Assembly: GCA_963281255.1 (NCBI GenBank)
Contig: OY725488.1
Coordinates: 6,235,524-6,299,523 of the forward strand
From: Aphrocallistes beatrix
Taxonomy: Eukaryota > Porifera > Hexactinellida > Sceptrulophora > Aphrocallistidae
Direction of reading: 5' to 3'
DNA: 64,000 nt
The position numbers and the translations under genes are program-made. This document shows, in pieces, positions 1 to 64,000 of this stretch. Below the pieces are notes generated by a model, which ran no database searches, was not told the origin of the DNA, and was given only the letters and a program-made list of their open reading frames with translations. Each line of letters begins with the position of its first letter. Position 1 is the stretch's first letter.

Positions 1-96
1 CTCGTGGCCTACGGCAGCCTCTCCTTTGACACCTTGATGGCATTCAGGGATCTTAAAAGCAAACAGGTTGAGGATGTGTGTATTAATTTAAACTAG
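1..96 (+). CDS. Possible 3' end of an unidentified gene (partial)
   Basis: The first 96 bases are open in frame 1 and end in TAG at 94-96, giving a 31-residue tail containing FDTLMAFRDLKSKQVEDV. Base composition is richer in GC than the strongly AT-rich DNA that follows, as expected where a coding exon ends and a 3' flank begins. The gene would enter from outside the window. I do not recognise the sequence and cannot exclude chance; the opposite strand was not convincing. Confidence 0.3.
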   Translation, partial: LVAYGSLSFDTLMAFRDLKSKQVEDVCINLN

Positions 97-433
97 TTAA
101 CAATTTAATTCTAGGACAAGAACTCTAAACTAAATAATTTTTAAAACGTCTATGTTTTATGTTAAGTTATATATTGACTGCAATGTTTTGGGTATTTACG
201 TGAAAGCGGGAAATATAGCTAAGGCATAGTAATACGAGATTCATTCATCAAGAAATCTAGTTTTAGTTACACAAACTCATCATCTAATTATATAAAAGGA
301 ACCAATGCAAAATTAAAATAAGTACAGTCTATAAAAACATCTAAAAAATGAAATATCAAAAAGAGAGCAAAAAACTATAAAATTCAGTAGTCTTTCAGGG
401 GGCTAGCAATTAGACTACAAGAGTTGGTAGACT
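97..433. other. AT-rich intergenic DNA
   Basis: No open frame or RNA seen. Bases from about 250 to 433 resemble about 5100-5251 (shared stretches such as AAAATTCAGTA and GGCTAGC), so they belong to the 3' flank of the duplicated membrane-protein unit. Confidence 0.5.
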
Positions 434-1488
434 TTAAATAAGAGGAGCGACAGGAGTATATTGAGGGGGAGCTTGGATATGAAGTGGAGCAGGAATGGCT
501 GGGTTAGGAGTAACACGGGGAGATTGTCTCTCTGCTCGATTATCGGTTTTTCTGGTGTAAATAATGATACAAAAATTAACGACTGAAGTAGCACTTATGA
601 GAAATAGCAATGTACTGCAAACCAAAAGAATCCAACGCCAGTATGAAAGATATGATTTCACACACGATAATTGGTAGGAATAGTCTTCATCCGCATTTGA
701 AGCAAGAAGATGCACGGCACCTAATGAACTGTCGATGGTACAGGGGGGTTGACAGTAATCATCATATTGAACATGTTCAGGTATAGTATAAACCGACTTA
801 TTTAATTGCAAGATCGGTTGAAAGTCTTCGGTTCCTGCACAACCATCAGAATAGCAATATATACCAAAATAATATTCTCCAGTTTTACTTATTGACTGCA
901 TGGGCGTAACACAACCTGATTCAGTCAAGTCACACTTGAACGAATATATCGTTTCTGTCTGGTGGGGGTAATCTAGAAGAATCACTAGAACATCAATCAA
1001 GAAAGGATCTATCGTATACTGGGAAGTCAATTTTATTGAGAATGATGAGCCGATAATTAAGAATTGAACTGAGTATATCGCAATAGAGTTATAGCCCAAG
1101 GATACATAATCATCATCAGGCTCGAACGAATATCCAATTTTGGTCGCTACTGGTAACTGATAAAAACGGTATAAAGTTGATGAACCATATTCATAAACTT
1201 GCGGAATCCAGAAAAATGCTGTCACAAGTTTCATCTACTTCCAAGATTCTATTATCATATGGATGCAATGTTATCGAAGTGGTATGTTCATGACCAATTT
1301 TGAAGGAAACTAAAATCGACCAAACAAGGAGAATTAGTCCAACAAACGAGAGGATAAGCACACAGATACCAAGACACGAGGTAGGCATAAGCACCTGAAT
1401 CTTTTAGGCTTAGGATTGTTAGGAATGAGAGGAATGTTTTCCTGCATATTATTGTTTCCCTGTGTCTGTCTGCGTCTCGTAGTAATCT
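434..1488 (-). pseudogene. Broken tandem copy of the two-TM PPxY-tailed membrane protein
   Basis: This is a degraded paralogue of the intact gene at 5252-6340, same strand. The alignment shows three lesions: the start ATG is ATT (about 1485-1487); one base is missing after TGCTTATGCCTA (about 1381), which shifts the frame just before the first TM segment; and a second shift with an in-frame TGA lies at about 1190-1235. The C-terminal part (434-1234) remains open for 266 codons and keeps the cysteines, the second TM segment and the PPQYTP tail. The open pieces at 1191-1394 and 434-1234 are therefore one broken gene. Sequencing error could explain the indels but not the start-codon change; use of an alternative start and exon is possible but unlikely. 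Confidence 0.7.
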
Positions 1489-1639
1489 AAGTATATTAAA
1501 AATAAAATTGTTTTAATACACTTGGACAGTATAGATTCTCAATTCATTGCTGAGAGCGTTAAATTTAATACTTTGCCAATAATTCTACATTTGAAAATAC
1601 GAGTACCCGATATAAATGGTGTGCTGTATCCTCGTAATC

Positions 1640-2379
1640 CTTACTATTAAAACTCGATTAATATTTATTTGTGTACAATCAGGGTCGCTTATTGTGAACC
1701 ACCAGGGGACCAAAAAATCTGTTCATAATAGAAATACTTCATATTAAGCGAACTTGATTCAATACAAATCCTATCTAAAAATGAAATTGGAACCAGGAGG
1801 TTAGTTCATAATAAACGAATGTTCATATTAAGCGGGTTTATAATAAGCAACCCTGACTGTATATATATATATATATATATATATGTAACGAATTGATTGA
1901 AGAAACTGCCGGTCATAGAAAGCTGATTTTTGGCATGTGGGGGTCTTTTGGCTATGGCTCCAGTAAGTTCTGAGCTCAGAACAAAATGTCGACTCATCAT
2001 GGAATTATGACGTCATTGTCACATTGTTAAAAGTTAAGCAACAGAGTTATTCGAGCATAACTCAGCCATTATAGGAGATAGAAGGCTGAACTTTTAATAG
2101 AATCTGTATATTAATATACCTCACATATGACCCAACTATTTTCAAAAAATGATGACTCATCACTTTGTTATGACGTCATCATTACTCATCAAAATTTTGA
2201 AAATTGATAAATTTGGTGCTTTTTCGTGCGATATAGATTATAACAGTAGGACAGACGTATTTAGAGATGCTATCTCCCTTATAATTAACCAATGTCACCT
2301 CCAGGCGACCGAAGGGAGCCTCCGGCAGACACAAAGTGTCCGCCAGCCGCGCAGCGCAAGCAAGGGAAGCGCGCTTGTA
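1640..2379 (-). repeat. Repeat A, copy 1 (interrupted by a TA-flanked MITE)
   Basis: Reverse-oriented copy of repeat A. Read on the minus strand it has the GC-rich head with the GGACAC/GTGTCC hairpin (2287-2379), a core of about 400 bp with TGACGTCA at 2171-2178 and 2008-2015, the tail motif TTCTTCAATCAATTCG (about 1892-1907), a TA run (1861-1884) and the terminal segment ATCGAGTTTTAATAGTAAGG (1640-1659). The 1676-1859 MITE is inserted between TA run and terminus. No protein is encoded. Confidence 0.75.
1676..1859. mobile_element. TA-flanked MITE with inverted ends, pogo/Tigger type
   Basis: The ends are inverted repeats, CA(A/G)TCAGGGT(C/T)GCTTATT, flanked by TA on each side (1674-1675 and 1860-1861). 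The 184-bp interior has no ORF. TA duplication plus CAG-starting ends suits mobilisation by a Tc1/mariner-superfamily (pogo/Tigger-like) transposase. It sits inside repeat A copy 1 and is therefore younger than it. Confidence 0.7.
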
Positions 2380-2385
2380 AAGTAT

Positions 2386-2804
2386 TATATATGGTACTTA
2401 TATAAGCGAGTTTTGGGGCTTCCATCCCCAAAACACTAGAGTTCGGGATATGGGCCCCAAAACGCGCTTTAAACGGATAAATAAAATATGAACAAATGGA
2501 GTGGAGAAATTTAATGTAAAAACGAGACACTCGTGAAAGTTAACTGGGACGTCTTTCCAAAAACGGGACGGTTGACATGTATGGGTTTCCTTAGATGTAG
2601 CATTTCAGTTCTGAGAAATTTAGATTCTTAACTGTAATTTGCCACTGTATGCTGTACATACTATCGTTGAACTTTATCAGCTGTTTATCTTGTGATTTGT
2701 TTAATAATAATTTCCCAGTTAGACTTATAGTTATAATTTTGCTAACTCATTTCCGGTTAATTTAGGTTAATAATGTTATCTAAGATCCAAGTATGTAGTT
2801 AAAA
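2386..2804. other. Gene-free AT-rich stretch
   Basis: No coding or RNA signal. Around 2552-2588 lies a fragment (ACGGGACGGTTG.CATGTATGGGTT) that recurs at about 39561-39591, so an old interspersed repeat remnant is present. Confidence 0.4.
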
Positions 2805-2956
2805 CAGTATATGTCGGTTATAAAAACTGTGATGTTCTTATAACCGGTATTGAATGCTCTTAAATCCGGTATATTTTCAATGGAGCTGAATACAAAAGAT
2901 TCGGTAAATCAAGTTAGGGTTCTTATCACCTGTGTTCTTATATCCGGCACCTGCTG
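2805..2956. mobile_element. Degraded TA-type MITE, same family as 50069-50193
   Basis: Inverted ends are related to GCCGGATATAAGAACA: ATGTCGGTTATAAAAAC at the left and TGTTCTTATATCCGGCAC at the right. TA follows the right end; the left TA is lost. A better-preserved relative is in an intron of the HSPBAP1-like gene. No ORF. Confidence 0.5.
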
Positions 2957-3263
2957 TAGTCACTGAAACTTAACACTTCTACAGTCCAGAGAAGGTTACG
3001 AAGGGCCGACTGGACTGTTCGTACGGAAACCACGAAGGAAGTCCCACCTAACGCGATTGAAACTCTAGCCTATTCATGGTGTCAGTTTTTCATATTCATC
3101 TATTACTGCAAGTCTATAGTCTGACAGTCTTTGTTTAAATGAATCCATTATACTATGCTGGACTATGCTCACTTGGATTGGTGGATTTGGAGTTTCCTGG
3201 ATGGCAACTGCTTGAAGAGATGGAAACAAACTATAGTAATTTCTGGATTTATTTTTATTTTTA

Positions 3264-4150
3264 ACAAGCGCGCTTCGCTTGCTTGCGCTGCACGGCTGGC
3301 GGACACTTTGTGTCCGCCTCAGGGTTGGGTTTTGTCCTGTCCAAAACTGGTTTTGGACGGACAGTGGGAAAAACCCCGGTTTTTACCGGTCAATAGTGGT
3401 CAATACTATATCCTTGGATAATATGAAACTGAAAACGTATAAAATATGTTAAGATATCTTATTTTGAGTTTGTAATATGCTATTGACACTTGTTTACAAT
3501 GAAACAGTAAAGTGATAAAATGTGTGTTTTCAAACAATTAAATTCTAATAAAGTATACGTATATGTATATGTTCCTTCTACAGGAATATTATTATCGAAA
3601 GCATTTGTGATATTATTTAAGTTGAATACTCGCAGATTGTTTATCTTACTTGAATTGACCAATTTGAAATGGCACAAGGAGGAAGGCCCATTGATTCAGT
3701 GTGGAAATTTTTTCTTTCAACATATATTCTTCAACAATTATGTATTCAGCATATTATATTCATCTTATTTAAATATACAAGTAAGAAATAAAATGCATTC
3801 GTACAATAATTAGGTTTTGACCAGTTTTGACCGGTTTTGTTCAATCAGGAGGTTTTGGACAGGACGGTTTTTACCACATGGACAAAACCTGCCAACCCTG
3901 GTCCTCCGGAGGCTCCCTTCGGGCGCTTGGGGTCACATTGATTAATTATAAGGGAGATACATCTCTAAATACGTCTACCTACTGTTATAATCGATAGCGT
4001 ACGAGAAATTACCAAATTTGTCAATTTTTAAAATATTGACGCGTAATGATGACGTCATAACAAAGTGATGAGTCATCATTTTTTGATGATAGTTGCATCA
4101 TCTGTGAGATATATTAATATACACATATTATTAAAATTTCAGCCTTCATT
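3264..4150 (+). repeat. Repeat A, copy 2 (split by a hAT-like insertion, tail lost)
   Basis: The GC-rich head runs 3264-3319 and resumes at about 3902 with CCGGAGGCTCCCTTCGG, followed by part of the core (TGACGTCA at 4050-4057) up to about 4150. The 582-bp insertion 3320-3901 breaks it exactly at the head hairpin. Confidence 0.7.
3320..3901. mobile_element. hAT-like non-autonomous element inserted in repeat A
   Basis: The left end CAGGGTTGGGTTTTGTCC and right end GGACAAAACCTGCCAACCCTG-type sequence form an imperfect inverted repeat, with further inner inverted matches (TGTCCAAAACTGG against the TTTTGGACAGGA side). Flanks look like an imperfect short duplication (TCCGCCT / TCCTCCG) whose exact length I cannot fix. 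The interior has no convincing ORF. Confidence 0.55.
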
Positions 4151-5251
4151 AAAAATAGATTTAATTAGAATTCTGCACACGAATGCTATACATACATACT
4201 AGAAGAAATATCAAGTTACAACCATGGTTTCCAGAAGCACCTATATACTTAGTACGCATCTCAAAAAGTAAAATACTAATGCATTTTCAATTCATTTATT
4301 AAATTCCTTGGAAGATCAGCTTTTAATTCTTATATTGGTTTGTTGTTTATTATGCACTCCAGTTTCGGACACTGGCTGAAATTTGCAATTTTGTGGGCAA
4401 AGTGGCAATAAATTGGAAAAAAACAACATTATTTCCCCAGCCCATTGGCATTGTATGGCCAAGCGAATGGTGAGGCACATAGCAGGGGAAGTGTCCAAAC
4501 TATAGGTCTAAGGTATCAAGTTGTATAGGAATTGGTGGGGCACATGCTCACCTGACCCTATTCACGCTACGCCACAGCCCCAGCCTAAAACTAGACTTCT
4601 CCAAAGAAGCCAATTCATGTTATTTGATATGTAGAGTTCAATGGAAGGGTCAGTGTTAATCATGAATTTGTATGAGTTGTGTAAAATGAATTTAGAGAAT
4701 TTTTTATTGAGGATAAATTTTTTGTTAAAAACTTTAGATATTGAATATAATTAGACCGATATCTTTCAACGAGTTTCAATTTAGTTGAAAAAAGAGGTAC
4801 AAACCATGTTCTTGTGATGTGAAAAGTAAAGAGGGACGTAAATAAATTTAGAATGGTCATTGGCAAGGATTCATGAAATGTTCTTTAGACCATAATACAA
4901 ACAAAAATTGATCTGATCCTTTCCTATCCAAGGTAAGGGTCTGCCAGGACATGTCGGAGATAGAGTTAGAATCGGGTCGACTTTTTAGAACCTGACCCGA
5001 CCAGAACCCAAACTTAATTCAGGATCTGAACCCGAAACTGTTCATTAGCCCAATTGCAATAGAGAGGAAATATTACTATATAATCATTTATTGGGAAGAA
5101 TTCAATTTTGTTCCACGAGCTCATCGTCTAAATACAAAAAGGGAAGTACAAAACTAAAATAAGCATATATACACATAGAGAGCAAATAAGCATAAAAATT
5201 CAGTAAAATCCTTTTAGGCTAGCTATTAGAATACAGGCGCGGGTAGGGACT
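4151..5251. other. Gene-free stretch before the intact membrane-protein gene
   Basis: No supported gene. From about 5100 the sequence parallels 250-433, i.e. it is the 3' flank of the duplicated unit. Short open frames at 4316-4498 and 4660-4866 have no recognisable content. Confidence 0.4.
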
Positions 5252-6340
5252 CTAAATGAGAGGGGCGACAGGGGTGTATTGGGGGGGAGCCTGGTTATGG
5301 GGAGGAGGGTGAATGTTTGGATTAGGAGTAGGACGGGGAGACTGTCTCTCTACTCCATTATCGATTTTCCAAGTATAAATAGCAATACAAAGATTAACGA
5401 CTGAAGTAGCACTTATAATATATAGCAATGTACTGCAAAGCAAAAGTATCCACAACAGGGATGGAGTATGGTATGATGTTGAAGTCACAACGGTCTCCGT
5501 ACAAATCAAGTCGATGCTACTATATTTATTTGGATAATCTGGAATACTAGTTGAAACAAGAATATAAAAAGAGTAAGTGTTTTCCATGCTGCAAGGGACT
5601 TGACAATAACTCACATCATATCCAAAATCATAAACTGCTTTATTTAACTGCAAGCTCGGTTGAACGTTGGTTTGTGTACAACCACCAACATCGCAATATA
5701 TACCGAAATGAAATTCTCCAGTTTTATTTATTAACTGCCAAGGCGTTTTACAACTGGAACCAGTCAAGTTACAATTGAATGAATATACTGTTTCTGGGAG
5801 TTGGTTGGCGGAATCAAGAAGAATCACTAGAATATCAATCAAATAAGGATATGAAGTACCCTGGGAAGGCAATTCTATTGAGAATGATGAGCCAATAATT
5901 AAGAATTGGACCGAGAATATCACAATAGACTTCGGTGTCAAGAATACCTCATCAATACTAGGAGTATACGGATTTCCAATTACGGTAGCAATGGGAAACT
6001 TATCCAAGCTATATAGATTTGCTGAACTAGTACTAGAGAAAGAAACATCAATCTCATCACAAGTTCTGTCTATTTTCAAGGTCCTGCTATCATAAGGATA
6101 CAAAATAACAGTCCTGGTACTGTAACTGTAGCTGACTTCTGTGGGGGGATAATAAAAGGAAGGTGAAATCCACAAAGCAGTTAGAATTAGTCCAACAAGC
6201 GAAAGGATAAGCACACAAATACAAAGGCAAGAAGTTAGGCATAAGCACTTGGATCTCTTGGGCTTACGATTGGCAGGAATGAGAGGAATGTTTTCCTGCA
6301 CGTCATTGATATTCTCTCTCTGCCTACGTCTGGTAGCCAT
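5252..6340 (-). CDS. Two-TM membrane protein with cysteine-containing ectodomain and PPxY tail
   Basis: A 362-aa single-exon protein of a family I do not recognise. Visible layout: basic, Arg/Lys-rich N-terminus (1-32); TM segment about 34-57 rich in Cys and Leu; ectodomain about 58-293 with several Cys (94, 190, 197, 216, 221, 246, 250, 280) and N-glycosylation sequons (NLT 191, NKT 205); second TM about 295-322; proline-rich cytosolic tail with PPQY at 352-355. PPxY is the known ligand of WW domains such as those of NEDD4-type E3 ligases, so ubiquitin-linked trafficking is an inference. Both ends would be cytosolic. The start is the first Met in frame, followed by MATRRRQREN. A broken tandem copy lies 3.9 kb downstream, with the same tail conserved, which supports the tail being functional. 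Confidence 0.75.
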   Translation of the reverse strand: MATRRRQRENINDVQENIPLIPANRKPKRSKCLCLTSCLCICVLILSLVGLILTALWISPSFYYPPTEVSYSYSTRTVILYPYDSRTLKIDRTCDEIDVSFSSTSSANLYSLDKFPIATVIGNPYTPSIDEVFLTPKSIVIFSVQFLIIGSSFSIELPSQGTSYPYLIDILVILLDSANQLPETVYSFNCNLTGSSCKTPWQLINKTGEFHFGIYCDVGGCTQTNVQPSLQLNKAVYDFGYDVSYCQVPCSMENTYSFYILVSTSIPDYPNKYSSIDLICTETVVTSTSYHTPSLLWILLLCSTLLYIISATSVVNLCIAIYTWKIDNGVERQSPRPTPNPNIHPPPHNQAPPQYTPVAPLI

Positions 6341-7011
6341 CTATGCCAATGAATAATAAGAATCACTAAAGTTCTAAAAATATAATTAGTTACATATAGT
6401 CCTGTCATTTTAAGGTAATAACTTATTGATAACGTGATCATAATGACGCTAGCATAATATTGTAGGGATATCCACACTAAATATTTCATACGTGCTTTCT
6501 ACATTTTCAAAAATCATGCTGGGGCGTAAATCGTTTATCATAGGTCACAAAACAATGTATTTACTATTTCACTAATTCTTGTACATAGTACAAGGATAAC
6601 GTATTTTTGGTGACTAAATATGTTTCAATTTCAGTCATATTGACAAGTTCTAGGTGGTATACTCTCTCCTCTCCCTCTCCCCCCAGGGTGGTCCCTAGAT
6701 TTTAAAGCTTCATCCCGAATGTTCTTTCTATTCTAAACTAACTAATTTATATTTCTTTGTTTTACAATATTCACACATGAAATTTGAAATGCTATTTTTT
6801 GCAATTGTAAATGCAGCGTTCAGCAAAATAAATCCCACCTTTTCACCGATCTTTGGTCACTATCAAGGTTACACATTGCAAATTGCACTGTGGTGAACTT
6901 ACTTTCGCAAAAAATATCAAGCAATATAAGTAGTATAGGTACACCTAAAATGCTAGCAAGACAACTAGTGTTAGGAATACAGAGACCAAAATAAGATCTG
7001 CTCTGAAATAA
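6341..7011. other. Intergenic DNA, no feature seen
   Basis: Between the divergent end of COPS7 and the 5' end of the membrane-protein gene. AT-rich; a pyrimidine-rich patch at about 6661-6690 is the only local peculiarity. Confidence 0.4.
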
Positions 7012-7785
7012 CTAATTCTTCCCTCCAATGGCAGCCTTTCCCCTCAGCCCCTTCCCAGGTTGGATCGTACTGTGTTGCTGGGGGATGCTGTGTGCCCCAG
7101 AAATGTCCTCCATTTCAGCGAACTTCAAACTAGAGCGGATCTCTTCCACTTCCTGCTCAAGCGCTTTCTTCTCTTGGATATGATTCTCTTTCCGCTTATT
7201 AGCTGCAGCGGCCTGTTTTTCTAGGGAATTGAGGATTACCTCACAACTCTCGCACCACTTATCAAGTTTGCTGATGAGAGGGTCAAGTGCATTCTCTACT
7301 CCTAGGTCGATGTCCCGCCCCATGCTGAAGGTCACCTCCAGCAGCCCCTGCTCCTGATCCAACTTCCCTCTGATTATCCCCGCATATATCGCCTGTATCA
7401 CCGTGTCCTCTAGCACTCTCAGATTGTCTATTTCCAGCTTCTCCATCAGGGAAGAGTACTTGAGTCGCTTGGCCTGGGAGGCTAGAGAGACGAGGGTCAG
7501 GAGTTTTAGTTTGAGTAACATTCTTTCTGTGAGTTCTGGAAACGAGCCCGGGTCAGTTCTGTAGTCTAACAGGGAACCGAATGCGAAGAGTCTGAGCAAC
7601 TTCACATAGTTTTCGTTGTGTGTGCCTATGAGAGCTTGTACGTTAGACATCTGAAGCAGTTCGAGAAATATGTAAACACCTGGAGCTTCGAGGCACTGTT
7701 TTATGACGTCAACAGCAGAATCTCCCTCTGCACCCTGGCAGAGGCTGAGGAAGGGCTGGAGGGTTGCGTTGCTGAGTTCACTCAT
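7012..7785 (-). CDS. COPS7: COP9 signalosome subunit 7
   Basis: 257-aa, single-exon subunit of the COP9 signalosome, the complex that removes NEDD8 from cullins and so controls cullin-RING ubiquitin ligases. The N-terminal helical repeats and PCI domain (about 5-165) contain family hallmarks: CLEAPGVYIFLELLQM (about 31-46), then the FAFGSLLDYR and KLKLLTLVSLASQAKRLKYSSLMEKLEI run typical of CSN7, and IYAGIIRGKLDQEQGLLEV at the winged-helix edge. The C-terminus (about 175-225) is helical and charged, as in CSN7, where it joins the helical bundle of the complex. Length is close to animal COPS7A/B (about 265-275 aa). The start is the first Met, MSELSNATLQPFL. The B4GALT7-like gene ends 181 bp upstream on the same strand. 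Confidence 0.92.
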   Translation of the reverse strand: MSELSNATLQPFLSLCQGAEGDSAVDVIKQCLEAPGVYIFLELLQMSNVQALIGTHNENYVKLLRLFAFGSLLDYRTDPGSFPELTERMLLKLKLLTLVSLASQAKRLKYSSLMEKLEIDNLRVLEDTVIQAIYAGIIRGKLDQEQGLLEVTFSMGRDIDLGVENALDPLISKLDKWCESCEVILNSLEKQAAAANKRKENHIQEKKALEQEVEEIRSSLKFAEMEDISGAHSIPQQHSTIQPGKGLRGKAAIGGKN

Positions 7786-7966
7786 TATAATTCTAATACA
7801 CTAAAATATCACTAGAATGTCTGTTACTATAATCGGACAATAGCAATGGTTTGTTAGGCTGGCTATACTAGTATGTGCTAACTTCAGTAAGCTAATTCAT
7901 TTACAATATTTACAGCAAATAACAATTATTAATATTTGTATAGAGTGAGGTGCCTAATATTGAATA

Positions 7967-8953
7967 TCATGAAGGAGTATCACAAAAAGGTGTGAATTCG
8001 TAGTCACAATTGATCTTAACATTCACTACCTTACAAGGGTACCCATCAAATGTGACCTCGTGCACGGTGTAACTCTCTACAGAGGAGGAAACTGTGTCCA
8101 GCCCACTCGTTCTGTCCCTGTGAAAGCTAACAACTCGCTGATTGTAGTAGAGTTTGGAATCCCGTTTCCTATCCTGGAAGTGGTTATGAAAGAACGTGTC
8201 ATACCCAGTAGTGATACCCTCAGGACGATATACCTGCAGTCCCGCCTCTTTAACGCGGAGGTAGAACTCGTCGTCCTCACGGCCCCATCCCCAAAAAATG
8301 TTTGAAAACCCATTAACTTTATTGTAGTGGTGATTTGTCATTAGGACGATCCCTCCGAAGAATTTCTCGTAATGGTAGAGCGGGTGGAGCTCAGGACTGG
8401 TGAGGTGGAGCGGCCCGGCCTCATGGTACCTGTAGCTGATGTTAGGATTGATGGGCAACAGGTCTATGTCCTGCAGAGTGACGTATTCACTAGAGTTGGA
8501 GGATAGGGAGAAACCGAGGTTGTAGAGAACGCCCTTGTTGAATCTGTGAGTGTCCACCTGGTTGAGAACCCAGATTGAAAATGGGAGCTTCTGCAGGGTG
8601 AGGAATTTGGAGATGTAAGGGACTATTTCTATCAGCTCTCGGAATCGATCTTTGTGAGTGATTAAAACCGCGAGCCTTTGTGACTGCCAGTCCTTCCTAT
8701 CTTCCTCATCAATAGGTACTTCGAAGTTAGGGTTACGAATGGTACTGCAGCCAGGGCAAGAAATGCAAGAAATTAATGATGGATTGATTGAGTAGAGAAA
8801 TAAAGGAAGGAGACAAAAGTTAAAAACCAAAACTAATACTAGAGAGAATTTGAACCATGTCTTCATTTGAGGTGTAGCAAAGAACAAATATTCATATCTA
8901 ATAGTTAAAATAAAGAAATAAATTTTATATATCAATTTGCGGAGGAGTACCAT
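7967..8953 (-). CDS. B4GALT7: Xylosylprotein beta-1,4-galactosyltransferase (B4GALT7-like)
   Basis: 328-aa type II Golgi glycosyltransferase. B4GALT7 adds the first galactose to xylose in the linkage tetrasaccharide of proteoglycans. Visible: a signal anchor about 33-56; the ITHKDRFRELI start of the fold (98-108); DxD metal site DID at 162-164; WGWGREDDEF at 221-230, which in this family contributes acceptor binding and catalysis; HFQDRKRD (258-265) and a terminal CKVVNVKINCD segment, both specific to B4GALT7 rather than B4GALT1-6. Two starts are possible: Met1, or Met30 directly before the anchor (MKTWFKF); the second would give a more usual short cytosolic tail. Human B4GALT7 is 327 aa. No introns seen. 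Confidence 0.9.
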   Translation of the reverse strand: MVLLRKLIYKIYFFILTIRYEYLFFATPQMKTWFKFSLVLVLVFNFCLLPLFLYSINPSLISCISCPGCSTIRNPNFEVPIDEEDRKDWQSQRLAVLITHKDRFRELIEIVPYISKFLTLQKLPFSIWVLNQVDTHRFNKGVLYNLGFSLSSNSSEYVTLQDIDLLPINPNISYRYHEAGPLHLTSPELHPLYHYEKFFGGIVLMTNHHYNKVNGFSNIFWGWGREDDEFYLRVKEAGLQVYRPEGITTGYDTFFHNHFQDRKRDSKLYYNQRVVSFHRDRTSGLDTVSSSVESYTVHEVTFDGYPCKVVNVKINCDYEFTPFCDTPS

Positions 8954-9286
8954 TCAAGGAATCGCGTTTGCAAGACATTGCTTTCTATAAAATGAATAGA
9001 GTGGATTGTACGTGTGCAGGTAATCATTGATTACTCCCCCATCATCATATAGTAATGCTGCAGTCTAAAAAATTAATTATTAGATTTCAATAGAATTTGT
9101 TTTTAATATACGTCGATTCACGTTATAACGAGTTTTAAAACTTGGTATAGCATTGTGTGTTGTGACTTAACCCTATCAGAATATGAGGATTAATCATTTG
9201 TTAAGAGACAGATAGACACGGTATAACAATAATGAGTATTGATTGGTAAATTTTAAGTGATCGGGACCCCATGTTGCATAGTTAAG
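8954..9286. other. Intergenic DNA, no feature seen
   Basis: Short AT-rich spacer between the 5' end of the B4GALT7-like gene and the 3' end of the CIMAP2-like gene. The long frame on the plus strand from 9257 is the antisense shadow of the latter. Confidence 0.4.
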
Positions 9287-10516
9287 TTAGCAAGGAGCCT
9301 CAATTGGGACATTCAAGATCCTTGTCCGGGGAGTGATGGCGCTCTTCGGGGTGATCCTCTCCCTCAGCAGTCTCTCCCTGGAGCTGTCAGCGCTGGTGGG
9401 CAGTCTGGGACATTTGGAAGTGAAGACACTGACACTACCGTTCTTATCCTGAGCACTGCTCCACCTGTCCACGTTGTACCGACCAGCGCCCACGTCGTTA
9501 TTCGCGTGCGTGAAATCCTTCCAGAAGCGTTTATCGGTCCTCTCGGTGGAGGAGTAGAAGGGCTTGGTGCTAGAAGGCGGCCTGGAGAGTTGTTTCACAG
9601 TGTAGTGAGTTGGTCCTGGGTCTGTCATCGGACGGGGACACTGAGAGATAGTACTGCAGTAAATCCTCTCAGATGGTTGCTTAGTAAAGTGGTCCAGGGT
9701 GCTGAACTGCCCCTTCTGTCTCAGATGCTCGTTATTCCACTCTTGCACAAAGGACTTGATGGAATAATGTCCAGGCCCCAGTGTGTTCCACTTAACTTGC
9801 TCAGCAGCCAGATGTCCATTAGGCACAGCATCAGTGCGCTTGCCGGTGAAGAGGTCGTAGGGTCCTCTCTTGCTGGTTTTCGAACGAATGCATTTGTCTA
9901 TAGAGCTCTCAATCCCGTAGAGCGCCGGGCTAAGTCCGCTTCCAAGGGCGAGTTGGAATGTTCTTCCTTTCCCACCATTATTCAGCATTCCAATTGTCCC
10001 AAACGATTGCTTGGCTCTCTCCTCAAGGCATGATGACGGAATGCCGTCTTCTCCGTAGGAGCCGGGTGCTGGGTTACGCAGCACGTCCTTGCTGACTGGA
10101 TAGAGCCTAGGCCCCGTGGTGTCACAGATTCCGCGCGTGCTACAAGGTCGAGTGTTCATGTGGTCTATAAATGTCTGGTTGTGGTACATCCCTGGGCCTC
10201 TACTCTCATTTAACTTATGGTTCTTCTCCCACTGCTTCCGGTAAGTATATCTTGGCTGTTTCGCAGCTGACTCGGTTAGATACATGGTCTTCCAGTCTAT
10301 GCCACGGATATCTTGAGGAGCTCTAGATTGAATCGAGTCTCGGTCTATGTTATGAGTGCCAGGGCCTAGCATGGCACTTTTGGGACTTGTCATCTTCTTA
10401 CAGTAAGGAACTTGAGTGAAGGTCCCCGGTAGTTTGCTCTGAGGATGTACTCCAGAGACATCGAATCTAGCTGTCTGTGTGCCGAACGGAGCTCCGCCGA
10501 AATTTTTCTCAGCCAT
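9287..10516 (-). CDS. CIMAP2: Ciliary microtubule-associated protein, LEXM/CIMAP2-like
   Basis: 409-aa single-exon protein beginning MAEKNFGGAPFGTQTARFD, which resembles the N-terminus of LEXM (C1orf177, renamed CIMAP2). It carries several spaced Pro-Gly motifs of the sperm-tail PG-rich repeat type: GPGTHNI, GPGMYHN, APGSYG, GPGHYSI, DPGPTHYTV and GAGRYNV. Proteins with such repeats line or decorate axonemal microtubules. The gene is head to head with the TTL-family gene at 10687, only 170 bp between start codons, which fits shared promoter control of two microtubule-related genes. Orthology is my recognition from memory; other STPG-family members are alternatives. Confidence 0.65.
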   Translation of the reverse strand: MAEKNFGGAPFGTQTARFDVSGVHPQSKLPGTFTQVPYCKKMTSPKSAMLGPGTHNIDRDSIQSRAPQDIRGIDWKTMYLTESAAKQPRYTYRKQWEKNHKLNESRGPGMYHNQTFIDHMNTRPCSTRGICDTTGPRLYPVSKDVLRNPAPGSYGEDGIPSSCLEERAKQSFGTIGMLNNGGKGRTFQLALGSGLSPALYGIESSIDKCIRSKTSKRGPYDLFTGKRTDAVPNGHLAAEQVKWNTLGPGHYSIKSFVQEWNNEHLRQKGQFSTLDHFTKQPSERIYCSTISQCPRPMTDPGPTHYTVKQLSRPPSSTKPFYSSTERTDKRFWKDFTHANNDVGAGRYNVDRWSSAQDKNGSVSVFTSKCPRLPTSADSSRERLLRERITPKSAITPRTRILNVPIEAPC

Positions 10517-10686
10517 TAATAGCTAATTAATTTCAACAAGTTCGTTATATTATTCAATTATGAGATAATTTAATAACTGTGAAGTTGAATCTTCTCTAGT
10601 GTATAGTCATTTATGCAAAACCAGAGGTATTTAGAACTTTATTTTAGAATACAACTCAAGACCTCAAAATAACAATAATTTCCAAA
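10517..10686. promoter_or_regulatory. Putative bidirectional promoter
   Basis: 170 bp between the start codons of the divergent CIMAP2-like and TTL-family genes; both 5' UTRs and core promoters must fit here. AT-rich. I looked for an RFX X-box (GTTGCC.. / ..GGCAAC type) and saw none. Confidence 0.45.
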
Positions 10687-12192
10687 ATGTACAAGTTTTT
10701 CTTCAAACTGAAGAATATTATTATCTCTTCACTGATTGCAGTAACAATCATTATTATTCTAGTCAAGAAGCAATCCAGAGAAGAGAAGTATCAGAAAGTG
10801 GTACCAACCAAAGGAAACGTCGTTATTCAAGACAGAGTCAAGATACTTGAGCGATTGCTAACAGAGGTAGAAAGGCCAAAAGCTGTTAGGTTCAAATGGT
10901 ACTTCCAGGACGGAGGTCCACAGATCGAGGGTTATAGCGGGCCTACGGCTCTGGAGGTGTTCAAGCCATTCGGATTCCTATCCACTGATGGAGATGACTG
11001 GGACCTGCTATGGACCATGGTGCCGCAGTGGGAACACCTCCCGTGGTGGGCGCCAAGGAAGTGGCAGGTGCACAACCACTGTTTGTCTCTGTCAAACTTC
11101 AAAGGAATATCAGGGGACAAGATCTCACAGTGGGATAAATTCAGCTGCATGAAGAATAAATTTGGCAAGGAGGCTTACAATTACATGCCGGATAGTTTCA
11201 CTCCTACACCAGAGTTTCCTAAAGATAATGGACATAGCCGAAAAGGAATGGCCTGGATAATGAAACCCTCTGTCGGGAAGAAGGGTCTGGGAGTGAGAAT
11301 ATTTAACTCAACCGCTGAGGTGCTAGAAGAGGTCAGATCTGGGAATGTTATCGTCCAGAGGTACGTGGAGAATCCCTTCTTGATTGGAGGTAGGAAGTTC
11401 CATCTACGTCTCTACCTAGTGATAACCAACTTAATCCCGCTCAGGGTGTTGTTGCATAAAGAGGGGCTGGTTCTTTTCGCGAGCAAAAGGTATTCCTGGA
11501 GCAATGCTGAAGATATGAATGACATGTCTAAGCAACTAACTAACGCTGCAGTGGCAGATCGTCTGCATAGGGGAAGCCGTGATAACTCAATGCTGTTCTC
11601 AGAGCTACTGCTCCTGCTAGCCTCCGAGTATCGTATAAATACAGATCGTGTTGTAAAGGACATTGAAGATCTAATGACCAAGCTAGTCTTCAGCCAGCAG
11701 TGTGATGCAGAGTTCGAGTACCATCAAACAGGAACCTGTTTTGATGTTATAGGAGCAGACGTATTACTCGACTCGCATCTCAAACCTCATTTGCTCGAAT
11801 CGAACAATGGACCGGAGATGTATACAGCAAACCCAGCGACGAGACGAGCAAACGATCTGGCACATAAAGCTCTCTTAAACGACCTGATTCCACTTGTAAC
11901 CAGACTCTATCAGCCTAGCACCTCTGAGAAGAGAGACTTCTCCAACCAATTGGAAGCGTTTACACGCGAACAAAAGTATATCAGCTGCTCGAAGGGGATG
12001 GGAGTGGTCGGGGAGAGGTGTCTCAGTGAAGAGGACGAATTTGAACTGTGGCGTTTCTACTACGAAGAGATCCATCTAAATAATTTCACACGATTATATC
12101 CTAACCGAAACACAGTCCAGCAATATATACAATTTTGGATTCAAGAAGAATCAAAGTATGACAAATTACTTAGAGCGTGGGTTATGACATAA
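10687..12192 (+). CDS. Tubulin-tyrosine-ligase-family protein with N-terminal membrane anchor
   Basis: 501-aa single-exon protein. A hydrophobic stretch at about 7-27 between lysines looks like a signal anchor, unusual for this family. The TTL domain (about 100-405) follows: WIMKPSVGKKGLGVRIF (190-206), the ATP-grasp nucleotide loop; QRYVENPFLIGGRKFHLRLYLVI (224-246); and GADVLLDSHLKPHLLESNNGPEM (357-379), with the metal and ATP ligands Asp358, Glu371 and Asn373 in place. TTL enzymes join Glu, Gly or Tyr to tubulin or other proteins. With the ligands kept, it is probably active, but with a luminal or extracellular catalytic domain if the anchor is type II, so its substrate may not be tubulin. 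Anchored TTLL proteins occur in other invertebrates (C. elegans ttll-15 may be similar, from memory). The exact subfamily is not settled. Confidence 0.8.
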   Translation: MYKFFFKLKNIIISSLIAVTIIIILVKKQSREEKYQKVVPTKGNVVIQDRVKILERLLTEVERPKAVRFKWYFQDGGPQIEGYSGPTALEVFKPFGFLSTDGDDWDLLWTMVPQWEHLPWWAPRKWQVHNHCLSLSNFKGISGDKISQWDKFSCMKNKFGKEAYNYMPDSFTPTPEFPKDNGHSRKGMAWIMKPSVGKKGLGVRIFNSTAEVLEEVRSGNVIVQRYVENPFLIGGRKFHLRLYLVITNLIPLRVLLHKEGLVLFASKRYSWSNAEDMNDMSKQLTNAAVADRLHRGSRDNSMLFSELLLLLASEYRINTDRVVKDIEDLMTKLVFSQQCDAEFEYHQTGTCFDVIGADVLLDSHLKPHLLESNNGPEMYTANPATRRANDLAHKALLNDLIPLVTRLYQPSTSEKRDFSNQLEAFTREQKYISCSKGMGVVGERCLSEEDEFELWRFYYEEIHLNNFTRLYPNRNTVQQYIQFWIQEESKYDKLLRAWVMT

Positions 12193-12951
12193 TTATGCTA
12201 ACCAAATTAAGTTTAAAGTATCTACGTACGTAATGGAGGTAGCCTCCATCAGTATCATCGGGAGAAGTCATGCTTGTGCTACATTTCGGTTGGATATTAC
12301 AGACTTACAAAAATTCAGACGAAACATGATTTTTAGATCAGTAAAACAGGGATTTCATAATACTACTGAGTATATGGAGCCAAAATATAATTCGAGAAAG
12401 TGTATAAAATGGCAGACTGGCCTTTTCAATTATATTTTCACTCTAGTTAGGTTATAATTCTGATAGCAGCGATTTTCAAACTTTTGCCGTGGATCCCCAT
12501 AACAATATTTACACACCCTCAGACCCTATGATTCCCTGATATGTTCTGTGGACCCAGATTGGGAACAATGATAGTGTTCTCAATTCAGGTATCTCATAAG
12601 TTCACAAAATAAAATTCAGGACTGTTTTGTACTGAATCTGGAGGTATACCAGCTGCAGTATTTAATTAATTGCATTACTTTCTAAATCGAAAATCAAGTG
12701 TGCAGATCAGAAACAAATCTGACACGATCCAGGGCTAATTAGAATCACCGAAATAGTTAAATAATATTTACAAAATAGGTGACATTATTCCTGGAATTTA
12801 AAAATCAACTGACAATAGATGGAAAGTATTGCATGAGGGCTTACCCTAGATGGAGTGATTTATCTTTTTCATGCTCTTCAAAAGAATACTAGAGTTGAGA
12901 GTTGTGGTTGGTACTAAGATGAATAACAAGCTGGTTTAGAAGCCTAGGAGA
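12193..12951. other. Intergenic DNA with a possible hAT-like remnant
   Basis: Between convergent genes. At about 12466-12570, CAGCGATTTTCAAAC..GCCGTGGATCCCC and, inverted, GGGTCCACAG..CCCAATCTG resemble the worn ends of a hAT element; TGATAG stands on both sides. Otherwise nothing seen. Confidence 0.35.
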
Positions 12952-14227
12952 CTAGGACTGTGCAAGCTTCTTAACTAACTCTTCCCTCTGTTCTACTAAA
13001 CTCGTCATTTGGTCTCTCTCCTTCTTGCTCAACTGTTTCTTCTTCTGTCGACTAGAACTCAGCTTCTTGTACGCGTCACAAATCTCACTGTCAAGCTGTC
13101 GAAGCTTGATATTCAAATCTTGATTCAATAGCTCTTTCTGAGCATCGATAATGAGAACTTTTCTTTGTTTACGCATCTGTTGCGTTGTCTGTTGCAATTC
13201 ATTCTGCTTGCGCTTTATCTCTGCTAAAATTTCATCTTCCTGGCCCGCCTCTGTAAAGAAATCCGTGTCTTCTAACACGCCAAAGTTGATCAGTTCATTT
13301 CTGAAAAATATAGTGCTTAATTGCATTTACAATACGTGCGTATATCATAAGAATTAAGTTAATAATTTGACAAGTGTACAGAGATGTATACGTAATGTCT
13401 TTAATACTCTGTATATTACAAGTAACATTTTTTAAATTTAAATGGTCACAATCAGAAATACAAATTTTGTGGTCCAGTTTGTCCGTCCTTTTACTCGCAA
13501 CAATTAATACTGGAAATTACCTGACATTCGCCTCGATATCCTCATAAGAAATGTCTTTCTCGTTCAATGAAAGAGGCAGATAGTCAGACAAACAGCTGCC
13601 TGGGTCTTGAATGAGACTCCCCAGCAGACGTAGGGTGAGAGGGCCAAGTCCATTGGATGGGAGTTGGGGGCCCGAGTTTTCCTCCTCTTCTCCCCACCGT
13701 AAGAGGTAGTGCTTGCCGAGAGATGGCGTGTCGTACCACTCCTCTTCTAGACTGCGCTTAGAGACTCGTTTCATCGCCTGCACTTCCTCCGGAGTGACAG
13801 GCTGGAAGAACTCGTCCACTTTATCCCACAGCTCCTGTGCACTGTTTAGCACGATGGCCGGAGCAGGAGGAGGGAGGTCCTCGCTCTTCTTATCACCAGA
13901 GTACTCCGGATCAAGCTTAGGTCGTTTGGCATCGCGCTGCTTCTTGTCTTTGCTAGCCTTCACTAGTTTCGATTTGTCCTTCTTGCCACCGCCACTGGTT
14001 TCCAGGAGATGGCACTGCTCCAACTCATGATGGGACCGATTGACAGCCTCCCTAACATCCAACAATTCCCTTCTCAAGCCCTGTAGGTCCGACTTGCTGC
14101 CCAGATCCCCGCCTTCATACACACGGCGGATTGAAGGGAACTCTTCCAGTACTTCTACCAGTGAGAAATCACTCAACTGAGAGGATGAACGATGTTTGTC
14201 CGAACGTTTGCTGCTAACTTGATCCAT
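12952..14227 (-). CDS. TADA3: Transcriptional adapter 3 (SAGA/ATAC subunit), two exons
   Basis: Exons 13521-14227 and 12952-13300; the 220-bp intron has GT/AG ends and the join reads ..EANV R NELINFG.. in frame, giving 351 aa. ADA3 holds the GCN5/PCAF histone acetyltransferase module together in SAGA and ATAC. Family signatures: an N-terminal LREALDxRR-like helix region (LQGLRRELLDVREAVNRSHHELEQ, about 50-73), the lysine-rich linker (81-118), DKVDEFFQPVTPEE (about 135-148), HYLLRWGEEE, the GPLTLRLLGSLI segment, and the C-terminal helical block with EDEILAEIKRKQNEL and the ARQKKR-like SRQKKKQLSKKERDQ. Human TADA3 is 432 aa; the linker is shorter here. The start is the first Met, MDQVSSKRSD. 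The second-exon open frame begins upstream of the splice site and is intronic there. Confidence 0.88.
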
Positions 14228-14647
14228 TTATATGAACAACAAACTGGTGAAATTTGGCTCTAGCAAAGGATATGGTATACGCAACTGTATGAGATACCAG
14301 TCATTATTACATTTTAGCGGCTTTTCTTAGATATTACAAATGATTTAAAATAAAAGGAATTTTGACTTTATTAAAATTGACATCTTGCGAGTGGAAGAGA
14401 TCATTTTTCCATGCTTCTATAATGCGAAAAATAATGTAGCTTATTTAAATAACTGTTACTGAACCCAATGCTACTTCAATTAGTTCACTCCGTTGAAAAT
14501 CTGTAATAAGTAATAATAATTAATAATAATAAAATAAGTGAGAAATTGCAAATAAAATATAAATGACAGTAATCAGAATAACTAATATCTGGATAGATGT
14601 AGATTAAGGAAGACTATTCATGTAATAAAATAATGAATTGAACTCGC
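14228..14647. other. Intergenic DNA, no feature seen
   Basis: Spacer between TADA3's start and the laminin stop; contains a short TAATAATAAT run at about 14508-14533 and presumably the laminin polyadenylation region. Confidence 0.4.
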
Positions 14648-17600
14648 TCAAATGATACAACCAGCCACAATAACTTGATTGTTAGCAGCCTGAGGAGATG
14701 AGAGAGAATAAAATTCCCCATTCAATAATACCTCTCTAATACAACCGCGAAACGGCACAACGCTAACATGAGAAAGAATTGCCAGACCTGACTCAATGCC
14801 TCCGAGGAACAACGGATAACTTTTGGTATCAACTGAAACAAAGCTATCAGAAATAGAATTCTCGAGACGAGTCCCATCAACAGTAATTGAGATATCATTG
14901 TCTTGTTTAGTCAATAGTACAGAGTGCCAGAGTCCGTTGCACAGAGTATAAGGAGAGGGAGGAGTGTATGTTATAACAATTGGGATTTCACCGTTATCAA
15001 CGGAGTATACGAGAGAACCTTGCCCTAACTCTAGAGTCACATGATCGCCTGTTACGGGGTTGGCGATATAGAATAGAAGGCCTGATTGGTTGAAAGTTCT
15101 GAAATCAAACTGCACAGTGAGATTTCTTCCAACTGGAAAACTCTCCAATAACCTGAGATAGGATTCGGAGCCGGAGAAAGTAGCACCCCTGGAAATCTTA
15201 GAATAGCACCTATTGACCCTGTACTGACTCCCGGAGCTGAGGAGTCTCTCTAGCTTATTAATTACGAGTGACGTCACGCACATGTCAGCGCTCACCTCTT
15301 CATTGGGCAACCCACCAAAATAGAAATTGTTAGAAAGATCAAATTTTGTAAAAGCAGTATCATCAACCTGGGAGCGAAGATACTCCCTCGGTCGGTAGAT
15401 GTTTTTCCCTACGATTTGTAGCACTGTAAGTAGACCAATAGTCCCCAATCTGGTTGCCTCGACACGATACTTAATTCCATCGTCATAACGATACGACGTA
15501 ATGATATGAATAGGAAATGAACCTAGGCTGAAAGAAAATCGAATCTTTCCAGCTACAAACTTCAATTCAATGAAATCGAAATTATTCTTTCCATTTACAA
15601 AGAAGATGTTGCCATTGTAAGTGATTGATGAAAACTCGATTCGAAATACTGTATCGGTGGCCAATTCTGTGGCGTTTACATTCAGTAGAACATAACTGCC
15701 GTTAAAGCTATCAAATCGAAAACCAGAGCTCTCTGGTTCAAGCAAGGATTTGTCTGGGTATATCTGACACGCGTTGACAGGAAGGGGGGTTGGGGTTGGT
15801 GTAGGAGTTGGCGTAATAGTGGGTAATGAAGATATAGTGGTGATGATGGGGGATATTGCAGAGGAAGTAGACATAAATTGGAGTATAGAGGATCTTGTAG
15901 GAGTAAAGGGGGCGGTTGATAAGGAGGTAGGAAAAACTGGGATTGAAGATGAAGTAAAAATGACTGAAGGTATTGATGAAGAAGGAATAACTGGAGGTAT
16001 TGAAGAAGAAAGAATAACTGGAGGTATTGAAGAAGAAGGAATAACTGGAGGTATTGAAGAAGAAGGAATAACTGGAGGTATTGAAGAAGAAGGAATAACT
16101 GGAGGTATTGAAGGAGTAAGAATGACTGGTGGCATCGAGGATGGAGTAGAAATGACTGGAGACATCGAAGAGGGAGTAGAAATGACTGGAGACATCGAAG
16201 AGGGAGTAGAAATGACTGGAGGCATTAGAGAAGGAGTAAGAATGACTGGTGGCATCGAGGATGGAGTAGAAATGACTGGAGACATCGAAGAGGGAGTAGA
16301 AATGACTGGAGGCATTAGAGAGGGAGTAGGAATGACTGGAGACATTAGAGAGGGAGTAGGAATGACTGGTGGTGTTGAAGTACGGTCAAGTGATGGAGTA
16401 AGTAGGATTGTGGGCGTAGGTGTGGATATAGGAAGAGTGGCACTAACAAAAACGGAAGATAAGGTAGCGGTATCTGGGACAGTCGAAGAGGGAATAGGTA
16501 CAACAGATGAGATAGCTGTAGGGGTAGGAGGTAATAAGGGCGTAGTCATAAAGGGTGAGGATAGGAAAGGGGTGGTAGTAAGGGAAGGTCGAGTCACGGA
16601 ACTAAGTATAGCATCCGAGGAAGATAGTGAAGGCGAAAACACAACACTCGTTGATTCAGGTATGTCTGAGGTAAAAGGAATTGAAGTTAGAAAGGTTGCA
16701 ACTGTAGGAAGTAAAGATGTTTGGAGAGTTGGGATTGAGGTTGGTAGTGGAGTAGGAGTGGAAGTGGATTGAGAAAGTGATTGGGTAGCAATAAAAGTAG
16801 GCAGCACCGGCGAAGAGGAAGAAGGGAAACTAGGAGACACCGTGGGAGTTATAGGTGGCATTGTGGTAGGTGTAGGTGGTTCAATGGCAGGCTCACATCC
16901 ATATAGAGAGACGCCAGAGGTGAAATTCGCATCAGTATAGTTGTATATTATATCATTCAGGACCAGATTCCGAATGCAGCCCTTATAGGATGTTACAAAT
17001 GGTAATAAGAGCCTTTTGGAATCAGGAACTCCTCCCACAAATAGAGGTGTTGACACGATGATCTCACATGACTCACAAAAGAAGTTTGGAGAAGTCATAG
17101 AGAGTTGATCAACTGACAGTATTGCACTGTCAGACATAATTTCAACTCTCACAAGGTGGAAGTTGCCGTCATTAAGATTATCTCCTAAAGTAATGAAACC
17201 TTGGCGAATAACAGGCACGTTTAAGTACATGAAAGAAAACATCAATCGTCCATGTTCCAGTGACAAGTGTATAGGACTAGCGCCGGAATCAGCTGCAAAC
17301 AACAGAATCAAGAGCCCAGTCAGTGCAGTGCTCCTGAAACTGAATTGTAAAGAGAAAAGAGGCATGGTTGATTGAGGCAGAGAGAACTGTGCATATCCAG
17401 TGCCAGAGTGATAAGCACCTGGAGTTACGTCCACCGGAGAGAACGGAACTACCCGAGACACATTCAACGCCTGACTCAAGTCAGCTAACAAACCATTTAT
17501 TCTCAACTCAGTGACAACTCCTGAGAACGACTCTGACACAGCTGACCCAGGATCTCCGCCTATGTTGAGCGAAGCTAAACTAAAGTTGGTTCTCCTTAGT

Positions 17601-20600
17601 TGTAACTGTCCTGAAGACACCTGATCAACTTGAAGCGAAATACGATTTCTGTCTATCAAAATAGACACTTCATGATCCTTCCCATCAACCACTGATATTG
17701 TAGAACCTAAACTCTCGAGGAACTGTGTCTCACGAATACTAAATTCAATATTGCCACCAGTTATGGCCAGTGTGAACATTATGCTCTGCTCATTATTAGA
17801 AGTAGAACCAAGAATCCCGTCATTGAAAGTCCTGAAAGAGATAAGTAATGAGGAATGAGGAAGATGGGGTTGTGTAAAGACGAGGTAACCCCCTCCATAG
17901 AACCAAGTTCCATTCGTATACCTCCTGGTGACAGGCCTTATTCCACAAGAGAGAGTGGTAACATTTTCGATAGGATTGAAAAGTGAGATTGGCATATGAT
18001 TAAACGAAAGATCTTGAACACAACCTTCAAAATTCTGCACATCAATGACGTTTGCTTGTTCAGGTTTGTGACCAAGAAAGAGAGATTCATTGGGGGGAAA
18101 TAGCAAAGATTCGGAAAAGTCAATGTTGCCTTCCACCTTAGAAATTTGATTTTCCCCAATGCTCTGTTCAGCCAGAGACATGGTTAACTGTTTGCCATCT
18201 CTTGTGGCCAGAACTTGGTACCATTGTTGAGGTAGCACACCCCCAATGGAAATATTCTTCAGACCCAATCCTAGCTCAATAGAAAACACAAGGACACCTT
18301 CATCGAGGTGAAGAGAGATGAACTGTCGCGAAGATGTCTGAGCATAGAAGAGCAATCCTGTGGTTAGAGTCGGTTTGAAATATAATGAAACTTGAGTGTA
18401 TTCAAGGGCGACATTAGCATTAGGTATGCGGTATGTGAAAGAATAATTTCGCTGGAGAGCTAGAGCAATCTTAAAACGAGCAACTGCCGCGAATGCTCTA
18501 TCACGAATGGCTTCAATCACTCCAACCTTAGATTCAAGATATTGTAGTTTTCCCATGTTAGAATCTGATAAGTTAACACTAGTTGAAATAGACTGTACTC
18601 TATCTACCAAAGCGGAAATAGTAGAATTGATTAAAGAGTCAGCTCTTTCACCCAAAGCGTTATACTCCTGAATACGATCTGAACAGTTGGATATACGGCG
18701 AATGAGTTGTGGGATAATAGACTCAATCTGTGAAAGAAATTTTCCTACCAATAAAGAGTTTGAGGAAATGCAAGATTTATGATCTGGCAGGGGAGTGAGG
18801 ATCCCATTGACGTGATCGACATAGAATTGAGTTAGAGGTTCGATTTCAATCAAAAATTGATTAGCTTGATTTACTTCGCCTTCAACTTCGCTGGATATCT
18901 GCAAAAGGAGACTTAGATTAGCTTGTAGCAGTGCCAGTTCTTCGGAGGTAAGATAAGAGACGTTTTCTCGTAACTGAAGAGATATATTCAAAAGTGTCCG
19001 TGCAACCCTTAGTTCTAGAGCCACCTGCTCCAGTATACCCTGTTGTATCAGCGTCGCAGATTGCTGAGCCGCTTCTGTTGCCACTTGCAGAGAGGAGTTA
19101 GCCAGAATGCAAGCAGCATTGATGAGTCGGTTCACTTCCTGATAGTCAGTGATAGCCTTATTGGCATCCAGGGCTGCAGGCTGAGTTGAGTTGTATGCTG
19201 ATTCTATCAGGCTAGTGTTTGCAGTCAGCTCTAACCGATGCACCTCAGCTTGAGCTAGCAACTGAGTTAGATCAGAGTGCAGTTGCTTCAGGGTTGTAAT
19301 GTTATTCCGTATATATGAATCTCCACTTTCTAGATTGTGGCTCTGCTCGGCCTGAAGAGAACCTCTGAGAGTGTCAGCTGCCGAGGTGTACAAGTCCTCA
19401 GCTAATCTGTAAACTTGTACTGAAGCATTTAGCTGATACCGTATGTCAATAATCCGTGATCGTATGGTGGTTAGTATTCCATAGAAATCCATTACACTGG
19501 TGTTCGTCCTGATGAGAATAGACCTGATTTCAGAAATGAAGCGAGTGTTATCCTCATTCCTTTCTTTGAGGTTGTTAAGGCTAGACTGTAGCCTGAGGAG
19601 GGAGGCGTTCAGGGAAATAACTATCTGATTTAGATCGGAAATCTGAGATTGTTGAGAGGAGAGCTGCATTGAAACCTGAAGAGAACGATCAAAAGTCATT
19701 TCTGCGTCAGACAATGTCTCCATTGCTTGATAGACATTTGCTGAGTAATTGAACTGAGCAAGAGAGAGGAGCTGTCGAGCTGCTTGTAAGACTGACATGG
19801 CTACGCTGACTTGACTCTGCAGCATTGGCACCAGGAATGAAGTGGCTGTTTGAGTCTGCTCGAGAAGACCAAGAGCCATCTCCACACTGAGAGCTAGCTC
19901 ACGTATTCGCATGAACTCGTCTCCAGTTCCAACTCCTTCTCCATCACTACGCATGGCTATTAGCGATAAATAACTATCAATGGCATCAGCAGATCCATTA
20001 ATGGCTCCAGCATTTATCTCTATAATCTTGTCGTGATGCTGTGTAAGTTCTTCCTTGTACTGTTGTAACGAACTATTGATAGCTCGTGAAACAGTCAGAT
20101 GGGAAGAAAGGCTGGACTCTCCTACCTCGGACACCGTCTCAAGTTCAGAGACTTTAGCAGCCACTTGTGTGAGTTCATTAGCCGCTATAGACATTGCTCT
20201 GTTGCCCAACTGCTCAGTGCAGGCGTCACAGCTTGAACATCCGCTGCTGGTGAGGTTCTCGTAGAAAGGGAGACACTGGTCGCACTTGGCCCCATTAACT
20301 CCAGGCTGGCAGTAGCAGTAGCCAGTGTTCATGTCACAAGTTTGATTCACAGAGCCAGTTCCACACAAGCAAGGAGAACAGCCGGCTGATGAGAAGTTGA
20401 AATATCCAAGGGAACACTCGGCACACGTCTGCCCCCCTACTCCAGATTTACAGGAGCACTGACCGGTGGAGAGATCGCACTGAGACTGATTGGACCCGGT
20501 CTCATCGCAGAGACAGGAACTACAGCCCAGACTGTTGAAGTTAAAGTGATCCGGAAGGCAGGAGTCACACTGTCTGCCTGCAACATTGGGTCTGCAATAG

Positions 20601-23600
20601 CATTGCCCGCTATTAGACTCACAGAACAGAGTAACAGAGCCGACTGAATTACATTGGCAAGTCTGGCAGGTCTGTATACTGGCATTTCCATAGAATCCAG
20701 ACAAGCACTGGTCGCAGTTAGAACCAGTTGAGTTGTTGATACAGAGTGTGCATTGTCCTGTCGTGGTGTTGCAGGAATTAGGCACTGAGAAGTCTATGTT
20801 TCCAGAACAGATGCACTGACTGCAGCTCGTGTTAGGAAATTTCACAGGGTCTCCGTAGAAGTTGTTCGATCCGTCACATCTACAATGACAGGAACGAATA
20901 AACGGAAGCGATCTTAAACAGATGTGGACGCATATATAATGCATGCCAGTCAACTCGCACCACAAATCACCTGAACCAAATCAACTAGTACTAAGTCAAA
21001 TTCGCCGTGTTCTTACATATATCTCATCCAAAACGTTATAAAAATTTCATTTTGGTAGTTGGTACGAGTTGATTGGTTCCCTATATAATTATAATTATAA
21101 TTGAGAGTGAACACTCACCTATTGCATAAGTTCCCGATATGTCCTTCTTTGCAGGAGCACACAGGCTCTCCCTGAACACCTCGGGAACAGGATAGCGTGG
21201 TGGCGGTGTAGGTAGAACAAGGACAGGGCTGACAATCCTGGTCAGTTCCTCGTGTTGCATCTCCGAAGTAGGTACCAGCACAGACCTGACACCTGTCCCC
21301 TCCTGTGTTATCTTGACAGCTGATGCAAGTCCCGTTGTCAGGATTACACTCGTTTGAATGTCCGTTGCACTCGCAAGGAATACATGTCCCGTTGTTCCCC
21401 CTGAAATGCCCTGTGGAGCATGTCTGACAAGAAAGGCCAGAGTACTCAATCGGACACTGGCACCTCTCTATAGGGAGGGCGCGGGGGATAGACTCAGTAG
21501 TCTGCACAGAAGCTCTGGGGACAGAAACAGCTGACAGTTGTGTCGAGAAAGAGTCCCCCTCTCCTATCGGTATGAGGAGACTGGGAGAGGATACTAGCAA
21601 GTCTAAAAACGCGCCTCTTGTGACTGGTGAAGCATTGGGGACAGTCCAGTTGTACTCAAGGAGAGGAGTCGTGTATGGGCTGGTCCTACCCGAATCCAGA
21701 GGTGACAGAAAAAATTCAATCATTCTAGAAGGATGGTAGAGAACGAGTTTGAGAGAGGAGTGGCTGACAGAGCTCGTGAGAGAGAACTTGAAGCTATCTC
21801 CGTAGGAGAGCAACAGGTTCATCTCCTTCTGATTGAGAGGGTAAGAGAGGTAGAGAGGAGATGGTGAAGAGGAGACCGTAACATTTATGGAGTCTCCTTC
21901 TCTCTCTACACTTACAGATTCTTGGCGGATATCTCCTGCAGACGTGAAGCTAACTACATGCCACCTGTCAGATGAGAGGTTAAGGGACGTGTCTTGGTAA
22001 ACCCCGCTCAAATAGCTACAGTTCTGACTCAACCCAGAACAGTAGCACTGAGTACAGCCAGTCGGGGTTAGTGGGGACAGCAGGAAGCTACCGGCGCTGC
22101 ATTGGTCACAAGTCATTCCCTCCGCCAGCTGCTTACAGCTGCACTCTCCACTCGTGAGGTGGCACTGTGACCCCTCACTTCCTGCCGGGTCACAGCCACA
22201 GGACTGGCACCCTGTCGTACTGAGATTCCAGTGGTCCGAGGCGCATTGGCCACAATTTACACCTACCACATTACCCCAACAATCACACTGACCACTCGAC
22301 TTATTACACACTTCTGAAACAGATCCAACAAGAGAGCACCCGCATGGAGAGCAAGCGAGTGAGTCAGTGAGGCCATCCCCCGAACTCGAGTTGAACCCGT
22401 CCTCACACTCATCACACTGGCGGTTAGTCACACCTGTGAGGCATGGGCACTGTCCACTGGTGACGTCACAAATCGCTTCGTTGGGACACTGGCAAGGAAT
22501 GCAGCCTTCATTTCCGTTGGAATAAAAGCCGTATATGCAACGGTCGCACGTCCTCCCAGTGACCCCGGGCTTACAGGTGCACTGACCTCCTAGGGACAGA
22601 CAGGAGCTGGAGAGACTCCAAGTAGAGTTGCAAGCACACGGGACTCCCTCTCCCACGAAGTAAGCGGAGAGAGAAAACGCAGAATCCTCACAGAACTCAG
22701 AAGAAAGTGAATTGGTTATGACGTCACAATTATCTGTGAAGTTCTGGGCGCTAGCGCCTAGTACGGTGGCTTGAAAATACTGGACAGGGATGAGCACTAG
22801 CACATCCACCAGCAGCCTGCCACTCCTGGTGGCATTCAGGACATACGTCCCTGTCTCGGACACCTCTACCTCGAGGGGAGAGCTGCTGCCTAAGACGTAG
22901 GCCTGAGTGTAGGAGGGAGAGCTGGAAGAGAGTGAGAACACGCCTTGTGTGGCTAAACTGCTACCAACCCTCCCAAATCTAAAGCTAGCGAACCCCATCG
23001 ACTGGGAAGAATACCTTAGAACCAGTCGATACGTGGCAGCTATGGGTACGTCAATGGAGACCAGAAACGTTTGTGCAGACTCGCCACCTACAACGACGAA
23101 TCCTTGTCCTAGGAATCCTGGGAACAGAGTTCTGTTGGCAGATAGCGGCAGCTGCTGGGAATGGAGTCCAGTCCCGTACTCCGCCTGCGTGTGTATGTAG
23201 TGCAGGGAGCGGATGTGGTAGTTGGTCAGGGGCTGAGAACACTGCTGTCCCTCGATGCCAGGTCTGCAGGAGCAGGAGCCGGATGTCTTGTTGCAAGTGT
23301 CGCTCAGAGACCCTCCTACGTCGCACGAGCACGGAGAGCATCCCTACACACAGTTAGTGCGCAGTAATGGAACAGGAATTTGCATTGGTTATAATTATGT
23401 AGAATTAGCACCTGCAGCGAGATGGTGTGGAATCGATCTAGGCACTGATCACACCTCCTCTCTCCAACGTTCTGCTTACAGACGCACTGTCCAGTGACGT
23501 CATCACACACAGACCCCAGCACAGAGCCTATAGCGCTACACTCACACTGAGAGCAGTCTAAGCTAGTGGGTGTGGTACTGGTGTTGTAGAATTGAGGCTG

Positions 23601-24903
23601 ACACCTGTCACACTTCGATCCCCCAACTCCCACTTTACAGAAACAGTCACCAGCTAGGGAAGGAGACACTGCCACCTCTGAGTTCCTAACACAGTCCCCC
23701 TGTCCCCCTCGAGTACCAGGCAGGAAGCAGTCACAGGGCTTACAGGTCTCTTCGCTGGTAGAGGGGAGAGCTGGGTCTCTGTAGGAGAAGTTACCACACC
23801 GCTCACAATTGAAACCGGCCGTGTTATTCTGACAGTTGAGACAGACTCCTCCTCCCGAGAAGTTCCCATCCGAATCCAGACTCTGTCCCTCCACCATCTG
23901 GTCGTACTCGCAGCTGTCTGCATGCTGCATACAGTTGCAAGGCTCACAGCTGAAAGAGCTGGTCTGGGAGAGTGATGGCATCCATGGTTGCTGGTTGTAT
24001 AGAGGCAGGCACATCTCGCACTGATCACCAGCTGTGTTGTGTTCGCAAGAGCACTTGTACGGACTGGACGAGTCACAGGCAGAGGCGTGTCCGTTGCAGA
24101 CACAGCGTCCTCTCAGCGTCACCTCTCCCAGAGCGTAGTACTGCTGCTGTGACTCCTCCAGCCCTCGGAATCCAGCCATGACGAGACGAACGTGAGTCCC
24201 CCGAATAAACCGGAGTCTAGCTTCCGTTACGTTGCTCATCCTTGATTGGAGCGGTCCCCACACGAAGGAGGAGATTCCGGTTTCTGGGTCCTCGAATAGG
24301 GGAGGGTAGAGGGAGCAGAAGGCACGAGGGTTTATCCCGTCATCAAAGTAAGGAATGTTTCTGTAACAGATAATATACAAATATTTAAAGAAGTATTAGA
24401 AACGATTATTCAATGATGATATTGAACCACCTTGTATCCATCCCGAATGCAGTTTGGCATGGATCCGTACCGTCGCTAGAAGGAGATGTGAAGTACTGCC
24501 AGGGGGAGTATGTGCTGCCTCCGTCCTGGCTTATCTCGATGCTGAGAGTGCTGGAGGGGGGAGAGTAGAAGTAGGCGATGAGGATGTACACCTCGAATGT
24601 CTGGTTGTTCCGGAGAGAAATAGCGACGGAGACAGGAGACTGTGTGTTCCTGCTCTGCCACCTGGTGGACTGCACCCCATCTACCAGGCTGGAAGCTGGG
24701 TAGGAGAGAGATGGGTCGGAGCTGTTGCAGAGTAGGGTTGAGTTAGAGGATGGAGGTGAGAACTGGGCGGGAGGATCTCCACAGGTGGAGGAGGCTGATG
24801 CGGAGGCTCCTGAAGAAAGGTCAAAGGTCACAAGAGGCGGGTTCAGCTCATTCGAGAGAGACGATCGCAGGAGAGAGAGTAGGATGAATGCTAGTACCAG
24901 CAT
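14648..24903 (-). CDS. Laminin alpha chain, four exons, complete
   Basis: Exons 24431-24903, 23412-24360, 21119-23343 and 14648-20879; all introns (70, 68 and 239 bp) have GT/AG ends and every join stays in frame (..MDTR NIPYF.., ..ISLQ GCSPC.., ..LCNR CDGSN..), giving about 3292 aa. Laminins form the basement-membrane heterotrimer. Order of parts: signal peptide (1-18), laminin N-terminal domain, a first run of EGF-like LE modules, an LIV-type region, more LE modules, a second LIV domain (about the SQNCSYLSGVYQDTSLNL segment), LE modules, coiled coil (about 1436-2030), LG1-LG3, a Ser/Thr/Pro-rich linker (about 2547-2918), LG4-LG5. Five LG domains make it an alpha chain. The linker is far longer than that of usual alpha chains. 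The largest exon alone encodes over 2000 residues. The start Met directly precedes the signal peptide LVLAFILLSLL. Confidence 0.92.
15960..16390 (-). repeat. Coding minisatellite in the laminin LG3-LG4 linker
   Basis: Tandem 27-bp units (about 15980-16115, 9 residues of the type SSIPPVIPS) run into 30-bp units (about 16116-16375, 10 residues of the type PPVISTPSSM). Unit lengths are multiples of three, so copy-number change keeps the frame. The product is a mucin-like, potentially O-glycosylated stalk. Confidence 0.85.
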
Positions 24904-25095
24904 TGGAACAGCTGTAGCGAAGAGGCGATCGAATAAATCTAATGTTAACTGTCAGAGGACAGAGTCAATGGTATATCGCTGAATTGATAGAATCACCACT
25001 AGGATCATTAATCGCATCATAATCAGTGTATACAATCAAACACAACTAGTACGTGTATATGTACGCACGAATAGATCAATACTTCGCCTATAGAG

Positions 25096-27593
25096 TTACT
25101 TGTGCAGAGTGTGGGACATGTGGTTTAGCGCACTCCCCGCCTTGAACCACTCAATCTGAGCAGAGTTGAGAGTGTGCCTCAGCTCTATCTCCTCGCAGCT
25201 GCCGTCTGAGTGCTTGAGAGCACACCTCAGGGCCTTCCCAGGGGACAACTCCTTCAGACCGAGGAGAGACAGAGCATCGTCAGGTCGCACCTTGTCGTAG
25301 TCGCTCTCTCTGGAGAACGTGAGGGGGAGCATCCCTTGCTTCTTCAGATTAGTCTCGTGAATGCGCGCGAAACTCTTCGTAATGATAGCCACGCCCCCTA
25401 GGTGCCGAGGCTCGAGGGCGGCATGCTCCCGCGAGCTCCCCTCTCCGAAATTGTTCTCTCCCACGACCACCCAAGGCCTGCTCTGGGCCTTGTAGTGTCT
25501 GGCGGTGTCGGGAACAGGTGCGAACTCTCCGGTCAGCTGATTCCGGACGCTGTTCATCTCTTTGTTCTCGGAGTTGGTCGCGGTTATCAACAGGTTGTTG
25601 GAGATGTTGTCCAGGTGTCCGCGGTACTTGAGCCAGGGCCCAGCCGCGCTGATGTGGTCCGTAGTGCACTTCCCGCGCACTTTGATCAGCACCAGGGCGT
25701 CCTCCACGTCCCCTCCACCCCAGCGGTCGAAAGGTGTCAACAGCTGCAGCCTCTCCGAAGCGGGATCAACCTGAACAGGGACGTCCCCGCCGTCAGAAGG
25801 CGGAGCTTGGTACGTGTCCTGGCCTGGATCGAACCCTCGAGTCGGTAGCTCCTCAGCAGAGGGAGGCTGCAGCTTGAACTTCTCTCCGCTCGGAGAGACC
25901 AGCTGGTCTGTGAGGGGGTTAAAGTCCAGGGTGCCAGCCAGGGCCAGGGCTGTCACCAGTTCGGGAGACCCGACGAACGCGTGGGTGGCGGGGTTAGCAT
26001 CGTTCCGTCCCGTGAAGTTGCGGTTGTACGAGGTCACGATGGTGTTCTTCTCCCCTATCTTCTTGTCGTGCCGCTTCCACTGTCCGATGCAGGGACCGCA
26101 GGCGTTGGCTAGGACCATCCCGCCGATGTCCCTCAGGGGCTGCGAGATCCCGTCTCTCTCGATGGTAGCGCGGATCTGCTCGGAACCTGGCGTCACGGTG
26201 AACTGAGATTTCGCTTTCACACCTTTCTCCAAGGCCTGTCTAGCCACAGAGGCGGAGCGGCCCATGTCTTCGTAGGAAGAGTTGGTGCAGGAACCGATCA
26301 GTGCGACGCTGATGTCCGTCGGCCATCCCTTCTCTCGCGCGGTTTTCGCCACCTTTGAGATCGGATTGGCTAGGTCCGGGGTGAATGGTCCGTTCAGCAT
26401 CGGCTCCAGCTGGGACAGATTGATCTCCACCAGTTGATCGTACTCGGCTCCGTTGTCTCCCTGGAAGCAGTCTGAGTATTTGTCCGCCAGGTCTGCTATC
26501 TGGCCGCGTCCCGTCGCCGCCAGGTAGTCCATCATGCGAGTGTTGAACGGGAAGATGGAGGTGGTGGCTCCGATCTCTGCCCCCATGTTACAGATGGTGG
26601 CCATCCCGGTGCACGAGATGGAGTCCACTCCCGGACCGAAGTACTCCAGGATTGCTCCGGTTCCTCCTGATACCGTCAGCTTCTCAGCCACCTGACAGCA
26701 GTGGGACAAGAGGCAATAAATCAACACAAAACTGGCATCATTGATGCAGTGTAGAGATGTGGTCAGATGTATCTGGAGGTGTTAGTGTGCTAATGGAATA
26801 CCTTCAGAATGACGTCTTTGGGCGCCACCCACCCACTGAGAGAGCCTGTCAGCTGTATCCCTATCACTTTGGGACACTTCAGCTCCCAGGGAAGGCCTGC
26901 CATCACGTCCACAGCGTCTGCTCCGCCGACGCCGATGCACACCCCTCCCAGCCCGCCTCCATTCGGCGTGTGGCTGTCCGTCCCGATCTGCAGCAGCCCC
27001 GGGAAGGCGTAGTTCTCCAGCACGATCTGGTGGATGATCCCTGAGCCTGGGCGCCAGAACCCGACCCCGTACTTGGCGGAGGCTGAAGCCAGGAAGTCGT
27101 ACACCTCCTTATTCGTCACCTGTCATGCCGATAAGTCAGTATTAGCATACGACACAAACTCAACAATGGCATTTATCTGTACCTGCGCTCTCTCCAAATC
27201 GGACTTACTTCCGGTCTGCGCCTCAATGAGGTGGTCGCAGTGGATAGTGGTAGGAACGGACACTCGACTCAGACCGCTACTCATGAACTGGAGCATGGCC
27301 ATCTGGGCGGTAGCGTCTTGCATGGCCACGCGATCCGGCCTCAACATGAGGTAGGACTCCCCACGGACAATCTCCTGCGCGCCTGGCTTGTCCAGGTGTC
27401 CGTAGACGATCTTCTCCGACAAGGTGAGGGGACGCGAGAGTTTGTTCTGAACGGTGCTTATGTTGTTCTTCAACGCCTCATAGTTGATGTAATTGTTTGT
27501 GTCGAATTTGCTGAGAGGAATCCCGGAAGATAAGAACCTCTTCCCCATTAGGGAGCTCTGGACAATTCGACCCACTGAGAAGGGGCGTAACAT
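25096..27593 (-). CDS. ACO2: Aconitate hydratase, mitochondrial, three exons
   Basis: Exons 27183-27593, 26802-27119 and 25096-26691 with introns of 63 and 110 bp (GT/AG); joins ..LERAQ VTNKEV.. and ..DVILK VAEKL.. are in frame. The 774-aa product matches mitochondrial aconitase, which converts citrate to isocitrate in the TCA cycle. An Arg-rich, acid-poor N-terminus ([20 protein letters not shown]) serves as the matrix presequence. The 4Fe-4S ligands are present in [13 protein letters not shown] and [25 protein letters not shown] and the swivel-domain [18 protein letters not shown] are intact. Human ACO2 is 780 aa. The laminin gene begins 192 bp from its stop, same strand. Confidence 0.95.
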
Positions 27594-27641
27594 GCTTGTA
27601 AGAATAGAACATAAAAGTGCGTATAAAGCATGTTTAATAAA

Positions 27642-28430
27642 AACAAGCGCGCTTCGCTTGCTTTCTCCGAGCGGCTTACGGGCACTTCGTGTCCGCAGAG
27701 TCGCCCTACGGGCGCCTGGAGTTACTCAATCTAGCGTATTGTGGGAATTTGTTTACTTTATACTTGTATAAATATTGTAAACAAAAGTAAACAAATATTT
27801 TATCATATTGATCTGAAATTATGATATTCGAACTCTACACCCCCTGAAAACCCAATGTCAACCGTTGGAAGCCAGTTCCTAGCCCTTTTTTGTAATTTGT
27901 TTACTTTATGTATTTAATGTAAACAAAAGTAAACAATAATTTATCATATTGATTCGATACCCTCAAAAACTCATGTCAACTGTTCAACCGTTGACAATTT
28001 GCACGTCTGCGGTAACTTGAAGTACTCAGTCTAATAGCCTCTAAATATATTTGTTAGTATGAAATACGAGGAGTAACACAATTTATGAGTAGTACATAAA
28101 TACAATACTCGAACCCCGTACGAGCATGTACACCACAATATTTCCCATGCAAATAGTTATAATTCTTATATATTTATGAGGTAATTAACTTTGAAGGAGA
28201 GTATTTAAGATGATAGCTTACTATAAGGTGAATAATTTGAATGTATAGTATTGTTAGAAAAGGTGTGAAAAATTGTTTTCTATTTTTTGCATAGGTGCGA
28301 AAATTCCGCTTAGATTTTCGAACTTAATCGTATATTCATCATTCGACACCTACATGCCAATTTTCGTATCTCTACGACTTGCCAATTCTTCAATCAATTC
28401 GGACAAACAAACAAAAATCATAGCATTCTA
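27642..28430 (+). repeat. Repeat B, full copy with two inner tandem monomers
   Basis: Head 27642-27735 (same GC-rich module as repeat A, with GGGCACTTCGTGTCC and a second stem), then two monomers of about 125-130 bp (about 27748-28010) containing TTGTTTACTTT and AAAGTAAACAA, then a unique stretch, then the tail with ACCTACATGCCAATTTTCG, TTCTTCAATCAATTCG and (ACAA)n at 28300-28420. No coding content. It starts 48 bp beyond the aconitase start codon and may overlap that gene's promoter. Confidence 0.65.
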
Positions 28431-28441
28431 ATACTTTATAT

Positions 28442-28548
28442 AAGATTATATAATTATTATACAATTATTATATAATTATTATACAATTATTATATAATTA
28501 TTATATAATTATTATATAATTATTATACAATTATTATATAATTATTAA
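28442..28548. repeat. ATAATTATT microsatellite
   Basis: About a dozen near-perfect (TATAATTAT/TACAATTAT) units. A similar run at 59805-59900 also adjoins a repeat B element, so the microsatellite appears linked to that family. Confidence 0.8.
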
Positions 28549-28651
28549 AACCCTGGAACGACTTTGGGGTCAAAGGTATAAATAGAAATGATTCATTTTC
28601 AATTAACTTTCACTTTCACTTCAACATTCCGAGTCCAAGTAGGGCTAAATA

Positions 28652-29830
28652 ATAACCGCGGTTCGCTTACTTGCGCTGCGGGGGTTGCGGACACTTTGTG
28701 TCCGCAGAGTCGCCTTGCGGGCGCCTGGAATTACTCAATCCAGCCTATTTTGTTAATTTATATAAACAAGCGCGCTTCGCGCTTGCTTGCGCTGCGCGAC
28801 TGGCGGACACTTCGTGTCCGCCGGAGGCTCCCTTCGGTCGCCTGGAGTCACATTGGTTAATTATAAGGGAGATAACATCTCTAAATATGTCTGTTCTCTG
28901 TGCTAATCGATATCACTCGAAAAATCACCAAATTTGTCAATTTTAAAATTTTTGATGCGTAATGATGACGTCATAACAAAGTGATGAGTCATCATTTTTT
29001 GATGAAAGTCGCATCATATGTGAGGTATGTTAGTATACAGATTCTATTAAAATTTCAGCCTTCTATCTCCTATAATGGCTGAGTTATGCCCGAATAACTG
29101 TGTTGCTTAACTTTTAAAAATGTGACAATGACGTCATAATTCCATGATGAGTCGACATTTTGCTCTGAACTCAGAACTTACTGGAGCCATAGCCAAAATA
29201 CTCCCACATGCCAAAAATTAGCTTTCTATGACCGACAGTTTCTTCAATCAATTCGTTACAGATATATATATATATACACACACAATAATCGAGTTTTAAT
29301 AGTAAGGATAGTACGTATTTTAAACAAAGGTTAACAAATAATTCATATCGATCAGAAAATATAATATCCGAATTCTACTACACCCTAAACCCTATGTCAA
29401 CCGTTGGAAGCTAGTCATTACCATATTTTTATATTTTGTTTACTTTATGTATCTATTGCAAACAAATGATTTATCATATCGATCTGAAAATATAAATTCG
29501 AATTCTACACCCATAAAAACCATATGTCAACAGTTGGAAGCTAGTCTCTAGCATATTTTTGTAATTTGTTTACTTTATGTACTATTGTAAACAAAAGTAA
29601 ACAAATAGTTTATCATATAGACCTGAAAATATGATATTCGAAATCTACACCCCGAAAACCCCCATGTCAACCGTTGAGAGTAAGTTTCTAGCTTATAATT
29701 AGAAGAGGTGTAAAAATTTCGCTTAAATCTTAGAACTTAATCGTAGTCATATCATTTGGCACCTGCATGCCAATTTTCATATTCCTACGACTTGCCAATT
29801 CTTCAATCAATTCGGACACACAAAAATATA
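28652..29830 (+). repeat. Repeat B, second copy, split by an inserted repeat A
   Basis: Head 28652-28765 (GCGGACACTTTGTGTCCGC hairpin), interrupted by a complete repeat A (28766-29308), then three tandem monomers with CATGTCAACCGTTGGAAGC ends (about 29312-29695) and the tail with TTCTTCAATCAATTCG (29700-29830). Removing the A insert restores the order seen in the copy at 27642. Confidence 0.65.
28766..29308 (+). repeat. Repeat A, complete copy nested in repeat B
   Basis: 543 bp from ACAAGCGCGCTTCG to TTTTAATAGTAAGG. Contains head hairpin, core with TGACGTCA at 28966-28973 and 29129-29136, tail TTCTTCAATCAATTCG and a TA/CA run. Because it interrupts a B element, both ends can be read directly. 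The core holds two diverged direct copies of a module ATGACGTCATAA-n8-TGATGAGTC, about 163 bp apart. Confidence 0.7.
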
Positions 29831-30437
29831 TATAAGATTTGAATGGAAATATTGAGTAGTATGAATACTTTTGGTAGGGGAGTGTGTAAGGAAAACAGCA
29901 AAAAGTCGTGTTCAGTGTAATAATCAACACACCAAGTCACGAGTAAACTGAGAATTGGGAGTGAAGAGGTATCATCACAAAAACATTTTGCACTCAAGCT
30001 CAGTGACTCAGTTGGTGTACTGAAACCAACTTTAACAATAATAAGTCTTCTAATTAGTATGTAATCTATCATGCATCATAGAATTCAAGTTCGCTCCATG
30101 GAATTGTGAACCATATGTGAAGGGTCATTCATTAACAAGAATCAGGCGGCGGGTACGAAACAGGATAGTCAGGACTTCTCATTGTTTATGAGAAATCCTA
30201 ACATTAAAATTTATACTATAAATTTAGGACTTTTTAATGATAACATTCAAACGAGTATATACATACGTACGTATATGCTGTATAATAGTGTTGAGTACTT
30301 TCGTCTCGAGATATGAATACAATCTCACTCAACAAGGGTAGGTTCTAAACTCGCCATAGTACTCTACCATGCATGGCATGAAAGTTGCTGCCGTTTAGCA
30401 TAAAATTCTATTTTATGCCTGTAATTGTAATACTTAC
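29831..30437. other. Gene-free stretch before the GTPase-like gene
   Basis: No ORF with recognisable content. A pyrimidine tract and TTTATAG just before 30454 could be a splice acceptor, so a short upstream exon of the GTPase-like gene could lie in this stretch. Confidence 0.3.
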
Positions 30438-31058
30438 TTGTTACTGTTTATAGATAATATTCTTCTCAGCGAGCTCATTGAACAGAAAACAGGACGATAC
30501 AATGTTGTGACATGTGGAGTGAGGGGAATGGACAGAAACAGAATAACCAGTGCATTTCTAGACGGACTAGGTTGTGATAAGACATATTCGTTGCAAAGGA
30601 TACGATTAGATGGAAGTGAAGTAGAGCTATTGGTATGGGACGTGCCTCTAACTTCAAGATTCAGACATCTAACCTGGTTGAACTTGAGGAAAGCTGCAGG
30701 AGTGGTGCTATGCTATGATGTTACCTTATATCACACATTTCAATTTATTAGAGAAGAGTGGTCAAATCATTATAATGGGATGAAGCCACAATTACAAGCG
30801 AAGAAGATGCTGGTGGGCTTACAATATGGAACAGATAGCAAAAGGGGAGTATTGAAATCGGAAGCTGAGAATTTCGCAATTAATAACGACATGGTGCATT
30901 TGGAGATATCACTTGGTGAGAAATGTATGGTTGAATTTCTGCTCACAGGTCTACTTGCTGACATAAAACAGTCTGAATTGCGGAAAGAACAAAAGGATAA
31001 CTCCAGATCCACACATAGTATAAACTATTTTGTTGAAAAGAAATGTCTGTTGATGTAA
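30438..31058 (+). CDS. Degenerate Ras-superfamily protein with CaaX box
   Basis: 206-aa protein with the spacing of a small GTPase but without most nucleotide-binding residues. The P-loop place reads GVRGMDRNR (27-35) instead of GxxxxGK(S/T); switch II reads VWDVPLTSRFR (66-76), so the DxxG glycine is gone; the NKxD place reads VGLQYGTD (126-133). The core beta strands AAGVVLCYDVTLYHTF (86-101) are well kept. The C-terminus ends CLLM (203-206), a CaaX prenylation motif, after a basic, polar tail. A membrane-tethered pseudo-GTPase is the likely state; lineage resembles Rab/Rap more than Rho. The Met chosen is the first in frame, but a splice acceptor at about 30453 could mean the true N-terminus lies in an upstream exon. 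The uninterrupted frame argues against a pseudogene. Confidence 0.65.
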   Translation: MLLFIDNILLSELIEQKTGRYNVVTCGVRGMDRNRITSAFLDGLGCDKTYSLQRIRLDGSEVELLVWDVPLTSRFRHLTWLNLRKAAGVVLCYDVTLYHTFQFIREEWSNHYNGMKPQLQAKKMLVGLQYGTDSKRGVLKSEAENFAINNDMVHLEISLGEKCMVEFLLTGLLADIKQSELRKEQKDNSRSTHSINYFVEKKCLLM

Positions 31059-31447
31059 AAAAATTAATGACTTATCTCTAATGGATAATCATGATCAAAC
31101 AAAATCTTGCTTAAAATCCTCACGTGTTCAGGATATTGTTCTTACGGAGTTCAACCTGATTTTACCTGGTATTGTTATGCAACCAGTAACACATTAAGTA
31201 AGGATACAAAAATGATAACACTTTTAAAAGTATAACATAATTAATTGCAAGATAATTATAACAAGCATTTTTGGTCTACGTGACCTGACAAGGGATTATA
31301 AATCATATTACATATGATTTATCTTCCTTTATCAGGTCACGTCGAAATTAGCAATGATGCCATTAAAAGCAAACCTGTGAATAGAATAACTAATTAGGTA
31401 TATTTACAACTACATACACTTATGTCTCCTTGTAGGAGCTATCTTAG
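31059..31447. other. Spacer between convergent genes, with a long hairpin
   Basis: 3' flanks of the GTPase-like gene and COG3. The only structure is the inverted repeat at 31278-31342. Confidence 0.5.
31278..31342. repeat. 65-nt imperfect palindrome
   Basis: ACGTGACCTGA at the left pairs with TCAGGTCACGT at the right, and ATAAATCATAT with ATATGATTTAT around a TAC loop; the middle of the stem has a few mismatches. It could be a small MITE, a 3'-end structure or a hairpin RNA. Confidence 0.55.
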
Positions 31448-34400
31448 CTAATTGGGAGAGGATGGAAATGTGTACATTAGAGCGAATGAAATCTCTTCGG
31501 CGCTGGGACAAGCAATGATGAGTTTGTCCGTCTCTTGGTAGTATTGAGTGATGAAGGATTGTAGCTCTTGGAATTGGTTGTGAATGTTAAGCCTAACGGG
31601 GCGGAATAGAATCTGGACAGTTTCTGTGTAGATTAGGTAGGTGTGCATCGACTCGAATATTAGTGGCACTTTAGTTTTCATTAGACTCAGAGTGTTTTCC
31701 ATTTCTTTGTGAAGAGCTTGCGGCTCTGCAAACGGTTGCTTGGTGATGGAAACTCCAGTGGCAGATCCGCTACGTTCAATCAATTGCTTGATGTTCTTGA
31801 ACTTGTCAAGTAGGACAGAGAGGGGGTGGGAGAGAATATTTGTCAGGTGAATGATTAACTCTTCACAAGATGATTTCAAGACTAAATCTACATCTTTCTT
31901 CGAATTTAAAGTTTTCTCCTTAAGCTCAGGAGCACCCTCTAGAAGGAACTCTAGGAGTGCGTTAGTTCGGTTTAAATTGAATATTTTGGTTCGTTTCTTG
32001 TAAGAAAATAATTCCTTAGCTTTTTCTTTCGTGCGCGTGAAATCTAACACTGTCTCTTTAACACTAAACTCAACTTCAAAGGGGACCAACTGTTCTCTGA
32101 GAATGAGCAGGTGTTTGATTAGAAAGAGCGACGCGTCGAGATTACCTAGACATGCGTGTTATAATAACAAGCTGTAACATTCAAGTAACACAGTCGAGTT
32201 GAACAACCTTTTTTGAGCTCAATTAGCTTAGATGCAGACTGGAGTGACTTAATGCACTCCACTATAGCCTCTTGGGAGATAGACTCAAACACTGACTTGT
32301 CCACGCAGTGATAGAGCTTGGAGAGACAGAGAAGTGTGCGTCTTACTGTGGGGTACCACATGGCGTGCTGGTCTGCTGGAGAAGCAGTGCTCTGAGATTT
32401 GCTGCTCCCTACAAATGCATTTGTTTACAGCAACTCTAATGCGTTAACACTAGCAATTCTAGAGAACGAGTGTTTCCTTTGAATTTTCGACGAAGCTAAT
32501 TACAAATACAATTTATTTAAGTAAAATGTGAGTAATACATTACGCTAACTTAACAGAAAGAATAAACATTGAATAAGTTCTTGAAATATAATTAACGATC
32601 AATGATAAAAGAAGAGATGGATTTATTTATTTAAAGGGTAAATAGAACTGGGATAAAATAAGTGTGTAGTGAGTTTGCCTTCTCTCTTATTCACTAGTTT
32701 GAATCTGAATAAACTCTCTCAAGCAATCCACTTCTAACAGTTGTATATTGAGGTGTGCTACGACAGAGGAAGGATTTGAGATTACGAAGACTGGTAGGTC
32801 AGCTGACAGGTTGTTGAACTCGCTATTCACAACCTGAGCAAGGTCCAGGAAGGCACAGCCCAATTCCTGACAGCTCTGCTGTTCTGCTGCCCCCTGCGGT
32901 TCTGAAACAAGTGTGAATTTGATGCTGGACGCATAAACAGACCCACTACCTTCAATCAGCATTCCTTGCAGCATTTTCTTCTTAATTTCACTGTCAGAAG
33001 CAGCCTGGAAGTCAAAATGCTTCTGGAAGTTGAATACGGCAGTTTCTCCGAGGTGAGGGATAGGAATGGAGTTGGGAGTCTCTAGCTCTTCTATGTCGTA
33101 ATTTAGAAATTCGTAATCTACATAGACCAAGTGATCCTTTGTGGGGCCCTGGTTCAACACAGAAGTAGCAGTGAGGGAATATATAACTATTGTGAAGTGG
33201 GGGGAGGGATGGATGGTTGGGATGGTTTCGAGGGTCATGGATACTTTCAAAGAGGAGAGGATGGTGTCCATTTCAGAGTTAATCGTATCCACCTCGGTTG
33301 GGGTAGGAGTTGTAGATCGAGAAGGGAGGGAGGGGACAGGTTCAGGAGGGAGAATCAGTGAAGATTCGGTTTCTATCTCAGCGATGAGACTGTCTAGCAG
33401 CACGTCATCTTGTTCTGACGCCACTGGACTAGGAATAAATTGTTCGCTGTATTCATTTCCACTGTGCTTGGAATACACATCCTCTCCGTTTAACAGATTC
33501 TCTGAAATAGTTGTCATTGAGTTAGAGTCTAGGGAACTCGCAGGGGGTTGTACTTGAGAGAGGTTAATACCATCAACATTGGGTAGTGTGGTAGTTTCCT
33601 TTAAAATAGTTCCTTCAAACTCCGAACCAGAGTCTTGCTGAGTCTCCTCAAGCGGGAGAGCTGATTCTACGGGAAAATCTCTTTCAGGATCTGAGTCGGA
33701 AAGGGTGTCCATAGGAGGAGGAATGTCAGCAGGGACATCTCCGATGGAGAACCCTGGAAGGTAGGACTTTGTCCAGTTGAAGTGGATGTTAATAGTGCCA
33801 ACCGCGTGGCCGGATGGGCTTAGGAGAGGGTAAGAGCCTCCTAGATCAGAAGAAGAAACGAGAGGAAGAAGAGATATGTTAGCTAGGCCTAAATACTGCT
33901 TGAGGTCTGGATCTGTGTCGTCAAATACGTACACTTGGAGCGGCTCTTTCTTCAAGTACGCGTCCAGCGCTCGGTCCATTGTCACAGGGAACTTCTTCTC
34001 GTCATTCCATCCCGGCTCAGTAGAAGAGGACACTATGTCCGTATCGTGGTCAGGGTACTCATAGAACCTGTACATCACATACGGAGATGGGACGGTTCCC
34101 TCTCTACGAGCTAACAGCTCCTTACAACTGGACACTCGAATCACCAGCTCATTCACTAGCTCGCTAGCCAAGCTCAGCTGCTGAGGTGCACTCTTCCCCA
34201 TGGCCAGGAGAGCGCTTGCTCTGTCTTGGTACAGACGGAAAGCCTCTTTCAGAGGGAGTCTGATCCTGACCCAGTACTCGAGGGTACCGAACTGGATCGT
34301 GTCCTGAAAGTCTCCCACCCCGGTAGCCACAGCGGTGCATGGGATCTTCCCCCCTACATTGTCGTGAAGAATGCATTTCAGATCAAGATGCCCCTTCGCG

Positions 34401-37400
34401 ACCAGTCTATACTCGAGTCCCTGGACCTGGTACACCTCTACGGGGACGGTCTGCTTCATGATGTACTCCAGGAAGAAGTCATCAACCTTAACTACGAAGT
34501 GAGACCTGGAGTCGAAGAGAGGCCGCGGGCCCTTAGTAACAGCTGTCATTTCTGTTTCAAACTCGAAGAAATCGTATGAGAGGAAGAAATGCGGCTCTGC
34601 TCCTTCCAAACTTTCCAGTACATCTGACTCAATTACTAACTGTTGCAGATGCACCTCTAGGAGATTCTGTCCTCTCTGTAACTCTATCTCCCTCTCCAGC
34701 GACCCCTCCTCATCCGAATCTGCGCCCTCTCGCATCTTCATTTGGTACCTCTTAGTACCATATGCGATATCCCGTAACTGCGTCTCCAGCTTGCGAATCT
34801 TCTCCGCTCTGACATCTAACACCTGGACGTATCCGTCTATCTTCTCCTCATATTCAATCTTCATCTGTTCCATTCGTATTTCTATTTTTTCCGTCTTCTC
34901 TCGTTCTGCTCGAGATATCACGTGTTGGACTTCCAGCAGTTTCTTAGTCTTGTCTAGTTCCAGTATGGTGTCATCGTGATCAGCTCTTGTCGCTAGCAGC
35001 TCCTTCTTAAGTTCCCGTGTTTCACCCAATTTCTCTTTTCTCTCTTTCATATAGACCAGCGCCTCTTCCAACTCTCTCCACTCAGTGACACCTTGCCCTG
35101 TTATGGAGGAGAGTCGCTGCTCTAACTCGCAATGCTCTGTCTTCAGCTTCTCATGCAACTCTTGAAGCCGAGCGAATTCCTCCTCAACGCTCTCTCGCTT
35201 AGTTCCCTCGCACTGCACTCTGTCCAGCGATTCAGACTTTCCAATAAGCTCTGACCGCAACTCTTCCAACTCGTTCTGGAGTTCGCGTACCTCTGCCTTG
35301 TGTGCTCGATGTCTCTCCTCATCAAGAGTACTCTTCACCAAAGAGTCATTAGTCTCTCTCAGGGATCTGTTCTCAGACTTCAAAGCTCGGACATTTTCCT
35401 CCAACTCTAGCAGATTGAGGTTCTTCTCTGTCAGAGATCTTAGCTGCGATAACAGCTGAGCAGACTGCTTCTGCTCCTCGCTCAGTCTACAATTGGCTGT
35501 TTCCAGTTCATTCATCGCCTGTGCGTGATCCTCTTTCGCTCGCTCGAGACTCAGTATGAGAGAGCTGTGCTCCGACTTGAGTGCACCCAGCTCACCACTC
35601 TTATCTAACAATTCCCGTTGCAATCTTAGGATATCGACGTTCTCTTTGTTGCTAGCCACTTCGTACAGGCCGCGTGATTTGGCTAGTTCTTGGCCCAGCT
35701 GCTCTATCTGCTGCTCGTACCTACTGCAAGCTAGCTCGTGACTCTTGTCCTGCTCTAGTATGGCGTTCTCCAGGATGTTAATCTGGGTTTTTAGAGAGAG
35801 TGCATAATCTTCCAACTTCTGGTTGTCATGTCTAGCTTGCTCGAGTAGACTGTGTCCGTACCGAGGAGGATGTTGTGCGACGAATTGAGACGCATCTGAA
35901 GAGCTCCTATCCATCTTAGAGCCGCTAAGGGATCCCCGTTTCCCATCTAACCTAGAGGGAGGCCTCCTGACGATAGACTGAGACTGAGCTTTACTCATTT
36001 GCACTTTTTGCTCCAGTTTCTCGTTCTTCAGTTCCAGCTCCGTCACCTTACTCTGGAGGCTGTCCACCATCTTGTGCAGGAGAGGATTGACAGACTTAGT
36101 GCCAGGACCGCTACTGTCAGAGTTCAGTTTACTCTGGAGAGCTTTTAGCTTATTCATTTGTACGAAGAGATGCTTACACTTGTCTTCCTGCGCTAGAGAC
36201 ACCTTCTTTAATTCTTCGAACTCTTGCAACAGCCTCAGGTACTTGTCCTCCAGATCTCCTCTGGACAGCTTGGAGACTGTGTGGGACTCTAGGTACAGGT
36301 TCTTCTTCCGACTGGGGACACTCATTGTGCTAATTCGTGTAAGTAACAGAAACAATTAAATAAGAAAATATAATAGTTAATATAATAGCTTTTAAAATAG
36401 GTATGCTAATCGTGAAACGCAAAACACGGATTATTGTATGTACGTACGTATATGCAGGTGCGTTAAAAGTTCTGCAACAAAATTTGCTGATGTATTATAC
36501 TTGCACATGAGGATCTAGCCTCCGATAGTTCTTTCTACTTGAAAATTATAAGGATTATTTTAGTTATTTTGCAATCCAATTGCCTATATTTCATAATTTA
36601 TTTGCTAAGGTGGATCATAAATGTTTGTGTTTAGAAAATAAAAATAAAAAAAACTCGAATGCCAGGTACATTTTATGAATATATTTAACAATTGATGTTC
36701 TTATTGATGATTACATGCGTATAAATCAAATGAAATGATTATATATTAGTATTATGAATTAACAACTGAATATTGGAGACATACATAAATATTTTTAATC
36801 CGGAGGAAATAGTCATTTTCGAACTTGACACTTTCGAAATCAGATTATTGGAGTCCCGGGTATATAATTTTTGGTGTAATAAATAGATACTAGATTTCAG
36901 AGAAACCGATTTATAAAAGTTAAACTAAATTATCTTAGTCAAACCAAAAAAGTAAAATTGATTGTTGCAGGACTTTCGACGCAACCTGTAGATAGCAATA
37001 TGTATTCGAAAGAATGAACTAGATGCTATAGCTCACCAATAGAAGAAACACTGGCTACTTCAGATAGTGGAGTTGTAGATTCACTGATTCCTCTCTCAAG
37101 TCCGATACCAATTTTCCTAGCCAGCACAAGCTTCTCTGGATAAGCTAGGTCTCCTCCCACGGGCTTGTAACCTAATTGATGGAAGTTTACAAGACTAACA
37201 ACATTCAAACTCGGAAGTATGAAATAGAGCAACAGTAGTATTATATTATGAACAGTATTCACCTGATATATCTGAATGAATGTATTTCTGAGCTCGGTAT
37301 ATGAATCTCTGTTGAATATCCTGAAGAAGCCGTCTAATCATCTCTGCGAAATCTCCTAGCACCCCCTCGTGTAGCTTCACCTTGTTCTCCAATATTTCAT

Positions 37401-40281
37401 TGGAGAGAATATCACATAGACTGGTGAGAGTCTCGAGATGCAGCAATCTAATACAGATCGGTCTCACAAACTCATAGAAGTAGGAGCAGAGTGAGTTGAT
37501 GATCTGGCTGATAGCGTGCCCCCCAGTGGCGAAGAAGTGTGCATAGAGTTGAAATTCGTCCAAGCAGAACTGGCAGACGTAGAGACAGCCAGATCGCATG
37601 AAGGAGGAGATGTCACGAGAGCATTGCTTTTCCAGGGCAGACAAGTACTCGCTTATCATTGGCATTATGAGAGTAATTCGCTGTTGGAAATAGGAAAGAT
37701 GGCAGTCATACAGGAGAGTTCCAAACTCCTGGGTTTTGAGAGCACGCTGTTCCAACTCCTCCAGAATGATCTTCACTTTGGAACCGTATGACTTGAATTT
37801 GCCATAGAAAATCGAAGGATGAGAATCAAGGTTAGAGGCTTTAGTGCCTTGTGATACGCTCTCACTCGCTGCCTTGAAAACGCTTACAATGTATGTTCTA
37901 ATCATGCTGAGAGCCTTCGATAGCGCCAGGTTGAATTTTGCTAGATAAACTGTAGCTTCCTTGTAGTCCTGGTGTTGGAGGAAGAAACTAATGCATTCGT
38001 CTATCCGAGACAACATCGGTATAAACGAAACATTCGTTACAGAGAAAGCAGGCGAATTCAGGTGTCTGTTAATATCCTCCAATTCGTCGAAATAGTCGAG
38101 ACGTCTTGAAATGTTTTCAGCGCAGTTCAAGAGATCTGTGGTCTCATTCATGAGAGAGGTACAGGAGTTATGCAGTGAGTCTGTCCTCTTCTTCACCTGT
38201 TCGTAGTTTTCAAGAATGTAATCCAAGTTATCTCGAACATTAGATATCTGTGAAGTTACTTCACCACAAAACGAATTAACATGTAGCATTTCAGACTGGA
38301 GCTTCAAGAATGGAGCCTGTGCTTGATGAGTTTTGGCATTCTCAACTTCAGAACAAAAATCCAGAAATTGTTGAGAATCGAATATCCCTACAAAAGGATG
38401 ATATCTCAATAACTACAATTTTACAGAGCTGTATCGTAGTTCTTGGCAGAATAATACTTTAAAGGCAACCAAAAGGAATCACACAATCCTACACTGCTGC
38501 ATTACTATAGTCAAAGTATATATTTCTAAAGCAACCACATCGAGAAGCTTAGACTAAATGCAAGACAATACCACCTCAACTATAAATATACCTTTCTTCA
38601 TTGTTTCAGTGGGAATTCTTCTCCATTCCGATTTTCGTGTAATTTACCTGCGTCACAAATGACAACTTATCAACACTACCGAAATACAACCTTGGGCAAT
38701 TGCCTGAAGGAGACCCTGGATGAATTGATCCAATCCCAGAACATTTCTTCTGATTTGGGTATTCTTGTTTTGAACCAGTTCGATCGCGCGATGAACCATT
38801 TACTCAAAGATAAAGTCCGCAACAAATTCACTTTCAAAGGTGATCTCCACACTTACCGCTACTGCGATAATGTGTGGACTTGTGTGCTCAAAAACGCAGA
38901 TTTTAAACCGAACGCTAAGGATAGTAACGATGGGAGCATTCGTGTGGAAAAAGTGAAGTTTGTCGCCTGCGAAGCTATTCAACAGAGAGCTGGTGAACCA
39001 TAGGCAATAGACCATGCAGCCAGGGATGTACAGTACTTTTCATGTCACCAATTCTAATACATGATATTTTACATTTTTGAACGGGAGGTTTGCATCTGTA
39101 TTCTTTCTATCTTGTGACATTATTGGTAATTATTCAAGAGATTCAACAACAATCATTAAATAATTAACAAAAATGTATATATTGTATGTAATAATAAATG
39201 TAAAAGAGCTTGCAAATACCTAGCCTAGACCAGTGGCCCCAAACCTGGGGTCCACGGGGTCTGAAATGTTATATTACGATTAATGGGAGGGGGACAAGAT
39301 GTAGAAATTTTGAGGTTTACGGCCAAAAAGGTTGAAATCCGCTGGCCTAGACCATGAAGTAGGATAGGAAAAGGATGCACAAACGAACATAATAAAAAGA
39401 GAGGCTCAAAAGTTATCGCCCGCTGACCAAAAAAGAAATATATTAAGGATCAGTCTACACATTATACGGTTATCATACAGGCCAACCTGAGCCATGATAA
39501 AAGCGGGACGCAGCGTTGAATTTTGCGGGACATTGCGGGACGCAATAGAAAGTATTATAAACAGAAACGGGACGGTTGGCATGTATGGGTTATGCAGAGC
39601 ACTCCCTTTCAAACAAAAATGAGTGCACCTCATAATAAAGATGTTCAGCTAACATAGAATATGGATATACGTAGTGTAAAACAAATGTTGTCAGCTTCGA
39701 AGAAAGCCCCTGGACGCCACGGGGGAGGGGGGGGGGGGGCTTACAGTCCCCCAGACCCCCAGCTGGGTGGTGTCGCTTCCATCAGAAAAGCTTGGCTATC
39801 CCCACTGTATATATGCAGTCGACTCCGCTTAATAGGGTCACTGTTTAATCGGGTCAACCGCTTAATCGGCCACTTTAGGCAGGACCGGAATAGCTCTCAC
39901 ACATAGAAGCTAATACAAAATATTTTCGGGTAATAGGGTTCTCCGCTTAATCGGGAAAAATTCCTCTGACCGATGTGACCCTATTAAGTGGAGTCGACTG
40001 TGTTAGAATAGAATTGCTTTTGTTTCAAACTGTAGAAGTATTTACATACCTGACTTGGTTCCATTCTTGAAAATGTGTTCCACTAAGTGCGCGACAGGAA
40101 TCGATGAGTTTTTGATTAACGTGTCAAGAATCTCTTTGTTAGAATATTCATCTATCAGGTGAGCGGGAAAGATTCGCTCATTCGCAAGAAGTGACAACTC
40201 AACAATACTGTTTGTCTCAACAATGGAGAGACTAGCTAGTTCAGAATCCCATCGTGCCAAACGATCTATAGTGTCACTCAT
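31448..40281 (-). CDS. COG3: Conserved oligomeric Golgi complex subunit 3, five exons, host of two nested genes
   Basis: Exons 40050-40281, 37263-38387, 37037-37171, 32208-32408 and 31448-32145. All four introns (1662, 91, 4628 and 62 bp) have GT/AG ends and every join is in frame: ..GTKS G IFDSQQF.., ..SDIS G YKPVGGDLAYP.., ..VSSI G SSKSQ.. and ..LKK G NLDASLFLIKHLLIL... The 796-aa product matches COG3, a tether subunit for retrograde vesicles in the Golgi (human 828 aa). Markers: RLARWD near the N-terminus, coiled coil (about 85-165), LNSP..SVTNVSFIPML, the C-terminal SPADQHAMWYPTVRRTLLCLSKLY, NALLEFLLEGAPE, SKKDVD and IIACPS. Intron 1 contains TFIIA-gamma on the other strand; intron 3 contains a complete RPGRIP1L-like gene on the same strand. 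The start is MSDTIDRL; an upstream in-frame Met (MDIVFYF) is less likely. Confidence 0.9.
32687..36326 (-). CDS. RPGRIP1L: RPGRIP1L-like ciliary transition-zone protein, nested in COG3 intron 3
   Basis: About 1212 aa in one exon from MSVPSRKKN (36326); a Met ten codons upstream (36355) is also in frame. RPGRIP1-family proteins are scaffolds of the ciliary transition zone. Layout: a long coiled coil (about 20-555), first C2 domain (about 555-690, containing FFLSYDFFEFETE and VYQVQGLEYRLVAKGHLDL), second C2 (about 730-830, with SPYVMYRFYEYPDHDTDI and VYVFDDTDPDLKQYLGLANI), an acidic low-complexity linker, and a C-terminal C2-like RPGR-interacting domain (about 1040-1205, with YVDYEFLNYDIEELETP). 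The N-terminal LSRGDLEDKYLRLLQE matches the family's VSREELEDRFLRL type. Human RPGRIP1L is 1315 aa. It lies wholly in an intron of COG3 on the same strand, so it must have its own promoter just upstream (36356-36454). Confidence 0.87.
36356..37036. other. Intron remainder: RPGRIP1L-like promoter region and a mariner-like element
   Basis: Only about 100 bp (36356-36454) separate the start of the nested gene from a transposon-like element; the rest up to the COG3 splice donor (37036) is AT-rich. Confidence 0.4.
36455..36988. mobile_element. Mariner-like non-autonomous element
   Basis: Inverted ends CAGGTGCGTTAAAAGTTCTGCAACAA (left; first 18 bases CAGGTGCGTTAAAAGTTC) and, read inward from the right, CAGGTTGCGTCGAAAGTCC followed by TGCAACAA. 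TA follows the right end. The ends are of the mariner type; the 534-bp body is AT-rich with no transposase frame. Confidence 0.55.
38659..39003 (+). CDS. GTF2A2: TFIIA small (gamma) subunit, nested antisense in COG3 intron 1
   Basis: 114-aa single-exon protein matching the general transcription factor IIA gamma subunit, which stabilises TBP on DNA. MTTYQHYRNTTLGNCLKETL at the N-terminus, then LIQSQNISSDLGILVLNQFDRAMN (helical bundle, about 23-46), RVRN-like KVRNKFTFKGDLHTYRYCDNVWTCVLKNADF (54-84, beta barrel), and KVKFVACE near the end are all family hallmarks. Human GTF2A2 is 109 aa. The gene lies between COG3 exons 1 and 2 and is transcribed in the opposite direction, so the two transcripts would overlap before COG3 splicing. 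The start Met is that of the family. Confidence 0.93.
   Translation: MTTYQHYRNTTLGNCLKETLDELIQSQNISSDLGILVLNQFDRAMNHLLKDKVRNKFTFKGDLHTYRYCDNVWTCVLKNADFKPNAKDSNDGSIRVEKVKFVACEAIQQRAGEP
39231..39344. mobile_element. hAT-type MITE with 8-bp target duplication
   Basis: 114-bp element beginning CAGTGGCCCCAAACC and ending CCGCTG, flanked by the perfect 8-bp direct repeat GCCTAGAC (39223-39230 and 39345-39352). An 8-bp duplication and CAGTGG ends are the signature of hAT transposition. It lies in COG3 intron 1, downstream of TFIIA-gamma. Confidence 0.75.
39477..39600. repeat. Interspersed-repeat remnant
   Basis: AGGCCAACCTGAG at the left and CGGGACGGTTGGCATG at the right share an inverted GCCAACC core, and a related fragment occurs at about 2552-2588. 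The interior repeats GCGGGAC three times. Confidence 0.35.
39816..40000. mobile_element. Pogo/Tigger-type MITE
   Basis: Inverted ends CAGTCGACTCC(G/A)CTTAATAGG followed by GTCAC enclose 185 bp with internal copies of CCGCTTAATCGGG. The left flank is TATATG, the right TGTTAG, so the TA duplication is not clean. The ends resemble those of pogo/Tigger elements. Confidence 0.65.
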
Positions 40282-40387
40282 CCTGCTAGCTTTACTGAAA
40301 ATTATACAAACTATAATAGTAAAATAGAAAACTATGTCCATTTTATAAATATTTATTATATAAAGTGCCAAATACGGTAAATCACAT

Positions 40388-40857
40388 TGGGTGCTCTCAT
40401 AGGCGCCAAGTGTGGGTACCTGGGGGGGGGGGGGCCACCAGGTTCCACACAAACTTATAGGTACAACTAAACCAGGGTTTTTTAAGGGCGATCGTGGTGT
40501 AAAAATTACACCATTAATTTTGGGAGTTACACCACGATTTGGGTCGGCCGCTGCAGCGTGGGCAATATTTGGTTAATATTTTTTCGGTGGTTACACCGTG
40601 ATTAAGCTGAGTTACACCAAGGTCTCAACCAAAAAAAACCCTGAACTAAACCTCAAAATTATTTTAATTGAGTCTAAATATATATCCAAATTACATTTTT
40701 CTTCCACTATAGTCCGAGATTTTAGTTTCCCTAGGTAACAACAATAGCTGTATATCGATATTTGAGCATCTAAGATTTAAAAATTTTCTGGGACCCCCAG
40801 ACCCCCCCCCCCCCCAGTTTTATTCTATTTTCCAAAACTTGGCGCCTATGGATGCTC
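40388..40857. mobile_element. Palindromic element with G/C homopolymers, interrupted by a hAT MITE
   Basis: CATAGGCGCCAAG at about 40399-40412 is repeated inverted as CTTGGCGCCTATG at about 40838-40850; inside each end lies a homopolymer, G12 (about 40423-40434) and C14 (about 40804-40817). An outer GGGTGCTC / GATGCTC match extends the ends. The hAT MITE 40473-40643 is inserted in it. Not coding. Confidence 0.5.
40473..40643. mobile_element. hAT-type MITE with perfect 8-bp target duplication
   Basis: 171 bp, left end CAGGGTTTTTTAAGG and right end CCAAAAAAAACCCTG, flanked on both sides by AACTAAAC (40465-40472 and 40644-40651). The interior has GTTACACCACGAT-type inverted repeats. Confidence 0.8.
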
Positions 40858-41114
40858 TGAATGTATTGTATATGTTGTCACCTCTCACTGTCAAGATCAC
40901 TATTGCCAGTCTAATATTCGTCGCGAATAGATATTGTTCATGAGAAATATCGGTATTTATCAAGAAACTGAAATTCGAACATGCAGCCCAGAGTAAAACA
41001 ACGAACCAATTCCCGCAAAGCATCATTGGATATGATTAAATAACATAAACAACCTACAGCTAACTACACCTGTACTTGGCTAACCTACTCCACCAGAACT
41101 TAAATCAGTAGTAA
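40652..41114. other. Intergenic DNA between COG3 and NUF2
   Basis: Apart from the right half of the palindromic element (to 40857), nothing supported. Both genes are on the minus strand; COG3's 5' region must lie here or in 40282-40470. Confidence 0.4.
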
Positions 41115-42512
41115 CTATGAAACGTTATTCCGCATAAAGTACTCTTCTAACTGGTGCAAATTATTATTGAGCTCTTCTAGGCAGGTATTGTAGAATTCAA
41201 CATATTCTTCATGAGAAGTAATCAGTTTGCCTTTTTGTTCTTTATAGGATTTTCTGTAATCTTCCAACACTTCATTCAGTGAGCTTATGTCTTCTTTCAA
41301 ATCTTCAATGCTATTCAGATTCTTCTCCAATTCCCCCCGCAATAAGTCAGCCTCATCTGGAAGTGTGGATGAACTCCCCTCCAAAAGTTGTTGCTTCGAT
41401 GCAGAAGAGAGTCGATCGTACCTATCTTTGAGATTTTTCAGATTCTTGTTGGATACTGCTATGTCCTGTACCAAGCCCTCTAGCTTCATCTGCTTCTCCT
41501 CTTTCCTTAGAATTAGTTCATTATGTTTTTGTTTCTCAATGTCCATTTGTTGAACTAGAGGTTTAATTTCGGAGCAGCTTTGATGGAGAATTTCAAGTTC
41601 TGGTACATTACTATCTAAAGCGCCTATATTCTTCTTTCTGTTCACGATCTCTATTTCTAAGCCTTTCATTTCTGCATATAAAGCCTCGATCAATTTCTCG
41701 CTAGCAATTTTCTGCTCTAAAAGGCGATCAGGAGAAGTAACCACTTCATTGTCTTGCTTTTCTGTATTACGCTTGACGTCCAAAAGATAAAGCTCAGCTT
41801 CGTTCACTCGATCTTGCGTAATTAGAGCTTCTTTATCACATTCTTGCAGCTCGTTTTTAGCTAGCTGAATCTTCTTTTCGTACAACTCAATATCCGAATT
41901 TAGTACCATCATGTCTTCTTGGAGTTGACCTTTAGCAACCTCCTCCATTCTGATCTTTGCGTCAAGCATCTCGTCTCGTTCTCTCAATTCTTTCACTTCC
42001 TTCCTGAGAATAGCTACTTCGCGATTACCAGAGTTCTCCTCATCTATTTCATTTTGGTATTTCAAATTGTTTCTGCAATAGAATTGTATGAAAGAAAACG
42101 TCTTCTTGAAGAACATTACAGTTCTCGAGAGCTCTGGATGAGTTAGATCTTTTAAAACGAATTTCGCTCCACCCAAAAGTCGGAACATCTCTCGCACAAC
42201 GAAGAAGAAACGGATCATATGAGTAGCGTCAGCTCGGGATTTGCCACATGGATCAGGCTTCGTAAGAATAGCATTTTGTAGCTCAGAATCGTACAACTCT
42301 TCGAAACTCACCAGAGATAAACAGCGGAGAAAGAAGTCGTAGACTTGCAGTATGGCATTAGGGTTGCATCCGAGAATATCATCCACTGTGACTTCAGGGT
42401 ACTCTATTTGAAAAACTTCTTTGAGTACAGGAAAGGCTGACAAAATACCTTTTATATCATTTTTTCTTTGCTCTTGTCTTTTCCCTCCCTTTCTCTGCTT
42501 CTTTTCATCCAT
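41115..42512 (-). CDS. NUF2: Kinetochore protein NUF2
   Basis: 465-aa single-exon protein. NUF2 pairs with NDC80 in the Ndc80 complex, which attaches kinetochores to microtubules. The N-terminal half-globular region (about 20-150) has the calponin-homology-like layout of NUF2: ILSAFPVLKEVFQIEYPEVTVDDILGCNP, ILQVYDFFLRCL (human NUF2 has VLHMIYMRALQ in this place), MIRFFFVVREMFRLLGGAKFVLKDLTHPELSRTVMFFKKTFSFIQF. From about 150 to the end it is a continuous coiled coil rich in Glu/Lys/Leu. Human NUF2 is 464 aa. A lysine-rich N-terminus MDEKKQRKGGKRQEQRK is longer than usual; the start is the only Met there. Confidence 0.85.
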   Translation of the reverse strand: MDEKKQRKGGKRQEQRKNDIKGILSAFPVLKEVFQIEYPEVTVDDILGCNPNAILQVYDFFLRCLSLVSFEELYDSELQNAILTKPDPCGKSRADATHMIRFFFVVREMFRLLGGAKFVLKDLTHPELSRTVMFFKKTFSFIQFYCRNNLKYQNEIDEENSGNREVAILRKEVKELRERDEMLDAKIRMEEVAKGQLQEDMMVLNSDIELYEKKIQLAKNELQECDKEALITQDRVNEAELYLLDVKRNTEKQDNEVVTSPDRLLEQKIASEKLIEALYAEMKGLEIEIVNRKKNIGALDSNVPELEILHQSCSEIKPLVQQMDIEKQKHNELILRKEEKQMKLEGLVQDIAVSNKNLKNLKDRYDRLSSASKQQLLEGSSSTLPDEADLLRGELEKNLNSIEDLKEDISSLNEVLEDYRKSYKEQKGKLITSHEEYVEFYNTCLEELNNNLHQLEEYFMRNNVS

Positions 42513-43742
42513 AAAATTTGATATACAGCAATTTAAAAATTTATCTCTAAAACTCTATCATATTACAATTGTTAAATACAAACGATGTCAATAGAAGCGT
42601 GTCTGTGTACTAGATATGTGTCGCATTTAGATTTTACAGAGTATAATTCAGTTCAAATTTGTTCAATCGGGGCACAGTGGCAGACCAGTAACCGTCATTT
42701 AGCCCCGGTCAACGGAAACCTTGATTTAATTTTTCGCTGTATTTAAAATCCGTTTAAGCATATGAGAACGAAAATTAATTGAATAAGCACCAAATATTTT
42801 AAAAGAAATTCATGTAACAAAGTGCGCGAAAATTGGTTGTGAAACTAAGTCGAACTGTGTATGGTGTGTTTTTAAGAATTGATTCTACATAGCAGATTTT
42901 GTAACAATTAGCCTTTTGAATTTCGTAATTACAGCCATAAAGTTATATAGGGAAGTAGATCATATGTGAACTGCAACAAAAATATGAGTTAGATCTACGC
43001 GAACTAATAATTCATCAAGGATTACTCGTAGATAAAACTATTGAAATGTATAATTTAGTTTTCGATTAAGTTAACAATAAGAATCCTTGAAATAGAATGA
43101 TAAGTACAATGTAATTACTGCTCATCGCCTCAGCAATGAAACAAAATACACCACATTACGTTACATTACGTAAATTCAGAATGCCCTAATTGTAATCAAA
43201 GGAGCAGACATTAGAGGTTGAACCAAAGTATGGAGTAAGGGAAAAAAACTCAATAAAGTTGCATAACATTAAGTACACAGATAGCGCCGCCCTGGATTAC
43301 ATATTTTAATTTAGTCATAATTATTGTGGTGATAATATATAATAAGGAAATTTGTACTCTGTAACTTATTACTAACTACGTAATGCAACCTGGCATGATT
43401 CTGCATTGGTTCACTCACTTTTCTCTCTTACATGAGGATATTATCCATCTACAATAATTAACTCGTGTATAGTCATATTTCATGTTTTGAGGATTGTTGG
43501 GTGATTTTCTCAATTATACGTACAGATCTAGATGTTAGCATGAGATAATCACATGATGTGTCAGGAATTCTAATCTAAATGTCCTGGAAGAGAACACAAC
43601 TTTTGAATTCTAAATTCGTTCTAAGTGTGATATTTGAATATAAAAATGCTCACAATTGCTCTGGAATGTGATCCCTTTTTGCAAGAATCGAATGATTTAA
43701 CAAGTCTATAAACAAGTATCGATTTGGAAGGAGATTGTCTAT

Positions 43743-43832
43743 TTGACCAGAAAACCAATGTGGAATTTGTATTATTAATTAGTATTGAAATTCCGCATTT
43801 CTGATCCAAATTCTACATTGGTTTTCTGATCA
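43743..43832. repeat. Inverted repeat, 27-bp arms
   Basis: The left arm (43743-43769) contains AGAAAACCAATGT and the right (43806-43832) its complement ACATTGGTTTTCT; the arms differ at two positions and are separated by 36 bp. TTCTGATCAAA recurs just downstream. Confidence 0.65.
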
Positions 43833-44462
43833 AAATTCTACATATTTTCTGATCAAATCCAGTCTCTTTGGAAGAAGTAGAATTAATTCAAAAGATAAAT
43901 TAGCTAGAAATTGTTCAAATATCCAGTTTGGTGATTCCTGCTTAATTGGGTCGAGTTACACCCGGACGAAAGTGTTAAATTAATTAAGCAGAGATTACTT
44001 TACGCAGATAAGAACATTACATGTACTTTCAAAAAGGTAACTAAATGACCACAACTAATTATAGAATTATTGAAATTCAAAGGAAGTCGAAATTTCATTG
44101 CTGAATTAGATTTCTTGGCTGGTCAGTTGAGAATGCGTAGATGTGGTGTTATACTTTCATAAATAACAATTTTAGAAGGATGATGGGGGAATAATTTGTC
44201 TACGTACATAAAATCAGATTGCAGATCATATCAAAAACTACATAATTAGCAAAATAAAGTGCATAAACTAATTTAATTAGAAATAGCATTGTAATCGGAA
44301 GAATACTATTAAATTAGTAAATCTAAAAATAACCAAGGAAGAATTTTAAACAAATCAAATTTTACTAAAGTACAGAGAAATCAAAATTAATTAATAACAC
44401 GGCAGATGTTTTTCATAGGTGTTATTGTTGCATATTATATAAGGGCCAAGCCAGAATAATGT

Positions 44463-44710
44463 ACACTGCCTAGCCAAATGTTTTGGAACACCATATTGCT
44501 TAGCATCATAAATAATACTAAATGGGTCTCTCTATTGAGGCCAATTCATTATATCCACGACAGCTACTGAAAATCTGACATCAAATTCGAAATTTACAAA
44601 CTCGAATTACTCAAAATTGATGCTAGATTTCATTAACTCTGGTAGTTTTAATTGATTGGCCTCCATAGATAGCCCATTTTATCATTTGTAAACCAAACGT
44701 TGTATTGTAA
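44463..44710. mobile_element. Probable Tc1-like MITE
   Basis: Starts CACTGCCTAGCCAAATG and has inner inverted repeats (AATGGG..CT.TTGAGGCCAATT against AATTGATTGGCCTCC..AGCCCATT). The right terminus is poorly conserved. The start resembles the ends of the 57713-58173 element. Confidence 0.45.
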
Positions 44711-45455
44711 ATAATTAAAATGGCATTAAAAATCATTAATAATGACGAAGATTTGCAACGGTCACTGCTGATTATAACAAATTTTCATTAATTAAAATTG
44801 TGCCGAAGTTAAATCTATCTAGAGAATGGTGTGCATAGCATGAATCCTGCTACCTTTCATCAAGAGTTCCAGCATTCCCTATGATAATCAAGGCATAACC
44901 ATTTGCTGTATTTAGTCATAGTCATTTTACAATCATCTGTTATAAATATTTGTACGTTAGCAACTGCAGATTAATAGTATTTCTCTTAAATTCATATCGT
45001 TCTAGGAGAATATATATGATCAATCATGTGTACGTGTGATAAAATGATTAATAAACACATTTTCGAAAACAGAGGTTAATTAAAAATATAGCGTTATATC
45101 TTGATTGCTCAGGAAGATTTAGAAAGATTAGTCGTCTCATTCATAGCAAGGATAGTTCATTCAAATGATCGGAATTAAGTCTCTCAGTTAATTCGGCACA
45201 ATTACAAATCCTAGAATACTGATGTTATATTGACACCGTCGAACCTTGGAATTACGTATATTTCAGAATGCAAAAGTGACCACAGTTTCGGGCTTTCGCA
45301 TTTCTGATTTTTATAGTGAAACTACACTGAACAGAATACTTATTAATCCAAGAAAAATTGGTATATTCAATAGTTGAAAATGGATGAGTCAATGCTTACA
45401 TTTAGTCAAGGCGTTCTAGATTTTCTGCCGAAAATAAATAATCGATATCCTAGTA

Positions 45456-45806
45456 GGTAAACAGACATTTCGTCGCACGGACATTTCGTCGCCAGACATT
45501 TCATGGCCGGACAATGTGGAAATTTTAGTCTCTGTTTCACGGGAATTTCGTCTCATTAGAGACGGAACGGAAGTTGGCTTTTGGAGTGGAGTATGTTTGA
45601 AAAAATGGGCGAAAATGAGGGCTTTTGATTGAGAAATAAGTAGGCACGAAAGGGGTATTTCAGGGGACAAAATTCCGTGTGACGAAAATTCCAGGGACGA
45701 AAGTTCCGCTACCCGTTGTCCGGTAACTAATGTTCAGAGCACGAAATGTTCATGCGATGAAATGTCCATGCGACGAAATGTCCGTGCGACGAAGTGTCCG
45801 CCATTC
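45456..45806. mobile_element. MITE with 9-bp target duplication and ATTTCGTCGC subrepeats
   Basis: Flanked by the perfect 9-bp direct repeat ATCCTAGTA (45447-45455 and 45807-45815). The ends are inverted repeats built of the unit GGACATTTCGTCGCA, about 35 bp each. A 9-bp duplication suits Mutator-like transposases; a broken one is at 63040-63760. No ORF of its own. Confidence 0.75.
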
Positions 45807-45917
45807 ATCCTAGTAAATTGGAATGTCCTTCCCAGTGAAGGAACCCTGGTTGAGCAGCACTGCCCTAAACGATGGTCATAATTCTCAAATGATTCTGTTA
45901 TGTCAGTGGGAATTCAG

Positions 45918-46474
45918 GGGGCGCCTGCATTTGTCAGAATCTTGAAGATGTTATTTGTCAGAATTTCCATCACTGGCATTAGTCAGAATGGTTTTTATCG
46001 AATTTTGACTTTGTCAGAATAGTTTTTATTGAGTTCTGACTTTGTCAGAATGGTTTTTATCGAATTCTGCACTTGTTAGAATGAGATTTTTAGAGTTCTG
46101 CACTTGTTAGAATGGAATTTCTAGAATTCTACTAAATGCCACTCAATCACCCCGTCACGAAATTAAAATGCCACTTTCACATTCAAATGGACATTATTTC
46201 GAACATAAAATGCCCCTTTTCACACCTTTCTTTTACATATTACTCTCGAAAATGCTCACTTTCGCTCTCCCATTCATTCTGAAAGAAACAAAATGCCACT
46301 CAACCACACTCCCACGAAACTAGAGTAGAACCTGACTCCCATTCTAACAAAGACAGAACTCAATAAAAACTATTCTGACAAAGTCAGAACTCAATAAAAA
46401 CTATTCTGACTAACGCCAGTAATGGAAATTCTGACAAATGACAACTTCAAAATTCTGACAAGTGCAGCGGCCCC
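45918..46474. mobile_element. Foldback element with about 150-bp inverted ends and 8-bp duplication
   Basis: Starts GGGGCGCCTGCATTTGTC, ends with the inverted GACAAGTGCAGCGGCCCC, and is flanked by GAATTCAG on both sides (45910-45917 and 46475-46482). Each arm holds about four subrepeats of about 30 bp, GTCAGAATGGTTTTTATCG type. The centre (46130-46320) has AAATGCCACT repeats. The 8-bp duplication suggests hAT mobilisation. Confidence 0.8.
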
Positions 46475-46482
46475 GAATTCAG

Positions 46483-47055
46483 ACCTGTGGTTGTAATATC
46501 GTGGACTTGTTTGGGGCGGTCTCTAGTCGGAGGGGAATTATTGTGGCTAATAATGCGTATCAAATTTGGCATCAAAACAAAAAGTTTAAAATAACACTTT
46601 TTGTTGTAAATCAACTTGTATCTCGTAAATCAACTTGTAACTCACAAACAAACAAAATTTCGCACGGATGACCTCAGTTCTGTTTACAAATATAATTAGT
46701 TGTATTTTAAGTTCTTAATTATCAAGTATCACGTTAATATTATTGATAGTGAAATGATCGTCATCAGTCTTGAACATGTGGATTTATTAATTTTAGATCT
46801 CATCATACTACTAATTCTAATGTGAGCAGTCAGGAACTAGATTAAAGCTGTGAATGAGATACAAGATAAGGAATAGTTTCAAGTCTTATAAGACCATTTA
46901 AGGCATTTTATCAGAATGATGTCGTAGACGTACACCAACATAATCCTCGATATCACTTGTGCATGGATCTAATTACACCTAAGAGAATATAAATAGAACT
47001 AATCTGAGTTGAATATCCAACAAGAAAAACACATTCAAATCAAGAAATAACCAGA
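46483..47055. other. Upstream region of the ADAP-type gene
   Basis: AT-rich. No gene or repeat recognised; the promoter of the ArfGAP gene should be here. Confidence 0.4.
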
Positions 47056-48063
47056 ATGAGTGTAATATCCGAACTACTTAGCCAAGAAGTCAACCAAATC
47101 TGCGCCGACTGTTCTTCACCCAAAGTATCCAATCTCTCCATTAAATTCGGAATATTCATATGTAATGACTGCGCAAAAATACACAAGGATATATTTTCTG
47201 ATAAATTAGAAGCATTGCCTTGTGATAGCCTAGGGAAGGATGTTTTGAGTGAAGTTGAAGGTAACGCAGCAAATGAGAAACTTGAAGCCTTTCTCCCTCA
47301 CTTCTATTCCAAGCCTACACCTGAGACTTTGCATTGGATAAAAGAGTATTTCATCCACTGCAAATATGTCAGACAACTATTCGCAATCGCAGAGGTGTGT
47401 GAAAAAAGCAGTTTAGGAACCGGGAAAAAAACTGGACAAATGCATAAGAAGGGGAAATGCAAGGAAGCATGGAAACCTCGCACATTCGTACTGAAGGATG
47501 GCACATTAAAGTACTTCATCAATCACAATGATGAACAGCCCAAATCTACCATGGACATCCAAAACATTGAAATAAGATTTGAAGAAATCGACAACTCTCT
47601 CGTGCTCGCCATAACTCATAAATATAAAGCTGACAGGACATACTATGTACTGAGTTCCACTGCTCGCGAAACGGTTGAATGGTACTACAGCATCACAGCG
47701 GCAAAAAAAGGAGATAACAGCGGCAATATGCACCTCGGAAGCAGCACACTGTCTACGCATATGTACAAACCTGGCCCTGGATCTCATGACAAATGGAAGC
47801 GAAGGTGGTTCTCACTCAGCAACAATTATATCACCTACTTCAATGAGAAACTCGATTCGCATCCCAAGGGACACATCGAAATTGGAAGTTCTTCTGAAGG
47901 TTACCACATGAAAGAAGACCTAGTTCAACACGGAAAAGCGCCTCCGACTGAATTTAGTTTTACTCTTGTCACTCCCAGTCGAGAGTTCAAGTTCTGTGCA
48001 GAGTCAAAGTCAGATCAACTCGCATGGATGAAAGCAATCAAGAACTTAATTTCAACAGAATAG
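47056..48063 (+). CDS. ADAP1: ArfGAP with dual PH domains (ADAP/centaurin-alpha)
   Basis: 335-aa single-exon protein with the ADAP layout: N-terminal ArfGAP zinc finger (about 1-118), PH1 (about 128-220), PH2 (about 232-334). Zinc ligands Cys16, Cys19, Cys36 and Cys39 (C-x2-C-x16-C-x2-C) are present, as is the IKEYFIHCKYVRQLF helix matching the ADAP IRAKYERxEF. ADAPs bind phosphoinositides PIP3/IP4 and act on ARF6. PH2 has KWKRRWFSLSNNYITYF with basic residues for inositide binding. The Arg finger that follows the last Cys pair in ArfGAPs (CxxIHR) is Lys44 here (AKIHKD), so GAP activity may be lost. The finger's tip is otherwise shortened relative to vertebrate ADAP1 (374 aa). Choice between ADAP1 and ADAP2 is not possible. 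Confidence 0.82.
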   Translation: MSVISELLSQEVNQICADCSSPKVSNLSIKFGIFICNDCAKIHKDIFSDKLEALPCDSLGKDVLSEVEGNAANEKLEAFLPHFYSKPTPETLHWIKEYFIHCKYVRQLFAIAEVCEKSSLGTGKKTGQMHKKGKCKEAWKPRTFVLKDGTLKYFINHNDEQPKSTMDIQNIEIRFEEIDNSLVLAITHKYKADRTYYVLSSTARETVEWYYSITAAKKGDNSGNMHLGSSTLSTHMYKPGPGSHDKWKRRWFSLSNNYITYFNEKLDSHPKGHIEIGSSSEGYHMKEDLVQHGKAPPTEFSFTLVTPSREFKFCAESKSDQLAWMKAIKNLISTE

Positions 48064-48350
48064 TTTTTGCACTAGCATGTTTTGAATCTTCCTTTTAATT
48101 ACTGTTTGCTTGTAAAGGAAACGATTAAATAATTAACCACAATTCAAAAATAATTAAAGGGGAATAAATAAATTGAATATTAGGAAGGTACTTCGCGAAT
48201 TCACCTGAGGAACTGTGATTGAGCCAGAACTGATACTCTAATGTATTAGTGCAGTGGTACTCCTCGCCTCTGTATCATCCAATGTGTCGAGGTAGTGCAA
48301 AATTAAAAAAGCTCATATCACCTTGTATAATATGCGATATCAAGTAATCA

Positions 48351-51077
48351 TTAACTTGTTTCGTCCTTGATAAGCTTTACCAGGTCTTGCGAAATGATGT
48401 CTAGGATAGATCTCTGAGTTAGAATTTGAATAAGCTTTTCTTCCATTCTTTTCGCTTTATCAGATTCTTTTGCTTTAGAAACAGGAATCAATTCGTTAAG
48501 CGCATTCTCGAGGAGAACAATATTGTCTTGCAGCAGCGAATATTCCTAACATAATTAGATTCATTGAAACATAAGCATTGCTCTCAGCATTGTAACCTTT
48601 CTTGGGATAGCTAAACTGTAAACATATTATAATTATAGGGGATCAGCCCTTGATGTAATACAAAATTGCATAAATCTTTGTAATCAATGCATAAATATAT
48701 CAAAGAATTGCTGGTTACAATCCTCTGATGCGATACATCTGATTACAAATGTTCACATATATTATGCTTTATCGCCCCATGACAAGGGTTCTCACTCTTT
48801 CTACTCGCGTACTACCGTACTACCGACAAAATACAAGTAGGAATCTTAGGTTTCAAACATCGTCGTGCTGCTATCCTGGTATTTAGAATCTCATCCGCCT
48901 GCAAAATGCATGGCTAAAATCCATTAATCGATGCTTTTAATAATTAGCATTTGAAATGGACAACAACACTGTCAATTTCGCACTCCAATTCACGATATCA
49001 GTGCACTTCAGAATGTAATGATTTACCTTGTACGGTTGGACAATCATTGTAAAATCATCTTACAGCAACAACATGCAGATATACTCAGTCATCCTGATAT
49101 GGGCCAAATCACGCATTTAGAATAATTATTGCCGCAAATGCAATCGTCTACAGATGGCAAAATGAAAGCATAACAAGAAACATCAAGTTTGTTCACATGA
49201 CGAAAAGCCACACTAACTTAGATAACCCACCAGTTATTACTCGAGAATTTTAAAAGCTAAGCATTTCAGTAAAACTACTGAGTAGACAACACTTCATACA
49301 ACTCATGGTACTAGTATTATCAGGTCGGCACGCATAAAAAACTCACTATTAAATATTTGAAAAGTAATCAAGTGTATCCTTGCTTAATTAAAACGAAACA
49401 AAATCAGTGAAACTTGTTATTGATTGCCAGGCTAGTAGAGCCAATAGGAATGACTAAAGAGAAAGTAAATACCTCTTTGGGGTTCAGCCACCTTGCAATA
49501 TCCTTATCACCACACTTGAGAGAGAATACCTACGGAAATAAAATGAATAATGTACTGTATTGATCAATGATCGGGTCCATAAATTAAATTACGATCCATT
49601 GTAATTTAATTAAAGGAAACTCTCTCCAGCTGATCATGATGATAAAATAAGCGTATCTTTTTTAAACAGGTAGTACTGAATGTAGAATGAGGTGACTTCT
49701 AACTCACCATGATTCTTACGAGTGCTTCTCTCAATCGGTCCTCAGAATCACAATCCTAAACAAGCGAGATTTGAAATAATTCAAAGTGACTATAAACCAG
49801 AGTGGATACGGACAGTTCACTACATCGACATTTGTATGAACCGCCAAAACTAGTAAGGGCCACACTTAATTCCTGAAAATAAACATATAATATCACTTCG
49901 TATCAGAAAAATAAATAAATAAATAAGTACAAATTACATACAGAAAGCATACCAGTTCTATCCACGTGTTGACACTAACAGCTGTATTCAGACACACAAC
50001 AAAATGCCACCAATGCTTGGGAACAAACAGAACATCACCTGCCTCTAAAACAACCTACAAATCAAGTACAGTAGATGCCGGATATAAGAACATTCTACTA
50101 GAAAACGGTTGACATATACCCCATTCAATTTATGCCGGTTATAAGAACATTATATGCTGTTCCCAACGGTGTTCTTATAACCAGCATCCACTGTATTAAT
50201 TTGTATGAATTGGTCGAGATACCACTGTGGTTGGTTGAATGTGTTGACTCACCTCGAACACTGTAGCCTGTTTAAACTTGGGGTGTGCATTGTAGTCAGG
50301 ATGCGGAATGTTGACGGGACTAAACACGCTGGACTCTTCATAGGGAATCCTGCTAGCGTACATTCTATCGCTCTCACTCGGCGCCAACAAATACCATCGC
50401 TTCTGACCGTGTAGTTGGGCTACGAGGTTGCATCCGTATGTGTCGTAGTGGCAGGGAGTGTGCGCTAGCTCTGTTCCTATCCAGATGGTACTGTGCGCTC
50501 CTCCCCTCTCCTTGAACCCGAGTGAGGACCAGTCGAGAGGTGTGAGCAGAGAGGGATAGTCCTGGAACAGCTGGAACATGTACTTGTAGTCGCAGTAGGC
50601 CCAGTAGTCACTAGGTGTGAAACTAGAGAGGGGAGGAGTGGGACCAACTCCCTCTGGAGAGAAGTGTCGACTGTCCTGCGTAGACTGTCCTTGCGAAAGC
50701 TTCACTTTCTTGGCAGATGTTGAATCAGAACCGCTGTGTACGGTCCTGAGCTGAGGAGAGAGAGGATCAGCCTCTCTTGTCCAGGCTACAAACTCGGCAA
50801 AGGTAGCCTCAGCGAAGCAGCACTCATTCTCATAGTGCGACCTCTCTTCTCCATCTAACAGCCAACTCTTCTTTCCGAGCTTGAAGGAGGTGTTCAAGTC
50901 GGGTGAGGCACTCGCGAGGTACTCAGGAGTCCATCTGAGAGGCTCCTCCCACTCAGGGAGGTGTAGGAGAGCGCCTCGTAAGATGCAGGGCTCGGAGAGA
51001 TCTCTCAGGACCAACTGTCTCATGGCCTCGGGAGAGGAAGGGAGGGACATCTCCACTACCTTCTGGTACGCTTGCAT
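48351..51077 (-). CDS. HSPBAP1: HSPB1-associated-protein-1-like JmjC protein, five exons
   Basis: Exons 50253-51077, 49953-50054, 49708-49755, 49473-49529 and 48351-48545. All introns have GT/AG ends, all are phase 0, and the product is 408 aa (human HSPBAP1 488). It matches the JmjC oxygenase-like protein HSPBAP1: EPCILRGALLHLPEW, STIWIGTELAHTPCHYDTYGCNLVAQLHGQKRWYLL and RIPYEESSVFSPVN. The iron ligands HxD are His210-Tyr-Asp212 and the distal His is probably His292 in VPKHWWHFV, which comes from exon 2. The small exons (48 and 57 bp) carry DCDSEDRLREALVRIM and VFSLKCGDKDIARWLNPKE, fitting the human WIELE..RVEEAxTRMLVCALK region; the last exon is a predicted helix. Intron 1 holds the TA-type MITE 50069-50193. 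The last intron is unusually long here (927 bp). Function in other animals is little known. Confidence 0.85.
48546..49472. other. Last intron of the HSPBAP1-like gene
   Basis: 927 bp, the longest ordinary intron in the window, AT-rich, with no nested ORF or RNA seen. Confidence 0.5.
50069..50193. mobile_element. TA-flanked MITE in an HSPBAP1-like intron
   Basis: 125 bp with inverted ends CAGTAGATGCCGGATATAAG / CTTATAACCAGCATCCACTG and TA on both sides (50067-50068 and 50194-50195). GCCGGTTATAAGAACA also occurs inside. Same family as 2805-2956; of the pogo/Tigger type. Confidence 0.75.
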
Positions 51078-51188
51078 TGAACTAACACAGCATTCTCAAT
51101 TTAATAGCAGCAAATAAGAACCATCATGTTTAAGGACAAAGCAACATCATATTCGAGGTAGAATAATTAAAATTAAACTTCGCCTAAA

Positions 51189-52274
51189 CTAGCTGTTAGC
51201 ATTGCTTGCTTCTTGCTTTTGCGTGCCTTCCGTCCGCTGGACTTCATCCTCCATCAATGACTTCTTTTTATTCTCATAGATAGCGCGGATCTTATCGGTA
51301 GGCACGATCTTGTCCTGATGCAGTAATCTCTTCCAGTTTATTTCAAGTTCCTCGAGAGAGCGGGATCCGCGCAGATTCCTCCTGGTCACATAGACATGGA
51401 ACTGCCGGTCTGTCATCAGGTCGCACTCCCCCGCCGCGCACAGGTCGTCGTAATCCCTCAGTTTCTGCAGGAAGAGCATCCCCGTGCGGCGCTCCAACAC
51501 CTCAAGTGGGACTTGGAAGTTCGCGAGAGGCTGATTCTTGATCTCTTCATTCGGCATGAGAAAGGCGCCCATTAGAGGAAAGTCATCCTCTCGCTCAACT
51601 ACGATCACTTTAAAGAGGTGTGTGGGCACAGACACCTCGTTCTCACCTACCACCTGGTAGCGAATGAACTTCTTCCCGTCCTTCTGCTCGACAGGCGCGA
51701 ATGCGGGTCCACAGAAGACAGTCGTTGAGCCGTACTTCTCCGTCAGGGATCTGACATGAATCTCCAACAGGTTCCAATAGCCCGAGTTGTTCTTGTAATC
51801 TTGCGGGAGGATGTTGGTAAGATGGAAGGTGTCAGACATAGAATCAACCGAATGTTTATAGTTCCCAGCTGCTGCCATGTGTCCACGGCTTAATCCAGAC
51901 CGGAAGTAGTCTGAGTTGTGCGATTGAAACTTCTTATCGAGCCTCTCGTCCGGAATAAACTTGATTCCAGAGCGAGTAGCAGAACCTTTCAGATGTTCTC
52001 GCGTGAGGTGTTCCCCCACCCAGAGAGGGATGCGCCTCTGGTGGTCATACTGTAGCAGGTACTCGGAGTTCAGGATCACAGGAGGGCCAATGTCCGGAAT
52101 GCCGTAACGAAGCGTTTTGAGAGCATTGCACTTCCTCTCTTTACTGGTCTTCGTCAGTGTGATTGAGTTATTAGGAAATCGAATAAAGTCATGCTCGAAA
52201 TCGCTCAGATAGATAATGCCACCAGTAGTGAAAGCACCAAACAAATAACTCAAAACAGCTGTCGCGCGAGTCAT
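51189..52274 (-). CDS. EXOG: Mitochondrial exo/endonuclease G (EXOG)
   Basis: 361-aa single-exon nuclease of the beta-beta-alpha-metal DNA/RNA non-specific family. EXOG is a 5' exonuclease/endonuclease at the mitochondrial inner membrane, used in mitochondrial DNA repair. A hydrophobic N-terminus (about 5-23) is anchor or targeting signal. The active-site motif is SRGHMAAAGN (129-138), with His132 the general base; EXOG has SRGH where ENDOG has DRGH, which separates the two. QDYKNNSGYWN (158-168) supplies the metal-binding Asn. The C-terminal wing helix region SRSLEELEINWKRLL, absent from ENDOG, is present. Human EXOG is 368 aa. Start is the first Met. Confidence 0.9.
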   Translation of the reverse strand: MTRATAVLSYLFGAFTTGGIIYLSDFEHDFIRFPNNSITLTKTSKERKCNALKTLRYGIPDIGPPVILNSEYLLQYDHQRRIPLWVGEHLTREHLKGSATRSGIKFIPDERLDKKFQSHNSDYFRSGLSRGHMAAAGNYKHSVDSMSDTFHLTNILPQDYKNNSGYWNLLEIHVRSLTEKYGSTTVFCGPAFAPVEQKDGKKFIRYQVVGENEVSVPTHLFKVIVVEREDDFPLMGAFLMPNEEIKNQPLANFQVPLEVLERRTGMLFLQKLRDYDDLCAAGECDLMTDRQFHVYVTRRNLRGSRSLEELEINWKRLLHQDKIVPTDKIRAIYENKKKSLMEDEVQRTEGTQKQEASNANS

Positions 52275-52553
52275 CTACTTGAGAAGTACTCAGGTCTGTG
52301 ATACCAAATTAATAATCACTATTTCATGTTAAGATAGTGTACTACGTATGCTTACGTATAATTAAGAATCCCTCAGTCTCAATAACTGAACAATATTAAA
52401 CAACTCGAAGAACCAGCAGACTTCACAACATATTCATTATGTACTCGGATATAATGAAATGGAAAAAGTTAAATAAATAAATATATTAACAACTAAAATG
52501 CACTATGGACATGTATGCATGTTCCAAAACTAGATCTGAAACTGTCAGTAGAA
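52275..52553. other. Spacer between EXOG and the first DUF4139 gene
   Basis: AT-rich; identity with the second DUF4139 copy begins near 52535. Confidence 0.4.
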
Positions 52554-54455
52554 CTAACTGATAGGATACTCAATGGCATAGTTGAGAGTGAATTTACGCT
52601 CACAGTTAGCTGACACTTCCAGACACCACTCAAGATGGTTCTTTTCATTCAGCATCACACTCCCGCCTTCTCCGCCACCTTTCATGAACACCTTCACGCC
52701 CACCTTCTTGCACGCTGACGGATGTATCAGATGCACCTTGATACGCTCGTCCTGACTCACAGGAACACTCTCCACTACCTTCACATTGATTCGCTTACCC
52801 TTCCTGTTCTTCACAGTTGTCGTCTTGTGGTAGTCCTGACTCGTCGTGCCTTTTGAAATCCAGCCAGGTTGGTGAGACTGGAAACTCTCTCCCCCCTTAA
52901 ACTTCACTCGGACGAGCGGGTCCACACCCAGGGAACACCTCACCTCCTCTCCAGGTGACACACTCTCCAGTCTCGACTTCGAGATAAAGTCGTTATCCAC
53001 GAACACAGAACTGGGACCACTCATCAGTGGGTAGTCACTGGTGTTGGTCGCCTTCGCTATCAGGTACACATTCCCGCTCTCTTCTGGGAGACACAGATGC
53101 TCGAAGACGGACTCCAGGTCGATCACAGTCACAGACACCTTGTGCTCCGTGTTGTCAGACGGGATGGTAACGGGTTGAGACACGTCAAACGTCTGAACGA
53201 ACAATCCAGTCTTCACCTCACTCTGACTCTCCTCCACTAGCTGCATTGGGGGCATCATTTGTGGTGCACTACTCATAACACGAGACTTTCGCGATGAGTG
53301 CGAATAGGATTGCATTGAATCAAAGCCAATCGTAGGCATATAATTATCATAGACTGGAGGAGGAGGATAGTATCGATATATGTTGTGAGGAGTGAGTACA
53401 GGAGGAGAGCCTCCTTTGCTGGGAGAGGCTGTGGAGAGAGAAATGGGAGTGTTCACCCAGTCCTCTCCAGTCGATTGACTCACCTGACCGAAGTAATGCA
53501 CCTGGACAATGCTGTCCTCAATCGAGACACGCAGGTGGTACAGAGAACTCCAGCTGGCTCGACTCACCAGGTAGCTCAGCAACACCTCCACACTCTCAGC
53601 ACCATCTGACTCCAGCACGATCTGAACAGCACGTGTGAATTCATCTCCTCCCCCTTTCACCTTACCCTTCTTCTCAGTCAACTCTCCACTCTTCACGGCA
53701 TTCAGTCGAATCGTCTCCAGTTTCGTGTTCACACAATCCAGCTGCTCCTGCAGAGAGTCACCTCGATTCTCCAGCTCTTTACTGCGAGAACAGAAATACT
53801 CCACAAAATCCACGATGGAGTTCAGGTGTTGACGGTCGGTGGCTAGCTTCAGTCGCTTCAATGCCTCCTCACAACTCTGTGCTCCCCCGTCCACCAACAC
53901 TGCCTTCAGTTTAGACAACAGTGTCAATTCCTTCTTCAACACACCTCTCTTCTTCTCCAGGATTGCTTTCTCATGTGACAACTGTTCTCTCTCAGATACA
54001 TTCACACTCACTGTCTCTGCTACCGCTGAGTTCTTCTCATCTCCTCCTCCCGTCTCTTCCAATCTGTACTGAGACACGTACACCACATCAGTGATGGTAG
54101 CCGTGCCCTCCTTCTTCCCCTTCAACTCCACTCGGACAGAATCAGGATCCATCACTTCTGGGAAGTCCACAATCGTCACTGTGTTCTCGCCTCCTGATAG
54201 TTTGCATGCTACTTCTCGTCTCACCTCTGCTTGATCAGTGTACACCACCACACGAGAGAACGGACACTCACTTAACTTCTTCACTTCTTCCCTTCTCTCT
54301 TGCTTTGAATCACCAGTATTCTTCCCCAGACTTACTTCGTCAAGAACCCCGACTAACGTAGCCATATTTTACAAATATAACTACAAGTCACATAAAATAT
54401 AAAACAATCGACACGTACTATGATTCAGAAGAAAAACATACGAAATTTTCATTGT
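52535..54455. repeat. Left arm of a 1.9-kb inverted duplication
   Basis: Near-identical in reverse to about 60070-61992. Includes the whole DUF4139 gene, about 90 bp of 5' flank and about 20 bp of 3' flank. Similarity stops abruptly at GTTTCAGAT and at AATGAAAATTTCG. Confidence 0.85.
52554..54365 (-). CDS. DUF4140/DUF4139-family protein, copy 1
   Basis: 603-aa single-exon protein of the family seen in C. elegans F37C4.5 and in bacterial and fungal 'mucoidy inhibitor A'-like proteins; its biochemical role is unknown. Layout: short charged N-terminus; DUF4140 (about 33-105, CPFSRVVVYTDQAEVRREV); coiled coil (about 120-215); DUF4139 (about 240-603), with ASWSSLYHLRVSIEDSIVQVHYFGQVSQSTGEDW as the characteristic beta segment. 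It lacks a signal peptide or TM segment. A near-identical gene in opposite orientation is at 60152-61966; the two differ mainly in residues about 333-366. Confidence 0.8.
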   Translation of the reverse strand: MATLVGVLDEVSLGKNTGDSKQERREEVKKLSECPFSRVVVYTDQAEVRREVACKLSGGENTVTIVDFPEVMDPDSVRVELKGKKEGTATITDVVYVSQYRLEETGGGDEKNSAVAETVSVNVSEREQLSHEKAILEKKRGVLKKELTLLSKLKAVLVDGGAQSCEEALKRLKLATDRQHLNSIVDFVEYFCSRSKELENRGDSLQEQLDCVNTKLETIRLNAVKSGELTEKKGKVKGGGDEFTRAVQIVLESDGAESVEVLLSYLVSRASWSSLYHLRVSIEDSIVQVHYFGQVSQSTGEDWVNTPISLSTASPSKGGSPPVLTPHNIYRYYPPPPVYDNYMPTIGFDSMQSYSHSSRKSRVMSSAPQMMPPMQLVEESQSEVKTGLFVQTFDVSQPVTIPSDNTEHKVSVTVIDLESVFEHLCLPEESGNVYLIAKATNTSDYPLMSGPSSVFVDNDFISKSRLESVSPGEEVRCSLGVDPLVRVKFKGGESFQSHQPGWISKGTTSQDYHKTTTVKNRKGKRINVKVVESVPVSQDERIKVHLIHPSACKKVGVKVFMKGGGEGGSVMLNEKNHLEWCLEVSANCERKFTLNYAIEYPIS

Positions 54456-54639
54456 TTTTAGTTTGTCGACTATACTTTGTACATATAGTGTTCTGCTTTG
54501 AAATTACCAGGCTAACAAGGCTAACTTTTGAGCTGAGGCTATCAATTATGAGTACATAATTAGAATGTGTAGTTTACGAATTTGAAATAAAAAATAGAGT
54601 ATTCCTTACAGTTTGAGAACATATTCCTTTATGAATAGA

Positions 54640-54712
54640 CCCACTTTAATACTATTTGTATGGGGGTTTCTGTGGTGGTCGAATACTTTTGTCCGGGTAC
54701 TGTATAGTAGAA
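54640..54712. mobile_element. One end of a Tc1-like element
   Basis: Read in reverse, CAGTACCCGGACAAAAGTATTC followed by GACCACCAC at 54681-54706 resembles the ends of the 57713-58173 element (CCTGAACAAAAGTATTCG). No matching second end was found. Confidence 0.45.
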
Positions 54713-54721
54713 TCAAACCAT

Positions 54722-56130
54722 TCAATCGATCTGGCCCATAGTATTACAGAGTTCCGTCTTAACATATGCCAGAGCAGAATTGGCCCTCTCCACAGAAGCA
54801 GATGTGACTGGAGCTACCAGTAGAAGGTGCAGAATGCACGAAATATTGGGATAGAGGTGGTTGTTAGTAGCACGATAGGTGTTGGACAAAGTTTGAGGTA
54901 GGCTTTCATTGACCTTCCATCGCATGATCCACCTCTCCACTTCTTGCTGAAAGGAGTCCGCAGCTGGGAGATCATTAGAAAAGGCCTCCTTCAGTTCAGT
55001 AATAGTGCTTGTAGGAACTCCATTTACTGCGTTTTCTGGTAAAAGACAGAGACCTGATATTGCAGTAGTGGAAAACTGGTTAAAGCGAGAATTCAGCTCA
55101 CTCACTAAATGGTCAGTAAAGGGGATGCAAACAGAACGGCGCCAAAACTCTTCTGGGGTGGTTGGAGCGATTAATTTGGAAAGTACAGCGGTGAGGAACA
55201 GTTATTTGTTCCCCACTTAGCTCACTTGTTATATTGGCTTCTTGGAAAATTGTGCTGAATCGTGCTTCTTCATCAGTTCATGCTGCGTAATGCAGGAAAT
55301 TGTACTAGAAATATCATCATCAGCAGAGAGAATATCTTTACTGGTTCCTTGCAGTTGTTTGGCAATATCCTTTGTAAATCCGAAGAAGTACCGACAAATG
55401 TAAAATGATATCAATAATTCAGATGAACAGAGTCTTTCAACAACCCAGAAGCTTCCGTGGTGCTCTTTGCATCCCATTTTACCTGATTTTCAGTCGCACA
55501 ATGAGGTGAATGGGATATCTCAGTAAGGCACATAACTAAAGACTCATAAAGATGGTGGAAATCTTCTATTGTTGTGTGTCGCTCCACCCAGCGAGTCTCA
55601 GAGAAGTTTGAACTTCTTTTTGGGGACAATTTGCTATGTTTTTGCCTTTCCTCATTCACATGCTTCACACTGGATTCCAGTTTACGCTGACATTTGGGGA
55701 TATTTGAAGAACACTCCAAGCTTTCAGTGATGAAATCATTCGATGAATTTCTGGGACATTGCATGCCTTGGATATGGCAAGATTAAGCTGATGGCTACTA
55801 CAATGATAGTATACAGTCTGGGACTTCTGCCTTCAGACGTGCTTGGCAACATTTCAAAACCCCAGCCATTGCACCGGCACCATCATGCCCCTGCCCACGA
55901 CACAGTTTAATGTTGAGACCGCAATTTGCGATGAAGGCCTTAATCTCACGAATGATGTCTTCCCCACTTACGCTTTCACATAATACAAAGCCAACCAATT
56001 TCTCAACAGCCTCTCCATCCTTTACGTATCGGAACACTATTCCAAGTTGTTCCCAGTTCGAAACATCAGTTACTTAATTATTAATCCACAGAAACTGAGA
56101 AAAACTTGCTCATTTTAACGTCGTGCAACA
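54722..56130 (-). pseudogene. Broken hAT transposase (ZMYM1/TTF-type family)
   Basis: Four reading-frame pieces on one strand, in the order of a hAT transposase: DVSNWEQLGIVFRYVKDGE..CRGQGHDGAGAMAGV (56110-55798), an FSETRWVERHTTIEDFHHLYESL piece (55764-55411), a linker piece (55477-55229), and the C-terminal dimerisation domain PVTSASVERANSALAYVKT (55105-54722). Stops and frameshifts separate them, e.g. a TAA within the DVSN region at about 56073. Not a functional gene. It lies in the loop between the inverted DUF4139 arms. Confidence 0.75.
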
Positions 56131-56630
56131 ATATGATCGCGAAGAAAGTCACCTATGCAATTTATTTAGCCTCCAATGACATGGGGTCCATTCTATTTAT
56201 AGCTTTGACCCGCATTTCTAAAGTTTCCCCGCCCAAAATGACTTAATCGGAAATGAGTTAGCAAAATCCATAGTATCTTGATGGGTTTAAGTAGCTCGTG
56301 TTGTGTAGTCTTGGAAATGTAGGTCTGACGGCTCGAGCATGTCTTTAGATGTTCTTGCAGGACTTAATCTCCTGACTCCATACGAAAGTTTACTAGAGCT
56401 TTGAACTTTCCCTGGGATAGAACAGTAGGTGTGTTGTCATCGGAGTGCTATACCCTGCCTACCACATAACTCCAAACACTTCACAATGGATGTGAGAACA
56501 GCTCAATGTAACTAAGACTTTTGCACGACCGCTTGTTTGCTGCTCTACCGGAAAAAGGACACATGGTTGACAAAAAATACCACGAGCAGAACCTGAGAAT
56601 GATATGAACGGGAATTTCTCAAACCAAACA

Positions 56631-56631
<1 letters not shown>
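56131..56631. other. Gene-free stretch
   Basis: Possibly the rest of the hAT element 5' part, but I can find no reliable protein match. Confidence 0.35.

Positions 56632-56670
<39 letters not shown>
56632..56670. repeat. (ATT)n microsatellite
   Basis: About 13 perfect ATT units, directly before the head of repeat A. Confidence 0.9.
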
Positions 56671-56672
<2 letters not shown>

Positions 56673-57190
56673 AAGCGCGCTTCGCTTGCTTGCGCTGCGC
56701 GACTAGCGGGCACTTTGTGTCCCGCGAGGCGCCCTGCGGGCGCATGAGGTCACATTGATTAATTATAAGGGAGATAACATCTCTAAATACATCTGTCGTA
56801 CAATTATAATCAATATCGCACGAAAAATCACCAAATTTGTCAATTTTTAAAATTTTGATGGGTAATGATGACGTCATAACAGTGACGAGTCATCATTTTT
56901 TATTATAGGTGTATCATATGTGAGATAGATTAATATGCACATTATATTAAAGTTTCAGCCTTTTATTAATAATTATAATATCTCTTAAAATGGCTGAGTA
57001 ATGGTCGAAAAACTGAAATTTCTAATAATAAAAAAGGTGACAATGACGTCATAATTCCATGATGAGTAGACATTTTGGTCTGAGCTCAGAACTTAGTTGA
57101 GCCATAGCCAAAAGACTCCCACATGCCAAAAATCAGCTGTACCTAGCAGTTTCTTCAATCAATTCGTTACAGATATATATATATAGATAT
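56671..57190 (+). repeat. Repeat A, copy
   Basis: Head from ACAAGCGCGCTTCG, core with TGACGTCA at 56869-56876 and 57044-57051, tail TTCTTCAATCAATTCG and TA run. Directly followed by another copy in the same orientation. Confidence 0.75.
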
Positions 57191-57194
57191 ATAT

Positions 57195-57711
57195 ACAAGC
57201 GCGCTTCGCTTGCTTGCGCTGCGCGGCTGGAGGACACTTCGTGTCCGCCGGAGGCTCCCTTCGATCGCCTGGAGGTAACATTGGTTAATTATAAGGGAGA
57301 TATCATCTCTAAATATGTCCATCTTAGTTTTAAATCGATATCACTCGAAAAAATACCAAATTTGTCAATTTTTAAAATTTTGATGAGTAATGATGACGTC
57401 ATAGCAAAGTGATGAGTCATCATTTTTTGATGATAGTTGCCTCATATGGGAGACGTGTTAGTATACAGATTCTATTAAAATTTCAGCCTTCTATCTCCTA
57501 TAATGGCTGAGTTATGCCCGAATAACTGTGTTGCTTAACTTTTAAAAATGTGACAATGACGTCATAATTCCATGATGAATCGACATTTTGCTCTGAGCTC
57601 AGAACTTACTGGAGCCATAGCCAAAAGACTCCCACATGCCAAAAATCAGCTTTCTGTGCCTGGCAGTTTCTTCAATCAATTCGTAACAGATATATATAGA
57701 TATATATACAT
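57195..57711 (+). repeat. Repeat A, copy, head to tail with the previous one
   Basis: Full head, core (TGACGTCA at 57394-57401 and 57557-57564) and tail. The TA run at its end is the target of the Tc1-like MITE at 57713. Confidence 0.75.
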
Positions 57712-57712
57712 A

Positions 57713-58173
57713 CACTGCCTGAACAAAAGTATTCGTACACCCCATAATTCTCCATACGAATAGTTATAATACTGATTTATTTAGCGAGTCAAGGTATTTA
57801 ATTGGTAAGAGATACGCTTAATTTAACTTCAAATTCGAATTACTCACTTTTTAATCTTTCAACTTGTTTACACTCTCACAAGGTTAAAATTTTTCAAACT
57901 GTGCCACCTCATACCACCAATGCCATCATATACAATGGTGATCACTCGCGACATGTGGCATAGGAAAGCAAATGCTGAAAATACTTAATCTTGAAGAAGA
58001 GTAATTAAGTTGAAAACTTATAAAGTGGGTAATTTGAATGTGGAGAATTCGAATTTGAAGTCAAATTAAGTGTATCTCTTACCAATTAAATACCTTGACT
58101 CGCTAAATAAATCAGTATTATAACTATTTGTATGGGGAATTATGGGGTGTACGAATACTTTTGTCCAGGCAGG
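57713..58173. mobile_element. Tc1-like MITE with long inverted ends
   Basis: 461 bp, ends CACTGCCTGAACAAAAGTATTCG-type, inverted at the right (CGAATACTTTTGTCCAGGCAG), flanked by TA on both sides (57711-57712 and 58174-58175). The arms extend about 130 bp (through CGAGTCAAGGTATTTAATTGG). The interior has no transposase frame. Confidence 0.75.
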
Positions 58174-58180
58174 TATATAT

Positions 58181-58280
58181 ATACAAGCGCGCTTCGCTTG
58201 CTTGCGCTGCGCGGCTGGCGGACACTTTGTGTCCGCCGGAGGCTTCCTTCGGTCGCCTGGGGTAACATTGATTAATTATG
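58181..58280 (+). repeat. Repeat A head, truncated
   Basis: Head with GGCGGACACTTTGTGTCCGC and GGTAACATTGATTAATTAT, then cut off by the CGCATGCG-rich tract. Confidence 0.7.
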
Positions 58281-58505
58281 CGTATGCACAATGGACTTAA
58301 TCCAACCAATCGTGCGCAATGTGCAATTAACCATGCGCAATGTGTCAATTGATAATGCGCAGTGTGACGATTACGCATGCGCAATGGACTTTCTAATACC
58401 TCTGAAGGATTTATTACATATATTAAATACGTTCATCCGCATGCGGATAAGGTTCATCCGCATGCGGATAAGGCTTATCCGCATGCGGGTATCGCATGCG
58501 GAAAC
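58281..58505. repeat. GCGCAATG and palindromic 21-bp tandem repeats
   Basis: First part (58281-58390): four spaced copies of a (C/T)GCGCA(A/G)TG motif with similar flanks. Second part (58431-58493): three 21-bp units GTTCATCCGCATGCGGATAAG, each built on the perfect 14-bp palindrome ATCCGCATGCGGAT, followed by GCATGCGGAAAC. The apparent frame here translates to an Ile-Arg-Met repeat and is not a gene. Confidence 0.75.
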
Positions 58506-59035
58506 AAATAATTACTAAATTATATCCTTTTAATATATGTGGTATTCTACAGGTATTCATGACTTAGATCTCTTTTCGCACCAAGGAAATGGTTGTAAAT
58601 TTAGCAATTAAATATACTGGTTCTCTTTCTGCAATCACCTATCTCATTAACTATCCACAAGGCTACACATTCTGTAACAAAATATATATGATCATCAGGG
58701 TCGCCGCAATAAGGTTTCCTGGGTGTCCGAACACCCACTGCCTCAAAGGCAGGACATGATGCGGTGCTTGGATACCTAGGTTAGTTTACTGTAATCAAGG
58801 TTAACTGATAATGCATAGTATTTGTGTGTCCAGACACACACTAAGTTAGTCGGTGACCGCACATTATAATACATAAAGAATTGATTTGAAAGTCTCAAAG
58901 ATGGACAATTTTGAATGGGTAAATAAATATTAAAATAAAGCACTGTAGAGACGGATGTAATCTTATTCTGTCAATTAAATTGTATTTTTTTCGGTAACAT
59001 CATTTTGGCAACCAATGGAATTAGTGGAATCTATC
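58506..59035. other. Gene-free stretch
   Basis: No supported gene. GGTGTCCGAACACCCA (58721-58736) and CCTCAAAGGC.. are small inverted repeats only. Confidence 0.4.
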
Positions 59036-59806
59036 TTATATATTAAAACTAGGATTATTTTTTGTTTTTGTTTGTTTGTTTGTCCGAATTGATTGAAGAA
59101 TTGGCAAGTCGTAGAGCTACGAAAATTGGCATGTAGGTGTCAAATGATGAATCTAGGATTAAGTTCGAAGATCTAAGCGAAATGTTCGCACCTCGCTGAG
59201 ATAGGTGACAAAATGTGCTGACCAATCAAATTCGATTATTTTATAATGCAAATACATTGGAATAAAATGTTAGTGACTTATGCATACAATCAAAAGGACT
59301 ATTTGTGATTGAAATTCATTGGTTTATGTGAGAACCAATCAATTATCAGCCTTTTATAATGCCATTTACACGATTCTATTTCATATAAATGATTGAATAC
59401 TGCTATTTTGAGTCTATAATTTGATTGTTAATAACAATTAAAGTGTGTTATATGCTACGATCAATCAATTCGGTCATAAAATAACTTTTAACGACATGGA
59501 CTGGAATTGATTATTTAAGTATAATAATATTTAGCAATGTGAACTTTGTGTATTCAAATTGAGCTTACATTCAGGATTAGTTGACTTAATACGAAGTAAA
59601 TTATATTCAGCACGAAACAAAATTTGTGCTACAGTTCTGATTTCATAAATGTAACCGTAGACAAATGACAATCTAGCGTACTTAGTATAAAACAGGAAAG
59701 CGACGTATTGTTTCTCTAATATCCGCAAGCGCCCACTAGGGAAATCTGCAGACACGTAGTGTCTGCAAGCCGCGCAGTGCAAGCAAGAGAAGCGCGCTTG
59801 AATAAT
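59036..59806 (-). repeat. Repeat B-like element with a different interior
   Basis: Minus orientation: head 59727-59806 (GCAGACACTACGTGTCTGC hairpin) and tail 59036-59200 (CATGCCAATTTTCGTAG, TTCTTCAATCAATTCG, (ACAA)n, TAGTTTTAATA). The roughly 530 bp between them match neither the A core nor the B monomers. Confidence 0.55.
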
Positions 59807-59900
59807 TATGTAATAATTATATAATAATTATATAATTATTATATAATTATTATATAATTATTATATAATTATTATATAATTATTATATAATTATTATAAA
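59805..59900. repeat. ATAATTATT microsatellite
   Basis: Tandem TATAATTATT units adjoining the head of the repeat B-like element. Confidence 0.8.
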
Positions 59901-60069
59901 ATAATTGTTGCAGTGTAAATTCGAAACTGGTGGATTCGCGAATATCCCTGCACCTGAAATATAATGTGATACTGATTGCAATAATGGCATTAATGATCAT
60001 ATATGCGGTAGCTAAATATTTATGTGGGCGGTGGAGCTGAAACATGTTTCCAACTAACAGAAAAATGAA

Positions 60070-61992
60070 AATTTCGTATGTTTTTCTTCTGAATCATAGT
60101 ACGTGTCGATTGTTTTATATTTTATGTGACTTGTAGTTATATTTGTAAAATATGGCTACGTTAGTCGGGGTTCTTGATGAAGTAAGTCTGGGGAAGAATA
60201 CTGGTGATTCAAAGCAGGAGAGAAGGGAAGAAGTGAAGAAGTTAAGTGAGTGTCCGTTCTCTCGTGTGGTGGTGTACACTGATCAAGCAGAGGTGAGACG
60301 AGAAGTGGCATGCAAACTATCAGGAGGCGAGAACACAGTGACGATTGTGGACTTCCCAGAAGTGATGGATCCTGATTCTGTCCGAGTGGAGTTGAAGGGG
60401 AAGAAGGAGGGCACGGCTACCATCACTGATGTGGTGTACGTGTCTCAGTACAGATTGGAAGAGACGGGAGGAGGAGATGAGAAGAACTCAGCGGTAGCAG
60501 AGACAGTGAGTGTGAATGTATCTGAGAGAGAACAGTTGTCACATGAGAAAGCAATCCTGGAGAAGAAGAGAGGTGTGTTGAAGAAGGAATTGACACTGTT
60601 GTCTAAACTGAAGGCAGTGTTGGTGGACGGGGGAGCACAGAGTTGTGAGGAGGCATTGAAGCGACTGAAGCTAGCCACCGACCGTCAACACCTGAACTCC
60701 ATCGTGGATTTTGTGGAGTATTTCTGTTCTCGCAGTGAAGAGCTGGAGAATCGAGGTGACTCTCTGCAGGAGCAGCTGGATTGTGTGAATACGAAACTGG
60801 AGACGATTCGACTGAATGCCGTGAAGAGTGGAGAGTTGACTGAGAAGAAGGGTAAGGTGAAAGGGGGAGGAGATGAATTCACACGTGCTGTTCAGATCGT
60901 GCTGGAGTCAGATGGTGCTGAGAGTGTGGAGGTGTTGCTGAGCTACCTGGTGAGTCGAGCCAGCTGGAGTTCTCTGTACCACCTGCGTGTCTCGATTGAG
61001 GACAGCATTGTCCAGGTGCATTACTTCGGTCAGGTGAGTCAATCGACTGGAGAGGACTGGGTGAACACTCCCATTTCTCTCTCCACAGCCTCTCCCAGCA
61101 AAGGAGGCTCTCCTCCTGTACTCACTCCTCACAACATATATCGATACTATCCTCCTGCTCCAGTCTTTCCTGGCGAATATATGCCTACGATGTTCTATGG
61201 TGAATCAATGGAATTCTCTTCTCGCTCATCGCGAAAGTCTCGTGTTATGAGTAGTGCACAAATGATGCCTCCAATGCAGCTAGTGGAGGAGAGTCAGAGT
61301 GAGGTGAAGACTGGATTGTTCGTTCAGACGTTTGACGTGTCTCGACCCGTTACCATCCCGTCTGACAACACGGAGCACAAGGTGTCTGTGACTGTGATCG
61401 ACCTGGAGTCCGTCTTCGAGCATCTGTGTCTCCCAGAAGAGAGCGGAAATGTGTACCTGATAGCGAAGGCGACCAACACCAGTGACTACCCACTGATGAG
61501 TGGTCCCAGTTCTGTGTTCGTGGATAACGACTTTATCTCGAAGTCGAGACTGGAGAGTGTGTCACCTGGAGAGGAGGTGAGGTGTTCCCTGGGTGTGGAC
61601 CCGCTTGTCCGAGTGAAGTTTAAGGGGGGAGAGAGTTTCCAGTCTCACCAACCTGGCTGGATCTCAAAAGGCACGACGAGTCAGGACTACCACAAGACGA
61701 CAACTGTGAAGAACAGGAAGGGTAAGCGAATCAATGTGAAGGTAGTGGAGAGTGTTCCTGTGAGTCAGGACGAGCGTATCAAGGTGCATCTGATACATCC
61801 GTCAGGGTGCAAGAAGGTGGGCGTGAAGGTGTTCATGAAAGGTGGCGGAGAAGGCGGGAGTGTGATGCTGAATGAGAAGAACCATCTTGAGTGGTGTCTG
61901 GAAGTGTCAGCTAACTGTGAGCGTAAATTCACTCTCATCTACACCATTGAGTATCCTATCAGTTAGTTCTACTGACAGTTTCAGATTCAGTT
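60070..61992. repeat. Right arm of the inverted duplication
   Basis: Mirror of 52535-54455. Includes the second DUF4139 gene and its immediate flanks. Confidence 0.85.
60152..61966 (+). CDS. DUF4140/DUF4139-family protein, copy 2
   Basis: 604 aa, intact, nearly identical to copy 1 (52554-54365) with the same domain order. The outside differences I see are few: Lys to Glu in SRSEELENR, Gln to Arg in the RPVTIPS segment, Ala to Gly in HPSGCKK, and two near the C-terminus (LIYTIEY). The segment about 333-366 differs in most residues (PPAPVFPGEYMPTMFYGESM against PPPPVYDNYMPTIGFDSM). The 90-bp 5' flank is shared, so both copies may have the same core promoter but different upstream DNA. Confidence 0.8.
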   Translation: MATLVGVLDEVSLGKNTGDSKQERREEVKKLSECPFSRVVVYTDQAEVRREVACKLSGGENTVTIVDFPEVMDPDSVRVELKGKKEGTATITDVVYVSQYRLEETGGGDEKNSAVAETVSVNVSEREQLSHEKAILEKKRGVLKKELTLLSKLKAVLVDGGAQSCEEALKRLKLATDRQHLNSIVDFVEYFCSRSEELENRGDSLQEQLDCVNTKLETIRLNAVKSGELTEKKGKVKGGGDEFTRAVQIVLESDGAESVEVLLSYLVSRASWSSLYHLRVSIEDSIVQVHYFGQVSQSTGEDWVNTPISLSTASPSKGGSPPVLTPHNIYRYYPPAPVFPGEYMPTMFYGESMEFSSRSSRKSRVMSSAQMMPPMQLVEESQSEVKTGLFVQTFDVSRPVTIPSDNTEHKVSVTVIDLESVFEHLCLPEESGNVYLIAKATNTSDYPLMSGPSSVFVDNDFISKSRLESVSPGEEVRCSLGVDPLVRVKFKGGESFQSHQPGWISKGTTSQDYHKTTTVKNRKGKRINVKVVESVPVSQDERIKVHLIHPSGCKKVGVKVFMKGGGEGGSVMLNEKNHLEWCLEVSANCERKFTLIYTIEYPIS

Positions 61993-62304
61993 TAGAAACT
62001 CAGCGGATTCTTAGGAGTATATAATCAGATTATTTTATTTTCGTTGTAATTGAGTATTCTGAGAGTTTGGTGTTCTTTACTGATTTTTAGTGCTGCTCTT
62101 GTAGGGAGAGGCCATTATTGCATGGACGGAGTATCTCATCCATCCGTATGTATGTATGCATGTTTGTATGTCTGTATGTTCGTACGCGTGCGACTGCGAA
62201 ATCTAACAGTCCGATTTTCACCAAATTTCGAATGTAGGATCTCTTTATTTTGTAGGTGTTACCGTCAATATTTTTTAAAAAACGTCCTTTGATCACTTCC
62301 GGTT
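61993..62304. other. Gene-free stretch with a worn repeat
   Basis: A (TGTATG)n run at 62144-62180 precedes ATCTAACAGTCCGATTTTC and AAATTTCG, a style of sequence found near repeat ends in many invertebrates. No gene. Confidence 0.4.
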
Positions 62305-62930
62305 TCTACCCTTACTATTGAAACTCGATTCATGTTTGTGTGTGTATATATTTATATCTCTGCAACGAATTGATTGAAGAAACTACGAGACACTAAAGCT
62401 GATTTTTGGAATGTGAAAGTCTTTTGGTTATGGCTCCATAGTCTAGTCAAACTATGGTTTGAGTTGGAACAAATTGCAACAGAATTTATTTCAATGGCAA
62501 ATTAACGAGGGAAGGTACATACGTAACAAAATAAAAATTCCAAAAAATCCCTTCGGTGGAACATCCCTAAAATGCCACTTTAAGTTCCACATTCGGACAC
62601 ATTTTGAGATGTTAAAATGCATATAACTTCTCCAGTTTTAAACTACATATATCAATTTGTATAGCGATATTCATAATCAGACCAAAATGTCGACTCATCA
62701 TGGAATTAAATTTCAGTTCTTAGACTATAACTCAGCCATTTTAGGTGATAGAAGGCTGAAATTTTAATAGAATGTGTATATTAATATATCTCAAATATGA
62801 TGCAACTTTCAACAAAAATGATCACACATCACTCTGACATGACGTCATCATTACGCAACAAAAATTTTTTGATTTTTCGTGCGATACCGATTATAACAGT
62901 AGGACAGACGTTTTTTAATTTGACGAGTTC
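62305..62930 (-). repeat. Repeat A, headless copy
   Basis: Minus orientation: terminus TCGAGTTTCAATAGTAAGG (62309-62328), TA run, tail motif (62363-62380), foreign or diverged middle, core from about 62680 with TGACGTCA at 62840-62847; truncated before the GC-rich head. Confidence 0.6.
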
Positions 62931-63039
62931 CCCGTGGGGAATTATATAATGAACTTCGACATATTTCAATCGATACTGGATCTGTTTCGCTGTGGACAAT
63001 GCAGGCCTGGAAATTTACATGTCTTGGATTCACGTTTTC

Positions 63040-63760
63040 GTGCAGGATGCGCCAATTATATTCTCCATACCTGCTTCAGCTGCAATTGTGGAAAGTACTT
63101 TGGAATTTGAGTGGCAAGTTCAGGAAAAGGAAATCCCAAAGCATAATGAAATGGTAGATGCTTCTGTTTTGGCTCATTGGTGCTGGGTATCGAAAACTTT
63201 CACTTTATCACTCTATGCTAAACCTTCCGCCTCCTGGCAGTTTACAGATGCGCAGAATGGCATAATCCTGGTCACCGAAATGATCGCAAAACAATCGATG
63301 GAACGTGCGAGAGACGGAGTCGACTCTTTCATACTACTGATTTGACAAGCCCCTATGTCGAGACTTGTTCTTACGATGGGGCGTATCAGATGCGTTCAGG
63401 GAAGATGGGGGCAGGATTCAGTCGGTACTGCTTTGCCTCTCCGTACACACAGCAAAGGTCGTTGCTTATGGTATCACTTGCAACTCCTGCAAACTTTGTG
63501 TTGATCATCAGAACATCTAGAGAGCAGGAAGTATCTCTCATGAAGAGTACGAGACTTGGTATTCCAACCACGAGGCTCAGTGCTCTGCGAAGTACAGTGA
63601 GTATGCATCAGTCCAGTTGGAGTCCGCTCCTGCTCTTGCTATGGTTACTCAAGCTTTGGATCGCGGATTAGTGTTCTCTGGCATCGTCACCGATGGGGAT
63701 AACAAGACCCACGAAGTCTTACGTCAGGCGAACCTATATCAAGATTATCAAGATTGATTA
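63040..63760 (+). pseudogene. Broken Mutator-like (MULE) transposase
   Basis: Frame pieces in the order of a MULE DDE domain: AGYRKLSLYHSMLNLPPPG (from about 63178), GIILVTEMIAKQSMERA, then DGAYQMRSGKMGAGFSRY (from about 63377; the DG..K...G strand), AKVVAYGITCNSCKLC, W..H..QCSAKYS..SVQLESAPALAMV and FSGIVTDGDNKTHEVLRQA (ending about 63730), the part around the second catalytic Asp. At least two frame changes and an in-frame TAG (about 63525) break it. Not functional. The third catalytic acid lies beyond the recognised part. Confidence 0.65.
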
Positions 63761-63762
63761 AT

Positions 63763-64000
63763 TTTAATATCCTGACTATATTTCAGACGAATTTCTTCTC
63801 AGAATTCGCTAAAATATTGGAAAATAAAAGTAGAAAATATTAAATATTGGAATTTGCGATTTCCCGGTTTTTGATTTTCCAGATTACATTTATGTTATGC
63901 ATTATTCTTCGCAAACGTTATCTATAACATCGGTACTACCATTATATACACTTCCTGGACAAAATTATTTGTACACTTCATTATTCCACGTGCACACGAC
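63763..64000. other. Gene-free end of window with a Tc1-like end
   Basis: AT-rich. At 63948-63990 CACTTCCTGGACAAAATTATTTG followed by TACACTTCATTATTCC resembles the left end of the Tc1-like MITE 57713-58173; the element would continue outside the window. Confidence 0.4.

Follow-up and report, generated by a model that had tools for sequence, protein, structure and literature searches.

Modular repeats with exchangeable interiors in the hexactinellid sponge Aphrocallistes beatrix: probable non-autonomous Helitron-type elements with a variant 3′ end

RESULTS

The locus and its repeat elements

The window analyzed in this work, a 64-kb stretch of an Aphrocallistes beatrix contig, carries Pfam matches that mark it as animal DNA, among them laminin domains, RPGRIP1-type, COG3, CSN7, Nuf2, aconitase, and tubulin-tyrosine ligase. 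A DUF4139/DUF4140 gene is present as an inverted duplication (52521-54456 and 60061-61999; 98-99% identity), the two copies flanking a cluster of the elements described below. Fragments at 54725-55201 and 63521-63754 match the hAT dimerisation domain (E 5e-06) and, below the cut-off, a Mutator-like transposase (E 1.2e-04); to judge by these matches, they appear to be other decayed transposons. A 31-bp repeat array (GTCAGAATGGTTTTTATCGAATTCTGACTTT) at 45979-46474 faces an inverted copy of itself 285 bp off.

The window further contains ten repeat elements, here named E1-E9 and E5p, in which the order of two end modules, termed head and tail, is constant in both orientations. A preliminary description of this DNA had proposed nine GC-rich heads and eight tails. 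All nine heads were located, with hairpin cores at 2325, 3301, 27680, 28689, 28805, 56708, 57232, 58220, and 59748, and far above chance: a search with the head core at up to three mismatches returned 13 matches (four of them second hits to near-palindromes already matched on the opposite strand), against a mean of 0.12 in dinucleotide shuffles. The eight tails are all exact copies of TTCTTCAATCAATTCG, which has 10 matches in the window at up to three mismatches, above the shuffle level (mean 1.40, maximum 6). The gapped pattern CATGCCAA-N(20-30)-TTCTTCAATCAATTC occurs at seven places in the window and at none in the shuffles; the tail of E9 does not fit it. Searched for separately within the 64 kb, heads and tails are mostly found together, with 7 of 9 heads and 7 of 8 tails paired within one element; E2 and E7 lack a tail, and E9 lacks a head. 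The interval 27642-29830, earlier described as modular repeats, is indeed made of repeats, which we now resolve as two copies with interior B and a copy with interior A nested in the second. The elements are as follows (a stroke within a sequence marks the element boundary, 5′ terminus first):

E1: 1638..2377, plus strand; interior A, both ends present; a mariner-like MITE flanked by TA interrupts it at 1676-1859; termini CTCGTAA/TCCTTACTATTAAAACTCG at 1638 and CGCGCTTG/TAAAG at 2377
E2: 3265..4147, minus strand; interior A, 3′ end and half of the body present, 5′ half lost (by BLAST)
E3: 27644..28445, minus strand; interior B (~130-bp monomers), both ends kept, holds Tc1-like MITE sequence; termini ATATAA/TCTTATATAAAG and CGCGCTTG/TTTTTATT
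E4: 28653..29837, minus strand; interior B, with both ends present and E5 dividing it; termini CATTCAAA/TCTTATATAT and CCGCGGTTA/TTATTT
E5: 28767..29308, minus strand; interior A, both ends kept, within E4; termini GTACTA/TCCTTACTATTAAAAC and CGCGCTTG/TTTATATAAA
E5, 3′ terminal hairpin region (an example of a head): 28766..28849, minus strand; fold z = -4.00
E5p: 56672..57189, minus strand; interior A, more diverged, 5′ side stops in (TA)n (by BLAST)
E6: 57196..57706, minus strand; interior A, 5′ side stops in (TA)n; head-to-tail neighbor of E5p
E7: 58184..58279, minus strand; family 3′ end followed by a different interior; shares 97 bp with E6 and E1 at 93.8% identity
E8: 59034..59800, plus strand; interior C, both ends kept; termini GAATCTA/TCTTATATATTAAAACTAG and CGCGCTTG/AATAAT
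E9: 62309..62915, plus strand; interior A; 5′ end present, with CC in place of TC, and 3′ end lost (BLAST fragments)

The fragments of E9 lie at 62310-62438, 62677-62708, and 62714-62915, with other sequence at ~62439-62676. A candidate 5′ end of E7 near 58541 is a weak match (72.5% over 40 columns, E = 2.4).

Polarity and termini

The repeats had been suggested to be a non-autonomous family moved by its ends, as Helitron-type or other end-recognised elements are. The 5′ terminus, the A/T target, the paired ends, and an empty site support this, but the polarity has to be reversed: the elements read on the strand opposite to that of the first reading, the “tail” being the 5′ end and the “head” the 3′ end. 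TAGTTTTAATA, which had been taken for an optional extra of the tail, actually belongs to the degenerate 5′ terminus. In all six copies that keep this terminus the preceding base is A; five of them begin with TC and E9 with CC: A/TCTTATATATTAAAACTAG in E8, A/TCTTATATAAAG in E3, A/TCTTATATATAT in E4, A/TCCTTACTATTAAAACTCG in both E5 and E1, and A/CCCTTACTATTGAAACTCG in E9. The first 60 bp of the element hold TCCTTACTATTAAAAC or TCTTATATATTAAAAC with a CGAATTGATTGAAGAA motif. At the other end, the terminus is CTTG in eight of nine copies and the next base T in eight of nine: seven copies end in AAGCGCGCTTG/T, E8 in CTTG/A, and E4 in CCGCGGTTA/T (GTTA/T). The canonical Helitron 3′ terminus, CTRR, was thus not found among these nine ends. 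The insertion site is A/T in four of the five copies with both flanks readable and A/A in E8. Given the base composition of the window (A 29.7%, T 28.5%), an A preceding all six 5′ ends and a T following eight of the nine 3′ ends are unlikely to be due to chance; since the boundaries were set with the Helitron rule in mind, we attach no formal probability to these flanking bases.

The 20 nt flanking the elements contain 12-20 A+T at the nine 3′ flanks and 10-19 at the six 5′ flanks, and several copies adjoin an 11-bp AT array, (TA)n, or (TAT)n. One 11-bp AT-rich array (TTATATAATTA) is shared by E3, directly on its 5′ side (28436-28547), and E8, directly on its 3′ side (59801-59906). As the preliminary description had stated, there is no clear terminal inverted repeat: in E3, E4, E5, and E8 perfect terminal inverted repeats measure 0-1 bp, and a search for target duplications in the same four copies found flank repeats of 1-2 bp at most. 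On both counts the class of transposons and MITEs with terminal inverted repeats was rejected.

Hairpins of the 3′ end

The 3′-end alignment comprises eight of the nine heads; E2 was omitted, as a MITE interrupts its hairpin region. Paired cells make up 91.2% for the GGACAC/GTGTCC stem, 69.6% for the outer GC-rich stem, 93.8% for the terminal CAAGCG/CGCTTG stem, and 89.1% for an alternative terminal stem. Against controls in which the stems were slid, pairing of the 3′ stems reaches 81.5%, 89.1%, and 93.8% of cells versus at most 44%, 64%, and 60%. Their covariation is not above that of a column shuffle, being reached by 206, 500, and 62 of 500 shuffles, and structural constraint on the stems is hence not proven by this measure. 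Folded as single-stranded DNA, six of the eight heads are better than most shuffles (z -1.89 to -4.44), while E1 (z -0.52; 52/200) and E6 (z -0.64; 48/200) are equalled by about a quarter of theirs. An RNAalifold consensus that joined the two edges of the region by long-range pairing was not adopted, its covariation term being positive, i.e., unfavorable. Selection for the 3′ hairpins is nevertheless likely. The terminal palindrome reaches the last bases of the element, whereas the textbook Helitron hairpin lies 10-12 nt upstream. It is conceivable, if rather doubtful, that the elements represent a distinct animal Helitron lineage, with two to three compact GC-rich hairpins, of which the last holds the cut site, and with CTTG being its normal terminus and not a bypass product. 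A terminator of this strength would account for the 3′ ~55-80 bp being alike across A, B, and C despite their swapped interiors.

Exchangeable interiors and later insertions

When the elements were compared with each other by BLAST, the A body was recovered in six copies (E1, E2, E5, E5p, E6, and E9), with identities of 92% for E5-E6, 92% for E5-E1, and 82% for E5-E5p. The B body, with its ~130-bp tandem monomers, is present in E3 and E4, and the C body in E8. B (E3) and C agree over 123 bp of the 5′ region (94%) and at the 3′ end (79% over 76 columns); between these shared ends BLAST reported no match. The view that unrelated interiors lie between shared ends therefore stands for A, B, and C, which are unrelated by BLAST outside the ends, but some of the variety that it was meant to cover is due to later insertions. 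Besides the mariner-like MITE between TA and TA in E1, E2 has a MITE nested in its 3′ hairpin region at 3320-3900, with termini CAGGGTTGG and CCAACCCTG, which we take from these termini to be hAT-like; its flanks, GTCCGCCT and GTCCTCCG, are alike at six of eight bases. Diverged pieces of Tc1-like MITE sequence are found at ~28128-28252 in the B copy E3. A further MITE at 57714-58173, in the linker between E6 and E7, has 141-nt inverted repeats (92%), is inserted at TA, and resembles the pieces in E3; its termini are those of what is presumably a Tc1-like element. The interior of E7 at 58290-58500 contains short tandem repeats of 21-bp GTTCATCCGCATGCGGATAAG and 22-bp TGCGCAATGTGCAATTAACAA type and is possibly a fourth interior. 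The reported absence of coding capacity is borne out: the longest stop-to-stop ORF within an element (element ends +/-30 bp; E1 from 1840 only) has 100 aa and lies in a nested MITE, and ORFs that overlap an element but extend beyond its end reach up to 114 aa.

The A body carries TGACGTCA, which we assume to be a CRE-like site, at 2008, 2171, 4050, 28966, 29129, 56869, 57044, 57394, 57557, and 62840. There are two such sites in each of E1, E5, E5p, and E6 and one in each of E2 and E9, together 10 of the 15 in the window. The motif TGASTCA is present in four of the six A copies.

The 5′ side of the elements has (TG)n(TA)n or (GTTT)n, and in E1, E5, and E9 the tail runs on beyond the microsatellite to the fixed terminus. 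E1 itself had seemed to stop in (TA)n next to one end of its mariner-like MITE. If E1 is a Helitron copy hit at TA by a MITE, its terminus is expected beyond the MITE, and TCCTTACTATTAAAACTCG was found there without mismatch at 1638-1656, preceded by A.

SINE families, too, show a common head, a common tail, and exchangeable middles. The repeats might accordingly be read as SINE-like retroposons, with a common promoter head and a LINE-derived tail closing in a microsatellite, and the microsatellite that follows the tail in A copies fits such an arrangement. However, the tails of E1, E5, and E9 pass the microsatellite to reach a fixed terminus; target duplications were not found in E3, E4, E5, and E8, nor is one evident at the empty site; and neither a tRNA gene (ARAGORN, bacterial settings) nor an Rfam match at gathering score was found. 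We regard this origin as extremely improbable.

Greater, though still small, weight may be given to the HINE/Helentron type (Helitron2), i.e., to non-autonomous partners of endonuclease-bearing Helentrons like DINE-1, oyster Cg_HINE, and Pearl. Oyster Cg_HINE has modular ends, satellite-like central repeats, and microsatellites (PMC7492417), to which the ~130-bp B monomers and the 5′-side (TG)n(TA)n or (GTTT)n would correspond here. Yet the 12-15 bp subterminal inverted repeats of this type are missing: when the 5′ 100 nt of E3, E4, E5, and E8 were compared with their 3′ 120 nt, the longest exact inverted match was 6-8 nt, and as long a match turned up in 34 to 258 out of 300 single-base shuffles. 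Moreover, the target is A/T in four of five copies (A/A in E8), not TT, and the 5′ terminus is TC in five of six. In all, we hold this reading to be improbable.

A nested insertion with its own empty site

The A copy E5 (28767-29308) sits inside the B copy E4 (28653-29837), and E4 minus E5 aligns with E3 and with other B monomers. The examination of empty sites that the preliminary description had called for could thus be made within the window: sister B sequence provides a paralogous empty site without visible target duplication. Across the join, E4 minus E5 scores 130 against E3, where 300 random right flanks do not exceed 89, and against three B monomers 68 versus 31, 94 versus 36, and 48 versus 34 (random maxima). 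The join was also shifted by up to 12 bases added or removed, which changes the score little, and the plain join is not the top-scoring one: against E3, removal of seven bases gives 137 versus 130, and for the three monomers plain join and best shift score 68 versus 71, 94 versus 97, and 48 versus 50. Since small shifts score alike or higher, a gain or loss of a few bases at the E5 join is possible and the cut is not fixed to the base; a sizeable gain or loss is excluded by the alignment.

The head-to-tail array

Three family members, E5p, E6, and E7, lie head to tail at 56672-58279 with (TA)n linkers. E5p and E6 are only 81-82% alike and so do not stem from a recent duplication. In both, the 5′ end is short of its outermost ~40 bp, for which the Helitron model gives no simple explanation. 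A displaced 5′ terminus of the kind seen in E1 would be expected for E6 and E5p as well, and BLAST with the 5′ end did not find one. Formation of the array by nested insertion into (TA)n was considered and rejected: under it, the 5′ pieces missing from E5p and E6 should lie upstream of E7, where BLAST found none. Alternative A/TC starts may possibly lie inside the (TA)n of E5p and E6, going by the sequence.

This array, along with the tandem monomers of B, is what would be expected if the repeats were a dispersed satellite or tandem repeat family that had been spread by recombination and not by transposition. Against this, the elements occur as single copies with fixed ends, unrelated flanks, and both orientations, and in one case A has inserted into B; such an origin is scarcely credible.

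DISCUSSION

Several marks of Helitrons come together in these repeats: ends of one polarity, A/T sites, GC-rich 3′ hairpins, different interiors, and an A-into-B insertion without visible change of the target. On this sequence evidence, they are very probably non-autonomous Helitron-type rolling-circle transposons. As the strict CTRR terminus is wanting, we file them as Helitron-type elements with a variant 3′ end and not as textbook Helitron1. Under the Helitron model, an autonomous partner elsewhere in the genome would supply the RepHel protein, which would nick at the 5′ TC and peel off one strand; peeling would halt at the 3′ hairpins, the strand would be cut after CTTG, and a single-stranded or circular intermediate would be joined into an AT target. 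In such a scheme only the ends are recognized by the protein, and for this reason interiors as different as the A core, the satellite-like monomers of B, and C could all be carried. No Pfam match to RepHel was present among the 29 distinct larger ORFs of the window that were scanned, and neither an autonomous element nor a second locus elsewhere was seen in the searches made.

Whether all copies count as one family depends on the rule that is applied, because the 3′ and 5′ rules group them differently. The classical rule, as given in PMC6544945, asks for 80% identity over the 3′ 30 bp and treats different interiors as exemplars, and a modified rule of the same source uses 80% over the 5′ 30 bp. 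Over the last 30 bp, E1 is at least 80% identical to all eight other heads, and 34 of 36 pairs reach 80%, the exceptions (E3-E4, 70%; E4-E8, 77%) both involving E4. Over the first 30 bp, the six preserved 5′ ends give 15 pairs, of which only 5 reach 80%; E1, E5, E9, and E8 form a chain, while E3 and E4 are 70% identical to one another and 57-73% to the rest. Under the 5′ 30-bp rule, then, B falls outside the family of A.

Lep1 is reportedly a non-autonomous canonical Helitron of insects. Such insect elements resemble ours in several respects: Hel1 (PMC6544945) and Hel-2 (PMC4344730) likewise have a 5′-TC, A/T insertion without duplication, and a 3′ hairpin; they are often a few hundred bp long; Hel1 likewise has different interiors between common ends (PMC6544945); and in Hel-2 a microsatellite likewise follows the 5′ subterminal repeat (PMC4344730). 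By description, they differ in ending in CTRR, where our elements have CTTG and several GC-rich hairpins with the last abutting the end.

Helraiser/Helibat1 (PMC4778049) likewise starts with TC, inserts at A/T in AT-rich targets, and has a 3′ hairpin terminator; its AT-rich target preference is strongest on the 3′ side. The mechanism proposed there follows the same course as above, from a 5′ TC nick through helicase peeling and a hairpin pause to a cut after the 3′ tetranucleotide and the joining of a circle into AT. Unlike our elements, Helraiser has a normal 3′ end of CTAG, a single 19-bp palindrome 11 nt upstream, and a known autonomous consensus. CTTG/T ends are, however, described in some Helraiser insertions in which the normal 3′ end had been altered, and also in maize Helitrons (PMC4778049). 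The same text reports a Helitron of Myotis inserted right beside another, which may be compared with the array at 56.7-58.3 kb.

Outside the canonical Helitrons, Cg_HINE/Pearl and DINE-1 (PMC7492417, PMC4067079) likewise show modular ends, satellite-like repeats, microsatellites, and duplication-free empty sites, but these elements have subterminal inverted repeats of their own and TT or T-rich targets, neither of which is seen here. FoHeli/Helitron2 of Fusarium (PMC5148889) likewise has hairpin-bearing non-CTRR ends, with one copy lying 2 bp from part of another; it differs in having asymmetric terminal inverted repeats, none of which were found in our elements, and FoHeli1/2 have hairpins at both ends.

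Searches for relatives were made more widely. Six short end motifs searched for in paper texts led to five papers, none of which concerns transposons to judge by its title. In IMG/VR, the head core GGACACTTYGTGTCCGC was present at 4 loci and the tail 16-mer at 97; these 101 loci were rejected as relatives and taken as chance, since BLAST of the ten element regions gave no alignment longer than 37 columns bar one, of 114 columns at 75%, which covers the AT-rich 11-bp array beside E3 and not an element. The more specific gapped end patterns had no occurrence in GTDB genomes or in IMG/VR, and E5 had no match in the phage collection.

The family is probably undescribed, even as the kind of element is ordinary and already known, its 3′ end being somewhat unusual. 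The case shows how a nested insertion, by providing an empty site of its own, allows an unnamed modular repeat to be resolved within 64 kb. The satellite-like monomers of B add a further case of Helitrons carrying tandem repeats, and the putative sites in the A body could be a means by which CREB/AP-1 type binding sites are spread. Finally, if CTTG within a terminal hairpin is the regular 3′ end, tools that rely on CTRR and an upstream hairpin would miss the family.
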